The notes beneath the pieces are model-generated. The model was not told where the DNA came from. It saw nothing but the letters and a program-made list of their open reading frames with translations, and ran no database searches. 50,329 bases of DNA from Candidatus Bipolaricaulota bacterium (lineage in GTDB: Bacteria > Bipolaricaulota > Bipolaricaulia > Bipolaricaulales > Bipolaricaulaceae). The stretch covers positions 1 through 50,329 of the forward strand of contig JAUQPF010000040.1 in assembly GCA_030550535.1 (NCBI GenBank), written 5' to 3'. The translations under genes and the position numbers were made by a program. Below, one piece after another: positions 1 through 50,329 of this stretch (positions are counted from its first letter, which is position 1; every line of letters starts with the position of its first letter).

Positions 1-221
1 CCCTGTGGACACACTTCCCGAGACACTACCTACGCAATGGCGAGGAACAAGATCTGGACACCTCTGGGGGGCTACGAGGGGGGAGGCGTGATGGGCGCGT
101 CCTCCTCTTCACCCCCTCCCTGGCAGGGACGGGATTTGGGCGGAACGCTACCTGAGCCAGCGAGAGCGATTGTTTTCGGGCTGCCCACCTCCCAGGAGAG
201 GCCGGAAAGGGGAGGGCAGGG
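1..221. other. Intergenic/edge region with no supported gene
   Basis: No convincing coding region, tRNA or riboswitch is visible. Short open frames here encode low-complexity, arginine/glycine/proline-rich peptides typical of chance frames in GC-rich DNA. The 10-base palindrome GGGCTAGCCC at about 219-228 spans the stop codon of the neighbouring minus-strand gene but has no T-run, so it is not a clear terminator. Confidence 0.5.
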
Positions 222-1184
222 CTAGCCCCCCCATTGAGGGCGAGCCCGGCCCCGCAGGTAGTGCTCCGCGGAGAGCGCGGCCTGGGCCCCTTCCGCCGCA
301 GCCAATACCGCCTGCCGGAAGTGTTTGCAGCGCACATCGCCTGCGGCGAACACCCCCGGAACCGGCGTGCGCATGAGCTCGTCCACCCGGAGGCATCCGC
401 CCTCCGCCAGCGGCACCTGACCGCCCAGGAAATCCACCACCGGCGCCGTCCCTTGAAGAAGCGGGAACACCCCCGCCACGGGGAGGACCTCCTCACCCGC
501 CTTCGTGGCCACCCGCACGGCCTCCACGCGCTCCTCGCCGAGGATCTCGAGAAGGCGAACGCCCAGCCGCACCTCTACCTTGGGATGGGAAGCGAGTTCC
601 TGCCAGAGCTCCTCGGGGACGAGGACCTCCAGGGTGGGTGCAAGGAAGATCACGCGGGAGGCGAAGCGGGCAAGGGTCAGGGCCTCCTCCACCGCCTCGG
701 CGGTGGCGCCGGCCACGGCCACCGCCACGTCCCGAAAGAGCGGGGCATCGCAAGCCGCGCAATAGCTCACTCCGCGGCCGATCAGACCCTCCTCCCCTGG
801 GAGGTACTGGTTTCGGCCCATGGCGCCCGTGGCCACGATCACCGCCTTGGCTTGGTAAACACCTTGAGCTGTCCACACTTCCTTGGGATCGCGAAGCACG
901 TCGGCCCGCAGGACCTTCTCCTCGCGGAGGGCGGCGCCAAACGCCTCGGCCTGTTGGCGAATGCGCCGCACGAGCTCTGCGCCGGAGATGGGCCCGGGAA
1001 TTCCTGGAAAGTTTTCGATCCTTCGGGCCCGGCCCGCCGCGCCCTCGTAGAGGCCCTTGTCGAGGACGAGGGTTTTAAGCCCGGCCCGAGCGGCGTAGAG
1101 GGCCGCCGTGGCCCCCGCTGGCCCTCCCCCGATCACGATCACCTCGTACCCCCCACGGGGCAACCCTTCCGAGGCAATAAACAT
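222..1184 (-). CDS. Thioredoxin-reductase-like FAD-dependent disulfide oxidoreductase
   Basis: A 320-residue low-molecular-weight TrxR-family flavoprotein. It has an N-terminal FAD-binding GGGPAG (residues 19-24), a redox-active CAAC (Cys142 and Cys145, followed by Asp146) and a C-terminal FAD-contact FAAGDVR (279-285). Such enzymes pass electrons through FAD to a thioredoxin-like protein in the cytoplasm. The second Rossmann segment, where NADPH-dependent enzymes carry a GGGxS-type glycine motif followed by HRR, here reads VAGATAEA (157-164), then FLAPT with no arginine pair. NADPH use is therefore doubtful; a ferredoxin- or otherwise-fed member is possible. The start codon abuts the stop of the upstream MFS gene, so it is the last gene of an operon with MFS and AhpD-like genes. 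The family is clear; the electron donor is inference. Confidence 0.85.
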   Translation of the reverse strand: MFIASEGLPRGGYEVIVIGGGPAGATAALYAARAGLKTLVLDKGLYEGAAGRARRIENFPGIPGPISGAELVRRIRQQAEAFGAALREEKVLRADVLRDPKEVWTAQGVYQAKAVIVATGAMGRNQYLPGEEGLIGRGVSYCAACDAPLFRDVAVAVAGATAEAVEEALTLARFASRVIFLAPTLEVLVPEELWQELASHPKVEVRLGVRLLEILGEERVEAVRVATKAGEEVLPVAGVFPLLQGTAPVVDFLGGQVPLAEGGCLRVDELMRTPVPGVFAAGDVRCKHFRQAVLAAAEGAQAALSAEHYLRGRARPQWGG

Positions 1185-2315
1185 TCATCCCCCTTTCCCA
1201 TCCAGGTTCCGCCGCGCACCATCCCGCGAGCCCCGCGCCGCGGCCAGGAGCACCCCCGCAGCCAGGACGAACGGGGCCCATGTCCCCAAGCCCACGAGGG
1301 CCCCTCCGAGCGCGGGCCCCAGGAACGCGCCCAGGGAGAACGCAGCGTAAAAGAGGCCGAACGCCCGCCCGTGGGCGGATCCCTCCACCCCCTCCGCCAC
1401 GGTCCGCGCCGCCCCAGGGAACACGAGGCCGAAGCCCAGGCCGAACACGGCCATACCCGCCCCGATAGCCCCAAGACCGGGGAGGAGTCCTAACCCCAGC
1501 AAGGCCGCGCCGGAGAGGAGGAGCCCGGCCGCAGGCGTCCGGCGCCACCGCCAAAGCCCGAGGCCCTCCGCGGCCATGGCCGCCATGGCCCCGGCGGAGA
1601 AAAGGGCGAAGGCGAAGCCCGTGAGGCGCCCGGCGGCCCCGGCCCCGGCGAGCCTTCCGGGCACAAAGGCCAGGACCACGCCCAACGCGAACGACACCCC
1701 CAAAACGGCGGCATATGCCGGAAGAACAGGGCTCAACACCGGGAACCCCGCAGGACACCCCTCCGAACTTTTCGGCATCCCCCAGGCCAGGGGGAACGCC
1801 AGGAGCAGGGCTATGCCCGCCGCGAGGAACGGGGCCTGAACGCCCAGGTGGTCCCGCAGGATGCCCCCAAGGGGCGGGGTCACCAGGGCCGCGAGGGCGA
1901 TGACCCCCCCGGCGAGGTTGAAGGGGAGGCGCCTTCGGCTGGCGCCCAGCCCCACGAACGCCCCGGGAAGGAGCACCCCCGCGCAAAGACCGTGGAGGAA
2001 GCGCAGGGCCACGAACACCCCAAGGCTTCCGGTGAGGCCTTGCGCAAGAAGGATCGCGGCGGTGAGGAGGATCCCCAGCACCACCGGAGCCCGGAGGCCC
2101 CGGCGGTCCAGGACGAACCCCCCGGCCACGTTGCCCAGGAGGTTCCCCGCGGAGTACAGGCCCACCCCCAAGCCCAAGAGCGCCGGCGAGGCCCCCAACG
2201 CCTCCAGGGCCGGGGCCAAGGCCGGCATGATCACGAAGAACGCGAAGAACGAGGAAGCGGTGAGGACCAAGCCCGCTCGCATCGCCCCAGCCACAGGGAC
2301 GGAGCGCGCGCTCAT
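1185..2315 (-). CDS. MFS-family transporter
   Basis: A 376-residue polytopic membrane protein with about 12 hydrophobic helices. The loop after helix 2 carries GGFVLDRRGLR, the MFS motif-A position (G-x-x-x-D-R-x-G-R-R-like), and a second related loop follows in the C-terminal half. This is the architecture of small drug/metabolite:H+ antiporters of the major facilitator superfamily. The substrate cannot be told from sequence. Its ATG overlaps the TGA of the upstream AhpD-like gene by four bases, and its stop abuts the TrxR-like start, so the three genes are translationally coupled. Confidence 0.85.
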   Translation of the reverse strand: MSARSVPVAGAMRAGLVLTASSFFAFFVIMPALAPALEALGASPALLGLGVGLYSAGNLLGNVAGGFVLDRRGLRAPVVLGILLTAAILLAQGLTGSLGVFVALRFLHGLCAGVLLPGAFVGLGASRRRLPFNLAGGVIALAALVTPPLGGILRDHLGVQAPFLAAGIALLLAFPLAWGMPKSSEGCPAGFPVLSPVLPAYAAVLGVSFALGVVLAFVPGRLAGAGAAGRLTGFAFALFSAGAMAAMAAEGLGLWRWRRTPAAGLLLSGAALLGLGLLPGLGAIGAGMAVFGLGFGLVFPGAARTVAEGVEGSAHGRAFGLFYAAFSLGAFLGPALGGALVGLGTWAPFVLAAGVLLAAARGSRDGARRNLDGKGG

Positions 2316-2656
2316 CCCTCACCCCAAAGTTCCTCCACAAGCGCGAAGGCCCGGCGCAGATGAGGAATGACGATGGACCCCCCCACCACCAGGCCCACGG
2401 CCAACGCCTCCACGACCTCTTCCTTACGTACCCCGTTATCTTTCGCCTGGATGAGGTGATAGGAGACGCAATCGTCGCAGCGCAGGACAAGCGAGGCCAC
2501 CAAGCCCAAAAGTTCCTTGGTTCGCCGCGGGAGCGCCCCTTCCCCGTAGACGTCGGCATCCAGGGCGAAGAAGCGCTTGACGGCGAGGTTGCCCTCCCTG
2601 AGCACCCGGGCGTTCAACTGCTCCCGTGCATGTTCAAATTCCTCGCGTCGTCCCAT
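2312..2656 (-). CDS. Carboxymuconolactone decarboxylase/AhpD-like protein
   Basis: A 114-residue alpha-helical protein of the CMD family. The signature is CDDC followed by SYH, the C-x-x-C-x3-H arrangement of AhpD-like disulfide reductases, in a helix-rich segment with FFALDADVYGEGALPRRTKEL upstream. In AhpD the cysteine pair relays electrons to a peroxiredoxin. Here the linked genes are an MFS transporter and a TrxR-like flavoprotein, so a small thiol-redox chain is plausible. I chose the ATG at 2656 because GAAGGGAGG lies just upstream. A GTG at 2686 would add ten residues including the ribosome binding site, which is unlikely. It overlaps the MFS start by four bases. Confidence 0.85.
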   Translation of the reverse strand: MGRREEFEHAREQLNARVLREGNLAVKRFFALDADVYGEGALPRRTKELLGLVASLVLRCDDCVSYHLIQAKDNGVRKEEVVEALAVGLVVGGSIVIPHLRRAFALVEELWGEG

Positions 2657-2783
2657 CGTGCCTCCCTTCGCTTTGCCCAAGAGCACCTAGGATCGGTGCC
2701 CAAAACCCCACACCCTCCCGAAGGGGCGCACACCCCGCCTTTTCTTTTCGGTGAGCTTTTGCGTCCCCCGGAACGTGATCCTC

Positions 2784-3965
2784 CTAAGTTCCCCCTCCGC
2801 TTCGCACACGTCCCGCGAGCTCTTGGGCGAGGGCCCGCGCCTTCTGGATCTCCGCGTCGCCGGGCTGGCCGGGGACATCCGCCAGGCCCACGAGCTCCAT
2901 GCCCAGGCCGGCCAGTCCCTCCTGGAGGGGCCCACGGCTCCACCGGCCCACCCGTGGGAGCTCAGGATAAGGGCAAACCGAAGGGGCGGCTTGAGGGCCC
3001 GTAGGAGCCCCAGGGCGAAGGCAGCCCAGGCGTGGGGGCCACCCAGGAGGGTGGGGGTCCCCAACACCAGCGCCCGGCTCTCCACGAGATCCGCGGAAAA
3101 CCTTCCGAAATGGAGGCGGCCCAGGTCGTGCACGGCCACGGGAAGGCCCGCGGCGGAAAGGACGGAAACGGCGGCCTCCACCAGCCGTGCCGTCGCCCCC
3201 CACATGCTCACGTGGGCCACGAGCACCTTCGGCCCCGTCCAGCCCGCGGTCCACCTTTCATACCAAGCCAGGATGGGCCCAGGATCTTGCCAGATGGGGC
3301 CGTGGCTTGGGGCGACCGCAGCCGGGCCAAGCTCTCGAGCCTTTTCCCAAGCGCGCCGGGCCGCTCGCCGGTAGGGCATGAGGATTTCCCCGAAATAGCC
3401 CTTGGCGAGCGTCTCGATGTCGGGAACTCCCTCGGCGAAGAACCCCCTTGGCGGTGTGGGCGCCGAAGAAATCGCAGGGGAAAAGGATGCGATCCTCAAG
3501 GAGGTAGGTGAACATCGTCTCCGGCCAGTGCACGAAGGGGACTTCATGAAACCGGAGGGTTTTCCCGCCCGGGTCGAGGGTCTGGCCCTCATGGATCACC
3601 CCCACCCGCTCCTCGGGGATGGAATAGAGCCGGGTCGCTATCGCGTAGCCCTTTTCGGTGAGGAGCACCTTGGCCTTGGGAGCGCGCATCAAGACCCAGG
3701 GAAGGGCCCCGGCGTGGTCGGGCTCGGCGTGGTTCATGACCACGTAGGCGATCGTGGCCGGGTCCACCACGGCCGCGATCTTGGTCCAGAGGACCTCCTC
3801 GAAGCCTGGGTTCACCGTGTCCACCAGGGCCGGGGCCTCCCGGCCCACCACGAGATGGGCGTTGTAGGAGGTGCCTTGGGGGAGGGGGATTAGGGCGTCG
3901 AACCACCGACGGGCCCAGTCTTTCACGCCCACCCAGTGAACCCCAGGCGCGATCGTGTACCCCAT
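2784..3965 (-). pseudogene. A-type flavodiiron protein, interrupted by two frameshifts
   Basis: Joining three frames gives an approximately 390-residue flavodiiron protein (FprA/ROO type), which reduces O2 or NO to water or N2O. The N-terminal metallo-beta-lactamase domain keeps the diiron ligands: HAEPDH, the His of VPFVHWPE, the Asp of CDFFGAH and the His of SHGPIW. The flavodoxin domain follows (VLVAHVSMWGATARLVEAA, then TLLGGPH). The first frame break is at a CCCCC run at 3443-3447 (one extra base gives AAGGGGG where AAGGGG would continue FFAEGVPD). The second is near GGGGCCC at 2927-2933, after SSHGWAGGAV; the frame resumes at LQEGLAGLGMELV. Both sit in homopolymer-like runs, so sequencing or assembly error is as likely as true decay. 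The start MGYTIAPGVHW lies two bases after the DUF438 gene stop, in the same operon as an Rrf2 regulator. Confidence 0.85.
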
Positions 3966-3967
3966 CG

Positions 3968-5125
3968 TTAACCCTCGTCCAAAAGACGCTTTTCTCCGGA
4001 AAGCTCGCGCACGCGGGTGATGTCCTGGGTGACCTCGAGCGTTCCCAAATACTCTCCGTTCCGCCCCCAAACGGGGAAGTAGCGGATGTACACGAACCGC
4101 CCCTTGTAGTGGATCCAAAACTCCGCGACCTCGCGCTTCTTCTCCCGAAACTCGCGAAGGATGCGCTCCACCACGGGAAGGCTCTTTTGGGGATGACAGT
4201 TTTGCACTTTGCGGCCGATCACGGCCGGCGTGCGCACGAAGATCCGGTCCCTCGTGGCGTTGAAGTAGCGTACGGTGTCGTCCTTATCCACGAAGGTGAT
4301 GTCCACAGGGAGCGCATTGAGGATGGCCTCAAGTTCTTCGGGGGTGAGCTCGCCGGTGGGGAAGCGCAGGCGGATCTCGGAAGAGGGGGCGGGCCCTGGT
4401 GCAGGAGCCACAAACGCCGGCGCGGAAGGCACGGCCGGGGTGAAACAACAATAGCCGATCTCATCGAACTGGGCCCGGAGGGAAGGCCATTCCTCCTCCG
4501 GCACCACCCGCAACGCCGCAGGAAAGAGGATGCGGTTCTCCTTGAAGAAGTGGGAGGCAAGGAGCTCCCCTAGAGCCACGGCGAGCTCCCGGAGCCGCGG
4601 CCCTTCCGCGCTTTGGATCCCCTTTTTGAGGGCGCGGATCTCCTGGTGTTCGCTCCACATCACCCGGGGCGGCTCCACGATCCCCCGCTTCTCCAGAGCT
4701 GGAAAGAGCACGTTCTCCTCGCGCAGGTAGTGCTTCTCGGACTCCGCAAGATGTTCACGTATGTGCGCGATTTCCTGAGCATTTTCGTGATCCGCTGCGC
4801 GCTTGAGCCGCTCCACAAGACCCAAAAGCTCGCGGTGCTCGGCCATGAGGATGCCGATGGGATGCCAGGCGGGGGCAAGGAGCTCCTCCCTTTCCAAGGA
4901 TTCCCGAAAGAGAGCCAGGTGAAGATCGCAGAGCTTGCGGATCTCCTCAGGGGGTAGGCCCTCACGCACGAGCTCCTCCTCGATCTGGGCGATCTCCAAG
5001 GGGGTGATGGCCCCCACGGCCCTGCGGAACTCCTCTTGCAGGGCTTCCGGCCGCTCGCCGGCGTGCAGGCGCCGGAGGAGCGCCTTCAACGCCTCCTTCC
5101 TGTGGCTGCTCAGCATCTCGCTCAT
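3968..5125 (-). CDS. DUF438-hemerythrin-PAS domain protein
   Basis: A 385-residue soluble protein. Residues about 5-80 form a DUF438 domain (rich in LxxLHxGE and IAQIEEELVREG helices). Residues about 95-230 form a hemerythrin-like four-helix bundle with iron-ligand histidines and carboxylates in HPIGILMAEHREL, HYLREENVLFP, WSEHQEI and HFFKENRILFP. After a proline/alanine linker a PAS domain (about 275-375) holds FVDKDD, NCHPQKS and YFPVWGRNGEYLGTLEVTQDI. This family is found with flavodiiron proteins in anaerobes and probably senses or binds O2 or NO. The ATG at 5125 overlaps the Rrf2 stop by four bases, so an upstream extension is rejected. The operon Rrf2 - this gene - flavodiiron protein supports an O2/NO stress role. 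Confidence 0.9.
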   Translation of the reverse strand: MSEMLSSHRKEALKALLRRLHAGERPEALQEEFRRAVGAITPLEIAQIEEELVREGLPPEEIRKLCDLHLALFRESLEREELLAPAWHPIGILMAEHRELLGLVERLKRAADHENAQEIAHIREHLAESEKHYLREENVLFPALEKRGIVEPPRVMWSEHQEIRALKKGIQSAEGPRLRELAVALGELLASHFFKENRILFPAALRVVPEEEWPSLRAQFDEIGYCCFTPAVPSAPAFVAPAPGPAPSSEIRLRFPTGELTPEELEAILNALPVDITFVDKDDTVRYFNATRDRIFVRTPAVIGRKVQNCHPQKSLPVVERILREFREKKREVAEFWIHYKGRFVYIRYFPVWGRNGEYLGTLEVTQDITRVRELSGEKRLLDEG

Positions 5126-5544
5126 CCCTCTTCCTCCTCCGGGGGCTGGATGCGCTGGACCACGTCCTGAAGGGAGGTTTGGGCGAGGAACTCCACGATG
5201 CGGGCGCGAAGGGGATCCCAAACGGGGTAAAGAGGGCAGGAAGGATCGCCGGGGCAGGGGGAGAGGTCGAAGGGGCAATCCTGGAGGGCCGTGGGCCCTT
5301 CCACGGCCTCGATGATCTCCTTGAGGGAGATGGCTTCCGGGGGGCGGGCGAGGGCCACACCGCCGCCCCTGCCTCGCTGGGTGGAAAGGATCTCGGCGCG
5401 GGCCAAGAGGGGCAGGAGCTTGGCGAGGTAAGCGGCGGGGATGTCCGTGGCGGTCGCGAGCTCCCGTGCAGAGGAGGAGCCTCTCCGCCGGACCAGCTCC
5501 TGGAGGGCCAGGAGGGCGTACTTGGTGGAGAGGGTCAAACGCAC
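5122..5544 (-). CDS. Rrf2-family transcriptional regulator, three-cysteine (NsrR/IscR-like)
   Basis: A 140-residue regulator. The N-terminal winged helix has the Rrf2 signature LSTKYALLALQEL, a recognition region IPAAYLAKLLPLLARAEIL and the wing RGRGGGVALARPP. The cluster C-x6-C-x5-C (DCPFDLSPCPGDPSC) is where NsrR and IscR bind an Fe-S cluster. With a flavodiiron protein and a hemerythrin-like protein directly downstream, an NO- or O2-responsive repressor is the best reading. The start is GTG at 5544, preceded by AAGGGGG. A GACA-N4-TGTC inverted repeat lies just upstream (5563-5574). Confidence 0.9.
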   Translation of the reverse strand: MRLTLSTKYALLALQELVRRRGSSSARELATATDIPAAYLAKLLPLLARAEILSTQRGRGGGVALARPPEAISLKEIIEAVEGPTALQDCPFDLSPCPGDPSCPLYPVWDPLRARIVEFLAQTSLQDVVQRIQPPEEEEG

Positions 5545-5562
5545 CGGCGCCCCCTTAATTTG

Positions 5563-5574
5563 GACATTTTTGTC
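5563..5574 (-). promoter_or_regulatory. Candidate Rrf2 operator upstream of its own operon
   Basis: Inverted repeat GACA-AAAA-TGTC on the minus strand, 18 bases before the regulator's GTG start. It is AT-rich against a GC-rich background and lies in the expected promoter zone, so autoregulation is plausible. The site is inferred from symmetry and position only. Confidence 0.4.
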
Positions 5575-5697
5575 GCCTTATGGTAGGCCGGCGCGGGAAA
5601 AAGTCAAGGGCCCGTGCGGGGCTCCCGTCGGGGCCAGGGCCTCCGGGCGCGCCCGGGCGGCCAGCTCGGGCCAAGGGATCCCCTATCACCCGCAGGG

Positions 5698-5768
5698 GAC
5701 GGCTTACCGTTGCTCCCTTCCGGGCCTGGCGGGGTTCACCGGCCTGCGTCGCAGGGGGCTCAGCCGTC
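5698..5768 (-). ncRNA. ffs: Signal recognition particle RNA (small bacterial type)
   Basis: The minus strand carries the invariant SRP core CCAGGCCCGGAAGGGAGCA: GGAA tetraloop closed by CCC/GGG, with the symmetric internal loop CAGG/AGCA that binds Ffh. It is followed by ACGGTAAG, and GACGGCT/AGCCGTC close the helix at the given ends. The domain matches the short (4.5S-like) form without an Alu domain. True ends may lie 10-20 bases further out on each side. It lies between the Rrf2 operon and tRNA-Ser on the same strand. Confidence 0.9.
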
Positions 5769-5882
5769 ATCGCCGCCCCTCCCGAGCCGCTTCCGCCACC
5801 CCGCCTCTCGGGGAGCCCATGGGCTCCACGTGTAGCGGGTTTTGGATGCAGGGGACCGCTACCCCCCCACCCTGCACGGGCC

Positions 5883-5973
5883 TGGCGGAGGGGGCGGGAT
5901 TTGAACCCGCGGCACCCTTTAGGGGTGCACCTGCTCTCCAGGCAGGTGGTTTCGGCCGCTCGCCCACCCCTCC
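5883..5973 (-). tRNA. tRNA-Ser (anticodon GGA)
   Basis: Class II tRNA with acceptor stem GGAGGGG/CCCCTCC, discriminator G and an encoded CCA. The anticodon loop CTGGAGA closed by ACCTGC/GCAGGT gives GGA. The long variable arm is GCACCCCTAAAGGGTGC, and the T arm holds GGTTCAAATCC. It reads UCC/UCU serine codons. Confidence 0.97.
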
Positions 5974-5981
5974 GGGACGTG

Positions 5982-5987
5982 AGTGTA
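5982..5987 (-). promoter_or_regulatory. -10 box of tRNA-Ser
   Basis: TACACT on the minus strand, 8 bases before the mature tRNA 5' end. No good -35 box is seen. It helps calibrate -10 to transcript-start spacing in this genome. Confidence 0.5.
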
Positions 5988-6006
5988 CGCAGGCCGCGCC
6001 CCGCCC

Positions 6007-6945
6007 TCAATAGCCCATGAGCCGCAAGCTCAGGCGCAACCCGAAGGCCAGGAGGCCGGCCAGGGCCGGGGCCACCACCCAGCTCGCGCCGATGGCCACC
6101 ACGGTCTTGAAATTTACCGCGGCCACCCCGTGGGCCAGCCCCACCCCCACCACGCCTCCCACCACAGCGAACGAGGAGGAGACGGGCACGCCCACGGCCG
6201 TGAAGGCCTGGAGGACCGCGGCATGGGCGGCCAGGGCCAGGAGAGCCGGCCAGGTCCCAAGGTGGGTGAGCTTGTGGCCCAGGGTCTCCATGACCCGCCG
6301 GCCGTACGTGGCTATCCCCACGGCCATGGCCAACCCGCCCACGAGCCCCGCCGCCCCCGGGCGGAGAAGGCCCGCGCCCACGAAAACCCCGGTCACGTTG
6401 GCCACGTTGTTGGCACCCAAGGCGAACGCGCTCCATAGGCTGAGGAGGATCAACGCCAGACGGGTGATGCGGTCCAGAATCTCCAAGTTCAAGGGCAGCC
6501 TGCTCCAGAGGGGGGTGAGGGTGCGGTGGAGCACGTAGGCCAAGGCCAGGCCGCCCAAGGGCGAGGTCACCCAGGAGGCGGCGATGCGGGCGAGGATGCC
6601 CAGGTCGGGGGCCTGGCCCTCCGCCAGGGCCACCCCCAGGATGGCGCCCACCACCACCTGGGAAGTGGAGCCCGGCAGGCCCAGGCGGTTGAGCCAAGCG
6701 ATGGTGAGACCGCCCACGAGGGCCACGGCGAAGGCCCCGCGGAGGTCTAAAGCGGCGAGGGCGGAGTAGGTGTGCAAGCCACTGGCCCCGGCCAGGGCCG
6801 CGCCCAGGAGGACGAAGGCCGCCGCGAGGAGGACAGCAAAGCGGTAGCGCAGGGCCCCGGTGGTCACGGCCAGGCCGCACACGTTGGCCGCGTTGTTCCC
6901 GCCCAGGGCCCAGCCCATGAACAGCGCGGGGATCAGCGCCCACAT
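6007..6945 (-). CDS. PiT-family inorganic phosphate transporter
   Basis: A 312-residue polytopic membrane protein with the duplicated PiT signature: MGWALGGNNAANVCGL near the N terminus and SAFALGANNVANVTGVF in the second half. GLPGSTSQVVVGAILG and GVPVSSSFAVVGG carry the repeated P-x-S-x-S elements. It imports phosphate with a cation across the cytoplasmic membrane. Length is typical of the short bacterial/archaeal form without a large central loop. The ATG at 6945 is chosen because AGGGAGG sits six bases upstream, while the ATG at 6951 directly abuts that site. tRNA-Arg lies just upstream on the same strand. Confidence 0.93.
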   Translation of the reverse strand: MWALIPALFMGWALGGNNAANVCGLAVTTGALRYRFAVLLAAAFVLLGAALAGASGLHTYSALAALDLRGAFAVALVGGLTIAWLNRLGLPGSTSQVVVGAILGVALAEGQAPDLGILARIAASWVTSPLGGLALAYVLHRTLTPLWSRLPLNLEILDRITRLALILLSLWSAFALGANNVANVTGVFVGAGLLRPGAAGLVGGLAMAVGIATYGRRVMETLGHKLTHLGTWPALLALAAHAAVLQAFTAVGVPVSSSFAVVGGVVGVGLAHGVAAVNFKTVVAIGASWVVAPALAGLLAFGLRLSLRLMGY

Positions 6946-7019
6946 GCCCATCCTCCCTGGCCTAGTATGGTGACCTTTATACTCTATGGTGGACTTTGGG
7001 TAAAGGGGCAAAAGAAAAC

Positions 7020-7093
7020 TGCGCCCGGCAGGACTCGAACCTGCGGCCTGCCGCTTAGGAAGCGGCCGCTCTGTCCTACTGAGCTACGGGCGC
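7020..7093 (-). tRNA. tRNA-Arg (anticodon CCU)
   Basis: Acceptor GCGCCCG/CGGGCGC with discriminator A. Anticodon stem GCCGC/GCGGC encloses TTCCTAA, giving CCU. The T arm is GCAGG-TTCGAGT-CCTGC. CCA is not encoded, unlike the other four tRNAs here. It reads AGG. Confidence 0.97.
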
Positions 7094-7102
7094 AGCCTTC
7101 CC

Positions 7103-7108
7103 ATCTTA
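7103..7108 (-). promoter_or_regulatory. -10 box of tRNA-Arg
   Basis: TAAGAT on the minus strand, 9 bases before the mature tRNA 5' end. The same hexamer at 19963-19968 precedes tRNA-Pro by 9 bases. Confidence 0.5.
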
Positions 7109-7133
7109 GCCCGCAGGGGCCCCTCCGGCCACC

Positions 7134-7541
7134 TCAGCCTTCGGGAAACACAAGCTGCGGGGGGGTGCAGGTCGTCCCCCGCGTCTTCCCCCGCAGGTAG
7201 CGCACCTCCACAGGCGTCCCCGCCTCCACCTTGCGGTACAGGCTCTCGTCCACGGCAAACCGCTGCACCCTCCTTTCGCCGCCCTCATCCAGCTCCACGA
7301 GGAGGTAGTAGACCTCCTCGCTCACCGTCACCACCTTGGTTTCCGGCTTGGAGCCCGGGCAAAGGGGACAGCCGCCCGTGACCACCGTGCGCTCCACCTG
7401 CCGCGTCCCCACAGCCTTCCCCGTCACCACCCCGGACAACACCACAAGCTCGGTCTGGGCGCAGTCCGCGACGGTGAGGTAGCCCATCACCACCACAGCC
7501 CCCAGCAAGGCCAGCAGGAGAAAAAAGTGGAATGGGCTCAT
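7134..7541 (-). CDS. Membrane-anchored hypothetical protein
   Basis: A 135-residue protein with one N-terminal transmembrane helix or uncleaved signal (FHFFLLLALLGAVVVMGYL). An extracytoplasmic beta-rich domain follows with a GCPLC motif (possible metal or redox pair) and a C-terminal strand EVRYLRGKTRGTTC. I do not recognise the family; the layout (anchor plus small OB-like beta domain) is only suggestive. The ATG at 7541 is chosen because it directly precedes the hydrophobic helix. No Shine-Dalgarno sequence is seen. It is divergent from the helicase-nuclease gene. Confidence 0.65.
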   Translation of the reverse strand: MSPFHFFLLLALLGAVVVMGYLTVADCAQTELVVLSGVVTGKAVGTRQVERTVVTGGCPLCPGSKPETKVVTVSEEVYYLLVELDEGGERRVQRFAVDESLYRKVEAGTPVEVRYLRGKTRGTTCTPPQLVFPEG

Positions 7542-7606
7542 AGCAAGGGAGAGGATAGGCCAGGGCGCAAGGCAGGGCAAGGGCTGAGGAAAGGGCGGAC
7601 CAGGGC

Positions 7607-7612
7607 TACACT
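7607..7612 (+). promoter_or_regulatory. -10 box, probable leaderless promoter of helicase-nuclease gene
   Basis: TACACT ending 9 bases before the ATG at 7622, with only a weak -35 (CTGAGG, 17 bases upstream). The spacing predicts transcription starting at or next to the start codon. Confidence 0.45.
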
Positions 7613-7621
7613 TTCGTGGTC

Positions 7622-10534
7622 ATGGAGATCCTGGCGGGGCTCACGGAGGAACAGCGGGAGGCGGTGACCCACGGACCGGGGCCCCTCCTCGTCCTCGCCG
7701 GGGTGGGCACGGGGAAGACCACGGTCATCGCCCGCCGCATCGCCTACCTCATCGCCCAGGGCTTCGTACAAAGGCCCAGCCAACTTTTGGTGTTCACCTT
7801 CTCCAACCAGGCCGCGGAGGAGATGCTGGATCGGGCCTTCGAGTGGATCCGCTACGCCGCCTTGGACGCGTGGGTGGCCACCTACCATTCTGTGTGCGAG
7901 CGGATCCTCCGGGAGAACGCCCCCCTTGCGGGCCTTCCCCCGGACTTCAAGGTCCTGGACGAGTGGGATCAGCGCGTTTTCCTCTTGGATCACCTCACGG
8001 ATTTGCCCCTGCGGAAACTGCGGCCCCAGGCCCTGCGCCGCCCCCTCACCTTCCTCGCGCCCTTCCTCGCCCATATCAGCCGGGCCAAGGACGAGTCCTT
8101 GACCCCTGAGGATTACCTGCGGTGGTGGGAGGCCCACAAGGACGCGCTCGCCCCGGACGCACGGGAGCTCTACCGGGAGCTGGGGGAGGCCTACCAGACC
8201 TACCAGGAGCTCCTGCGGCAAGAGGGCTACGTGGACTTTGGCGACCTCATCCTGCGCGCGGTGGCGCTTTTGGAGAAGCATCCAAGCCTCCTTTCCGAAT
8301 ACCACGGGCGTTTCCCTTTTGTGCTGGCCGATGAGTTCCAGGACACAAGCCGAGCGGAGCTCCGGCTCGTCACCCTCCTTGCGGCCCACGGGAACGTCAC
8401 GGTGGTGGGCGACGACGACCAGGCCATCTACGGGTTCCGCGGCGTCCCCTGGGACAACCTCCTTTCTTTCCTGCGAGCGTTTCCCCAGGCCAAAGTGGTG
8501 GTGCTCACCCGCAACTTCCGCTCCACCCAAGGGATTCTGGACTGCGCCATGCGCCTCATCCGCCACAACGCCTATCGTTTGGAGGCCTTATCCATCCGCG
8601 GAGAGATTCCCCAAAGCATCACCAAGGAGCTGCGTTCGCCGCATGGGCCGGGTTTAGCCCCTGTGCACCGCCATTTTCCCTCCGTCTTGGAGGAGGCGGC
8701 CTTCGTAGCCCAGAAGGCCAAGGAACTCCATGACCAGGGAATCCCCTACCGGGAGATGGCGGTGCTTTACCGCAACCGGTACCGCCCGGATCCTTATTTG
8801 CGGGCGCTTTCGGAGGAGGGGGTGCCCTGGGTCCTCACCGGCGGCTTCCGCGCCGGGCTCTTCGACCAGGAGGAGATCAAGCTCCTCCTCTCGTTCCTGC
8901 GGGTCCTGGCCGATCCCCGCGATGACCAGTCCCTTTACCACCTCCTCGGCTCGCCCATCTACCGGCTGGACGGAGCGGAGCTGGCCCGGCTCACGGGGCT
9001 TGCGCAAACCACCCATCGGCCGCTGCGGGAGCTTCTCCGGGAGGCGGTGGAGAAAGGGGAGCTTGGCCCGGAGGCCCTGGCCACAGCCCGCCGCGCCCTA
9101 GAGGACTTGGAATACTGCGAGAACCTGGCGCGGGGCTCCCCCACGGGCCAGGTGCTCTACGCCTTCTTGGCGGAGCGCACAGGGTACCTCACCCAACTCG
9201 CCCGCGAGGTCTCCTTCCGCAGCCAGCGCGCCCTGGAAAACATCGCGCGCTTCTTCGAGGAGGTGGTGCGCAGGTTCGAGGAGATCGCCCGCTACGACCG
9301 GGTGCCCTGGTTCGTGCGGTACGTGGAGGAGCTGCGGGAGCTTGGGTGGAACCCCATGGTGGGCGAGGCCGAGCCCGGTCTGGACGCCGTGCAGGTCATG
9401 ACCTTCCACCAGGCTAAGGGCCGGGAGTTCGAGGCCGTCTTCCTCACCGGGCTTGTGGAGGACTTCTTCCCCGGGCGCCTGCAGCGCGCAGCCTTCCCCC
9501 TCCCGCGGGAGCTCATCCCTGAAGACCTCCCGCCCGACGTGGCCCACCTGGAGGAGCAACGCCGGCTCTTCTATGTGGGCATGACCCGAGCCAAGCGTCA
9601 TCTTTTCCTCCTTTCCGCGGACGACTACCGCCTCCCTGGGGAGGAGCCCCGCAAAAGGCCGGCCAAGATCTCGCGGTTCGTGGTGGAGGCCTTGGGCGAG
9701 GAGAACCTGAGCGCCCGGGCCCCGGAGACCCCCCCGCTTTTCCGCATCGCCCGTGCCGCCCAAACCCCTGAGCCCGTCCCGCCAGGTAAGCTCGAGGCCA
9801 CCCTGCAGCTTTCCTTCCGCCAGGTGGACGACTGGCTCACCTGCCCCCTCAAGTACAAGTACATCCACGTTTTGCGCGTGCCCATACGCCTCCACCCCGT
9901 GGTGATCCTGGGGAACGCCGTGCACCAGGCGATCCAGGCCTATCACCTGGCGCGCAAGCAAGGCCGGAGCCTTCCCCTCGAGGAGCTCCTTTCCGTGTTC
10001 CACCGGGCCTGGCGCTCCGAGGGCTTCCTCTCCGCGGCCCACGAGGAGGAGCTGCGCCGCCACGGTGAGGAGGCCCTGCGTTGTTTCTTCGAGCACGAGG
10101 AAAGGGAGGGCGTGCGGCCCACCTTCGTGGAGCAGTACTTCGCCTTCGAGGAAGAGGGGATCAAGGTGGTGGGGTATTGGGACCGGGTGGACCGGCGGCG
10201 GGAGGGCGCGGTGATCATCGACTACAAGACCTCGGAGGCGAAAGTGGAGTCCGCGGATCGCCGGGCTCAGGAGTCTTTGCAGCTTGGGATCTATGCTTTG
10301 GCCTACGAGCGGGCCTTCGGGGAGCGGCCCAAGGCCCTGGAGCTTCGGTTTTTGACGCCGGAGGTGGTGGTGGGGCGGGCCGAGCCCACGGACCGCATGC
10401 TGAAAAAGGCTTGGGAGGCGGTGCGGGAGGCGGCGGCGGGCATCCGCCGCGAGGATTTCCGGCCCAAACCCTCCTTTGCCGCTTGCGCCCCCTGCGCCTA
10501 CCGCACCATCTGCCCCGCCGCTCTGCCCCTCTGA
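7622..10534 (+). CDS. UvrD/AddA-like superfamily 1 helicase fused to Fe-S PD-(D/E)XK nuclease
   Basis: A 970-residue ATP-dependent 3'-5' DNA helicase with a C-terminal nuclease. Helicase motifs appear in order: AGVGTGKT (Walker A), TFSNQAAEEM (Ia), ADEFQDTS (II), GDDDQAIYGFRG (III), RNFRST (IV), VMTFHQAKGREFE (V) and YVGMTRAKR (VI). The nuclease domain (about residues 735-970) has GNAVHQAI, GYWDRVD and VIIDYKTS, the RecB-family catalytic set. A cysteine before it (LTCPLKY) and the terminal CAPCAYRTIC supply four cysteines, as in AddB/Cas4-type Fe-S nucleases. This combines AddA-like helicase with AddB-like Fe-S nuclease features in one chain. No addB partner is adjacent. ATG 7622 is preferred over GTG 7616 because of the promoter spacing. 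The likely role is double-strand-break processing or repair. Confidence 0.92.
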   Translation: MEILAGLTEEQREAVTHGPGPLLVLAGVGTGKTTVIARRIAYLIAQGFVQRPSQLLVFTFSNQAAEEMLDRAFEWIRYAALDAWVATYHSVCERILRENAPLAGLPPDFKVLDEWDQRVFLLDHLTDLPLRKLRPQALRRPLTFLAPFLAHISRAKDESLTPEDYLRWWEAHKDALAPDARELYRELGEAYQTYQELLRQEGYVDFGDLILRAVALLEKHPSLLSEYHGRFPFVLADEFQDTSRAELRLVTLLAAHGNVTVVGDDDQAIYGFRGVPWDNLLSFLRAFPQAKVVVLTRNFRSTQGILDCAMRLIRHNAYRLEALSIRGEIPQSITKELRSPHGPGLAPVHRHFPSVLEEAAFVAQKAKELHDQGIPYREMAVLYRNRYRPDPYLRALSEEGVPWVLTGGFRAGLFDQEEIKLLLSFLRVLADPRDDQSLYHLLGSPIYRLDGAELARLTGLAQTTHRPLRELLREAVEKGELGPEALATARRALEDLEYCENLARGSPTGQVLYAFLAERTGYLTQLAREVSFRSQRALENIARFFEEVVRRFEEIARYDRVPWFVRYVEELRELGWNPMVGEAEPGLDAVQVMTFHQAKGREFEAVFLTGLVEDFFPGRLQRAAFPLPRELIPEDLPPDVAHLEEQRRLFYVGMTRAKRHLFLLSADDYRLPGEEPRKRPAKISRFVVEALGEENLSARAPETPPLFRIARAAQTPEPVPPGKLEATLQLSFRQVDDWLTCPLKYKYIHVLRVPIRLHPVVILGNAVHQAIQAYHLARKQGRSLPLEELLSVFHRAWRSEGFLSAAHEEELRRHGEEALRCFFEHEEREGVRPTFVEQYFAFEEEGIKVVGYWDRVDRRREGAVIIDYKTSEAKVESADRRAQESLQLGIYALAYERAFGERPKALELRFLTPEVVVGRAEPTDRMLKKAWEAVREAAAGIRREDFRPKPSFAACAPCAYRTICPAALPL

Positions 10535-10545
10535 GCCCAACCCCT

Positions 10546-10551
10546 TACAAT
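10546..10551 (+). promoter_or_regulatory. -10 box of aspS
   Basis: TACAAT in the 39-base gap after the helicase-nuclease gene, 22 bases before the aspS ATG. The leader contains a normal ribosome binding site (CAGGGAGG), so this gene is not leaderless. Confidence 0.4.
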
Positions 10552-10573
10552 CCCAGGTCATCAGGGAGGACGG

Positions 10574-12304
10574 ATGAGACGCGAACGCTGCGGGGAACTG
10601 GGGTTGGGCGCGGTGGGAAAGAGGGTCACTCTCGCCGGCTGGGTTCAGGCCGTGCGGGACTTCGGGAGCCTCACGTTCGTGGACCTGCGGGATAGCTCAG
10701 GTTTGGTGCAGCTTGTGTTTCGGGGGATGCCCGAAGCCCGGGAGCTTGGCCGGGAGGACGTGATCCGTGTTTCGGGCACGGTGGTCCGCCGCGAGAACCC
10801 CAACCCCCATCTTCCCACGGGCGAGGTCGAGGTGGCCGTGGAGCACCTGGAGATCCTGGCCAAGTCCAAACCGCTCCCCTTCCTTCCCGACGAAGACGTT
10901 AAGGCCAGCGAGGAGACCCGCTTGCGCTACCGCTTTTTGGACCTCCGCCGACCCAGGATGCAACGCAATCTGCGCCTGCGCCACAAGGTGTGCCTGGCCA
11001 TCCGCCAGTACCTGGACGCCCAGGGGTTCATCGAGGTGGAAACCCCCATGCTCACCCGCTCCACGCCCGAGGGCGCCCGGGACTTCCTGGTGCCCAGCCG
11101 CCTGGAGCCCGGGAAGTTCTACGCGCTCCCCCAATCGCCCCAACTCTTCAAGCAAATCCTCGTCTGCTCCGGAGTGGAGCGTTATTTCCAGATCGTGCGC
11201 TGCTTCCGGGACGAGGACCTCCGGGCCGACCGCCAGCCGGAGTTCACCCAGCTCGATCTGGAGATGGCTTTCCTCGAGGACCCCGAGGAGCTCTTTTCGC
11301 TTCTTGAGGGCTTGGTCGCCCATGTGTTCCGGGAGACGCTGGGCATCGCCATTGAAACGCCCTTCCCCCGCATCCCCTACGCGGAGGCCATGGCCCGCTA
11401 CGGCTCGGATAAACCCGACCTCCGGTTTGGTCTAGAGATCGTGGATCTCTCGGAGCTCTTTGCCCACGCGGGCTTCCAGGTGTTCGAGAGCGCCCTGCGG
11501 GAGGGCGGGGTGGTGCGAGGGCTTCCCGTTCCGGGAGGAGCGGAGCTCTCCCGCGGGGAACTGGGAAAGCTGGAGGAGGCAGCAAGGAAAGCGGGGCTGG
11601 GCGGCCTCCTATGGGTGAAGGTGGGCGAGGGCCTCCAGTCCCCCTTGAGCAAGCACGTCCCGGGGGGCGTTCTCGAGAAGGCCGCGGCCCAGGCCGGATT
11701 GGGAAAGGGCGACCTCCTCCTTTTGGCGGCCGGGCCCCAAAAGACGGTGGCCCAGGCCCTGGGCGAGCTGCGCCTGCGCCTGGCCCGCGAGCGCGGCCTC
11801 ATCCCCAAGGGCCGCTGGGCCTTCGCCTGGATCGTGGACTTCCCCCTCTTCAAGCTCTCCGAAGAAGGGCGCGTCGAGTCCGAACACCATCCCTTCACGT
11901 CCCCCAGGGACGAGGACCTTCCGTTTTTGGAGACCGATCCCTTGCGGGTGCGCGCGAAGTGCTACGACCTTGTGCTGAACGGGGTGGAGCTGGCCTCCGG
12001 CTCCATCCGCATCCACCGGCGGGAGCTCCAGGAGCGGGTGTTCAAGATCCTGGGGATCGGCCCGGAGGAGGCGGAGCGCCGGTTCGGCTTTTTCCTGCGG
12101 GCCTTGGAGTACGGGGCGCCGCCCCACGGAGGCATCGCCTTCGGATTGGATCGCTGGGTGATGATGCTCGCCGGTGAGAACTCCATCCGGGAGGTGATCG
12201 CCTTTCCCAAGACGGCCACGGGCGCCTGCCCCTTGACCGGAGCCCCCGCCGAAGTGGACGAGTCCCAGCTCCGCGAGCTCCACATCAAGGTGGACCTGGA
12301 ATAA
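10574..12304 (+). CDS. aspS: Aspartyl-tRNA synthetase (bacterial type)
   Basis: A 576-residue class II synthetase that charges tRNA-Asp. The N-terminal OB anticodon-binding domain includes GWVQAVRDFGSLTFVDLRD. Class II motif 2 is FRDEDLRADRQPEFTQLDLEM, the bacterial GAD insertion fills about residues 290-410, and motif 3 is GLDRWVMMLAG. The length is typical of bacterial AspRS. At the OB-fold position where discriminating enzymes usually have Leu (RDLG) and several non-discriminating ones have His (RDHG), this protein has Phe (RDFG), so specificity toward tRNA-Asn cannot be read directly. gatB in this window makes the question relevant. Its stop overlaps the next gene's ATG by one base. Confidence 0.96.
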   Translation: MRRERCGELGLGAVGKRVTLAGWVQAVRDFGSLTFVDLRDSSGLVQLVFRGMPEARELGREDVIRVSGTVVRRENPNPHLPTGEVEVAVEHLEILAKSKPLPFLPDEDVKASEETRLRYRFLDLRRPRMQRNLRLRHKVCLAIRQYLDAQGFIEVETPMLTRSTPEGARDFLVPSRLEPGKFYALPQSPQLFKQILVCSGVERYFQIVRCFRDEDLRADRQPEFTQLDLEMAFLEDPEELFSLLEGLVAHVFRETLGIAIETPFPRIPYAEAMARYGSDKPDLRFGLEIVDLSELFAHAGFQVFESALREGGVVRGLPVPGGAELSRGELGKLEEAARKAGLGGLLWVKVGEGLQSPLSKHVPGGVLEKAAAQAGLGKGDLLLLAAGPQKTVAQALGELRLRLARERGLIPKGRWAFAWIVDFPLFKLSEEGRVESEHHPFTSPRDEDLPFLETDPLRVRAKCYDLVLNGVELASGSIRIHRRELQERVFKILGIGPEEAERRFGFFLRALEYGAPPHGGIAFGLDRWVMMLAGENSIREVIAFPKTATGACPLTGAPAEVDESQLRELHIKVDLE

Positions 12305-13125
12305 TGCGCCCAAGGGCTTGGTTCTTTAGCGTGCTGGCCCTCGCGGGCCTGATCCTCCTCGTGGCCGGGCTTCAGGGCACGACCTTCCGCGAGGGCAAAC
12401 CCTGGCCCTCGGTGCCCCCCTCCTCCCTCGGCCAGCCCACCCCCAAACCCGGGGACTTCCCCACGGATTGGCTCCTTCAACTCCTACGGTTCCTCTTTTT
12501 CGCCGGGCTCCTCATGCTCGTTTTAAGCCTGTTCTTCCGGGATCTGCGCCGCCACCTCCTGCGCCTGGCGTTCGTCATGGGCCTCCTTTTCCTGGCCTGG
12601 TACGCCCTGCAGCGCCTTCCCAGAAGCGAGCTGGAAAGGGCTCCCGCGGAGACGGCCGCGCCCTCCGGCGCTCCCGCCGCGGAAGGCGCTTCGGAAGCCA
12701 TGGAGATCCGGCCGCCGGGATGGTCCGTGTACGTGGGTGCCCTGGCCGTGGGCACGCTTTTGGCCCTCTGGCTCACGCCGAAGCTGATGGCCCGGGTGGA
12801 GCGCCTGCGCCAAGCGCGGGCCCTGGAGGAGGTGGCCCGCGAAGCCCGCCGCGAGTTGACCCAGGGAGCACCGGTGAGCGATGTGGTCCTCCGCTGCTGG
12901 CTGCGGATGGTGGAGATCCTGAGCCGCCGCTCGGGCGCCCGCGATCAACCCCACCTCACCCCCCGCGAGTTCGCCCAAGCCCTGGCAAACTTGGGCTTCC
13001 GGGACGAAGCTATTTCCCTTTTGACCCAGCTTTTCGAGGAGGTGCGCTACGGCCACAAGGACAGCGAGAGCCGGCGGGAGCCGGCCCTCTCCGCCCTTTC
13101 CGCGTTGGAGAGGGCTTACGGCTGA
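12304..13125 (+). CDS. DUF4129-domain membrane protein
   Basis: A 273-residue protein. An N-terminal signal-like helix (WFFSVLALAGLILLVAGL) and two further helices around residues 57-103 precede an Ala/Pro-rich linker. Another helix lies near residues 142-163. A cytoplasmic C-terminal DUF4129 domain follows, with the usual region HLTPREFAQALANLGF and LTQLFEEVRYGH near the end. DUF4129 proteins typically accompany MoxR ATPases and DUF58 proteins, as here, in operons linked to envelope maturation or metal-chelatase-like functions. It overlaps aspS by one base and starts a five-gene operon. The molecular function is unknown. Confidence 0.85.
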   Translation: MRPRAWFFSVLALAGLILLVAGLQGTTFREGKPWPSVPPSSLGQPTPKPGDFPTDWLLQLLRFLFFAGLLMLVLSLFFRDLRRHLLRLAFVMGLLFLAWYALQRLPRSELERAPAETAAPSGAPAAEGASEAMEIRPPGWSVYVGALAVGTLLALWLTPKLMARVERLRQARALEEVAREARRELTQGAPVSDVVLRCWLRMVEILSRRSGARDQPHLTPREFAQALANLGFRDEAISLLTQLFEEVRYGHKDSESRREPALSALSALERAYG

Positions 13126-13198
13126 GGGGCGTCGCCGCCTCTTCCTTGGGCTTGCTGTTCTGATCGCGGGTTCCCTTTTCGCCCTGGCCTTTCGGGAC

Positions 13199-13657
13199 GT
13201 GATCCGCGATCTCCTTGTGGACCCGGCCCTCCGCATCTTCCTCTTTTTGGACGCCCTGCCCCAGGGTCTCCTTTGGCTCGTGGCGGTGGCCATCCTGGCC
13301 GTTTTCGCTTGGTATGGGTTTCGCTGGCCTCGGGGCCCCCGGGAAAAGGCGACGCCCAAGGGGCGCCGGGAGGGCTCGGATTTTTTGGAGCTCGCCGGGA
13401 TCCTGCGGCGGGCGCGGTTTTCCCCGTGGGCCCGGCGCTACCTCCGCACACGCCTGGCCCGCTTGGCCGTGGCCCTGCGCTGCGAGCACGAGAGGATCTC
13501 CCCGGACAAGGCCTGGGCCGAGCTCCATCAGGGCCGCTGGCCCCCGGATCCCCTGGTCCGCGCGTTCCTCCAGGGCACGGAAAACACAGGCTTTTGGGAG
13601 GCCCTGGCCCACGTTGTTCAGGCCTTAGAACGCTACGCCCAGGGAGGTGAATGGTGA
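13199..13657 (+). CDS. Small membrane protein of MoxR operon (start uncertain)
   Basis: At least 152 residues from the GTG at 13199, with one helix (GLLWLVAVAILAVFAWYGF) and a basic, helical cytoplasmic tail ending in WEALAHVVQALERYAQGG. The same frame stays open upstream and encodes a second convincing hydrophobic segment (RRRLFLGLAVLIAGSLFALAF, about 13130-13192) directly after the DUF4129 stop. There is no ATG, GTG or TTG before it. Either a non-standard start is used, a base error hides the start, or the helix is fortuitous. Its 3' end overlaps the MoxR start by seven bases. The family is not recognised; position in the operon suggests a structural partner of the DUF58/DUF4129 proteins. 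Confidence 0.65.
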   Translation: MIRDLLVDPALRIFLFLDALPQGLLWLVAVAILAVFAWYGFRWPRGPREKATPKGRREGSDFLELAGILRRARFSPWARRYLRTRLARLAVALRCEHERISPDKAWAELHQGRWPPDPLVRAFLQGTENTGFWEALAHVVQALERYAQGGEW

Positions 13658-14607
13658 CCGTCGAGGAAGTTGAGGCCAAAGGTGAGGCCATTTTGGCGGA
13701 AGTGGAGACGGTGATCGTGGGGAAGCGCGAGCCCCTCACCCTCATCCTTGGGGCCATCCTCGCCGGCGGGCACGTGCTCATCGAGGATTATCCGGGGCTG
13801 GCGAAGACCTTGGCCGCGCGTTGCCTGGCCCAGGCCCTGGGCCTCTCCTTCCGCCGGATCCAGTTCACCCCGGACCTCCTCCCCTCGGACATCGTGGGCA
13901 CCCACGTCTTCCGCAGGGACGCGGGGAAATTCGAGTTCCAGCCCGGGCCGATCTTCGCGCAGATCATCCTGGCCGACGAGATCAACCGCGCCACCCCCAA
14001 GACCCAGTCCGCCCTCCTTGAGGCCATGCAGGAGAACCAGGTCACGGTGGAGGGCACGACCTACACCCTTCCTCAGCCGTTCGTGGTTTTGGCCACGCAG
14101 AATCCCATCGAGTACGAGGGGACCTTTCCCCTTCCGGAGGCCCAGGTGGACCGCTTCCTCATCCGCGTGCGCTTCGGCTACCCCAGCCCTGAGGAGGAAA
14201 CGGAGATCTTGGCGCGCCGGATCGCCCGCAAGCAGGAGGAGGTGGAAATGCGGGCGGTGGCCTCGGCGGCGGAGGTCCTGGCCATGCGCCGGGCCTTGGA
14301 GGAAGTGTTCGTGGAACCTGCCCTTTTGCGGTACATGGCGGAGGTGGTGGCGCGCACCCGCCGCCATCCCGCGCTGGCCCTGGGGGCCAGCCCCCGCGGC
14401 ACCCTGGCCCTCCTCAAGATGAGCCGGGCCTGGGCGGCCCTGCACGGCCGCGACTTCGTCATCCCCGACGACGTCAAAGCCGTAGCCGTGCCCGCCCTCT
14501 CCCACCGCCTCATCCTCTCCCCGGAGCTTTGGACCCGCGAGACCAAGCCGGAGGAGATCGTGATGGAGATCCTCGCCGGGGTGCCCGTGCCCAAACTCCC
14601 GGCATGA
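13651..14607 (+). CDS. MoxR-family AAA+ ATPase
   Basis: A 318-residue AAA+ chaperone-like ATPase of the MoxR class. The Walker A region reads EDYPGLAKT, the family form GxPGxAKT with Tyr-Pro. Walker B is IILADEINRA, sensor 1 is VLATQNPIEYEGTFPLPEAQ, the arginine-finger region is QVDRFLIRV, and sensor 2 is ASPRGTLALL. MoxR ATPases act with DUF58/VWA-type partners to mature or assemble protein complexes. A good ribosome binding site (AGGGAGGTGA) precedes the ATG. It overlaps the upstream gene by seven bases and the DUF58 gene by four. Confidence 0.94.
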   Translation: MVTVEEVEAKGEAILAEVETVIVGKREPLTLILGAILAGGHVLIEDYPGLAKTLAARCLAQALGLSFRRIQFTPDLLPSDIVGTHVFRRDAGKFEFQPGPIFAQIILADEINRATPKTQSALLEAMQENQVTVEGTTYTLPQPFVVLATQNPIEYEGTFPLPEAQVDRFLIRVRFGYPSPEEETEILARRIARKQEEVEMRAVASAAEVLAMRRALEEVFVEPALLRYMAEVVARTRRHPALALGASPRGTLALLKMSRAWAALHGRDFVIPDDVKAVAVPALSHRLILSPELWTRETKPEEIVMEILAGVPVPKLPA

Positions 14608-15857
14608 CCGTCCACAAAATCCGGCTGGAGTTCTCCGTGTTCGTGATCTTGCTCCTCATTGGGCTGGCCCTGCGCTTTCCAAGCCTCTTGATCCTGGCCA
14701 TCCCGCTGGGTTGGCATCTGGCGTGGAGCGCGAGCCTCTTCGCCAAGGGTTTTCCCGGGGGACTCCAGGCCGTGCGGCAGGTGGCGCCCTCCCGAGGCCC
14801 AGAGGGCACCCCCTTTGCGGTCACGGTGGAGGTGAAAAACACCGGAACCCGAACGCTTGAGATTTTCGCCCAGGAAAGGATCCCTCCGGGCCTGGAGGTC
14901 CTGGAGGGAAAAACGGCGGACACGGCGGTGCTCAGGCCGGGCGAGGTGTTGACCCTGAGCTATCGAGCGCGGCCCTCCCGCGGCGTCTACCGCTTCTCCA
15001 CCGTGCGCGTGGAGGCGCGGGAGGCCTTGGGCATCGCCCCCGCCTCCGGAGAGCTTCCCTGCCCCGGGCAGATCCTCGTCCTCCCTTGCGTTGAGCCGTT
15101 TCTTTCCTTGGAGGCCCGAGCGCGGCGGGCCCTTCCCATCCCGGGAACCGCCCGTTCCCGCAGAGGAGGGTTAGGGGTGGAGTTCTACGGGGTGCGGGAG
15201 TTCCGGCCAGGCGAGGCCCCCCGCAAGCTCGCCTGGAAGGCCATGGCCCGCAGGGATGAACCCGTGGTCGTGGAGTTCGAGGAGGAGCGGGCCACCGAGG
15301 TGGCCCTCGTCCTGGACACCCGGCGGAGGGCCTACCGCGGCAACACCGCCCTCTTCGGCGACGCGGTGCGCGCCGCCGCCACCCTGGCCCACCACTTCCT
15401 GCGCCAGGGTCACCGGGTTGGACTTTTGCAATACGGCCACATCCTGGACTGGGTGTTCCCCGGGTACGGTCGGCGCCATGCCGACCGTATCCTTCGGGAG
15501 CTGGCGCGCGCGCAGCTTGGGGAGTCCGAAGTGTTCGCGGAGCTTGCGCACCTTCCCACCCGCCTCTTCCCCGTGGGCTCCCTTTTGGTCATCGTGTCGC
15601 CCTTGGTGCTTGGGGATGAGGAGGCCTTGGGGCGTCTGGTGGCCCGCGGCTACAGGGTCTGGGTGATCCTCCCCGAAGGGAGCGGGGCCCTGGCCGTTGG
15701 GGGACGGGAAGCCGTTTGGGCCCAAAGGATCATGGATTTGGAGCGGGCCGTGCTGTTGCGGCGGGTGCGCCGCAGCGGGGTCGTCCTGCTGGTTTGGCCC
15801 GTGGAACGGCCGCTGAGTGCGGCCCTGCGCCGGGCCCGTCGAGCCCTATGGCGCTAG
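14604..15857 (+). CDS. DUF58-domain protein
   Basis: A 417-residue membrane-associated protein. Two N-terminal helices (VFVILLLIGLALRF and a second) are followed by a beta-rich domain. The DUF58 signature is GVEFYGVREFRPGEAPRKL (about residues 191-209), then AWKAMAR, leading into a vWA-like fold with ALVLDTRR. It is a regular genetic and presumed physical partner of MoxR ATPases. The start MTVHKIRLEF is fixed by the ATGA overlap with moxR; longer starts would run into that gene. Function beyond MoxR association is unknown. Confidence 0.9.
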   Translation: MTVHKIRLEFSVFVILLLIGLALRFPSLLILAIPLGWHLAWSASLFAKGFPGGLQAVRQVAPSRGPEGTPFAVTVEVKNTGTRTLEIFAQERIPPGLEVLEGKTADTAVLRPGEVLTLSYRARPSRGVYRFSTVRVEAREALGIAPASGELPCPGQILVLPCVEPFLSLEARARRALPIPGTARSRRGGLGVEFYGVREFRPGEAPRKLAWKAMARRDEPVVVEFEEERATEVALVLDTRRRAYRGNTALFGDAVRAAATLAHHFLRQGHRVGLLQYGHILDWVFPGYGRRHADRILRELARAQLGESEVFAELAHLPTRLFPVGSLLVIVSPLVLGDEEALGRLVARGYRVWVILPEGSGALAVGGREAVWAQRIMDLERAVLLRRVRRSGVVLLVWPVERPLSAALRRARRALWR

Positions 15858-16363
15858 TTCCGCTCCTTTTGGCTTTGGCCTCCGCCCTCCTCGCCTGGGC
15901 GGGCCAAGGTTTCCCCCTGGACCCGCGCTGGGCCCTGGCCGCCCTTCCCCTCGCCCTCTGGACAGGGGCCGCGCTCCGCAGGGCCCGCGTCCTCCTTCAG
16001 CTGGGCTTTTTGAGCCTCGTCGCCTTGGCCTGTGTTTCCGCGCTTGAAGGGGCCTTGGCCGCCGGTTTGGGCGCGCTGGCCCTGGCCCTCATGGCCTGGG
16101 ACAGCGCCGATCTCCTCCACTGGCAAGGGGAGAAGAGGGCGCTGGGGCGCGTGGCGTCCCGGGGGCTTGGGCGCTCGGCCCTTGTGGCCGGGATCGGCTG
16201 GGGCTTGGGCTGGGTTTCCTCGCGCTTGCGTCTGACCCTTCCGTTCTGGGGGCTTCTGGGGCTTTTGGTGCTGGTGTGGTTGGCCCTGTGGGCCTGGAGC
16301 CGTGCGGTTCAGGGACGCGGGGGCGAGGCCAAGGGGAACCGGTCCGAATCGGGGCCGATGTAA
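15848..16363 (+). CDS. Hydrophobic membrane protein at end of MoxR operon
   Basis: A 171-residue, very hydrophobic protein with about five or six predicted membrane helices, rich in Leu, Ala, Gly and Trp (for example LVPLLLALASALLAWAG and FWGLLGLLVLVWLALWAW), and a short basic C-terminal tail. The family is not recognised. The ATG at 15848 overlaps the DUF58 stop by ten bases, so it belongs to the same operon. The 3' end runs 55 bases into the convergent NosD-like gene. Confidence 0.65.
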   Translation: MALVPLLLALASALLAWAGQGFPLDPRWALAALPLALWTGAALRRARVLLQLGFLSLVALACVSALEGALAAGLGALALALMAWDSADLLHWQGEKRALGRVASRGLGRSALVAGIGWGLGWVSSRLRLTLPFWGLLGLLVLVWLALWAWSRAVQGRGGEAKGNRSESGPM

Positions 16364-17067
16364 TAGGGAACGTCCAAGATGCCGTCGCCGTCTCTGTCCT
16401 CGGCCTCAAATCCTTCCCAGAAGTTCCCGCGGCGGCCGTCGTCGAAAGTGTTTTTCCCTTCCGAAGCAGCATGGATGTGGTTTCGCAGGAAGGCGTTGCC
16501 CAGGATGAGGTTATCGGCGCTCCCCAGCTCCAAAAGGAGCCCAAGCCCGCATTCGGCGATCTCGGAGTCCACAAGCCGTGAGTTCTGCACCCCTTGGAAC
16601 CATAGGCCGGTCACGGCCTTGGAGACGCGGATTCCCGAGAACACGAGTTCGCGGGAGAACATGGCTCGGATCCCATCGTGGCATTCTTGGACGACCACGT
16701 TTTGCACCACCACCTTCTCGCTTCGGCTGATGAGGAGGCCGGCTGCGGAGCCCCGGAGGACCACGTTTTCAATGCGCGCCAAATGCACGTTGTGGAGGCG
16801 CAGGGCCGCCACGGTGGCCCCGTAGATCTCGAGGTTCCTGAGGACAAGGGGGCGGCCCACGTTTTCGATGAGGAGGCCGAAGGGCTCGCCCGCGGCGTCG
16901 ATGCGGAGGTTCTCGATCACGTAGGGATCCGATGCCGTTCCCCGCCCTTGGGCCACGCCCCAGAGATCCGCCTCCCCGCGCAAAACCAAGGGAGGGTGCG
17001 CCGGAACCCCTGCCCAGGCCCCGAACGCCAACCCCACCAGGATCCACAGCCAACGTAAGTTTCGCAT
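16309..17067 (-). CDS. Exported NosD-like right-handed beta-helix protein
   Basis: A 252-residue protein with a signal peptide (RWLWILVGLAFGAWAGVPA) and successive beta-helix rungs of the CASH/NosD type, such as YVIENLRID, LVLRNLEIYGA and NSRLVDSEIAECGLGL. The C terminus has the NosD-like module NTFDDGRRGNFWE, then DRDGDGILDVPYYIGPDSDRFPL. NosD delivers or assists copper insertion into nitrous oxide reductase, but no nos genes are nearby and the protein is shorter than canonical NosD. A general extracytoplasmic beta-helix (polysaccharide or cell-surface) role is equally possible. ATG 17067 is chosen because GGGGTGAT precedes it at good spacing; ATG 17073 is an alternative. Confidence 0.8.
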   Translation of the reverse strand: MRNLRWLWILVGLAFGAWAGVPAHPPLVLRGEADLWGVAQGRGTASDPYVIENLRIDAAGEPFGLLIENVGRPLVLRNLEIYGATVAALRLHNVHLARIENVVLRGSAAGLLISRSEKVVVQNVVVQECHDGIRAMFSRELVFSGIRVSKAVTGLWFQGVQNSRLVDSEIAECGLGLLLELGSADNLILGNAFLRNHIHAASEGKNTFDDGRRGNFWEGFEAEDRDGDGILDVPYYIGPDSDRFPLASPPRP

Positions 17068-17154
17068 GCCCATCACCCCAACCGAGGCTAAGGAGGGCGA
17101 AGGGGCGGGGCGAGGGCCCTTGTCCCCCGCGAGGGTAATATGGGCTACCCTGGC

Positions 17155-17670
17155 ATGGAAAGGAGGAAAAAGGTGGACTGGGTGGAAGCCCTGGTGGAGA
17201 TCCCCAAGGGGAGCCGCAACAAGTACGAATTCGACCCGCGCCTCCAGAGGATCCGATTGGATCGCGTGCTTTATTCGCCCCTCCATTACCCGGCGGACTA
17301 CGGGTTCCTCCTGGGAACCCTGGCCGAGGACGGCGACGCCTTGGATGTGCTCATCGTGACGTACGAGCCCACGTTCCCAGGGTGCGTGGTGCCGGTCCGG
17401 CCGGTGGGGATGTTGGACATGCAGGACGAACATGGCCGGGACCAGAAAATCCTGGCCGTGCCCGCCGTGGACCCTCGCTTTCAGGAGGTGCACGACCTCG
17501 CGAGCCTTCCCCTCCATCTCCTCTTGGAGATCGAGCACTTCTTCACCGTCTACAAGACCTTGGAGGAGAAGGCCACGGAGATCTTGGGTTGGCACGGCCG
17601 CGACGCGGCTTGGCAGCTCATCCGTCGGGCCCAGGAACGCTACGCGCAAGCCGACGGAACCCCGGGGTGA
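17155..17670 (+). CDS. ppa: Inorganic pyrophosphatase (family I)
   Basis: A soluble Mg2+-dependent enzyme of about 171 residues that hydrolyses pyrophosphate. Family I markers are EIPKGSRNKYEFD, HYPADYGFLLGT and the catalytic acidic motif EDGDALDVLI (D-x-D-x-x-D), with KILAVPAVDPRF and FFTVYKTLE further on. Length fits the bacterial hexameric enzyme. An ATG at 17140 (preceded by GAGGG) would add five residues; 17155 is preferred because family members begin close to the first beta strand, but this is uncertain. It is divergent from the NosD-like gene. Confidence 0.94.
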   Translation: MERRKKVDWVEALVEIPKGSRNKYEFDPRLQRIRLDRVLYSPLHYPADYGFLLGTLAEDGDALDVLIVTYEPTFPGCVVPVRPVGMLDMQDEHGRDQKILAVPAVDPRFQEVHDLASLPLHLLLEIEHFFTVYKTLEEKATEILGWHGRDAAWQLIRRAQERYAQADGTPG

Positions 17671-17731
17671 AGCGCGGTCAGATGGGCCGGAGGGAAGGGG
17701 CAGGCGTCCTGCGGGTGCACCCCGAATTTCC

Positions 17732-17761
17732 TTGGGCCAGGTCCTTCCCAACCCCTACCCT
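17732..17761 (+). promoter_or_regulatory. Promoter of SLH envelope protein gene
   Basis: TTGGGC (17732-17737), an 18-base spacer and TACCCT (17756-17761) lie before the gene starting at 17796, giving a leader with a strong AAGGAGG site. Confidence 0.45.
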
Positions 17762-17795
17762 TGGGCCAAGCGAGCCGCCCTAAGGAGGCGAAGGA

Positions 17796-18302
17796 ATGAT
17801 GCGCAGATTACTTTTAGCGGCAGTGGCGCTGGGAATGGTTTCGGTTTGGGGTTTGACCCCGGGTCTGGCCGATGCGGGGCTGACCGGAGGCACGTTCGTG
17901 GACGTTCCCCGCAACCACCCGGCCTATACGGCCGTGCAGACCCTCCTTTCGCGGGGGATCCTTGTGCCCACCGCCGGGGGACAGTTCATGGGTGACCAGC
18001 CTCTTCTCCGCTACGACGCCGCGGTTTGGCTCTATCGGGCTATCCAAAACTTGGAATCCAAACTTCCCACCACCGACATGACCTCGCGCTTGGCCACCGT
18101 GGAGAACCAGGTGCGCAGCCTCTCCGCGGACGCGAACCGCCTGAGCTCGGAACTCGCGTCCCTTTCCAACCGGGTGAGCGCGCTCCAGCAAAGCCTGAAC
18201 CAGGGCGGGGAGGTGGCTCAGAAGGCCCAGCTAGGCGTGGTCCTCGGCCTCACCGGCGTGATCCTGGGGTTGGCCGCTTTGGCCTGGCTCATCTTCTTCT
18301 GA
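17796..18302 (+). CDS. Small SLH-domain, coiled-coil, C-terminally anchored envelope protein
   Basis: A 168-residue exported protein in four parts. The signal peptide is RRLLLAAVALGMVSVWGL, cleaved near LADA. One S-layer homology domain (about residues 34-86) has FVDVPRNHPAYTAVQTLLSRGIL and RYDAAVWLYRAI. A heptad-repeat coiled coil covers about 87-138 (LATVENQVRSLSADANRLS). A C-terminal membrane helix (VVLGLTGVILGLAALAWLIFF) ends the chain. This is a miniature of Thermotoga Omp-alpha-type tethers, which hold the outer envelope with an SLH head, a rod and a membrane anchor. A strong AAGGAGG precedes the ATG and a long terminator follows, suggesting a highly expressed single gene. Confidence 0.88.
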   Translation: MMRRLLLAAVALGMVSVWGLTPGLADAGLTGGTFVDVPRNHPAYTAVQTLLSRGILVPTAGGQFMGDQPLLRYDAAVWLYRAIQNLESKLPTTDMTSRLATVENQVRSLSADANRLSSELASLSNRVSALQQSLNQGGEVAQKAQLGVVLGLTGVILGLAALAWLIFF

Positions 18303-18312
18303 GCGGGAGGAG

Positions 18313-18357
18313 AACCCCCTTCTTCCTTGGGGTCCCCAAGGGGAAGGGGGTTATTTT
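18313..18357 (+). terminator. Strong Rho-independent terminator
   Basis: A 10-bp outer stem (AACCCCCTTC / GAAGGGGGTT) and a 7-bp inner stem (CCTTGGG / CCCAAGG) with a GTC loop are followed by ATTTT. It ends transcription of the SLH gene and overlaps the stop codon of the convergent AmrS gene. Confidence 0.85.
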
Positions 18358-19376
18358 GCCCGGTCACGGAGGGGGATGCGCGCGCCGCAGCGGGGACAGC
18401 GCCGGCCCGAGAGATTTCGCCGAACCCGCCTCAGCCCCTCCCGCTCCAAAAGGAGGGCCTGGCACCCGGGACAATAGGTGTTTTGGCCCGGATGGCCGGG
18501 CACGTTCCCGATGTACACGTATTGGAGACCCGCCTTTTGACCGATCTCCTGGGCTTGCTCAAGCGTCGCAAGCGGCGTGGGCGGGGCGTGGAACTGAAAG
18601 GCCGGGAAATAGCGGGTCACGTGCCAAGGGGTCTCGGGGCCAAGCTCCGCCGCGATGCGCTCCGCAATGTACTTCAGGTCCTCCGTCCGGTCGTTGACCC
18701 CCGGGATCACGAGGGTCGTCACCTCCACGTGCACCCCTGAGGACTTAAAAAGGCGGGCATTGCGCCAGACCTTCTCCGGGTCGGCCCCACAGAACCGCCG
18801 CACGGCCGCCTCGGGGCCCTTGAGGTCAAGATTGGCCCCGTCCAGGCCGGCGGCCACGAGGAGCTCCACGGCCTCCTCGGTCATGTACCCGTTGGTGACG
18901 TAATTAGTGTGCAAACCCGCTTGATGGGCCAGGGGAAAGAGCTCCACGGCCCACTCCAAAAGGAGCGTGGGTTCGTTGAAGCTCAAACTCACCCCTTGCG
19001 CCCCCATGCGGCGGGCCAACTCCACGAAATCCCAAGGAGCAGAGAAGCCCTCGCCGCGCGAGGGGTCCGGAGGGCGTTGGGAGATCTCCCAATTCTGGCA
19101 CCAGGGGCAGGTGAAATTACAGGACCAGGTCCCGCAGGTGAGGGCCAAGTCCCCAGGGTACAGGTGGTAAAAAGGCTTCTTCTCCATGGGGTTGAGGGAG
19201 ATCGCGGAAAGAAGGCCGTAGACGAGGGTGTTGATGCGGCCATCTCGGTTCTCTCGGGTGCGGCAGAACCCCCGCTGCCCGGGCGCAAGGAGGCAGCGGC
19301 GCTCGCACGTCAGGCACCGCGCTTTTCCTCCCGAACGCCTCTCTTGGAGGAGGGCTTCCCGCACCCAGGGCTCCAT
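18351..19376 (-). CDS. amrS: AmmeMemoRadiSam-system radical SAM enzyme (AmrS)
   Basis: A 341-residue radical SAM protein. The Fe-S motif is CNFTCPWCQNW (C-x3-C-x2-C), preceded by the family lead-in LALTCGTWS. The N terminus has a cysteine cluster CLTCERRCLLAPGQRGFC and the C terminus two further pairs (CPGC, CPRCGARIP) suggesting a zinc ribbon. It belongs to the AmrS group usually encoded beside Memo and AMMECR1 proteins; neither is in this window. The substrate is not established. The ATG at 19376 lies inside the 3' end of the DUF488 gene (67-base overlap), so the two are probably co-transcribed. Confidence 0.9.
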   Translation of the reverse strand: MEPWVREALLQERRSGGKARCLTCERRCLLAPGQRGFCRTRENRDGRINTLVYGLLSAISLNPMEKKPFYHLYPGDLALTCGTWSCNFTCPWCQNWEISQRPPDPSRGEGFSAPWDFVELARRMGAQGVSLSFNEPTLLLEWAVELFPLAHQAGLHTNYVTNGYMTEEAVELLVAAGLDGANLDLKGPEAAVRRFCGADPEKVWRNARLFKSSGVHVEVTTLVIPGVNDRTEDLKYIAERIAAELGPETPWHVTRYFPAFQFHAPPTPLATLEQAQEIGQKAGLQYVYIGNVPGHPGQNTYCPGCQALLLEREGLRRVRRNLSGRRCPRCGARIPLRDRAK

Positions 19377-19909
19377 GATTCCGCCCCCGGATAGGTTACC
19401 TGGCCCCCGTTCACCTGGGCGAAGGGCGGAAGTTTGTGCTCGACGGTATGGCCGAGGTCCACGATGTGGATCACCCGATGCCCCTGGGCCACAAGCCAAT
19501 CGGCGATGAGCCGGCGGTGGCAGCGCCACCAGGACCGCTCCGCGCACAGGAGGGCCACCTTTTTCCCCTGGGCCAGGGAAACGACCTTCTCCGCGTCTCT
19601 TTTGAACCCTTCGTCGAGCATGTGGTCCGCGAAGTTCCGGAAGCCTTGGGAACCCCAAGCCTTGTTGGGGGAGGCCTCCCCCAGCCCCGTCCGGCGATAG
19701 CCGCCCAGTTCCTTCCCCAGCCACACATAGGCGATCCCTCGCGCCTCCAAGGCCTGCGCAAGAGCCTTTTGGGAGAAGTGAGGATGGCGCTGGGAGCTCG
19801 GGAAGGCCCGAACATCCACGAGGACCTCGATGCCATAAGCGGACAAGAGGGCAAGGAAATCCGTGAGGCTCCGGGTGGAATGGCCGATGGTGAAGAGGAC
19901 GCACGGCAC
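19310..19909 (-). CDS. DUF488 family protein
   Basis: A 199-residue protein starting with the DUF488 hallmark FTIGHSTRSL, then LVDVRAFPSSQRHPHF and the conserved cysteine region VALLCAERSWWRCHRRLIADWL. Function is not established for this widespread family. The GTG at 19909 is the likely start because the hallmark follows within a few residues; a -10-like TAGAGT lies at 19915-19920. The 3' end overlaps amrS. It is divergent from tRNA-Pro. Confidence 0.88.
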   Translation of the reverse strand: MPCVLFTIGHSTRSLTDFLALLSAYGIEVLVDVRAFPSSQRHPHFSQKALAQALEARGIAYVWLGKELGGYRRTGLGEASPNKAWGSQGFRNFADHMLDEGFKRDAEKVVSLAQGKKVALLCAERSWWRCHRRLIADWLVAQGHRVIHIVDLGHTVEHKLPPFAQVNGGQVTYPGAESWSPGCGKPSSKRGVREEKRGA

Positions 19910-19977
19910 ACCCAACTCTACTTCCAGGCGAGGATGGGCTGGCAGGGTCCAGGACGTGGGGCTAAGATTTGGCCAGG

Positions 19978-20054
19978 CGGAGCGTAGCGCAGCCTGGCAG
20001 CGCGCTGGCATGGGGGGCCAGAGGTCACCGGTTCAAATCCGGTCGCTCCGACCA
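19978..20054 (+). tRNA. tRNA-Pro (anticodon GGG)
   Basis: Acceptor CGGAGCG/CGCTCCG, discriminator A and encoded CCA. Anticodon stem CTGGC/GCCAG encloses ATGGGGG, giving GGG. T arm ACCGG-TTCAAAT-CCGGT. A -10 box TAAGAT (19963-19968) lies 9 bases upstream. It reads CCC/CCU. Confidence 0.97.
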
Positions 20055-20058
20055 AGTT

Positions 20059-21210
20059 TCATTTCCGGGGAAGGAGAAATTCGTCCAGGAGCTGCGCCTT
20101 CGGGACCACGTTCCCGTCGATCATCTGGGCCACGCCCATCGTGCGGCCGTGGATCCCCGTCTCGTCGGCACGCAACGCCACGTAGAAGTACCAGTCATCG
20201 TAGGCCACCTGGGAGCCCTCCAGGCGCGCGGGGCTCAAGGGCCGCAGGGTGGCCCCACCCCCGCCCACCACGAGGTACGTCACCCCATCCCGCACGATCC
20301 GTTCGTAGTTGTGGGCGTGGCCGGTGATCACCAAGCGCACCCCCAGCTCCACGAACGCCGGATGCCAAAGCTTCTGCAGCCCTTCCACGCCCGGGAAGTA
20401 GATGGCATCGGAGGAGAACACGGGGTGGTGGAACATCACGATCTTATGGGGTTCAGGCCCGGAGAGGCTCTGATAAAGCCAGCTCAGTTGTTCATGGTAG
20501 TCCTGGGGGGTCCGGGCGTTGGAGTCGAGCCCCACCACGATCACGTCGCCGAAGCGCAAGGTCCACCAACGCTTCCCTAGCCTCCCCCCACCCGGGGGCA
20601 GGGCGAAGTGTTGGTAGTACGTGAGGCTATCCCGCTCGTGGTTCCCCAGGACCGGCAGGAACGGGGCCCGCAGGAGCACGGGGGCCATGGAGCGGAAGAA
20701 GAACTCCCAGTGCGCGGGTACCGGGGTCTCCACGAGATCCCCCGCGTGGAGCACGAAATGGAAGGGCCAGGGGTCGAGGCTCATGGCCGTGGCCACGAGC
20801 TCCACGCGGTTCAGACCTTCCCACTGCCATTGGGTATCGGCGATCACCCCCATCCACACGGGTTCCCCAGGCGCCACCGCGGTGGCAAACGTGCCCACCT
20901 GGGATGCCGTCCCATCGGGAAACACGAGGCGATAGGCGTACCTCATGGAGGGCAAAAGACCCTCCAGGCGGAAATGGACGAGCTCCCGACCCGCAGCCCC
21001 CGCGGGGGCGTACAGGGCGGCGTGGGGGAACGCGCCCGAGGCCTGGAACTCTTCCAGGGGCGCGTACTCCACGCGCACCGGGGTGGCCGGGCTCTGGGCC
21101 CAGGACACGGTGATCGCCGTAGGTTCCGGAGCGCCTGTCCAAGGTCCGTAAAGAAGCGGACCGCCCAGGGCCAGGCTGCCCACCAAAGCGCACAGCAATG
21201 CAGCCCTCAT
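20059..21210 (-). CDS. Exported purple-acid-phosphatase-like metallophosphoesterase
   Basis: A 383-residue protein with signal peptide (RAALLCALVGSLALGG), an N-terminal fibronectin-like domain (TAITVSWAQ ... RYAYRLVFPDG) and a metallophosphatase domain from about residue 115. Metal-binding motifs are ADTQ, GDLVE, LGNHERD, FHHPVF and GHAHNYER, the five-motif set of purple acid phosphatases. It should release phosphate from organic esters outside the cytoplasm. Its ATG overlaps the stop of the SNase-like gene by four bases. It is the last gene of a five-gene operon with a secreted nuclease and an ABC importer, which suggests extracellular nucleotide or organophosphate processing. Confidence 0.92.
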   Translation of the reverse strand: MRAALLCALVGSLALGGPLLYGPWTGAPEPTAITVSWAQSPATPVRVEYAPLEEFQASGAFPHAALYAPAGAAGRELVHFRLEGLLPSMRYAYRLVFPDGTASQVGTFATAVAPGEPVWMGVIADTQWQWEGLNRVELVATAMSLDPWPFHFVLHAGDLVETPVPAHWEFFFRSMAPVLLRAPFLPVLGNHERDSLTYYQHFALPPGGGRLGKRWWTLRFGDVIVVGLDSNARTPQDYHEQLSWLYQSLSGPEPHKIVMFHHPVFSSDAIYFPGVEGLQKLWHPAFVELGVRLVITGHAHNYERIVRDGVTYLVVGGGGATLRPLSPARLEGSQVAYDDWYFYVALRADETGIHGRTMGVAQMIDGNVVPKAQLLDEFLLPRK

Positions 21211-22019
21211 GGCTCCTCCCAGATTTGAAGCTGCTCAGGAAAATGGATCGTCACACGGGGCCCATTACGAAGGCTATCCCAAGCGAGTTCTCCCCTCACC
21301 ACCACTTTTTTCCCCACCAGTCTCCCAAGGTCCAGCTCTTCTAAGCGCCAAAACGTCCGGCAAAGCTCGGGCTGGAGCACCGCGCGGAATCCATAGCGGC
21401 TGCCGCTGGCCCAAAGGACCCATCCCTGGGGCTCTAAGCCCACGCGGGAGACCTCAAACACCACCGCCACAGCCTGGGTCACGTAGCGCACGGGATCGGC
21501 CTCGATTTCCCAAAGGAAGCGGGGCATGGCCGCCGTGCCCCAAAGGCCGAGCCCCTCTGCCTGCGCCAGAGCCACCGCGTGCAGAAAGCGGCAGTAATAG
21601 GGCTCCCGCTCCGGGTAGTACACCAAAAGCCGCGCGAGCCCTGCCCGAAGGAGCGCCTCGTTCACCATCACCCAACCCTCGTCCCCCTCCACCCAGAGGT
21701 ACCCCAAAAGACGGCGATGGGTGTCCCTGAGCTCCCGGGGGTTCAGCTCCACGTACACCGGTTTCCCAAGGGTGAGCGCGCGGAGGAGCCGCGTGGCCTC
21801 CTCGGCCAGGGGCTCGCCGACCTCGGGGGCATCGATCCCAAGAAGCCGCACCCGCTCGTTTGGGGTAACGCCCTCGGGCACGGGGCCGGTGAAGCGGAGG
21901 TCGCAGGTGTCGCCGTCCAGCCAGCGGGTGATGCGCGCCGGCAGGGCCCCCTCCGGGGGCGCCCCGAACCCCGCCAGGGCAAGGAACCCCAACGCCACGA
22001 TCAACACGGCTATACGCAT
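21207..22019 (-). CDS. Exported staphylococcal-nuclease-like (thermonuclease) protein
   Basis: A 270-residue protein with signal peptide (RIAVLIVALGFLALAGFG). An SNase-type OB-fold nuclease follows: ITRWLDGDTCDL, VRLLGIDAPEVGEP and DTHRRLLGYLW hold the positions of the catalytic Arg, Glu/Asp and Arg of Staphylococcus nuclease. A C-terminal beta-rich domain (about 175-270; KKVVVRGELAWDS ... VTIHFPE) looks like a second OB fold for nucleic acid binding. Predicted to cleave DNA or RNA outside the cell. The ATG at 22019 has GGGAGGAAAGG upstream. It lies 11 bases after the ABC permease gene and overlaps the phosphatase gene, so it is part of that operon. Confidence 0.9.
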   Translation of the reverse strand: MRIAVLIVALGFLALAGFGAPPEGALPARITRWLDGDTCDLRFTGPVPEGVTPNERVRLLGIDAPEVGEPLAEEATRLLRALTLGKPVYVELNPRELRDTHRRLLGYLWVEGDEGWVMVNEALLRAGLARLLVYYPEREPYYCRFLHAVALAQAEGLGLWGTAAMPRFLWEIEADPVRYVTQAVAVVFEVSRVGLEPQGWVLWASGSRYGFRAVLQPELCRTFWRLEELDLGRLVGKKVVVRGELAWDSLRNGPRVTIHFPEQLQIWEEP

Positions 22020-22030
22020 CCTTTCCTCCC

Positions 22031-23209
22031 TCAGCGCTCGTAATGCACCCGGCGCTGGACCACGGTGAGCTGGAAGAGCGAAAGGACGAAGATGATGGCG
22101 AAAAGGATCACGGAGGCGGCGGAGGCCGGCCCGTACTGCCCGGACTCGAAGGCCTTGCGGAAGATGTAGTAGACCATGGTCAGGGCGGAGTTCTGGGGGC
22201 CGGACCCCATGAACAGGATCATCACCTCCTCGAAGATCCGAAACGAACCGATGAGGGAGATGATGAGGAGGAAGAAGATCTGGGGGGTGAGGAGGGGCAC
22301 GGTGATCTTGCGCCAGGTTTGGAAGGAGCTCGCCCCGTCCACCCGGGCCGCCTCGTAGTACTCCCGGTCGATCCCCTGCATGCCCGCCAAGAGGATCAGG
22401 GCCTGGTATCCGGTGAAGCGCCACACCTGCATGAGGATGAGGGCCGGCATGGCCAGGCGCGGATCGTTCAGCCAGTCCAAAACGCTCATCTGGACGCCAA
22501 ACAGGCCGGCAAAGCTGGAAAGCAGGTAATTCAAAAGACCAATATCCCGGTTGTAGATCCAGCGGAACACCATGGCCACCGCCACCCAGGGCGTGATGTA
22601 GGGGAGGAAGTTGGCGGTGCGGAACAGGGCCCGCCCTCGCACGGCCTGGTTCAGGACCGTGGCCAAAAGAAGGGCCAAGAATAGGGTGACGGGAACGCTC
22701 ACCGCCACGTAGATCGTGGTGTTGATGAGCGACTTGTGGAAATCCCGATCGGCGAACACCGTCTGGAAGTTCGCCCATCCCACGGGGCGGAGGTCCCAGC
22801 GGGTCACCGCCGGCCGCACGGTGAGGTGCGAGCCCTCCCGGAGGACCACGAACTCCCGGTGTGCCCCCTCGTCCCGGAGGACCCAGCGGTCCGCTTGGCG
22901 CAGCCGTACCCAGAGGTCCTGGGGGTCCAACCCATACTTTCCGGCCAAGAACGTGGAAAGGGGGTCGGGCACGCGCCCGCGGCGGAGGAGGCTAACCCAA
23001 TCCTCCACGTCCGCGGTCACCACGAGGATGGCCTCCCCGGGAACCGTGCGGGTCCCGATATCGTAGGCGCTGTAGAGGAAGGCGTTCACGAAGGGGTAGA
23101 ACGTGAACAGGCCCAACACGGCCAGGGTGGGGAGGAGGTAGAGGTAGGCCTCCACCGTCTCCTTCCAGAAGCGTTTGCTCTTCCACTCCGCGGGGATGCG
23201 CCGGATCAT
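22031..23209 (-). CDS. ABC sugar-type transporter permease (MalF/UgpA-like)
   Basis: A 392-residue integral membrane protein of the carbohydrate uptake 1 family. The EAA loop that contacts the ATPase reads EAARVDGASSFQTWRKITVP. About six core helices are seen. A periplasmic insertion of about 100 residues between helices 1 and 2 (with DVEDWVSLLRRGRVPDP and GSHLTVRPAV) resembles the MalF P2 loop. Together with the binding protein and second permease upstream it forms an importer. No ATPase is encoded in the operon, so a shared MsmX/MalK-type ATPase elsewhere is expected. The substrate is unknown; sugars or glycerol-phosphate-like compounds are typical. Confidence 0.92.
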   Translation of the reverse strand: MIRRIPAEWKSKRFWKETVEAYLYLLPTLAVLGLFTFYPFVNAFLYSAYDIGTRTVPGEAILVVTADVEDWVSLLRRGRVPDPLSTFLAGKYGLDPQDLWVRLRQADRWVLRDEGAHREFVVLREGSHLTVRPAVTRWDLRPVGWANFQTVFADRDFHKSLINTTIYVAVSVPVTLFLALLLATVLNQAVRGRALFRTANFLPYITPWVAVAMVFRWIYNRDIGLLNYLLSSFAGLFGVQMSVLDWLNDPRLAMPALILMQVWRFTGYQALILLAGMQGIDREYYEAARVDGASSFQTWRKITVPLLTPQIFFLLIISLIGSFRIFEEVMILFMGSGPQNSALTMVYYIFRKAFESGQYGPASAASVILFAIIFVLSLFQLTVVQRRVHYER

Positions 23210-23218
23210 GGACGAAAA

Positions 23219-23244
23219 GGGGGAGGGGGAACCCCCCCTCCCCC
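23219..23244 (-). terminator. Intercistronic hairpin, probable attenuator between binding protein and permease
   Basis: In the 43-base gap between the binding-protein and permease genes, an 11-bp perfect stem (GGGGGAGGGGG / CCCCCTCCCCC on the minus strand) encloses a short loop and is followed by TTTT. Such partial terminators after binding-protein genes lower expression of downstream permeases or protect the upstream mRNA. Confidence 0.65.
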
Positions 23245-23252
23245 CGTTCCCT

Positions 23253-24452
23253 TCACTCCGCGATCAGGGCGGCGATCTCCGCCGCGAGGGCGTCCACGAA
23301 CTCCTTGGGGCCGAGCTCACCGGTGAGGAGGAGTTCCCAGTAGGTGATGAGGAGGTTGCGCATATCCATGTAGCGCGGGTGCAAAAGCTGCTGGAAGGCC
23401 CCCGCGAGGAGCTGCTCCGTGGCGGCCTTGGCGATGGGATCCGTGGCCGCGCGGGCCTGCCAATGAGGAGAGTTGATGGCGCTCCAGGTCACGGGGAGGT
23501 AGCCCGTGTTCTCCGCCCAGTACAGGACGTTATCGGGCCGGAGGAGGAACTCGATGAGCCGGGCCGCGGCCCGGATCTGCGCGAGCGTCTGGTTCATGGA
23601 GAAGATGGCGAGGTTTGTCCCCTGGATCATGGACTGGCAGGTCCTATGGCAGGGCACGGGGGCCACGGCGATGGGCACGCCCCGCTGCCGCGCGGCGTCC
23701 ACGTTGTAGGGCCAGCCCGCCGAGCTATCCAGCCACAGGGCGATGTCCACCCCCTCGGCCATGGCCATGTTGATGTACGCCCCCTGGACCAGGGCATACC
23801 GGGCGAGCTTGGCCGCGAACTCCGCGGCCTCCAGCCCCGCGGCGTCGTTCAGGCGGACCTCCTTCCAGTCCTCGGAGAGGAGGTCCCCCCCGGCCTGCCG
23901 GAGGAGGGTGAGGAACATCTCGGGGTTCGGGGGCCGGAAGCCCGTGGCGTAGCGGCGGGCGCCCTCGTCCTTGCCGAACGCCTCCACCACCGCCAGGAAC
24001 TCCGCCCAAGTCCGGGGCGGCTGGGGCACCAGGTCCGGCCGGTACACGAGGACGATCACGGACTTGTTGAAGGGCACGGTGACCAGTCGCCCCTCGAAGT
24101 ACTGGAGAAACGCGGGATGGATGTCCGCGAGCACCTCCTCGGAGAGGAAGAGGTCCAGGTCCACCAGGGCGTCGAGCCAGGTCACCGTCCAGTTCTCGTA
24201 CTGCTGGGCCAAGGTGGGGGGGTTCCCCGCGGCCACCGCGGCCACAAGCTTCTGCTGGAGCGCGCCGTAACCGCCTTGGTAGACCAGGTCCACCCGGACG
24301 TCCGGATTCTCCTCCATGAACTTCTGCACCAGCCGCTCCAGGAACGGCCCGTGGGCCCGGCCCATGGCGTGCCAGAAGGTGATGGTCACCTGCTGGCCCA
24401 GCGTTCCCAGGCCCAACCCTAGGATCAGCACCGCCAACACCAACGTACGCAT
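23253..24452 (-). CDS. ABC transporter extracellular solute-binding protein (family 1)
   Basis: A 399-residue exported protein with signal peptide (RTLVLAVLILGLGLGTLGQ). The mature part has the family 1 opening VTITFWHAMGRAHGPFLERL and KFMEENPDVRVDLVYQGGY, then NPPTLAQQY, VPFNKSVIVLVYRPDL and WAEFLAVVEAF. Closest in style to UgpB/MalE-type binding proteins for sugars or sn-glycerol-3-phosphate. No lipobox is evident. AAGGAGGTGG lies before the ATG. It sits between the two permease genes of the importer and is followed by an attenuator-like hairpin, consistent with a higher dose of binding protein. Confidence 0.93.
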   Translation of the reverse strand: MRTLVLAVLILGLGLGTLGQQVTITFWHAMGRAHGPFLERLVQKFMEENPDVRVDLVYQGGYGALQQKLVAAVAAGNPPTLAQQYENWTVTWLDALVDLDLFLSEEVLADIHPAFLQYFEGRLVTVPFNKSVIVLVYRPDLVPQPPRTWAEFLAVVEAFGKDEGARRYATGFRPPNPEMFLTLLRQAGGDLLSEDWKEVRLNDAAGLEAAEFAAKLARYALVQGAYINMAMAEGVDIALWLDSSAGWPYNVDAARQRGVPIAVAPVPCHRTCQSMIQGTNLAIFSMNQTLAQIRAAARLIEFLLRPDNVLYWAENTGYLPVTWSAINSPHWQARAATDPIAKAATEQLLAGAFQQLLHPRYMDMRNLLITYWELLLTGELGPKEFVDALAAEIAALIAE

Positions 24453-24525
24453 GTGCCACCTCCTTGATTTGGCCTCGCTTTGGGTTTTCCCCCTGCACTG
24501 TTCGTCCTCGTTTCCCCCTCACCTC

Positions 24526-25377
24526 CTACTTCAGCCCCGTGCGGGCGATTCCCTGGATGAACTGTTTTTGGGCGAAGAGGAAGAGGAGGAGGATCGGCAC
24601 CATGGCCATGGTGGCTGCGGCCATGAGGAGATGGTGGAAGTCGCCCATCTCCATCTGCAAAAAGCGCAGCCCCACCGGCACGGTTCGTAGGTCCACCCGA
24701 TCCGTCATGACGATGACCCAGAGGAACGCGTTCCACGAGGCCACGAACTTGAGGAGCGCCACGGTGGCAATGCCCGGCCGCACCAGGGGCACGGCGATCT
24801 GGAACATGTAGCGAAGGCGCGAGCAGCCGTCGATGCGCGCGGAGTCCCAAAGCTCATCGGGGACGGTTTTGAAGAACTGCCGGAGGAGGAACATCCCGAA
24901 CACCCCGGCCGTCCAGGGGATGATGAGCACCTGGTACGTGTTGTACCAACCGATGCGGTTCACCAAGATGAACGTGGGCACAAGGAGCATCTGGCCGGGG
25001 ATCATGAGGGTCCCCAGGAGCAGGGCCAAGATCAGCCCACGCCCCAAAAACACCATCTTGGCCAGGGCGTAACCGGCGGGGATGCTGGTGGCCACGTCCC
25101 CCACGGTGGTGGCCACAGCGATGAAGAAGGAGTTGAAGAAGTAGCGGCCAAACGGGGCGGAGTTCCAGGCTTCCACGTAGTTCCCCCACACCACGGGGCT
25201 CGGGATCCATTGGGGCGGGATCCGCATCACCGCTGCCCGTTCCTTGAGCGAGGTGGTGATCATCCAAAAAAAGGGAAGAGCCGTGATGACCACGGTGAAA
25301 AGGAGCAGGGTATACATGGTCGAGGCCCACAGGGCCCGACGGACACGGTACACCGTTGTCCCCTTGACGCCGGACAT
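24526..25377 (-). CDS. ABC sugar-type transporter permease (MalG/UgpE-like)
   Basis: A 283-residue protein with six helices. The N terminus has the family pattern [25 protein letters not shown], the conserved [26 protein letters not shown], and an EAA-type loop [20 protein letters not shown]. It is the second permease of the importer and the first gene of the operon. The ATG at 25377 lies 10 bases downstream of a -10 box, which argues for this start over longer ones and for a leaderless or near-leaderless message. Confidence 0.92.
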
Positions 25378-25387
25378 TGGGCATGGG

Positions 25388-25416
25388 ACTTTACCCAAGG
25401 TCCGCGCGGGGAACAA
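25388..25416 (-). promoter_or_regulatory. Promoter of ABC/nuclease/phosphatase operon
   Basis: On the minus strand TTGTTC (25411-25416), a 17-base spacer and TAAAGT (25388-25393) end 10 bases before the permease ATG. It is back to back with the tdk promoter. Confidence 0.6.
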
Positions 25417-25450
25417 GCTTACCTGCTAGCCCCAGAGCACCACGGGAGGC

Positions 25451-25456
25451 TAAAAT
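25451..25456 (+). promoter_or_regulatory. -10 box, probable leaderless promoter of tdk
   Basis: TAAAAT ending 9 bases before the tdk ATG, with no ribosome binding site between. No convincing -35 box. Confidence 0.5.
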
Positions 25457-25465
25457 GCGGGGACG

Positions 25466-26044
25466 ATGGGGGGTAGGCTGGAAGTCATCGCCGGTCCCAT
25501 GTTCGCGGGGAAGACCGAGGAGCTCTTGCGTCGGGTGGAGCGGGCGCGGATCGCTCGCAAAACCGTGCTCCTCTTCAAGCCCGAGATCGACGTGCGCTAC
25601 TCCGCCACCGAGGTGGTCACCCATAACGGAAGACGTCTCCCCTGCCGTCTCCTCCCGGTGTCCCTGGATCTTTCGGGGTTCAAAGAGCATCTCAGCCCCG
25701 AGGAGCTCGCGAGCGTGGAGGTCTTCGCCTTCGACGAAGCCCATTTCTTTGGGGCCTCGTTCCCCGAGATCTGCGAGGACCTCGTGGCCCAAGGGAAGAG
25801 GGTCATCGTGGCTGGGCTGGACCTGAACTTCCGGGCCGAGCCCTTCGGCCCCATCCCCGTGCTTTTGGCCCTGGCCGACGAGGTGGTGAAGCTCACGGCG
25901 GTGTGCACGGTGTGCGGCGCGCCGGCCACCCGCACCCAGCGCCTGGTGGGCGGGAAGCCCGCGCTGGCCGGACCCGAGGTCCTCCTCGGCGGCTTGGAGA
26001 TCTATGAGCCCCGCTGCCGCGAACACTTCGTGGCCCCCCGCTGA
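25466..26044 (+). CDS. tdk: Thymidine kinase (type II)
   Basis: A 192-residue enzyme that phosphorylates thymidine (and deoxyuridine) for salvage. The P-loop is GPMFAGKTEELLRR, Walker B is VFAFDEAHFF, and AGLDLNFRAEPFGP is the conserved substrate/lasso lead-in. The zinc-binding lasso contributes CTVCGAPATRTQR and a final C (RCREHF). Length is standard. It starts a plus-strand operon with an ABC importer and an SNase-like protein; the ATPase start codon lies inside its 3' end. Confidence 0.95.
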   Translation: MGGRLEVIAGPMFAGKTEELLRRVERARIARKTVLLFKPEIDVRYSATEVVTHNGRRLPCRLLPVSLDLSGFKEHLSPEELASVEVFAFDEAHFFGASFPEICEDLVAQGKRVIVAGLDLNFRAEPFGPIPVLLALADEVVKLTAVCTVCGAPATRTQRLVGGKPALAGPEVLLGGLEIYEPRCREHFVAPR

Positions 26045-26813
26045 GGGCGAAAGCTCCAAAAACGCTTTGGTGCTCCGCGAAATCCATGTGAGCTTTCCCC
26101 GTCCGGACGGCCCCTTCCCCGTCCTACGGGGTTTCTCCCTCGCCGTGGCCCTGGGGGAGGCCGTGGGCCTGGTCGGGCCTTCCGGCTGCGGGAAGACCAC
26201 GGTCTTGCGCGTGGCCGCCGGGCTCCTCAGGCCGGAGCGCGGCGAGGTGCGGGTGCGGGGAAAGCCCCCGCGGGGGCAGGTCGCTTACCTCCCCCAAGGG
26301 GACTCCCTTCTTCCCTGGCGCACCGCGCTCGGAAACGTCCTGGCCGCGTTGGAGGTGGATGGTCCCGTATCGCCGCAGGCGCGTAAGACCGCTTTAGAGC
26401 TCTTTTCCCGCTTCGGCCTCTCCGGGTTCGAGCGAAGTTTTCCCCGCGAGCTTTCGGGGGGGATGCGCCAGCGCGTGGCCCTCCTGCGCGCCTTTTTGGC
26501 CCGCCGGGAGCTCCTCCTTTTGGACGAGCCCCTGGGAGCCCTGGACGCCCTCACCCGCGCCGCGCTCCAGGATTGGCTCGCGGAGGCCCTGCGCTTCTTC
26601 CCCCGCACGGTGGTGTTGGTGACCCATGACGTGGAGGAGGCCCTCCTCCTCTGTGACCGGGTTTTGGTGTTGAGCCCGCGGCCTGCCCAGATCCTACGGG
26701 AAATCCGCCCGGCTACACCCAGACCGCGGCCGCGCGGCTCACCCGAGGTGCAAACCCTGCGGCTTCAGGTGCTTTCCGCCCTCGCCCAACAGGCCCATGG
26801 ACAAAGTGGCTAG
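26004..26813 (+). CDS. ABC transporter ATPase (SsuB/TauB/ThiZ-like)
   Basis: A protein of up to 269 residues. Walker A is GPSGCGKTT, the Q-loop is LPQGDSLLPWRTALGNV, the signature is LSGGMRQRVAL, Walker B is LLLDEPLGALDALTR and the H-loop is THDVEEAL. It energises the importer made with the next two genes, of the nitrate/sulfonate/taurine/thiamine-precursor class. The start is uncertain: ATG 26004 overlaps tdk by 41 bases, while TTG or GTG at about 26067-26070 would begin directly at the first beta strand. Confidence 0.92.
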   Translation: MSPAAANTSWPPAEGESSKNALVLREIHVSFPRPDGPFPVLRGFSLAVALGEAVGLVGPSGCGKTTVLRVAAGLLRPERGEVRVRGKPPRGQVAYLPQGDSLLPWRTALGNVLAALEVDGPVSPQARKTALELFSRFGLSGFERSFPRELSGGMRQRVALLRAFLARRELLLLDEPLGALDALTRAALQDWLAEALRFFPRTVVLVTHDVEEALLLCDRVLVLSPRPAQILREIRPATPRPRPRGSPEVQTLRLQVLSALAQQAHGQSG

Positions 26814-27540
26814 GCACGCGCAAGCCGCCCTCTTGGTGCTCGGACTCCTCGCCCTTTGGGAGGGGAGTTGTTGGCTTTTCCGCTTGCCTGTGTACGTTCT
26901 TCCCGCGCCCAGCCGGATTTTCACCACATTCATTCGGGATCTTCCCCTGCTTTTGGACCACGCGGCGGTCACCCTTTTGGAAGTGGCGTTGGGGCTGGGG
27001 ATCGGCGCGGCGGTGGGCATCGTTGTGGCCTTTTTGGCCTTCTACATCCGGCCCCTAGGGCAGGCCTTGACCCCCTTCCTCGTGGGAAGCCAGGTGGTGC
27101 CCATCTTCGCCGTGGCCCCCCTCCTGGTCCTTTGGTTCGGCTACGGGATCTGGCCGAAGGTGGCCGTGGCCGCCATGATCACCTTCTTCCCCTTGGCCAT
27201 CAACCTCCTCGATGGCCTGCGCTCCGTCCCCCTTGAGCTCCTGGAGTTTTTCCAGGCCTTGGGCGCGCGGGAAGGGAAGCTCCTGCGGTTGGTGCGCGTT
27301 CCCGCCGCCCTTCCGTTCTTGCTTTCTGGCCTTCGGGTCGGCGCCACCCTCGCCCTGGTGGGGGCCACGATCGGGGAATGGGTGGGGGCCAGCCGCGGCC
27401 TGGGCTACCTCATGATCCAGGCCAACGCCCGGTTGCGCATGGACCGGGTCTTCGCGGCCGTCCTCCTCCTCACCCTCCTTGGGGTTGGCCTCTTTGGGCT
27501 TCTAGGCGTCCTCGAGCGGCTTTTTCCCCGACGCCGCTAA
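26797..27540 (+). CDS. ABC transporter permease (SsuC/ThiX-like)
   Basis: A 247-residue protein of the binding-protein-dependent permease family with about six helices. It has the LPAPSRIFTTF opening seen in SsuC/TauC/ThiX proteins, QVVPIFAVAPLLVLWFGYG, and the EAA-type loop FQALGAREGKLLRLVRVPAALPFLLSGLRVG. It overlaps the ATPase gene by 17 bases. Confidence 0.92.
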   Translation: MDKVARHAQAALLVLGLLALWEGSCWLFRLPVYVLPAPSRIFTTFIRDLPLLLDHAAVTLLEVALGLGIGAAVGIVVAFLAFYIRPLGQALTPFLVGSQVVPIFAVAPLLVLWFGYGIWPKVAVAAMITFFPLAINLLDGLRSVPLELLEFFQALGAREGKLLRLVRVPAALPFLLSGLRVGATLALVGATIGEWVGASRGLGYLMIQANARLRMDRVFAAVLLLTLLGVGLFGLLGVLERLFPRRR

Positions 27541-27553
27541 AATTATTAACGCT

Positions 27554-28489
27554 ATGCGCACCTGGAAAGCCTTGGCCTTGGTTGCGCTCCTTGGGCTCAG
27601 CGGGCAGGCCTCCCTCCGCCTGATCCTGGACTTCTACCCCAACCCCAACCACGTTCCCCTTTACGTGGCTCAAGAGTTGGGGTTCTTCGCGGCGGAGGGA
27701 GTGGAGGTGGAGCTCCTTGTGCCCTCGGACCCCAGCGCGCCGGCCAAACTCGTGGCCGCGCGCGCCGTGGAGATGGGCTTGACCCCCCAGATGAACTTTC
27801 TCATCGCTGTGGACGAGGGCCTTCCCTTGGTGGCTGTGGCCGCCCTCATCGACGGGGCCTTGGGAGGCCTCCTCAGCCTGAAGGAGTATGGCGTCGCTCA
27901 GCTTGGGGATTTGCGGGGGAAACGCATCGGCTACTCCCTGGAGCCCCTGGAGCCCGTGCTTTGGCGGACCATGCTGGCCGTGGTGGGCGTGGCCCCCGGG
28001 GAGTACGAGCTCGTGTACACGGGCATGAGCACCGTGCCCGCGTTGCTCACCCGCGCGGTGGAGGCCATCGGGGCCTTTCGCAACTACGAGCCCCTGGCCG
28101 TTGCTCTTTTGGGGCACGATCCCGTGTTCTTCCCTCAGGAGGACTACGGCGTCCCCAACACGTACGAGCTCCTTTTCGTGGTCCACCCGGAGCTCCTCAG
28201 GGAGCGGGCGGAGGAGGTGCGGGCGGTGTTGCGGGCGGTGGCCCGCGGGCTCGCGTTCGTCCAGGAGAACCCTGAGGAAGCCTTTCGCCTCTTTGTCCGC
28301 GTCTTCCCTGAACTCGACGACGAGCTCAACCGTCGGAGCTTTGCGGTGACCCTCCCCCTTTACGCCCAGGGGCTCCGGCACGACGACCATCCCCGCTGGG
28401 AAGCCATGGTGGCCTTCCTTTTCCAGACGGGCATGATCCGCAAGGTTCTTCCCGCGGAGTTCCTCTACACCACCGCGGTGTTACCCTGA
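27554..28489 (+). CDS. ABC substrate-binding protein, NMT1/THI5-like (ThiY-type)
   Basis: A 311-residue exported protein with signal peptide (WKALALVALLGLSGQAS). The mature start LILDFYPNPNHVPLYVAQELGFF is the characteristic opening of ThiY-like proteins that bind pyrimidine precursors of thiamine, followed by VELLVPSDPSAPAKLVAA and MGLTPQMNFL. Related proteins bind riboflavin or other small heterocycles, so the ligand is inferred. No TPP riboswitch is visible upstream of the operon. A TAAAAT box 10 bases before the ATG might give extra transcription of this gene. Confidence 0.85.
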   Translation: MRTWKALALVALLGLSGQASLRLILDFYPNPNHVPLYVAQELGFFAAEGVEVELLVPSDPSAPAKLVAARAVEMGLTPQMNFLIAVDEGLPLVAVAALIDGALGGLLSLKEYGVAQLGDLRGKRIGYSLEPLEPVLWRTMLAVVGVAPGEYELVYTGMSTVPALLTRAVEAIGAFRNYEPLAVALLGHDPVFFPQEDYGVPNTYELLFVVHPELLRERAEEVRAVLRAVARGLAFVQENPEEAFRLFVRVFPELDDELNRRSFAVTLPLYAQGLRHDDHPRWEAMVAFLFQTGMIRKVLPAEFLYTTAVLP

Positions 28490-28547
28490 TCTGGCGGGAG
28501 CCCGAGCGAACGGCTACCCTTTGGGCCCCAGTGAAGAAGGAGGAAAC

Positions 28548-29330
28548 GTGAGGAAAACCCTGATTTTGACGATGCTGGCAGGCTTTCTGGCCTTCGGGGC
28601 GCCCTCGGTTCCAGCGCTCGTCACCCGGGTCTTGGACGGAGCCACGGTGGAGGTGCGCATCGAAAGCGTACCGGGACCGGCTCCCGCAGGAGTGCAACCG
28701 GGGAGCTTGGTCACGGTGCGCTACATCGGGGTGGGCCTCCCCCTTGCCCCCCAAGACGCGGAAAAGCTGCGGTCGCTGAACGCGCTGCTCGTGGAAGGGC
28801 GGAGGGTTTACCTCGAGTTCGAGGACAAAAAGACCTGGGAGGATGGGAAGCTTTGGGCCTACGTTTTTCTTGACGCTGACGGCCACCTCTTCGTGAACGC
28901 CGTCTTGATCGCCAGTCCCCTTGCGGGGTTCGTTCCCCTCCCGGGAGCGGAACGGTACAACGCCCTTTTGGCCTACGTGGACAGGGTACCTTTGGCTTCC
29001 CCCACCCTGGCCTGTCCGACCACGTACGCCTGGAACGAGGCCGGAAGATATGTGGGGACCACGGCCTGCGTGGAAGGACCCGTGGCGGGCGTGGGCACGA
29101 GCCGCGGCGGGGATGTCTTCCTGAACCTGGGGAAGCCTTACCCCGATCCGGGCCGGTTCACCCTGTTCATCCCCGCCCGCCACGTGGGCAAATTCGAAGC
29201 GGCTTTCGGCGCGCGCTTCTGGACGAACTTGGTTGGGGTGCGCGTCCGCGCCCTCGGGGAGATCCGCCTCTACCAAGGGGTTCCGGAGATCCTGCTTTCT
29301 GAGCCCGAAAACCTCGTCATCCTCCGCTGA
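28548..29330 (+). CDS. Exported SNase-fold-like protein with C-terminal OB domain, probably inactive
   Basis: A 260-residue exported protein (signal RKTLILTMLAGFLAFGAPSVPA). ALVTRVLDGATVEVRI and VTVRYIGVGLPL align with the first strands of staphylococcal nuclease, and residues about 165-260 (CVEGPVAGVGTSRGGDVFLN ... LYQGVPEILL) look like an OB fold. Where the active enzyme has the Arg-x-x-x-x-x-Asp-x-x-Glu segment, this protein has YIGVGLPLAP, and no second catalytic Arg is clear, so nuclease activity is doubtful. GAAGGAGGAAAC precedes the GTG at 28548. It resembles the nuclease at 21207-22019 in layout. It overlaps convergent gatB by 14 bases. Confidence 0.75.
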   Translation: MRKTLILTMLAGFLAFGAPSVPALVTRVLDGATVEVRIESVPGPAPAGVQPGSLVTVRYIGVGLPLAPQDAEKLRSLNALLVEGRRVYLEFEDKKTWEDGKLWAYVFLDADGHLFVNAVLIASPLAGFVPLPGAERYNALLAYVDRVPLASPTLACPTTYAWNEAGRYVGTTACVEGPVAGVGTSRGGDVFLNLGKPYPDPGRFTLFIPARHVGKFEAAFGARFWTNLVGVRVRALGEIRLYQGVPEILLSEPENLVILR

Positions 29331-30717
29331 GGAGGGTCTGGAGGACGTGGGCCAGGCGTTTGGGATCGGCCCGGCCCTGGGCCTTTCGCAGGGCCTGGCC
29401 CACGAGGAATCCCAAGGCCTGGGTGCGGCCCGCCCGGTAGTCGGCCACCGCCTGGGGGTTCTCCCGCAGGACCTCCTCCGCGAGCGCGCGCAGGGCCTCC
29501 TCGTCGCGCACGACGCCTCCCGCCGCGGAAAGGAGCACAGGAACGGAGGTCCTCTCAAGCACGGCCTTCTCCAGGATCTCCTTGGCCTGGGGGCGGGTGA
29601 TGCGGCCCTCCTCCACGGCGCGGATGAGGGCCACGAGGTCCGCCGCGGGCAGGGGGGGCTCGTCCCCGGTCCAGTACTGCCCCAGCTCCGCGAGGACCCA
29701 GCCGGCCGCCGCCTTGGGATTGGGAACAGCCCGAGCCACCTCCTCAAAATAATCGGCGCGCACAGGGTCCACAAGCAGTGCCTCCGCCTCGGAGGGGTTC
29801 AGGCCGAACGCCCGGATCCACCGCGCCTCCCGCTCCCAGGGGGGCTCGGGCATCGCCGCCTGGACTTGGGCTAACCACATGGCGTCCACCACAAGCGGCA
29901 CAAGGTCGGGATCGGGAAAGTACCGATAATCGTGGGCCTCCTCTTTGGTGCGCTGAAGGAGGAGCTCCTCCCGGCCCTCGTCCCAGCCGAAGGTCACCTG
30001 TTCCACGCGTTCCCCGCGGGAAAGGAGCGCGCGCTGGTGCTCGGCCGCGGCCTGGAGGGCCCGCTCCACCGCCTTGAAGGAGTTGAGGTTCTTGATCTCC
30101 GTCTTCGTGCCGGGCCGGCCGTCCACGCTCACGGAGATGTTCGCGTCGCAGCGAAGCTCGCCCTTCTCCATGTCCGCAGTGGAGACGCGGAGGTGCCGCA
30201 GGAGCGTGCGCAAGGCGCGCAGGAACTCTCGGGCCTCCTGGGGCGAGCGGAGGTCCGGCTCGGTCACGATCTCCACGAGGGGCACCCCGCAGCGGTTGAA
30301 ATCAATGAGCGTTCCTCGCTCCGTGTGGATGAGCTTGCCCGCGTCCTCCTCCAGGTGCAGCTCCCTTACGCGCACGGTCCTCTCCTGGCCGGCGAGGCGG
30401 AAGGTGAGGGCACCGCCCCGGGCCAGGGGGACCGCCCGCTGGGTGATCTGGTAGCCCTTGGGCAGGTCCGGATAGAAGTAGTTCTTGCGGTCGAACTGGG
30501 AGACCTCTTGGACCTCGGCGCCCAGGGCCAGGGCCACGCGCAACGCGAGCTCCACAGCCTTTTTGTTCAGAACGGGGAGGGCTCCAGGAAGTCCAAGACA
30601 AACCGGACAGGTGAGGGTGTTGGGCGGGGCCGCGAAGTAGTCGGCCCGGCAGGAACAAAAGAGCTTGGTGCGCGTGAGGAGTTGCACATGGATCTCCAAG
30701 CCGATGACGACGTCCAT
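29317..30717 (-). CDS. gatB: Aspartyl/glutamyl-tRNA amidotransferase subunit B
   Basis: A 466-residue kinase-like subunit of GatCAB, which converts misacylated Glu-tRNA-Gln and/or Asp-tRNA-Asn to the amide. The N-terminal signature is VIGLEIHVQLLTRTKLFCSC, with zinc ligands completed by CPVCLGLPG. Then come FDRKNYFYPDLPKGYQITQ, DFNRCGVPLVEIVTEPD and the C-terminal YqeY-like tail domain. Length is normal. gatA and gatC are not in the window. A TATACT box lies 8 bases upstream of the ATG. Confidence 0.96.
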   Translation of the reverse strand: MDVVIGLEIHVQLLTRTKLFCSCRADYFAAPPNTLTCPVCLGLPGALPVLNKKAVELALRVALALGAEVQEVSQFDRKNYFYPDLPKGYQITQRAVPLARGGALTFRLAGQERTVRVRELHLEEDAGKLIHTERGTLIDFNRCGVPLVEIVTEPDLRSPQEAREFLRALRTLLRHLRVSTADMEKGELRCDANISVSVDGRPGTKTEIKNLNSFKAVERALQAAAEHQRALLSRGERVEQVTFGWDEGREELLLQRTKEEAHDYRYFPDPDLVPLVVDAMWLAQVQAAMPEPPWEREARWIRAFGLNPSEAEALLVDPVRADYFEEVARAVPNPKAAAGWVLAELGQYWTGDEPPLPAADLVALIRAVEEGRITRPQAKEILEKAVLERTSVPVLLSAAGGVVRDEEALRALAEEVLRENPQAVADYRAGRTQALGFLVGQALRKAQGRADPKRLAHVLQTLLSGG

Positions 30718-30725
30718 GGCCCGCG

Positions 30726-30731
30726 AGTATA
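30726..30731 (-). promoter_or_regulatory. -10 box, probable leaderless promoter of gatB
   Basis: TATACT on the minus strand, 8 bases before the gatB ATG, with no ribosome binding site in between. It is divergent from and interleaved with the sufC promoter. Confidence 0.55.
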
Positions 30732-30736
30732 GCCGG

Positions 30737-30765
30737 TTGCGGTGAATCGGACCTTTGGGTACGAT
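30737..30765 (+). promoter_or_regulatory. Promoter of suf operon, probably leaderless
   Basis: TTGCGG (30737-30742), a 17-base spacer and TACGAT (30760-30765). The ATG of sufC is 8 bases downstream, so translation probably starts at the transcript 5' end. Confidence 0.6.
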
Positions 30766-30773
30766 TTTTGGTC

Positions 30774-31496
30774 ATGACCGCCCTGGCCGTGCGCGACCTC
30801 CATGTGCGCGTGGGGGACAAGGTTGTCCTCCAGGGGGTGGATCTGGAGCTCAGCTCCGGGGTCATCCATGCCCTTATGGGGCCTAACGGCTCGGGGAAGA
30901 GCACGTTGGCTTTGGCCCTGGCCGGACACCCTGCCTACGAGGTGGTGCGCGGCCAAGCCCTTCTGGACGGACAGGACCTCCTTTCCCTCCCCCCCCATGA
31001 ACGCGCCCGGGCCGGGCTGTTCGTGGCCTTTCAGCATCCCCCGGAGGTGGAAGGGGTGAAGCTGCGGGAGTTCCTTCGGCTGGCCTGTGCGGCCCGCGGC
31101 CAGGGATTCTGCGAGTTCCAAAAAGCCTTTCCCCAGGCGCTGGAACGCTTGCATCTCACGGAGTTCCGCGAGCGCGAGCTTCACGTGGGGTTCTCCGGAG
31201 GGGAGAAGAAGCGCGCCGAGCTCCTCCAGCTGTACCTCCTGCGCCCAAGGGTGGCCCTTCTGGATGAACCCGATTCCGGGGTGGATGTGGACGCCCTTCG
31301 GCTCATCGCCGAGGTTATCCGGGAGATGGCCGAAGCCGGAACCGCTGTTCTCATCATCACCCACTACCCCCGGCTTCTGGAGCATGTGCCCCCATCCAAG
31401 GTCTTCGTCCTCCTGGACGGGCGCATCGCCGGCTGGGGAGGCCCCGAGCTCGCGGAGAGGATCAGCAGGGAGGGATTCGAAGGGGTGCGACGATGA
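30774..31496 (+). CDS. sufC: Fe-S cluster assembly ATPase SufC
   Basis: A 240-residue soluble ABC ATPase that drives the SufB scaffold. Walker A is GPNGSGKSTLA, the Q-loop is FVAFQHPPEVEGV (typical of SufC), the signature is FSGGEKKRAELLQ, Walker B is VALLDEPDSGVD and the H-loop is ITHYPRLL. It is the first gene of sufC-sufB-sufS-sufU, with a four-base overlap to sufB. Confidence 0.96.
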   Translation: MTALAVRDLHVRVGDKVVLQGVDLELSSGVIHALMGPNGSGKSTLALALAGHPAYEVVRGQALLDGQDLLSLPPHERARAGLFVAFQHPPEVEGVKLREFLRLACAARGQGFCEFQKAFPQALERLHLTEFRERELHVGFSGGEKKRAELLQLYLLRPRVALLDEPDSGVDVDALRLIAEVIREMAEAGTAVLIITHYPRLLEHVPPSKVFVLLDGRIAGWGGPELAERISREGFEGVRR

Positions 31497-32821
31497 ACAG
31501 GGTGGCCGCTCGGCTTTCGAAAGCCTTCGTGGAGCAGCTCTCCTGGGAGAAGGACGAGCCCGCATGGATGCGGGAGCACCGGCTCCGGTGCTTGGAGATC
31601 TTCGAGCGCCTTCCCCTGCCGCGGTTTGGCCCAGACCTCTCCGCCTTGGACTTGGGGGACCTGACCTACTACGCCCGACCTGTGGCGCCGGTGGAACGCC
31701 TGGAGGACCTTCCGGAGGACATCCGCCGCACGTTCCAAGCCCTGGGTCTTCCGGAAGCGGAACAGCGCGCCCTCGGGGGCTTGCGGGCCCAGGTGGACTC
31801 CGAAGAGGTCTACCGCTCGCTCCTGCGGGAGCTCCGGGCCAAAGGCGTGATCTTCATGAGCATGGAGGAGGCCGTGCGGGAGTACCCCTGGGTCCAGGAG
31901 TACTTCATGAAGGTCATCCCCCCGGAGGACAACAAGTTTGCGGCCCTGCACGGCGCGGTGTGGAGCGGCGGCACGTTCATTTGGGTCCCCGAGGGGGTGG
32001 AAGTGGAGATCCCCCTTCAGGCCTACTACCGCATGCAGACGGAGGGGGTGGGACAGTTCGAACACACCCTCATCATCGCGGAACGCGGAAGCTCGCTCCA
32101 TTACATCGAGGGCTGCTCTGCCCCTCGCTACAGCCGCATGAGCCTCCATTCGGGGATGGTGGAGATCGTGGCCAAAGAGGGGGCGCGCGTGCGCTTCACC
32201 ACCATCCAGAACTGGTCCAAGAACGTGTACAACCTCAACAACAAGCGGGCCTGGGCCTATGCCGAGGCCCGAGTGGACTGGGTTTCCGGCTCGCTCGGCA
32301 GCCGGGTCACCATGCTTTATCCCACCACCGTGCTCCTGGGGCCCGGGGCCCGCACGGAAAACCTCTCCTTCACCTTCGCCCAAGAGGGGATGTGGCTGGA
32401 CACGGGGGCGCGGGCCATCCATCGCGCGCCGGAAACCTCCTCCCGGCTGGTTTCGCGCTCGGTGGTGCAGGGCCGGGCCACCAGCGTCTTCCGCGGGACC
32501 ATCCAGGTGGCCCCGGAGGCGCGCCGTGCCAAGGGCCACATGGAGTGCTCCACCCTCCTCCTCTCCCCGGAGGCGCGCACGGAGACGATCCCCATCATCC
32601 GCGCCGAGAACGAGGAGGTGGAGCTGGGCCACGAGGCCACCGTGGGCCGCGTTTCCCAGGAGCAGCTTTTCTACCTCATGTCCCGGGGGCTGGACGAGGC
32701 TCAGGCCCTAAGCCTCATCGTGAACGGCTTCGTCTCCCCCATCCTTCAGGAGATCCCCTGGGAGTACGCGCTGGAGCTGCGCAGGCTTTTGGAGATGAGC
32801 TTCGCGGAGGCTGTGGCGTGA
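31493..32821 (+). CDS. sufB: Fe-S cluster assembly scaffold protein SufB
   Basis: A 442-residue beta-helix scaffold on which Fe-S clusters are built. Family segments include VWSGGTFIWVPEGVEVEIPL, HYIEGCSAPRYS, NWSKNVYNLNNKRA and, near the C terminus, the conserved cysteine region MECSTLLLSPEARTETIP followed by EVELGHEATVGRVSQEQLFYL. No sufD follows, so SufB may act as a homodimer with SufC, as proposed for ancestral SUF systems. Overlaps sufC and sufS by four bases each. Confidence 0.96.
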   Translation: MNRVAARLSKAFVEQLSWEKDEPAWMREHRLRCLEIFERLPLPRFGPDLSALDLGDLTYYARPVAPVERLEDLPEDIRRTFQALGLPEAEQRALGGLRAQVDSEEVYRSLLRELRAKGVIFMSMEEAVREYPWVQEYFMKVIPPEDNKFAALHGAVWSGGTFIWVPEGVEVEIPLQAYYRMQTEGVGQFEHTLIIAERGSSLHYIEGCSAPRYSRMSLHSGMVEIVAKEGARVRFTTIQNWSKNVYNLNNKRAWAYAEARVDWVSGSLGSRVTMLYPTTVLLGPGARTENLSFTFAQEGMWLDTGARAIHRAPETSSRLVSRSVVQGRATSVFRGTIQVAPEARRAKGHMECSTLLLSPEARTETIPIIRAENEEVELGHEATVGRVSQEQLFYLMSRGLDEAQALSLIVNGFVSPILQEIPWEYALELRRLLEMSFAEAVA

Positions 32822-34038
32822 TCGACGTGGCCAAAATCCGCGGGGACTTTCCCATTCTCGGCCGCCTGGAGAACGGACGGCCCCTGGTCTACCTGGATTC
32901 CGCGGCCACGAGTCAAAAGCCCGTCCAGGTTCTGGAGGCCGAAGCCCGCTTCTATCGGGAGCACAACGCCAACGTGCGCCGAGGGATCTACCTCTTGGCC
33001 CATGAGGCCACCGAGCTCTACGAGGCTGCGCGCAGGAGGGTGGCCGAGTTCCTGGGCGCCAAACCCGAGGAGATCGTGTTCACCCGGGGCACCACCGAGG
33101 CCCTGAACCTCGCCGCCTGGGCCCTGGGGGAAACCCGCCTTTCCCCAGGGGACCGCATCCTGGTCACGGAGATGGAGCACCATGCGAACCTCCTGCCCTG
33201 GCAGGAAGTGGCGCGCCGCAGGGGCGCAGAGCTTTTGGCCATTCCGATCACCGCGGAAGGGGAGCTCGACCTTGGGGCCTTGCGCCGCCTTCTGGACGGC
33301 CGCACCAAGGTGGTGGCCGTGGCCCACGTGTCCAACGTTCTGGGCACGATCAACCCCATCCCCCTCCTCGCGGAGGAGGCGCACCGGGTGGGCGCGGTGG
33401 TGGTGGTGGACGCGGCGCAGTCCGTGCCCCACATGCCCGTGCGCGTGGGGGAACTTGGCGCGGACGTGCTCGCGTTCTCCGGGCACAAGATGCTGGGGCC
33501 CACGGGGATCGGGGTGCTTTGGGCGCGGGCCGAGCTCCTTGGGGCGTGGCCGCCCCTCCTCACCGGCGGGGAGATGATCCGGGAGGTATGGATCGAGCGG
33601 GCCACCTGGGCGGATCCGCCGGCGCGGTTTGAGGCCGGCACGCCGCCCATCGCCCAAGCCGTGGCCCTCGGCGCCGCCGTGGAGTACCTGGAGAACCTGG
33701 GGATGGCCGCAATCCAGGCCCACGGAAGGGCCCTCACCGCCCAGGCCCTGGAGGGCCTCCTCTCTCGCCCCTACGCGGAGGTTTACGGTCCAAGGGATCC
33801 GGAGAAACGCGGGGCCTTGGTGGCCTTCAACCTCAAGGGGGTCCATCCCCACGACGTGGCCACCCTTTTGGATCAGGAAGGGATTTGCATCCGTGCTGGG
33901 CACCATTGCGCCCAGCCCCTCCACCGCCGCTTGGGCCTATCCGCCTCCTGCCGGGCCTCGTTCTATCTGTACAACACGGGGGAGGAGGTGGAAGCTTTCC
34001 TCGCCGCGCTGGACCGAGCCTGGGAGGCCCTGCGATGA
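32818..34038 (+). CDS. sufS: Cysteine desulfurase SufS
   Basis: A 406-residue PLP enzyme that mobilises sulfur from cysteine. LVYLDSAATSQKP is the SufS opening, EHHANLLPWQEVA and VVVDAAQSVPHMPV are cofactor contacts, the PLP lysine is in SGHKMLGPTG, and the catalytic cysteine loop is IRAGHHCAQPLHRRLG. The start is the GTG overlapping the sufB stop (GTGA); the frame stays open upstream but that part is out-of-frame sufB sequence. Coupled to sufU by a four-base overlap. Confidence 0.96.
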   Translation: MIDVAKIRGDFPILGRLENGRPLVYLDSAATSQKPVQVLEAEARFYREHNANVRRGIYLLAHEATELYEAARRRVAEFLGAKPEEIVFTRGTTEALNLAAWALGETRLSPGDRILVTEMEHHANLLPWQEVARRRGAELLAIPITAEGELDLGALRRLLDGRTKVVAVAHVSNVLGTINPIPLLAEEAHRVGAVVVVDAAQSVPHMPVRVGELGADVLAFSGHKMLGPTGIGVLWARAELLGAWPPLLTGGEMIREVWIERATWADPPARFEAGTPPIAQAVALGAAVEYLENLGMAAIQAHGRALTAQALEGLLSRPYAEVYGPRDPEKRGALVAFNLKGVHPHDVATLLDQEGICIRAGHHCAQPLHRRLGLSASCRASFYLYNTGEEVEAFLAALDRAWEALR

Positions 34039-34400
34039 GCCCCTACGAGGAGGTGATCCTTGACCATTGGCGCAACCCGCGCAACAAGGGTCGGCTCGCG
34101 GACCCGGATCTCGTGGGGGTGGAGGTCAACCCCCTTTGCGGCGACGCGGTGCGGCTGGAGCTGAAGGTGGCGGAGGGGAAGGTGACGGACGTGCGCTTCG
34201 ATGGCGAAGGCTGCGCCATCTCCCAGGCCGCCGCCTCCCTCCTCACGGAGCTCGTGAAGGGCCGGACGCTTGAGGAACTCCGCACAATGGGGGATGAGGA
34301 GCTTCTCTCCGCTTTGGGCGGGGTCATCCAAACGCGCTTGAACTGCGCGCTTTTGCCCCTGCGCGCCCTGCGGCGCGCCCTCCAAAACTCACCGGCGTGA
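34035..34400 (+). CDS. sufU: SufU/IscU-type Fe-S scaffold or sulfur acceptor
   Basis: A 121-residue protein. The three metal or cluster-binding cysteines are in NPLCGDAV, GEGCAISQAAAS and TRLNCALLPLRAL, with the conserved Asp after the first. The distance between the second and third cysteines is about 43 residues, as in IscU, lacking the roughly 20-residue insertion typical of Bacillus SufU. No HscA-binding LPPVK motif is present. In this operon it most likely accepts sulfur from SufS. It overlaps the convergent Rrf2 gene by 12 bases. Confidence 0.92.
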   Translation: MSPYEEVILDHWRNPRNKGRLADPDLVGVEVNPLCGDAVRLELKVAEGKVTDVRFDGEGCAISQAAASLLTELVKGRTLEELRTMGDEELLSALGGVIQTRLNCALLPLRALRRALQNSPA

Positions 34401-34901
34401 GCGGCGCGTGCGTCCTTTAGCCCGGGGTTTTCTTGCGGTGCGGCGGGCGCGCTTGGCCTGGGCTTGGCCCCGCGGCGGAGCTGGCGGCCGCTCCGCCGCG
34501 CCCGCCAGGGCGATCACGTCGGCCAAAGTGGCCTGGGCCAACTCCCCAAGGAACTTCTCCTCGAGCGCCTGCCAAAAAGGAAAGGTTGGGCAATCCGGTT
34601 CCAGGCGCAGGGCATCCCGGCGCAGGCCGCCCAAGGCCAGGGCGGGTTCACGCTCCAAAACCTTGGCCACATCAGCGATCTTTATGGCTTGCGGATCCTT
34701 GATCAGGCGGAACCCGCCCATCCGGCCCTTTTGGGCCTCCAGATACCCCGCCGCGCGCAGGTCCAAAAGGATGCGACGCAAAACCGCTTCGGTCGTGCCG
34801 CACTGCTGCGCCAGATCCCGCACGGCCCCGCGGCGCTCCGGGCTCAGCGCGAGCTCATAGAGGGCACGAACTCCGTAACCTAGCCGCGTCCCTAAAAGCA
34901 T
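34389..34901 (-). CDS. Rrf2-family regulator with basic C-terminal tail
   Basis: A 170-residue regulator. The winged-helix part has LGTRLGYGVRALYELALSP, a recognition region GTTEAVLRRILLDLRAAGYL and the wing KGRMGGFRLIKDP. Only one cysteine lies in the usual cluster loop (DCPTFPFW), so an IscR-type three-cysteine cluster cannot form. The last 22 or so residues are an Arg/Lys-rich tail (AKRARRTARKPRAKGRTRR), which may add nonspecific nucleic acid binding. AAGGGGGCGAAG precedes the ATG at 34901. Convergent with the suf operon, so a role in Fe-S control is possible but unproven. Confidence 0.88.
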   Translation of the reverse strand: MLLGTRLGYGVRALYELALSPERRGAVRDLAQQCGTTEAVLRRILLDLRAAGYLEAQKGRMGGFRLIKDPQAIKIADVAKVLEREPALALGGLRRDALRLEPDCPTFPFWQALEEKFLGELAQATLADVIALAGAAERPPAPPRGQAQAKRARRTARKPRAKGRTRRSRR

Positions 34902-34924
34902 CTTCGCCCCCTTACCGCAACGGA

Positions 34925-34942
34925 CATGGTAACGTGAACATG
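34925..34942 (-). promoter_or_regulatory. Candidate operator overlapping the rrf2 -10 box
   Basis: Imperfect palindrome CATGGT-AACGTG-AACATG. It covers the -10 region of the regulator's own promoter, the usual position for autorepression by Rrf2 proteins. Inferred from symmetry and position. Confidence 0.4.
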
Positions 34943-34955
34943 GCCAAGCTGTCAA
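34926..34955 (-). promoter_or_regulatory. Promoter of rrf2 gene
   Basis: On the minus strand a perfect TTGACA (34950-34955), an 18-base spacer and TACCAT (34926-34931). The leader is about 20 bases and contains a ribosome binding site. This is the best -35 element in the window. Confidence 0.7.
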
Positions 34956-35004
34956 GCGGAAAAGCCGCTAGGACAAAATGACCACAAACTTTGCCGGATT
35001 AACC

Positions 35005-36057
35005 CTAAGCGCGGGGAACCCCGTGCAAGTGGCGGGAGCGCAGCTGTCCGCAGGCCGCTTGGATGCGAATCCCCCGAGAGCGCCGCACCGTGACGTCGAT
35101 CCCCTGGGCCAGGAGCTCCCGTCGGAAGAGCTCGATCTGGCCAGCGGAAGGGCGCTCGAAGGGGAGCCCGGGCGCGGGGTTGAAGGGGATGAGGTTCACG
35201 TGGGCCAGGCGGCCGCGCAGGAGCTTGGCCAGGGCCCGCGCGTGCACAAGCCCATCGTTCACACCGGAAAGGAGCACGTATTCGTAAGTGACGCGGCGCC
35301 CGGTGGCCAAAGCGTAGGCATCGGCCGCCCGCAGGACCTCGGAGAGCGGCCAACGTGCGCTCATCGGCACCAGCTTCCGCCGCAATTTTTCGTCGGGCGC
35401 GTGAAGGGAGATGGCCAAATTGAACTGCCGCCCCTCCTGGGCCAGGCGCAGGATCCCCGGCACCACCCCCACGGTGGAGAGCGTGATCCGCCGAGCCCCG
35501 AGAGCGAACCCCCGGGGATCGTTGAGGTTCCGCAAGGCCTTGAGGGTGGCCTCGTGGTTGAGGAGGGGCTCGCCCATCCCCATGACCACCACGTGGCTCA
35601 CCCGCTCCCCCTTCTCCCTGAGGATTCGGGCGAAGTGCAGGACCTGGGCGGCGATCTCGCCGGCCGTGAGGTTCCGCACAAACCCCATTTGTCCGGTGGC
35701 GCAAAAGGCGCAGCCCACCGGACACCCCACCTGGGTGGAGATGCACACCGTCCGCCGGTCCTCCTCGGGGATGAGCACGGCCTCCACGCTCGTCCCATCC
35801 TCCAGCCCAAGGAGAACCTTTTCCGTCCCTTCCTCATCCTGCTCGCGGGCCAGGACGGGGGGAAGGGCGAGCCGGAAACGCTCGGCCAGGGCCTCCCGCA
35901 GGGGCAAGGACAGGTTGGTCATGGCGCCGAAGTCCAAACAGAGGTGGCGCCAGACCCACTCCCACACCTGGCGGGCGCGGTAGGCTGGCTCGCCCCAGGC
36001 CCGAAGCTCCGCAGCAAGCTCCTCCAAGGAAAGATCGAGGAGGAAAGCCTTTGCCAT
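35005..36057 (-). CDS. rlmN: 23S rRNA (adenine2503-C2)/tRNA methyltransferase RlmN
   Basis: A 350-residue radical SAM methyltransferase that modifies A2503 of 23S rRNA and A37 of some tRNAs. The Fe-S motif is CPVGCAFCATGQMGF (C-x3-C-x2-C), followed by VVVMGMGEPLLN and ISLHAPDEKLR. The methyl-carrying cysteine near the C terminus is in IQAACGQL. The ATG at 36057 lies 7 bases after a CATAAT box; the upstream GTG would add three residues. Confidence 0.96.
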   Translation of the reverse strand: MAKAFLLDLSLEELAAELRAWGEPAYRARQVWEWVWRHLCLDFGAMTNLSLPLREALAERFRLALPPVLAREQDEEGTEKVLLGLEDGTSVEAVLIPEEDRRTVCISTQVGCPVGCAFCATGQMGFVRNLTAGEIAAQVLHFARILREKGERVSHVVVMGMGEPLLNHEATLKALRNLNDPRGFALGARRITLSTVGVVPGILRLAQEGRQFNLAISLHAPDEKLRRKLVPMSARWPLSEVLRAADAYALATGRRVTYEYVLLSGVNDGLVHARALAKLLRGRLAHVNLIPFNPAPGLPFERPSAGQIELFRRELLAQGIDVTVRRSRGIRIQAACGQLRSRHLHGVPRA

Positions 36058-36064
36058 CGTGACC

Positions 36065-36070
36065 ATTATG
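36065..36070 (-). promoter_or_regulatory. -10 box, probable leaderless promoter of rlmN
   Basis: CATAAT on the minus strand, 7 bases before the rlmN ATG, with no ribosome binding site. Confidence 0.45.
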
Positions 36071-36117
36071 CCGAAGTCTGGGCCTTTTGCCCGGGGCGGG
36101 ATAAGCTCCTGACGAGC

Positions 36118-37446
36118 ATGGCCGAGCTGATTCTAGAGGGGGGCACGGTGGTGACGCGGCGCAGGGTGGGCCCGGCGGCGGTGCGCATCCGGGACGGACG
36201 CATCGTGCGCGTGGGCCCCCGGGGTGGGCGGCGCGCCCGCCGAGAGAACGCCAAGGGGCTTCTGATCCTTCCTGGAGCCGTGGACGCCCACGTGCATTTC
36301 GCCCTTCCCGTGGCCGGGACGCGCTCCGCCGACGATTTCCTCTCGGGGTCCCAAGCGGCTCTGGCCGGCGGGGTCACGACCTTCGTGGATTTCACCGTGG
36401 GCCGACCCGACCTGGCGCTTCCGGAGGCCGTGGAGGCCCGCCTCAAGGAGGCCCAGCCCAGCGTGGCCGATTACGCCCTCCACGTGGAGATGATCGGCTG
36501 GACCCCTGAGCGCGCCAAGGAGATCCGGGCGTGCGCGGAGTTGGGCCTCCGCTCCTTCAAGTTCTACTTGGCCTATTCCGACTCGGGGCGGCGCACGGAC
36601 CTGCGGACCCTCCGGGCGGCCATGGAGACCATTCGGGAGATCGGCGGCGTGGCCATGGTCCACGCCGAGGCCGATGAGCTTGTGGAGCCTAAAAAGGGTC
36701 CGTTTCCCTGGGCCCGGCCTGCCGCAAGCGAGGAGACGGCCATCCTGGAGGTGGGGGTTCTCGCCAGGGAGACCGGCTGCTCCACGTACATTGCCCACAT
36801 CTCCTCGGCCCTGGGCCTTGGGGCCCTGCGCTGGGCCCAGCGCCAGGGCGCGCCCATCGTGGGCGAGACCTGCCCCCACTACCTCCTTTTGGACCAGTCC
36901 GTGTACGAGCGCCCCGACGGGCACCTTTTTTCCGTGACTCCGCCCTTGCGGGAGCCCCGCGATCGCGAGGCCCTGTGGGAAGCCCTTCGCCGGGGGCTCC
37001 TGCGGGCTGTGGCCACCGACCACTGTCCCTTTTCGCGCGCCCAAAAGGATCCGTACCGGGACGAACCCGGTCGCTTGCCCTCGGGCCTCCCTGGAGTGGA
37101 GACGCTTCTGGTGCTTCTTCACAGCGAGGGTGTGGCCAAGGGGCGCCTGACGCTCGGGCAGCTCGTGGGGTACGCCTGCGAGGGCCCCGCGCGGGCCTTC
37201 GGCCTCTGGCCCAGGAAGGGGACGCTCCGTCCCGGCGCCGACGCGGACCTCGTCCTCCTCGACCCGAAGGCGCGCTGGACCCTCCGCGCCCAGAACCTCC
37301 ACATGAACACGGACTTCTCGCCCTACGAGGGGCTTGAGGTTCAGGGGCGCGTGGTGGGGGTGCTTTCCCGCGGGGAGTGGGTGTACCGGGACGGCGAGAT
37401 CCTGGCCCAGCCCGGACGAGGCCAGTTCATCCCGTGGCAGAGCTGA
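36118..37446 (+). CDS. Dihydropyrimidinase/hydantoinase-family cyclic amidohydrolase
   Basis: A 442-residue binuclear-metal amidohydrolase. Metal ligands are in DAHVHF, the carboxylated-lysine region is LRSFKFYLAYS, and the other histidines and aspartate are in MVHAEAD, IAHISS and ATDHCPFS. The TDHCPF form is typical of dihydropyrimidinases and D-hydantoinases rather than dihydroorotases, although allantoinase-like activity cannot be excluded. The next gene is a YqeB-type selenium/molybdenum hydroxylase accessory protein, so a purine or pyrimidine catabolic role is likely. A TAAGCT box sits 10 bases before the ATG. It overlaps the next gene by 13 bases. Confidence 0.9.
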   Translation: MAELILEGGTVVTRRRVGPAAVRIRDGRIVRVGPRGGRRARRENAKGLLILPGAVDAHVHFALPVAGTRSADDFLSGSQAALAGGVTTFVDFTVGRPDLALPEAVEARLKEAQPSVADYALHVEMIGWTPERAKEIRACAELGLRSFKFYLAYSDSGRRTDLRTLRAAMETIREIGGVAMVHAEADELVEPKKGPFPWARPAASEETAILEVGVLARETGCSTYIAHISSALGLGALRWAQRQGAPIVGETCPHYLLLDQSVYERPDGHLFSVTPPLREPRDREALWEALRRGLLRAVATDHCPFSRAQKDPYRDEPGRLPSGLPGVETLLVLLHSEGVAKGRLTLGQLVGYACEGPARAFGLWPRKGTLRPGADADLVLLDPKARWTLRAQNLHMNTDFSPYEGLEVQGRVVGVLSRGEWVYRDGEILAQPGRGQFIPWQS

Positions 37447-38264
37447 GGCTCGCGTTCATCCGGGGTGCGGGCGACGTGGGCACCGCGGTGGGGCTCCTTT
37501 TGCGCTCCTTGGGTTTCGCCCTCGTCTACAGCGAGCTCCCCAAGCCCACGACGCTGCGCCGCTTCGCCTCCTTTGCCGAGGCCGTGTACCGCGGGGAGTG
37601 GGCAGTGGAGGGGGTGCGCGCGCGGCTCGCCCGCGCCCCGGAGGAGGCGCGGGACCTGGCGCGCGGGGGCTGGGTGGCCGTGCTGGCCCCGGAGGGCGAT
37701 GCCCTAACCCGGCTGAAACCTGCGGTGCTCGTGGACGCCCGTATGGCCAAAAGGAACCTGGGGACGCGGAAGGAAGAGGCGCCGGTGGTGATCGGGCTTG
37801 GGCCGGGGTTCACCGCCGGGGTGGACTGCCATGCCGCCGTGGAGACCTGGGAAGGCCCTGAGCTTGGCCGGGTGTACCTCCAAGGTGGCCCCCTTCCGCC
37901 CACCCACCGGCCCTGCCGCATCGAGGGCTTCGCAGAGGAGCGGGTGATCCGGGCACCGCAGGGCGGTGTCCTTGAGACGTTGCGGGAGATCGGGGACCTC
38001 GTGGAGGAGGGCGATCCTGTGGCCCGCATCGACAACGCCGTTCTTCATGCGCCGATCTCCGGGGTGATTCGCGGCCTTGTCCACTCCGGGGTGGAGGTAC
38101 ATCCAGGGATGAAGGTGGCGGAGATCGATCCCCGGCGGGATCCTGCGCTTCCCTGCAAGATCTCCACGCGATCCCTCAGGATCGCCGAGGGGGTGGCGGA
38201 GGCCCTGCGGCTACTTGCGGGCCCGCCAAGCCGCCTTGATCTCCCCAAAGAAGAGGGTGTGTAG
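37434..38264 (+). CDS. yqeB: YqeB/EF2563-family selenium-dependent molybdenum hydroxylase system protein
   Basis: A 276-residue protein with an N-terminal Rossmann-like start (AFIRGAGDVGTAVGLLLRSLGF), the family segment ALVYSELPKPTTLRRFASFAEAVY, then VLVDARMAKRN and VVIGLGPGFTAGVDCHAAVET. A C-terminal lipoyl-like hairpin follows (APQGGVLETLREIGDLVEEGDPVA). Members accompany selenium-dependent molybdenum hydroxylases such as xanthine dehydrogenase and are thought to help cofactor maturation. No hydroxylase, selD or other partner is in this window. The GTG at 37434 overlaps the amidohydrolase stop. The 3' end overlaps the convergent flavin reductase gene by 54 bases. Confidence 0.88.
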   Translation: MAELRLAFIRGAGDVGTAVGLLLRSLGFALVYSELPKPTTLRRFASFAEAVYRGEWAVEGVRARLARAPEEARDLARGGWVAVLAPEGDALTRLKPAVLVDARMAKRNLGTRKEEAPVVIGLGPGFTAGVDCHAAVETWEGPELGRVYLQGGPLPPTHRPCRIEGFAEERVIRAPQGGVLETLREIGDLVEEGDPVARIDNAVLHAPISGVIRGLVHSGVEVHPGMKVAEIDPRRDPALPCKISTRSLRIAEGVAEALRLLAGPPSRLDLPKEEGV

Positions 38265-38744
38265 GTTCCCTTGGGGGTAAAAGCGGCCGCGCACCTCCGG
38301 GGAGAGGATGTCCTCGGGCCGGAGGTCCACGCGCGCCACCACCCGACATTCATAGAGAAGATCGCAATCGGTGAGCACGGGAACGTCCACCTCCCGCCCC
38401 TTTTCCCAGCGGAGGCCAAGCTCCTTGAACTTGTCCACGTCGCGACCGGATTTCTCCCCGCAGAACTCCAACTCCTTCCCCATGGTCCCCATGGGGACGT
38501 TCACGGTGAACGCGCCCGCGTGAAGGAGGCAGGCGTGGGTGTAGCGGGAGGGCCGCACCAGGACAAGGAGAAGCGGTTGATACCAGGCCGTGCCCAGGAG
38601 GGCCCATCCGATGGTCATGGCGTTGGGCCGGCCCTGGGGATCCACGGACACCAAGAACGCCCCATCCCGCCCAAGCTGTTTCTGGACCTCCGCAAAACCC
38701 ACCCAGGGCTCGATCCGCCGAAACCTTTGATCAAACGCGCTCAT
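38211..38744 (-). CDS. Flavin reductase-like (FMN-binding) protein
   Basis: A 177-residue flavoprotein of the flavin reductase/flavoredoxin family. Typical elements are GAFLVSVDPQGRPNAMTIGWALLG, the PLLLVLVRPSRYTHACL strand-turn, AFTVNVP and EFCGEKSGRDVDKF. It binds FMN and probably mediates electron transfer or flavin reduction in the cytoplasm. It is translationally coupled (ATGA) to the upstream TGS/uridine-kinase fusion gene, whose product has no evident redox role. Confidence 0.88.
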   Translation of the reverse strand: MSAFDQRFRRIEPWVGFAEVQKQLGRDGAFLVSVDPQGRPNAMTIGWALLGTAWYQPLLLVLVRPSRYTHACLLHAGAFTVNVPMGTMGKELEFCGEKSGRDVDKFKELGLRWEKGREVDVPVLTDCDLLYECRVVARVDLRPEDILSPEVRGRFYPQGNLHTLFFGEIKAAWRARK

Positions 38745-40447
38745 CCGCGCCTCCAGGTGGCCCGCTCGAACGGGCTTGGATAGTAGCCCGCGAGGATCCC
38801 GCCCCCGATGAACTCCCGGAGGATGGAGGTGGCGGGCACCTCCTCGCCCGGGTAGGGGGTGAAAAGCCGAAGGATCCCAAGAAGCCTTTCCGCCTCCAGG
38901 CGCAGCCGCGGGTGCCGCACCTGCAAAAGCAGGGGCTCCGCCCGCGTCCGAAGCACGTTCCACTCGTACACTAGAGCGGAGTTGAACATCACATCGGCCT
39001 TGCCCTGGTAGGGGAAGACGAAGCGTTTTTCCCCGCGGCGCACGTTGCCCCAAAGGGCCAGGGTTTTCTCCGCGTCGTAACCGCGAAAGGCCGCGTCCCG
39101 CACAATGCGGCGGATGAGGCGCGTATCGGTGGTGGAGATGCGTACGTGGTCGTCCACGTTGAGCTGGGTCAGGGCGGAGACGTAGATGCGGAACACCTGG
39201 GCTCCGAAGTCGCGGGGCAAGACCGCAGGGTTCAGGCAGTGGAGGCCCTCCACGAGGAGGAGGGCATCCTCATCGAGCTTCAGGGTGAGGCCCTGCTTGC
39301 GCTGCCCGGTGGGGAAATCGAAATAGGGAAGGGTCACGGCCCTTCCGGAGAGGAGCTCCTCCATCTGGGCGTGGAAGAGGGGGAGGTCCACGGCGGAGAT
39401 GTCGTCGAAATCGGTGAGGCCCCGGCGGGCCATCTCCTCCCGGGGGAGGAAGTAGTCATCCAGCGAGATGGGATACGGACGGAGGCCCAAGGCCAAAAGC
39501 TGGATGGCCAGGCGCTTGGTGAACGTGGTCTTTCCGGAAGAGGAGGGGCCGGCGATGAGCACGATCTTGGGGCCGCGCTGGGCAATGGCCTGGGCGATCT
39601 GGGCAATCCTCTGCTCGTGCAGGGCCTCGGAAACAAGGATGATCTCGGTGATGCGGCCCGTGCGGATCGTCTCGTTCATCGTGGGCACATCGTAGACCCC
39701 AAGGAGCTCCAGCCAGCGCCCGTACTCCTCGAACACCTGCCAAAGGGCGTGGTAATCCTCCACGGGCCCAAGCTCCGTGGGCCGCTCCCGCCGCGGGAAC
39801 TGCAGGATGAACCCATCGTGGTAGGGATGGAGGCGGAAGTACCGGAGGTGTCCGGCGGAGGGGACCATGGGGCCGAAGGGATAATCCTGGAAGGCGCCCA
39901 GCCGATAGAGGGGAACGGTCCCGGAGTTCAGGGCGGCAATGAGCTGGGCTTTCGGGGCCAAGCCCCGATCCGCGAGGATCCGCGCGGCCTCCGCGGTGGG
40001 GAGAACCTCCTTCTCGATGGGCCGATCCTCCTCCACCCACGTGCGCATGAGGCCCTCCAGGCGGGCCAGCTCCTCCTGGGTGAAGGGCGGGCGGCCGGCC
40101 ACCCGGCAGTAGTAGCCGCCGAAGGGCACGGAGTGGTCGATGATGAGGCGGGCCTCGGGGAAGAGTTCCGCCGCGGCCGCGGCCAAAAGGAAGCTCAGGG
40201 AGCGGGTGTAGATCCGAATCCCCTCGGAGTCCGTGAGGAAGAGGGGGCGGACCTCGGCGTCGCGACGCAGGGGCTCCGAAAGCTCCCTGAGCTCCCCGTC
40301 CACGAGGGCGGCCACCGCCGGCACCGTGGGGTCCGGGTAGGCCGCGGTCACGAACTCCTCAAGCTTCGTTCCCACCGGACCCTCAAAGATGCGGCCGTCC
40401 GGAAAGATGGCGTGCACGGTGTCCCTGGGCTTTCCCTCGCGCACCAT
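38741..40447 (-). CDS. TGS-ThrRS-SAD-uridine kinase fusion (nucleoside kinase-like)
   Basis: A 568-residue fusion. Residues about 1-75 are a TGS domain (AIFPDGRIFEGPVGTKL). Residues about 80-250 resemble the threonyl/alanyl-tRNA synthetase second additional domain (IIDHSVPFGGYYCRV, HPYHDGFIL). Residues about 285-480 are a uridine-kinase/phosphoribulokinase-like P-loop kinase: IAGPSSSGKTTFTKRL, then ISLDDYFLPRE and LLLVEGLHCLNP. Similar fusions occur in Thermotoga and clostridia; a nucleoside-kinase function is likely, and the role of the tRNA-synthetase-like part is unknown. A TATAAT box lies 9 bases before the ATG and no ribosome binding site is visible. Confidence 0.9.
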   Translation of the reverse strand: MVREGKPRDTVHAIFPDGRIFEGPVGTKLEEFVTAAYPDPTVPAVAALVDGELRELSEPLRRDAEVRPLFLTDSEGIRIYTRSLSFLLAAAAAELFPEARLIIDHSVPFGGYYCRVAGRPPFTQEELARLEGLMRTWVEEDRPIEKEVLPTAEAARILADRGLAPKAQLIAALNSGTVPLYRLGAFQDYPFGPMVPSAGHLRYFRLHPYHDGFILQFPRRERPTELGPVEDYHALWQVFEEYGRWLELLGVYDVPTMNETIRTGRITEIILVSEALHEQRIAQIAQAIAQRGPKIVLIAGPSSSGKTTFTKRLAIQLLALGLRPYPISLDDYFLPREEMARRGLTDFDDISAVDLPLFHAQMEELLSGRAVTLPYFDFPTGQRKQGLTLKLDEDALLLVEGLHCLNPAVLPRDFGAQVFRIYVSALTQLNVDDHVRISTTDTRLIRRIVRDAAFRGYDAEKTLALWGNVRRGEKRFVFPYQGKADVMFNSALVYEWNVLRTRAEPLLLQVRHPRLRLEAERLLGILRLFTPYPGEEVPATSILREFIGGGILAGYYPSPFERATWRRG

Positions 40448-40456
40448 AGAGTCCAG

Positions 40457-40462
40457 ATTATA
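40457..40462 (-). promoter_or_regulatory. -10 box, probable leaderless promoter of kinase fusion gene
   Basis: Perfect TATAAT on the minus strand, 9 bases before the ATG. It overlaps the stop codon of the upstream macrodomain gene. Confidence 0.55.
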
Positions 40463-41018
40463 GACCTTTCACGCGCTCCCAGGCCGCCCGGTACGCCTGA
40501 AAATCGGGGACGGAAAAGAGGACGAACCGAACCTCCTGGAGCTTTCCCGGATTCTCCCGCAGGAAATCCCGCACGGTCCGCAGGGCCACCTCCGCGGCCT
40601 GATCCACGGGATAGCCGTAGGCGCCGGTGGAGATGCTGGGAAACGCGATCGTTCGGAGGCCCTTTTCCACGGCCAGGATGAGGCAGGACCGGTAAGCCTT
40701 GGCCAAAAGCGCGGGCTCGCCCTTGGCCCCGCCCTGCCACACCGGGCCCACGGTGTGGATGACGAACTTGGCCGGGAGGTTTCCGCCGGGGGTGAGCACG
40801 GCCTCCCCGGTGGGGAGACGCCCCCGTTCTTGGCGGATACGGGCGGCGGCCTCCGTCACCAGGGGGCCGCCGGCCCGGTGGATGGCCCCGGAGACCCCGC
40901 CGCCCGGGGTGAGGTCGGGGTTGGCCGCGTTCACGATGGCCTCCACCTCTTGCTTGGTGATGTCCCCCTGCACCAGGACCAGGCGGGTTCCCGCCACCTC
41001 CGTCTCAAACCGCTCCAT
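40458..41018 (-). CDS. Macrodomain protein (O-acetyl-ADP-ribose deacetylase/ADP-ribosyl hydrolase type)
   Basis: A 186-residue single macrodomain of the MacroD class. Ligand-binding segments are [33 protein letters not shown] and [10 protein letters not shown]. It should bind ADP-ribose and remove ADP-ribosyl or acetyl-ADP-ribose groups. GGAGGGGCGAGG precedes the ATG. It overlaps the upstream zincin-HEPN gene by 14 bases, so the two are co-expressed. Confidence 0.93.
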
Positions 41019-41802
41019 CCTCGCCCCCTCCGATGAGGCTCCCAAGCTCCGTGGCCAGACGCACGGCCGCCCGGGCCTCCTTTTCCCGCACCCTGCGGCA
41101 GGGCGGATCCACCCCGGGGTCGCCCATGTCCGTGCTCACCCGGTCCAAGCGGCCAAGCTCCCGGAATCGGGCAAACCGCCGGTCGAGCCGGGCCGCCCGC
41201 GCAAGAAGCTCGGCCAGGCCCGCGGCCGCCACGATCTCGGGGTCCTCGCCCTTCGCCACGAGGAACCCCACGAGGGCCCGCCAAGCCGCACCGAGCGCGA
41301 CCCCTAACGCCCAGTCGGCGAACCCCTTTTCCCAAAGGACCTGAGCCGCGGCCAGATCATGCCGAGCTTGCTCCAAATACCGTTGCGCTTCCTTCTTCCG
41401 CTCCTCCTCCGGCCAGGTGAACCCCGCCCCGGCCCGAAGCTCCTCCACCATCCCCTCGTCGGAAAAACCAAAGCGGTGAGCCAGTTCATGGAACACGGTG
41501 CGCCGGATCTGGTCCCTGAGCTCCTCCTCGCTTCCGCACCACTCCTCCAGGGGACGGCGGTACAGCACGATCACGCCCGGGAAGTCCCGGGGGTCATCGG
41601 CCTCAAGAAGGCTTGGTCCCTCGTACATGCCGAACGGGTAATTGGGGGGCTTGAGCCCCCACTCCCGCATGAGCTCGTCGTCGGGGTAGTCCTCCACCCG
41701 CACCTCCAAGCCCTGGAGATAACGGCGGAACTCCGGGGGAAGCTCGTTCAGCGCTTCCCTCACAAGCTCCGCAAACCGCTCCTCGCCCACCCGGATCGGC
41801 AT
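41005..41802 (-). CDS. Minimal zincin metallopeptidase-HEPN domain fusion
   Basis: A 265-residue two-domain protein. Residues 1-125 are an MMP-like zincin: [44 protein letters not shown] and the zinc site [12 protein letters not shown] (H-E-x-x-H with a following Asp). Residues about 130-250 look like a HEPN domain: [27 protein letters not shown], then [16 protein letters not shown], and a final helix [20 protein letters not shown] type. No clear R-x4-6-H RNase motif is seen in the HEPN part. It is co-transcribed with a macrodomain gene. A TAGGAT box lies 8 bases before the ATG. The HEPN assignment rests on pattern only. Confidence 0.8.
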
Positions 41803-41810
41803 GGCCCAAA

Positions 41811-41816
41811 ATCCTA
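41811..41816 (-). promoter_or_regulatory. -10 box, probable leaderless promoter of zincin-HEPN gene
   Basis: TAGGAT on the minus strand, 8 bases before the ATG at 41802, no ribosome binding site. Confidence 0.45.
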
Positions 41817-41881
41817 CCGGGGGCCCCGGGAGGGCTCATATGTCCTTGGCCGTAGGGACCCGCCCCGCGAAGCTAGGCGCC

Positions 41882-42682
41882 ATGCGCGTGGGTTACGTGC
41901 AGTTCGCCCCGGTCTTCGGGGAAAAGGAAAGGAACCTGAGGAGGATCGTGGAGCTCCTCGACGAGAAGGAGGCGGATCTCTGGGTCCTTCCCGAGCTCTG
42001 CACCACGGGCTACCAGTTCACCAAGGAGGAGGAGCTTGGGGAGCTGGCGGAGACGGCGTCCGGCGGGCCGACCCTGGAGAGGATGGTGCGCCTGGCGCGG
42101 GAGCGGAACACCTACTTCGTCCTGGGCTTTGCCGAGCGCGCGGGGGAAAGGTTCTACAACAGCGCGGCCCTTTTGGGCCCGGAGGGCCTGATCACCGTTT
42201 ACCGCAAGGCCCACCTCTTCTTTCGGGAAAAACACTTCTTCGCCCCGGGCGATCGGCCGTTTGAAGTGGTGCGGGTGCGCGGCATCCCCCTGGGGCTCCT
42301 GATCTGCTACGACCACATGTTCCCGGAGGCCGCGCGGGTCCTGGCCCTCCAGGGCGCCTGGATCCTCGCCCATTCCGCGAACTTCGTGCTCCCCGGTTTG
42401 GGGCAGCTCACCATGCGCGTGCGGGCCCTGGAGAACCGGGTGTTCGTGGTCACCGCCAACCGCGTGGGCCAAGAAGCCCGGGCGGAGCCCACGCTCACCT
42501 TCACCGGCATGTCCCAGATCGTGGACCCCACCGGCGAGATCCTGGCCACCTCCAGCCCGACCGCGGAGGAAGCGGTGGTGGTGGAGATCGAGCCCGAGCG
42601 GGCCAGGGACAAAAAGCTCACACCCCTAAACGACCTCTTTGCCGACCGAAGGCCCGAGCTCTACCGCGAGCTCCTCCGGTAG
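41882..42682 (+). CDS. Nitrilase-superfamily carbon-nitrogen hydrolase
   Basis: A 266-residue hydrolase with the Glu-Lys-Cys triad: Glu in LPELCTTGYQF, Lys in YRKAHLFFREK and the nucleophile in LLICYDHMFPE. The size suits a single-domain amidase such as omega-amidase, N-carbamoyl-amide hydrolase or a predicted aliphatic amidase; the sequence does not decide between them. The ATG at 41882 is chosen because the first beta strand (MRVGYVQFAP) begins there. It ends 24 bases before xth. Confidence 0.9.
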   Translation: MRVGYVQFAPVFGEKERNLRRIVELLDEKEADLWVLPELCTTGYQFTKEEELGELAETASGGPTLERMVRLARERNTYFVLGFAERAGERFYNSAALLGPEGLITVYRKAHLFFREKHFFAPGDRPFEVVRVRGIPLGLLICYDHMFPEAARVLALQGAWILAHSANFVLPGLGQLTMRVRALENRVFVVTANRVGQEARAEPTLTFTGMSQIVDPTGEILATSSPTAEEAVVVEIEPERARDKKLTPLNDLFADRRPELYRELLR

Positions 42683-42706
42683 AATCCCGGGAAAAGGAGG
42701 TGGGCC

Positions 42707-43486
42707 ATGTTCAAGGTGGCCACCTACAACTGCAACTCCATCCGCAGCCGCCTCCCCCTCGTGCTCGCCTGGCTCTCCCGGGAGAAGCCCGATGTCCTGT
42801 GCCTTCAGGAGACGAAGACCCCGGACGCGGAGTTTCCGGTTTTAGCCTTCCAGGAAGCCGGTTACCACGCGGTGTACCGGGGGTTCAAGGGCCAGGCGGG
42901 CGTGGCCGTGCTCAGCCGGGAGGAGCCCAAGGACGTGCACTTCGGCCTGGATGACGGAGGCCCCCCGGACGAGGACCGCCTCATCCTCCTTTGGGTGCGG
43001 GGGATCCCCATCGTCAACACCTACGTTCCCCAAGGCCAGTCCGTGGAGAGCCCCATGTTCCAGTACAAACTGGAGTGGCTGGCCCGGATCAAACGTTTTT
43101 TTGCCCGCCGCTTCTCCCCCAGCGACCCCCTCCTTTGGTGCGGGGACTTCAACGTGGCCCCCGAGGAGATCGACGTCCACAGCCCTGATAAGCTCAAAAA
43201 CCACGTGGACTTCCACCCCCAAGTGCGCGCGGCCCTGGAGGAGATCCGCCAATGGGGGTTCGTGGATGTTTTTCGCAAGCACCACCCGGGCGAGTCCGGC
43301 CAGTACACGTTTTGGGACTACCGCGTGCCCAGGGCGCTGGAGCGGAACCTGGGCTGGCGGGTGGACCATATCTGGGCCACGCCCCCCTTGGCCGAGAAAT
43401 CCGTGCGCGCCTGGATCGATCGGGAGGCGCGGCGCGCGGAAAAACCCTCCGACCACACGTTTCTTGTGGCCGAGTTCGCCCTATAG
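42707..43486 (+). CDS. xth: Exodeoxyribonuclease III/AP endonuclease
   Basis: A 259-residue EEP-fold nuclease for base-excision repair. Catalytic segments are [18 protein letters not shown] (Glu metal ligand), [23 protein letters not shown] (Asp/Asn), [20 protein letters not shown] and the terminal KPSDHTFL (Asp-His). Length and motif order match bacterial ExoIII. AAAAGGAGGTGG precedes the ATG, and TAGAAT lies about 20 bases upstream. Confidence 0.96.
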
Positions 43487-43744
43487 CTCGCGCAGAAGCA
43501 CCCAGTAGGGCCGGCCGGGGCCGCGGTGGAAATAAAGTTCAAAGACGCGGCCGTCCGCGGTGCGCACCTTGTACCAATCCCGATGCCGCCTGCGCCACCA
43601 GGCGCTTTTGAAATCCAGGGTGCGCCGAAATTCCAGGATCTCCACGATGGGATACTCCTTCCCCTCCCAGATGAAGCTCGTGGGCGGCCCGGGTTTTTGC
43701 GCAAACCGCACCTCCACCTTGGCATCAATGAAGCGGCCGGCCAT
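43481..43744 (-). CDS. DUF6504-like small protein
   Basis: An 87-residue, tryptophan-rich protein: [53 protein letters not shown], ending YWVLLREL. It matches the pattern of small proteins (DUF6504) of unknown function found near DNA repair/polymerase genes in actinobacteria and others; my recognition is by pattern only. The ATG lies 7 bases after a TACACT box. Its 3' end overlaps the convergent xth gene by six bases, and it is divergent from trmB. Confidence 0.75.
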
Positions 43745-43751
43745 CCTCGGG

Positions 43752-43757
43752 AGTGTA
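43752..43757 (-). promoter_or_regulatory. -10 box, leaderless promoter of DUF6504 gene
   Basis: TACACT on the minus strand, 7 bases before the ATG at 43744. Only 3 bases separate it from the divergent trmB -10 box, so the two promoters must compete. Confidence 0.5.
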
Positions 43758-43760
43758 CGG

Positions 43761-43766
43761 TATCCT
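43761..43766 (+). promoter_or_regulatory. -10 box, leaderless promoter of trmB
   Basis: TATCCT, 8 bases before the trmB ATG at 43775, with no ribosome binding site. Divergent and nearly overlapping with the DUF6504 promoter; the whole intergenic space is 30 bases. Confidence 0.5.
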
Positions 43767-43774
43767 TGCGCCCG

Positions 43775-44698
43775 ATGGATTTCGGGCCGTACCTCATCCG
43801 ACCGGAACGGTGGACGGAGCTTCCGCCCCGTTGGGGGGAGGCGTTTGGGCGGGAGGCCCCGCTTTGCGTGGAGATCGGCTTTGGGAATGGGGAGTTCCTC
43901 GCGGAGATGGCCAAAACGCACGCGGATCGAAATTGGGTGGGCTTCGAGACGAGCCTCACCTGCATCGTGAAGACGGGGCGAAAGCTCCGCCAAAGCGGGG
44001 TGGAAAACGTGCGTCTCGCCCTCTTGGATGGGAAATTCGGCCTGCGCGAGCTTTTTGCGGACGGAAGTGTGGCCCAAGTGTTCGTGAACTTCCCCTGTCC
44101 CTGGCCCAAGGCCCGCCACGCCGAACGGCGCCTTGTGGACGAGGATTTCGCCCAGACCTTGGCCGCGGTCCTCGCGGAGGGCGGGGAGTTCCAGCTCGTC
44201 ACGGACGCCCTGTGGTATGCGGAGGAGGCCGCGGGCCACTTGGCCGCCGCAGGATTAGCCCTGGAAGGACCTTTTCCCCTTGCGGATGGGCCGGGCACCC
44301 GCTACGAGCGGAAATGGCGCGCGCGGGGGCTCTCCGTCTGGAAACTGGTGGCCCGCAACAGGGAACCCAAAACGGTGAAACGGATCGCGGAGGGAGCCAT
44401 GCCCCACGCCAAAGTTCCTACGAAGTTCGAACGCCTGAAGATCGAAGGGCTTGCCGGCAAGAAGGAAACCTGGGAAGGGGGCGCGGTGGTGCTCAAGGAG
44501 GTGTTCCTTTCCGCCCACGCGGAGGCCGCCCTGATCCGAGCCTTCGCCATCGACGGGGATTTCACCCAGCAGTTCTTCCTCATCGTCTCGCGCATCCCCG
44601 AGGGCGTGATCGTTCAGCTCGACGGGGCCACCGTGCCCTTCCGTACGCCCGCGGTGAAGCGCGCCGTGTCCCTTGTGGCCGAGGAGCTCAGCCGATGA
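43775..44698 (+). CDS. trmB: tRNA (guanine-N7-)-methyltransferase TrmB with C-terminal extension
   Basis: A 307-residue SAM-dependent methyltransferase forming m7G46 in tRNA. Motif I is VEIGFGNGEFLAEMA, then NWVGFETS, VFVNFPCPWPKARHAERRLVDEDF and GPGTRYERKW. The catalytic domain ends near residue 195. About 110 more residues (EPKTVKRIAEGAMPHAKVP ... VPFRTPAVKRAVSLVAEEL) form an extension of a kind also seen in thermophiles such as Thermotoga. It overlaps the next gene by four bases. Confidence 0.93.
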   Translation: MDFGPYLIRPERWTELPPRWGEAFGREAPLCVEIGFGNGEFLAEMAKTHADRNWVGFETSLTCIVKTGRKLRQSGVENVRLALLDGKFGLRELFADGSVAQVFVNFPCPWPKARHAERRLVDEDFAQTLAAVLAEGGEFQLVTDALWYAEEAAGHLAAAGLALEGPFPLADGPGTRYERKWRARGLSVWKLVARNREPKTVKRIAEGAMPHAKVPTKFERLKIEGLAGKKETWEGGAVVLKEVFLSAHAEAALIRAFAIDGDFTQQFFLIVSRIPEGVIVQLDGATVPFRTPAVKRAVSLVAEELSR

Positions 44699-45441
44699 GG
44701 GTTTTTGGGGTTCTTGTGGTCCTTGCGCTGGGAGCGTGCGCGGGGGAGTGGGGGGTACGCCTGGAGGCACCGGGCCCGGGCCAGGCCTGGCTTGGGCAGG
44801 ATTGGACATTTGGGGGCATGACCTTCTCGGCCCGAGCCGAGGCCCAGCTTCTGCCCTTGGGCTTTCGGCGGGGCATGCTCGGCCTCTCGGGCTCAGGAGC
44901 CCTGGTCTCCTGGAAGCTCGAGGGGATCCTCCTTGGGACCGGCCGGATGGATGCGTTCCTCTCGGCTTCCTTCTCCAAGAGCTTGCCCGCGGGGCCGGCC
45001 GTGGTGCGGCTGGCCGCCGGCGGGAAGGGCGGCTGGGCCGCCCTGAACCTCGCGCCCCTTTGGCTGGGAACGGGGTGGGTTTCCGGCGAAGCGGAGGCCG
45101 GGGATTGGCGCGGAAAGCTCCAATGGGAAGGCCCGCCTTCCGCGTGGACCCTCCGCGTGTCCGGCCCTTCTTTTGCCCTCACCCTGGGCCCCGCTTTGGC
45201 CCTCGAGCTCTGGCAGAACTTTGGCCCATGGACCGCAAGCACACAGATCCAAATCGGGCCTAGACCGGGTCAACGGGTGGCCGTGGCCTGGGCTTCCGAA
45301 CAGGGGACCGTGCGGATTTGGCTGGACCTTGAGGGCGGAGGGCTTCTCCTCGCCTCGAGCGGCGGGGGCCAAAGCCTCCTCTTTTCCCTCCTTTGGGGGT
45401 CGGGCTTACAAGGCACTTTGGAGATCACGCGCGCGTTTTAG
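44695..45441 (+). CDS. Putative lipoprotein/beta-rich envelope protein
   Basis: A 248-residue exported protein. The N terminus RVFGVLVVLALGACAG fits a lipoprotein signal with cysteine at residue 15 (LGAC lipobox). The rest is a series of amphipathic strands rich in Gly, Trp and Leu (for example LQWEGPPSAWTLRVSGPSFALTLG and RVAVAWASEQGTVRIWLDL), suggesting a beta-barrel or beta-sandwich envelope protein. The family is not recognised. The ATGA overlap with trmB fixes the start. Its stop overlaps the convergent ROK kinase gene. Confidence 0.7.
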   Translation: MRVFGVLVVLALGACAGEWGVRLEAPGPGQAWLGQDWTFGGMTFSARAEAQLLPLGFRRGMLGLSGSGALVSWKLEGILLGTGRMDAFLSASFSKSLPAGPAVVRLAAGGKGGWAALNLAPLWLGTGWVSGEAEAGDWRGKLQWEGPPSAWTLRVSGPSFALTLGPALALELWQNFGPWTASTQIQIGPRPGQRVAVAWASEQGTVRIWLDLEGGGLLLASSGGGQSLLFSLLWGSGLQGTLEITRAF

Positions 45442-46310
45442 AGGGCGGGGAAGTGGAGGGGGAGGGCCGCAGCGCCCAAAAGCCCCACGTCGTCGCCGAG
45501 CTTGGTGAGCTCCACCCTGGGACGCACGCGGCTCCACCGCGCGAGCGCGGCCAAGACCTTGGGACCGAGGAAATCCCAGGAGGCCGTGAAGCCCCCGCCG
45601 AGGATGATCATCTCCGGCTCAAGGAGCTCGGCCACGATGGCCAGGCCCTGCCCCATGGCCGCACAGGCCTCCTCCGCGAGGGCAAGAGGACCGGGCTCTC
45701 CTTTCCTTGCCCGCTCCACAAGCTCTTTGGCGGGGATGGGCTGGCCGAGGCGTTCGCGGGCGCGCTCCCGCAGGGCCGCCCCGCCGGCCAGGGCCTCCAG
45801 GCACCCCTGTTTCCCGCAGTTGCAGCGCGGCCCGTCCGGCCGCAGGGGGATGTGCCCAATCTCCCCGGCCTGTCCCGTGGCGCCCCACACCACCCTCCCT
45901 CCGGCCACGATCCCCCCGCCGATCCCCGTGGACCACGTGACGTACACGAAATCCTTGGCCTGCCAGCCGTAGGCGAGCTCGCCCACGGCCGCGCAGTTCG
46001 CATCGTTCCCGAGGTACACGGGGCAGGAAAACGCCCGCCGCAGCTCCTCCACCACGTTCACCCCGTTCCAGTGGGGGAGGTTGGGGGCTTGGAGGATGCG
46101 GCCCTGGCGCATGTCCAAAGGGGCCGGCGCCCCCACCCCAATGGCATCGGGCCTCTCCCAGCCCACCGCACGCAGGACCTCCGCGATGGCCAGGCGCACC
46201 TCGGCCACCCCTCGGGTGGGGAACTCCTTCCGGGCCAGGATCCTTCCCGCCGTCACTGCGCCCACGCGCGTCCGCGTTCCGCCGATGTCCACGCCGATGA
46301 GCCGCTCCAC
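45438..46310 (-). CDS. ROK-family glucokinase/sugar kinase
   Basis: A 290-residue ATP-dependent sugar kinase. The phosphate motif is IGVDIGGTRTRVGAV, substrate residues are in LGNDANCAAVGEL, and TGIGGGIV follows. The ROK zinc signature is GHIPLRPDGPRCNCGKQGCLEALAGG. Glucose or N-acetyl sugars are the usual substrates. The GTG start lies 9 bases after a TACCAT box. Confidence 0.93.
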   Translation of the reverse strand: MERLIGVDIGGTRTRVGAVTAGRILARKEFPTRGVAEVRLAIAEVLRAVGWERPDAIGVGAPAPLDMRQGRILQAPNLPHWNGVNVVEELRRAFSCPVYLGNDANCAAVGELAYGWQAKDFVYVTWSTGIGGGIVAGGRVVWGATGQAGEIGHIPLRPDGPRCNCGKQGCLEALAGGAALRERARERLGQPIPAKELVERARKGEPGPLALAEEACAAMGQGLAIVAELLEPEMIILGGGFTASWDFLGPKVLAALARWSRVRPRVELTKLGDDVGLLGAAALPLHFPAL

Positions 46311-46319
46311 GGCGGCCCG

Positions 46320-46325
46320 ATGGTA
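46320..46325 (-). promoter_or_regulatory. -10 box, probable leaderless promoter of ROK kinase gene
   Basis: TACCAT on the minus strand, 9 bases before the GTG start at 46310. Confidence 0.45.
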
Positions 46326-46355
46326 TCAGAGAACACCGGCCCTCCACCAAGCGGC

Positions 46356-46361
46356 TAGAAT
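46356..46361 (+). promoter_or_regulatory. -10 box, probable leaderless promoter of pyrimidine phosphorylase gene
   Basis: TAGAAT, 9 bases before the ATG at 46371. A short GGAG lies between but too close to the ATG to be an ideal ribosome binding site. Confidence 0.45.
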
Positions 46362-46370
46362 TTTGGAGCT

Positions 46371-47675
46371 ATGCGTGCCGTGGACCTGATCGAAAAGAAA
46401 CGGGATGGCGGGGAATTGACCCCCGCGGAGATCCGCTGGCTGGTGCAGGGCTACGTGGCCGGCCGCATCCCCGACTACCAGATGGCCGCGTTCCTCATGG
46501 CCGTGTACTTCCGGGGCATGAGCGAGGCCGAAACCGTGGCCCTCACCCAAAGCATGGTGGAAAGCGGCGAGCGCATGGATCTTTCGGCCATCCCGGGGGT
46601 CAAGGTGGACAAGCACTCCACGGGCGGGGTGGGCGACACGGTCACCCTTGTCCTTGTGCCCCTCATGGCCGCCTCCGGCCTGGTCATGGCCAAGCTCTCC
46701 GGCCGCGCCTTGGGCCACACCGGCGGTACCATCGACAAGTTCGAGTCCATCCCCGGGGTGCGCACCGAGCTCTCCCTCGGGGAGATCGTGGAACAGGCGA
46801 AACGGGTGGGGGCGGTGATCGCCGACCACACCGCGGAGCTCGTGCCCGCGGATCGCCTCCTTTATGAACTGCGGGACGTCACGGGCACGGTGCCCTCCCT
46901 CCCCCTCATCGCCGCCTCCGTCCTCTCCAAGAAGATCGCGGGCGGGGCCGACGCCATCGTCCTGGACGTGAAGTGCGGGGACGGCGCGTTCATGCGCACC
47001 CTGCCCGAGGCCCGTCGGCTCGCGGAGACCCTCGTGCGGGTGGGGAACCGCCTGGGCAAGAAATTCGCGGCCCTGGTCACCGCCATGGACCAGCCGCTTG
47101 GGCGTATGGCGGGAAATGCCCTCGAGGTGCGTCAGGCCATCGAGGTTCTGCGGGGCGAAGGGCCCAAGGACCTGCGGGAGGTCGTTCTGGCCCTGGGGGC
47201 TGAGCTCCTCGTGCTTGTGGGTGAGGCTTCCTCGCCCAAGGAGGGCCAGGAGAAACTTGCCCGGCTTTTGGACGAAGGGAAGGCGTTCGCCAAGTTTCGG
47301 GAGCTCGTGGCCGCGCAGGGCGGGGACGTGCGGGCCGTGGAGGAGCCGGAGCGGCTTCCCCGCGCGGCCCAGGTGGTGGAGGTCCTGGCCCCCCAAAGCG
47401 GGTACGTGCAGGCCCTGCGGGCCCGGGCCATTGGGCTTGCGTGCGGGCTTTTGGGCGCCGGCCGGGAGGTCAAGGGCCAGAGGATCGATCCGGCCGCGGG
47501 TGTGGAACTGCTCGCCAAGGTCGGGGATGCGGTGGAAAGGGGCCAGCCCCTGGCGCGCTTGCACGTGGGCCGGCCCGACCACCTGCCGGAGGCCCGCAAG
47601 ATGGTGGAGGAGGCGTTCGTCATCGGGGCCACGCCGCCTGCGCCCTCCCCGCTCATTCTCGACCGCATCGTGTAA
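46371..47675 (+). CDS. pdp: Pyrimidine-nucleoside/thymidine phosphorylase
   Basis: A 434-residue enzyme that splits uridine or thymidine with phosphate to the free base and (deoxy)ribose 1-phosphate. Signature segments are KVDKHSTGGVGDTVTL (phosphate site), SGRALGHTGGTIDKFESIPG (family signature), ADRLLYELRDVTGTVPS and SVLSKKIAGGADAIVLDVKCGDGAFM. The C-terminal domain is standard. Length matches bacterial PyNP. Together with tdk elsewhere in this window it supports nucleoside salvage. Confidence 0.95.
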   Translation: MRAVDLIEKKRDGGELTPAEIRWLVQGYVAGRIPDYQMAAFLMAVYFRGMSEAETVALTQSMVESGERMDLSAIPGVKVDKHSTGGVGDTVTLVLVPLMAASGLVMAKLSGRALGHTGGTIDKFESIPGVRTELSLGEIVEQAKRVGAVIADHTAELVPADRLLYELRDVTGTVPSLPLIAASVLSKKIAGGADAIVLDVKCGDGAFMRTLPEARRLAETLVRVGNRLGKKFAALVTAMDQPLGRMAGNALEVRQAIEVLRGEGPKDLREVVLALGAELLVLVGEASSPKEGQEKLARLLDEGKAFAKFRELVAAQGGDVRAVEEPERLPRAAQVVEVLAPQSGYVQALRARAIGLACGLLGAGREVKGQRIDPAAGVELLAKVGDAVERGQPLARLHVGRPDHLPEARKMVEEAFVIGATPPAPSPLILDRIV

Positions 47676-47696
47676 AATTCGCGTAGGAGGTGGTCT

Positions 47697-47855
47697 ATGG
47701 CCTACGTGACGAAAAAGGAGCTCATCGACAAGATCAAGCCGCTCCTCTCCGAACTGGCCATGGTTCGAGAGGAGTTGGAGTCCGCGTTCGAGCGGGTCTC
47801 CGACCTCCTGGAGAAGATCGAGGACGCGGTGGAAGAGGCGGAGGACAAGGACTGA
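47697..47855 (+). CDS. Small acidic coiled-coil protein
   Basis: A 52-residue protein (about one third Glu/Asp) with one long amphipathic helix: TKKELIDKIKPLLSELAMVR, then RVSDLLEKIEDAVEEAE. No known family is recognised. It is supported as a real gene by TAGGAGGTGG at ideal spacing before the ATG, a TAAAAT box at about 47674 and an excellent terminator starting 22 bases after the stop. A partner-binding or adaptor role is possible but not shown. Confidence 0.75.
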   Translation: MAYVTKKELIDKIKPLLSELAMVREELESAFERVSDLLEKIEDAVEEAEDKD

Positions 47856-47876
47856 AGGCGTGACCCTTGTCCCCTG

Positions 47877-47902
47877 GGCGCCGCCCCCGCGGCGCCTTTT
47901 TT
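47877..47902 (+). terminator. Rho-independent terminator
   Basis: An 8-bp stem GGCGCCGC / GCGGCGCC with a CCCC loop, followed by six T. It ends the pyrimidine phosphorylase/small coiled-coil transcription unit. Confidence 0.92.
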
Positions 47903-47917
47903 CATTTTCCAAGCGAC

Positions 47918-47923
47918 CATAAT
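47918..47923 (+). promoter_or_regulatory. -10 box, leaderless promoter of small membrane protein gene
   Basis: CATAAT, 6 bases before the ATG at 47930, directly after the upstream terminator, so the gene must have its own promoter here. Confidence 0.5.
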
Positions 47924-47929
47924 AGAGGG

Positions 47930-48214
47930 ATGGCGGTGCAAAGCACAGGGTTTTCTTGGTCCAATCTGCTTACGTTTTTGCAAGAGCTGGCCGAACTTTT
48001 GGGCCGCGGGCTTGTTCGCCTCATTGAGGGGGTCCTTCCCGCCGGCCGCAGCCTGAGCCCCGATCTCGTCCTGCCCCTGGGTTACTTGGGCCTTCTTACC
48101 CTCGTCCTCCTCGTGTTCCACCTCATCGCCGCGGCCCGAAAGGTGATCTGGTTCGTGGTGGGAATCGGTTGGATCCTCGTCATCGTGCGCATCATCCTGG
48201 ATGTCCTCGCCTAA
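47930..48214 (+). CDS. Small membrane protein
   Basis: A 94-residue protein with an amphipathic N-terminal helix (LLTFLQELAELLGRGLVRLI) and two membrane helices (LGYLGLLTLVLLVFHLIAA and VIWFVVGIGWILVIVRIILDVL). No family recognised. The ATG at 47930 lies 28 bases beyond a terminator, which rules out the longer upstream start. Its 3' end overlaps the convergent TSUP gene by four bases. Confidence 0.7.
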   Translation: MAVQSTGFSWSNLLTFLQELAELLGRGLVRLIEGVLPAGRSLSPDLVLPLGYLGLLTLVLLVFHLIAAARKVIWFVVGIGWILVIVRIILDVLA

Positions 48215-48969
48215 AGACCCAGCCCTTTGCGGATCATGTTCGCTGCGGCGTAGAACAGGACCAGGGCGAACATGCGCCGCAGGATCCGCTGGGGAAGCCG
48301 CACAGCCAAGATGGGCCCCAGCTGTCCCCCCACAAGAATGCCCCCCACCAGGGGGAAGGCCAGCCCCCAGTGGGTGCGGCCGGCGAGGGCGTGGAGGGCC
48401 GTGGAGAGCGCAGCCGTGGGCACCATCGCAAGGAGGCTTCCCGCCGCGGCTTCCACCATAGGCAACCCCAACCAAAGCAGGGCCGGAACCATGATCACCC
48501 CGCCGCCGATGCCGAAAAGGCTCCCTGCTGTCCCCGCCAAAAGCCCTACGAGCCCTCCTGCCCAGGTAGGAAAGGCCCCTCCCTCCCGGGCCCGCACGAG
48601 CTCCTTGGGCTCTTTGCCCAAAACGAGCACGGTGGCCGGATAGAGGAGGAAGAGGCCGAAGGCCAGGGTCAGGGGGCCGGAGGTCACCTTCCCCGCGAAG
48701 TACGCGCCGAGGTAGCTTCCGGCCAAAGCCCCGGGCACCAGGCTCAAGCCAGCCCGCCACGGGGTCTTCCGCCGGCGGAAGTACGCCACGGAGGCGGAGA
48801 TCCCCGTGGCCAGGACGCCCACGATGCTGGTCCCCGCGGCCTCTTGCGCCGTGCTCACCAGGCCGGTAAGGAGCAGGAGGGGCACCACGAAGATGCCGCC
48901 GCCAATGCCCAAAAGCGAGCCTAAAAGGCCGACCCCTAACCCCGCGAGCGCAAGAACGAAGGGGAGCAT
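48211..48969 (-). CDS. TSUP-family (TauE/SafE) membrane permease
   Basis: A 252-residue polytopic protein with an internal repeat. Both halves begin with the glycine motif: LLGSLLGIGGGIFVVPLLLL and LAGTAGSLFGIGGGVIMVPALLW. About eight helices are present. Members export or import sulfite, sulfoacetate or related organosulfur anions; the substrate is not known here. The ATG lies 9 bases after a TAAAAT box, with no ribosome binding site. Confidence 0.92.
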   Translation of the reverse strand: MLPFVLALAGLGVGLLGSLLGIGGGIFVVPLLLLTGLVSTAQEAAGTSIVGVLATGISASVAYFRRRKTPWRAGLSLVPGALAGSYLGAYFAGKVTSGPLTLAFGLFLLYPATVLVLGKEPKELVRAREGGAFPTWAGGLVGLLAGTAGSLFGIGGGVIMVPALLWLGLPMVEAAAGSLLAMVPTAALSTALHALAGRTHWGLAFPLVGGILVGGQLGPILAVRLPQRILRRMFALVLFYAAANMIRKGLGL

Positions 48970-48978
48970 AGGTCCGCG

Positions 48979-48984
48979 ATTTTA
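48979..48984 (-). promoter_or_regulatory. -10 box, leaderless promoter of TSUP gene
   Basis: TAAAAT on the minus strand, 9 bases before the ATG at 48969. Confidence 0.5.
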
Positions 48985-49140
48985 TCCGGGCACGCGCGCC
49001 GACCCATGGCGCCGCGTTCCCCACGTTTGACACCCTCATCCTGGCCCACTACACTCGCGCGCCTTTCGCCAAAATTGCGGAGCACAAAAGCGAGAGGGCG
49101 AAATCCGGGCCAAAGCGGCCCGAAAAACGCGAGGTGGGTT

Positions 49141-49332
49141 ATGCCCCGTGCGACTTGCCCCGTGTGCGATGCGGAGCTCCGGCTCTCCCCGGCGGAGGCC
49201 GTGTTCGGCCGGCGCGTCACCTGCCCGGAGTGCGGCTCCGTTCTGGAGGTGGTGGAGGAGGACCCCCTGGAGCTGGAGGAGGTGGCCTTCGGGTTCGACG
49301 ACGAGTTCGAAGAGGAGGAAGACGAGTTCTAG
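49141..49332 (+). CDS. LysW-like zinc-ribbon protein with altered C terminus
   Basis: A 63-residue acidic protein. The zinc ribbon CPVCDAEL ... RRVTCPECGSVLEVVEEDPLELE matches LysW, the amino-group carrier of the alpha-aminoadipate lysine (and related ornithine) pathway. Canonical LysW is about 54 residues and ends EDWGE, with the terminal Glu as attachment site. This protein is longer, has a run of acidic residues and ends EEDEF, so the attachment Glu is not terminal. It may be a divergent carrier or a different zinc-ribbon protein. No lysX, lysZ, lysY or lysJ is nearby. GAGGTGG precedes the ATG. Confidence 0.75.
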   Translation: MPRATCPVCDAELRLSPAEAVFGRRVTCPECGSVLEVVEEDPLELEEVAFGFDDEFEEEEDEF

Positions 49333-49335
49333 CCC

Positions 49336-49905
49336 GTGGCGACGAGGACGGAGCGCCTGCGGAAAGTTGTGGCCACGCGCCTAAAAAGCGTGGTGGCCGT
49401 TTGCGTCAACATCCAAAACCCCCACAACGTCGCGGCCATCCTGCGCACCTGCGAGGCCTTGGGCATCCTTGAGGTCTACGTGGTGGAGGAGGACGTGCCT
49501 TTTCGGCCCGCGCCGCAGGTGAGCCAGGGAGCGGAGCGCTGGGTGCGGATCCTGCGCTTTCGTCGGGGGGAAGCGGCCTTTGCCGCCCTGCGCGCCCAGG
49601 GGTTTCGCATCCTTGCGGCCAGCCCCACCGGCACCCTTTCCGTGGAGGAGCTCGCGGGCACGGAACCCTTGGCGTTGGTGTTCGGGAACGAGGTGGCGGG
49701 CATTCCTCCCGAGCTTTTGGCCCACTGCCACGGGACGTTCCGGGTGCCCATGTGGGGGCTCACGGAGTCCCTGAACGTCTCGGTGGCGGCGGGGATCTCC
49801 CTTTATTTTGCCACCCGGGCCCGCCGCCAGGCCCTGGGCCAGGCGGGCGACCTCACCCCCGCCGAGCAGGACGCCCTTTTCGCCGAGTACATCGCGCGCC
49901 TTTAG
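49336..49905 (+). CDS. TrmH/SpoU-family RNA 2'-O-methyltransferase
   Basis: A 189-residue SPOUT methyltransferase. Motif 1 is NIQNPHNVAAILRTCEALG, motif 2 is LALVFGNEVAGIPPEL and motif 3 is VPMWGLTESLNVSVAAGISLY, the knot region that binds SAM. The closest likely role is 2'-O-methylation of G18 in tRNA (TrmH), but other SpoU targets are possible. The GTG start is three bases after the LysW-like stop, so the two are co-transcribed. Confidence 0.92.
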   Translation: MATRTERLRKVVATRLKSVVAVCVNIQNPHNVAAILRTCEALGILEVYVVEEDVPFRPAPQVSQGAERWVRILRFRRGEAAFAALRAQGFRILAASPTGTLSVEELAGTEPLALVFGNEVAGIPPELLAHCHGTFRVPMWGLTESLNVSVAAGISLYFATRARRQALGQAGDLTPAEQDALFAEYIARL

Positions 49906-49933
49906 GGGGCTAGCCTGCCTCCGGCGCCACGAC

Positions 49934-49939
49934 TATAAT
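49934..49939 (+). promoter_or_regulatory. -10 box of tRNA-Cys/tRNA-Val unit
   Basis: Perfect TATAAT, 10 bases before the tRNA-Cys 5' end. The -35 position is weak. Confidence 0.6.
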
Positions 49940-49949
49940 GGACGGTGGC

Positions 49950-50025
49950 GGCGGCGTAGCCAAGCGGTTAAGGCGAGGGACTGCAAATCCCTTATTCCCC
50001 GGTTCGAATCCGGGCGCCGCCTCCA
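49950..50025 (+). tRNA. tRNA-Cys (anticodon GCA)
   Basis: Acceptor GGCGGCG/CGCCGCC, discriminator U (the cysteine identity base) and encoded CCA. Anticodon stem AGGGA/TCCCT encloses CTGCAAA, giving GCA. T arm CCCGG-TTCGAAT-CCGGG. Confidence 0.97.
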
Positions 50026-50102
50026 GGGTGGTTAGCTCAGCCCGGTAGAGCACACGCTTGACGTGCGTGGGGTCGCAGGTTCAAGTCCTGCACCACCCAC
50101 CA
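50026..50102 (+). tRNA. tRNA-Val (anticodon GAC)
   Basis: It begins on the base after the CCA of tRNA-Cys, so the two are processed from one precursor with no spacer. Acceptor GGGTGGT/ACCACCC, discriminator A, encoded CCA. Anticodon stem CACGC/GCGTG encloses TTGACGT, giving GAC. T-rich runs but no clear hairpin follow. Confidence 0.97.
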
Positions 50103-50212
50103 GCGCAAAATTCCCGGCTTTTTCTTTTCCCCCAGTCCGCTTTTTCGCATGATGTCCCCGTCCCGAGGGGAAGGTGGGGCCTAGGCTTCCCTAGGGGGCT
50201 AAGGAGGCAGTG

Positions 50213-50329
50213 ATGCGGACGGGGTGGGTTTTGGGGGTTCTTCTCTTCACGCTAGGCAGCGCTGTGGAGGCACAAGAACTCAGGGCCGTCTCCCTCCAGT
50301 GCAACGGGGACCTCATCCACGGTTGGTAC
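50213..50329 (+). CDS. Exported protein, N-terminal part only
   Basis: The first 39 codons of a gene that continues beyond the window. AAGGAGGCAG lies just before the ATG. The peptide starts with a signal sequence (TGWVLGVLLFTLGSAVEAQ, likely cleavage near VEA), followed by ELRAVSLQCNGDLIHGWY. Too little is present to name a family. Confidence 0.75.
   Translation, partial: MRTGWVLGVLLFTLGSAVEAQELRAVSLQCNGDLIHGWY

Follow-up and report, generated by a model that had tools for sequence, protein, structure and literature searches.

A five-gene operon in the genome of a Candidatus Bipolaricaulota bacterium probably serves the scavenging of extracellular nucleic acids, with an SNase-type nuclease cutting the polymer, a phosphatase trimming the pieces and a CUT1 importer taking them up as dinucleoside phosphates, perhaps also as nucleotides, with the help of a MalK ATPase encoded elsewhere. 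The operon lies within a 50,329-nucleotide stretch of DNA (the window), which corresponds to contig C28 of a genome of 1.41 Mb (92% complete) from the phylum Bipolaricaulota, formerly Acetothermia. The original prediction of scavenging is supported by the conserved linkage of the genes, by the fusion of the two enzymes in eight genomes, by the neighbouring thymidine kinase gene, and by a binding protein of the dinucleotide-binding type.

The operon has the predicted content and order: five minus-strand genes, recognized from open reading frames and Pfam/NCBIfam models, encode permease G, binding protein E and permease F of a MalG-MalE-MalF-type importer, followed by the nuclease and the phosphatase (Table 1). 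The presence of an SBP_bac_1/8 binding protein together with two BPD_transp_1 permeases (Pfam) assigns the importer to the CUT1 type. The proposed ATGA overlap of the nuclease and phosphatase genes is read at 21210-21207, and no ATPase gene is present in the operon, as had been noted. The start of the operon was previously placed at a TTG codon at 25416; the gene for permease G probably begins at the ATG at 25380. Secretion of the nuclease and phosphatase is predicted from signal peptides judged by eye. A sigma-70-like promoter was sought for the operon, which had been proposed to be transcribed from a single promoter, and none was found. The hairpin between the genes for E and F is a possible attenuator; the number of terminator-like sites in the pattern scan was not above the shuffle expectation. 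The insertion in permease F is missing in members of genera g2, g3, g6, g7, g9, g12, and g13, whose proteins lack residues ~61-141, so that F comprises 301-316 aa without the insertion versus 388-392 aa with it.

Table 1. Operon genes, neighbouring genes and sequence elements in the window.
Feature	Position	Strand	Evidence
Permease G, UgpE/MalG-type, 284 aa, first gene	24526..25380	-	BPD_transp_1 65.6 bits; best NCBIfam model UgpE, 145 bits versus cut-off of 297 bits
Substrate-binding protein E, 399 aa, dinucleotide-binding-protein type	23253..24452	-	SBP_bac_8/SBP_bac_1; fold and pocket comparison
Permease F, UgpA/MalF-type, 392 aa	22031..23209	-	BPD_transp_1 74 bits
Insertion in F, ~80 residues, at the site of the MalF periplasmic P2 loop	22781..23032	-	Core match of F begins at residue 143, equivalent to MalF 265
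Terminator-like hairpin between E and F	23220..23238	-	Pattern scan; G/C-rich, short T run
Predicted-secreted SNase-type nuclease, 270 aa	21207..22019	-	PF00565, 60 bits
ATGA overlap, nuclease stop/phosphatase start	21207..21210	-	Read directly in the sequence
Predicted-secreted metallophosphatase with PAP-like N-terminal domain, 383 aa	20059..21210	-	PF00149 (Metallophos), 51 bits
Thymidine kinase, divergent from the operon	25466..26044	+	PF00265; NCBIfam thymidine kinase above cut-off
Pyrimidine-nucleoside phosphorylase, unlinked to the operon	46371..47675	+	PF07831/PF00591; TIGR02644, 549 bits, above cut-off

The catalytic motifs of both enzymes are intact. The nuclease scores above the PF00565 cut-off and carries the catalytic Arg, Glu, and Arg along with the Asp metal ligands of the SNase class: residues D35, D37, R58, D63, E66, and R103 match the metal-binding and catalytic positions. 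These residues are conserved in relatives, except that D63, an Asp in the window, is Asn in about one third of them. Its structural model (pLDDT 89) matches SNase with a TM of 0.89 by target, and in the model the C-terminal half forms a separate beta-rich second domain, which is probably an OB fold. The phosphatase belongs to the calcineurin-like metallophosphatase superfamily, with D125, Q127, GD 157-158, GNHE 189-192, HH 261-262, and GHxH 297-300 conserved in relatives; motif I reads D-x-Q in the window, with Gln or Arg at the last position across relatives. The earlier description of this enzyme as purple-acid-like is a loose one: the N-terminal domain of the purple acid phosphatase class scores 26.3 of the 30 bits required, and GDLVE replaces GDxxY, so that the tyrosine of that class is absent.

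A second SNase-like protein is encoded in the window at 28521-29330 on the plus strand, downstream of genes for an SsuA/NMT1-type ABC importer (26004-28489) situated beside the thymidine kinase gene. Its active site is degenerate, with D, A, R, G, a gap and K at the six positions. This arrangement recurs in several relatives.

Conservation of the gene set was analyzed among 100 genomes of the phylum, 59 of which contain a strong match to the binding protein. The surroundings of the relatives' loci were scored with profiles of the five operon proteins and thymidine kinase, and 53 loci with usable flanks, which are related rather than independent, were counted at a distance of 7 kb. The linkage is more than chance, being kept across the window's family and into a second one (f2), while the arrangement varies. 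Separation of the enzyme genes from the importer in all relatives, named beforehand as evidence against the prediction, was looked for and not found: of the 53 loci, 37 carry the nuclease gene, 36 the phosphatase gene and 30 the thymidine kinase gene within 7 kb of the importer. Every one of the 31 loci in the window's family and of the 16 in family f2 has at least one of the three; all three are absent from the six loci of families f3, f5, f7, and f9. The phosphatase gene follows F in most loci and precedes G in genera g28, g33, g35, and g38, and the thymidine kinase gene is divergent in most loci and downstream in three. These lineage-specific positions indicate that the set stayed together through rearrangement. 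In genera g8 and g21 the phosphatase gene accompanies the importer but the nuclease gene is lacking; this, like the absence of all three partners from the six loci above, counts against the scavenging reading. In two genomes of genus g5 the nuclease groups with that of the f2 genus g18 on the nuclease tree, as would result from transfer of the cassette from one family to another.

Among other variants, one locus (L227, genome G078) contains two consecutive nuclease genes downstream of F. A contig labelled Neomarinimicrobiota (L143, JAJRVI010000074.1) encodes F and a nuclease of the operon type, and its NCBI label looks wrong. In family f5 (L124, 10576-11400) a xylose-isomerase-like (AP_endonuc_2) gene is located between E and F and is followed by MalK, with neither nuclease nor phosphatase; the ligand of this importer may differ. 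Among the best 80 loci of nuclease relatives, those outside the phylum had no E, F, G or phosphatase nearby. A plasmid search with the binding protein gave no match, and a search with the fused protein described below matched with its phosphatase part alone, no fusion being present among the matches listed.

In eight genomes (G010, G011, G013, G018, G028, G032, G036, and G061) from four genera (g4, g5, g7, and g12) the nuclease and phosphatase form a single open frame, and the complete fusion proteins comprise ~635 aa. Such a fusion implies a common compartment for the two enzymes, which probably act sequentially. The idea of repeated independent fusions as additional support was rejected, since on the nuclease tree all eight fall on one branch (support 97/96), indicating one event, and the fusion is counted once.

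By sequence and modelled fold, the closest match of E is a dinucleotide-binding protein rather than a sugar binder. In a comparison of the model of E (pLDDT 94.4) with all of the Protein Data Bank, the top 25 hits by fold were chains of the Thermus thermophilus dinucleotide-binding protein carrying UpG (TM 0.84); the E-value of the first hit is stronger than that of the best other protein by more than four orders of magnitude. The Thermus protein is also the closest solved relative in sequence searches, although its identity to E is only ~30%. The identity of its ligand, uridylyl-3'-5'-phospho-guanosine, is taken from the PDB titles and from what PMC12718374 states of it. According to the titles of the 7c0f series, this UpG is endogenous; as it was carried through purification with the protein, the natural ligand of the Thermus protein itself may differ.

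The pocket of E comprises Y62, Y85, E86, N87, S131, Y226, S243, Y249, Q277, G278, Y318, and R365. The Thermus pocket, defined here by the residues mutated according to PDB titles (Y56, F79, N81, S127, Y224, T240, Y246, and Q274), corresponds to Y62, Y85, N87, S131, Y226, S243, Y249, and Q277; six of the eight are identical and two are conservative replacements (F to Y and T to S). Three proteins, namely UgpB, the glycerophosphocholine-binding protein and the U3G-binding protein, hold the phosphate with two Tyr and two Ser, and Glu, Gly, and Arg are listed in addition (PMC12718374). E retains these residues; those of this kind that it shares with UgpB are Y62, E86, S131, G278, Y318, and R365, their roles being those given in PMC12718374. 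Residues N87, Y226, Y249, and Q277 are N, Y, Y, and Q in the Thermus protein and V, E, N, and G in UgpB. MalE has nearly none of the pocket residues in common with E, and the signature is also absent from the other CUT1 binding proteins encoded in these genomes. Position 87 is mostly N in nuclease-linked importers and mostly D in unlinked ones, which is a correlation and not proof; the f5 binding proteins keep most of the pocket, with D replacing N87. Membership in the established classes is not supported by the NCBIfam models, E scoring 84.8 of 411 bits for UgpB and 17.2 of 291 bits for MalE.

These comparisons make a dinucleotide or nucleotide the most likely ligand, followed by a nucleoside; a glycerophosphodiester is less likely and a sugar unlikely. 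Within the ligand guess of the original prediction, the nucleic-acid branch is thus favoured over the glycerophosphodiester branch, the closest protein being a dinucleotide binder. Its expectation that such a ligand would be new or unusual for this importer class does not hold, as the Thermus dinucleotide-binding protein and the nucleoside importer of M. bovis (PMC12838404) are precedents.

The scavenging system could be the same with the importer carrying free nucleosides, the phosphatase removing all phosphate prior to uptake. The CUT1-like "glycerol" ABC importer of M. bovis has been shown to import nucleosides, thymidine among them (PMC12838404), the thymidine kinase gene is a conserved neighbour of the operon, and nucleosides would be among the products of the phosphatase. 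However, the pocket of E keeps the residues by which UgpB and the Thermus protein hold a phosphate or phosphodiester, and the genome already encodes four Bmp-type (nucleoside) binding proteins. The latter suggest that nucleosides have importers of their own, which fits a phosphate-containing ligand here, and that the operon need not be the main nucleoside route of the genome. Uptake of free nucleosides is therefore regarded as unlikely. Somewhat less probable still is a Ugp-type importer of glycerophosphodiesters or glycerol-3-phosphate, with the nuclease and phosphatase serving general phosphorus scavenging. Among NCBIfam models, those of UgpB, UgpA, and UgpE rank first or second for E, F, and G, the phosphodiester residues are common to UgpB, and a phosphatase-linked importer would suit such a ligand; yet every Ugp model scores far below its cut-off, Y226, Y249, N87, and Q277 agree with the dinucleotide binder rather than with UgpB, sequence and fold searches both place the Thermus protein far ahead of UgpB, and the operon has no glycerophosphodiesterase. 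An ordinary maltose- or oligosaccharide-type importer adjoined by enzyme genes by chance is very improbable: CUT1 importers mostly carry sugars and the f5 version contains the xylose-isomerase-like gene, but the conserved linkage, the fusion and the rearranged orders argue against chance, and the closest solved protein, like the pocket, is not that of a sugar binder.

The missing ATPase was considered as an oddity of the operon and rejected, because the genome contains one OB_MalK-type ATPase, a lone gene (G000:C14) away from any permease. Further CUT1 operons of this genome also have no adjacent ATPase, and in f5 and f3 relatives MalK is located beside the importer. Sharing of one ATPase among importers is known for MsiK-type systems. 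The single lone MalK and the several CUT1 operons without an ATPase indicate that a shared ATPase is likely, and MalK likely serves the importer of this operon. As regards downstream metabolism, the pyrimidine-nucleoside phosphorylase encoded in the window could use the imported material, and PNP-family genes are also present in the genome. Nucleoside transporters with the Nucleos_tra2_C domain (CNT) were found in none of 40 genomes. A DHHA1 protein of NrnA length, a candidate for splitting dinucleotides inside the cell, was not found in this genome, which tells against the dinucleotide reading.

Staphylococcal nuclease leaves 5'-OH and 3'-phosphate ends and also yields dinucleotides. Products with 5'-OH and 3'-phosphate have been shown for Tudor-SNase as well (PMC5900569). 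When these separate facts are joined, removal of the terminal phosphate from SNase products would give nucleosides and dinucleoside monophosphates, the latter being of the same type as the ligand in the Thermus structures. The gene content and its conservation, the fusion, the intact catalytic motifs, the fold and pocket match and the lone MalK are observed; from these we infer that the enzymes are secreted and active, what the importer binds, how the steps follow one another and that MalK is shared, the most likely scheme being as follows. The secreted nuclease would cut DNA or RNA to short 3'-phosphorylated products, and the secreted metallophosphatase would strip their terminal phosphates, leaving nucleosides and dinucleoside monophosphates. 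Dinucleoside phosphates, perhaps also nucleotides, would then be taken up by the CUT1 importer, powered by the MalK-type ATPase encoded elsewhere, and thymidine kinase and nucleoside phosphorylases would salvage or ferment the imported material. A dedicated dinucleotide route, in which the enzymes would make dinucleoside monophosphates outside the cell and the importer would take them up whole, is a more tentative proposal; if true, it would assign a role in the living cell to dinucleotide-binding proteins of the Thermus type.

Nucleic acids are a large pool of phosphorus, nitrogen and carbon in sediments, and their uptake by uncultured bacteria is poorly known. The locus suggests a pathway that is compact and open to testing, in a phylum that the literature cited here does not name among DNA degraders, and its relatives provide a natural nuclease-phosphatase fusion. 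A further caution is that the annotation of CUT1 genes as sugar or glycerol-phosphate importers may conceal the import of nucleic-acid pieces. To our knowledge, no nuclease partner is known for the Thermus dinucleotide-binding protein, and the operon gives genomic context to this orphan crystal structure with a dinucleotide in a "sugar" binding protein.

Importers coupled to an SNase have precedents. What is new here is the accompanying phosphatase and its fusion to the nuclease in some relatives, the dinucleotide-type pocket, the remote location of the ATPase gene and the occurrence in this phylum. In mycoplasmas, loci such as MAG_5030 to MAG_5070 of M. agalactiae, as well as MHO_0730, Mpn133, and mhp379, comprise a surface SNase co-transcribed with or adjoining a sugar-type ABC importer and its binding protein, for which import of nucleic-acid precursors was proposed (PMC3585158; PMC9740415). 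By gene order, the Bipolaricaulota operon is of this type, with an SNase in one operon with a binding protein and sugar-type permeases. However, the mycoplasma operon includes its ATPase and has no reported phosphatase, whereas the Bipolaricaulota operon contains the phosphatase and no ATPase, and adds the fusion, the dinucleotide-type binding protein, the thymidine kinase neighbour and the distant lone MalK. The Thermus protein (PDB 7c0f series; Chandravanshi 2021, as cited in PMC12718374) resembles E in its fold and in the N, Y, Y, and Q of the pocket, so far as these sources describe it. The MBOVPG45_0748 importer of M. bovis, compared by its description, is likewise a binding-protein-dependent permease, annotated for glycerol and taking up nucleosides, but unlike the Bipolaricaulota operon it has no nuclease in its operon as described (PMC12838404). 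UgpBAEC of Escherichia coli shares the component types and phosphodiester-binding residues, while UgpB lacks the four dinucleotide-type residues and the Ugp operon contains UgpQ and UgpC and no nuclease. The extracellular-DNA loci of Candidatus Izemoplasma similarly cluster genes for nucleases, phosphate removal and transport, but these belong to other gene families, and Bipolaricaulota (Acetothermia) are not among the taxa covered (PMC8289736).
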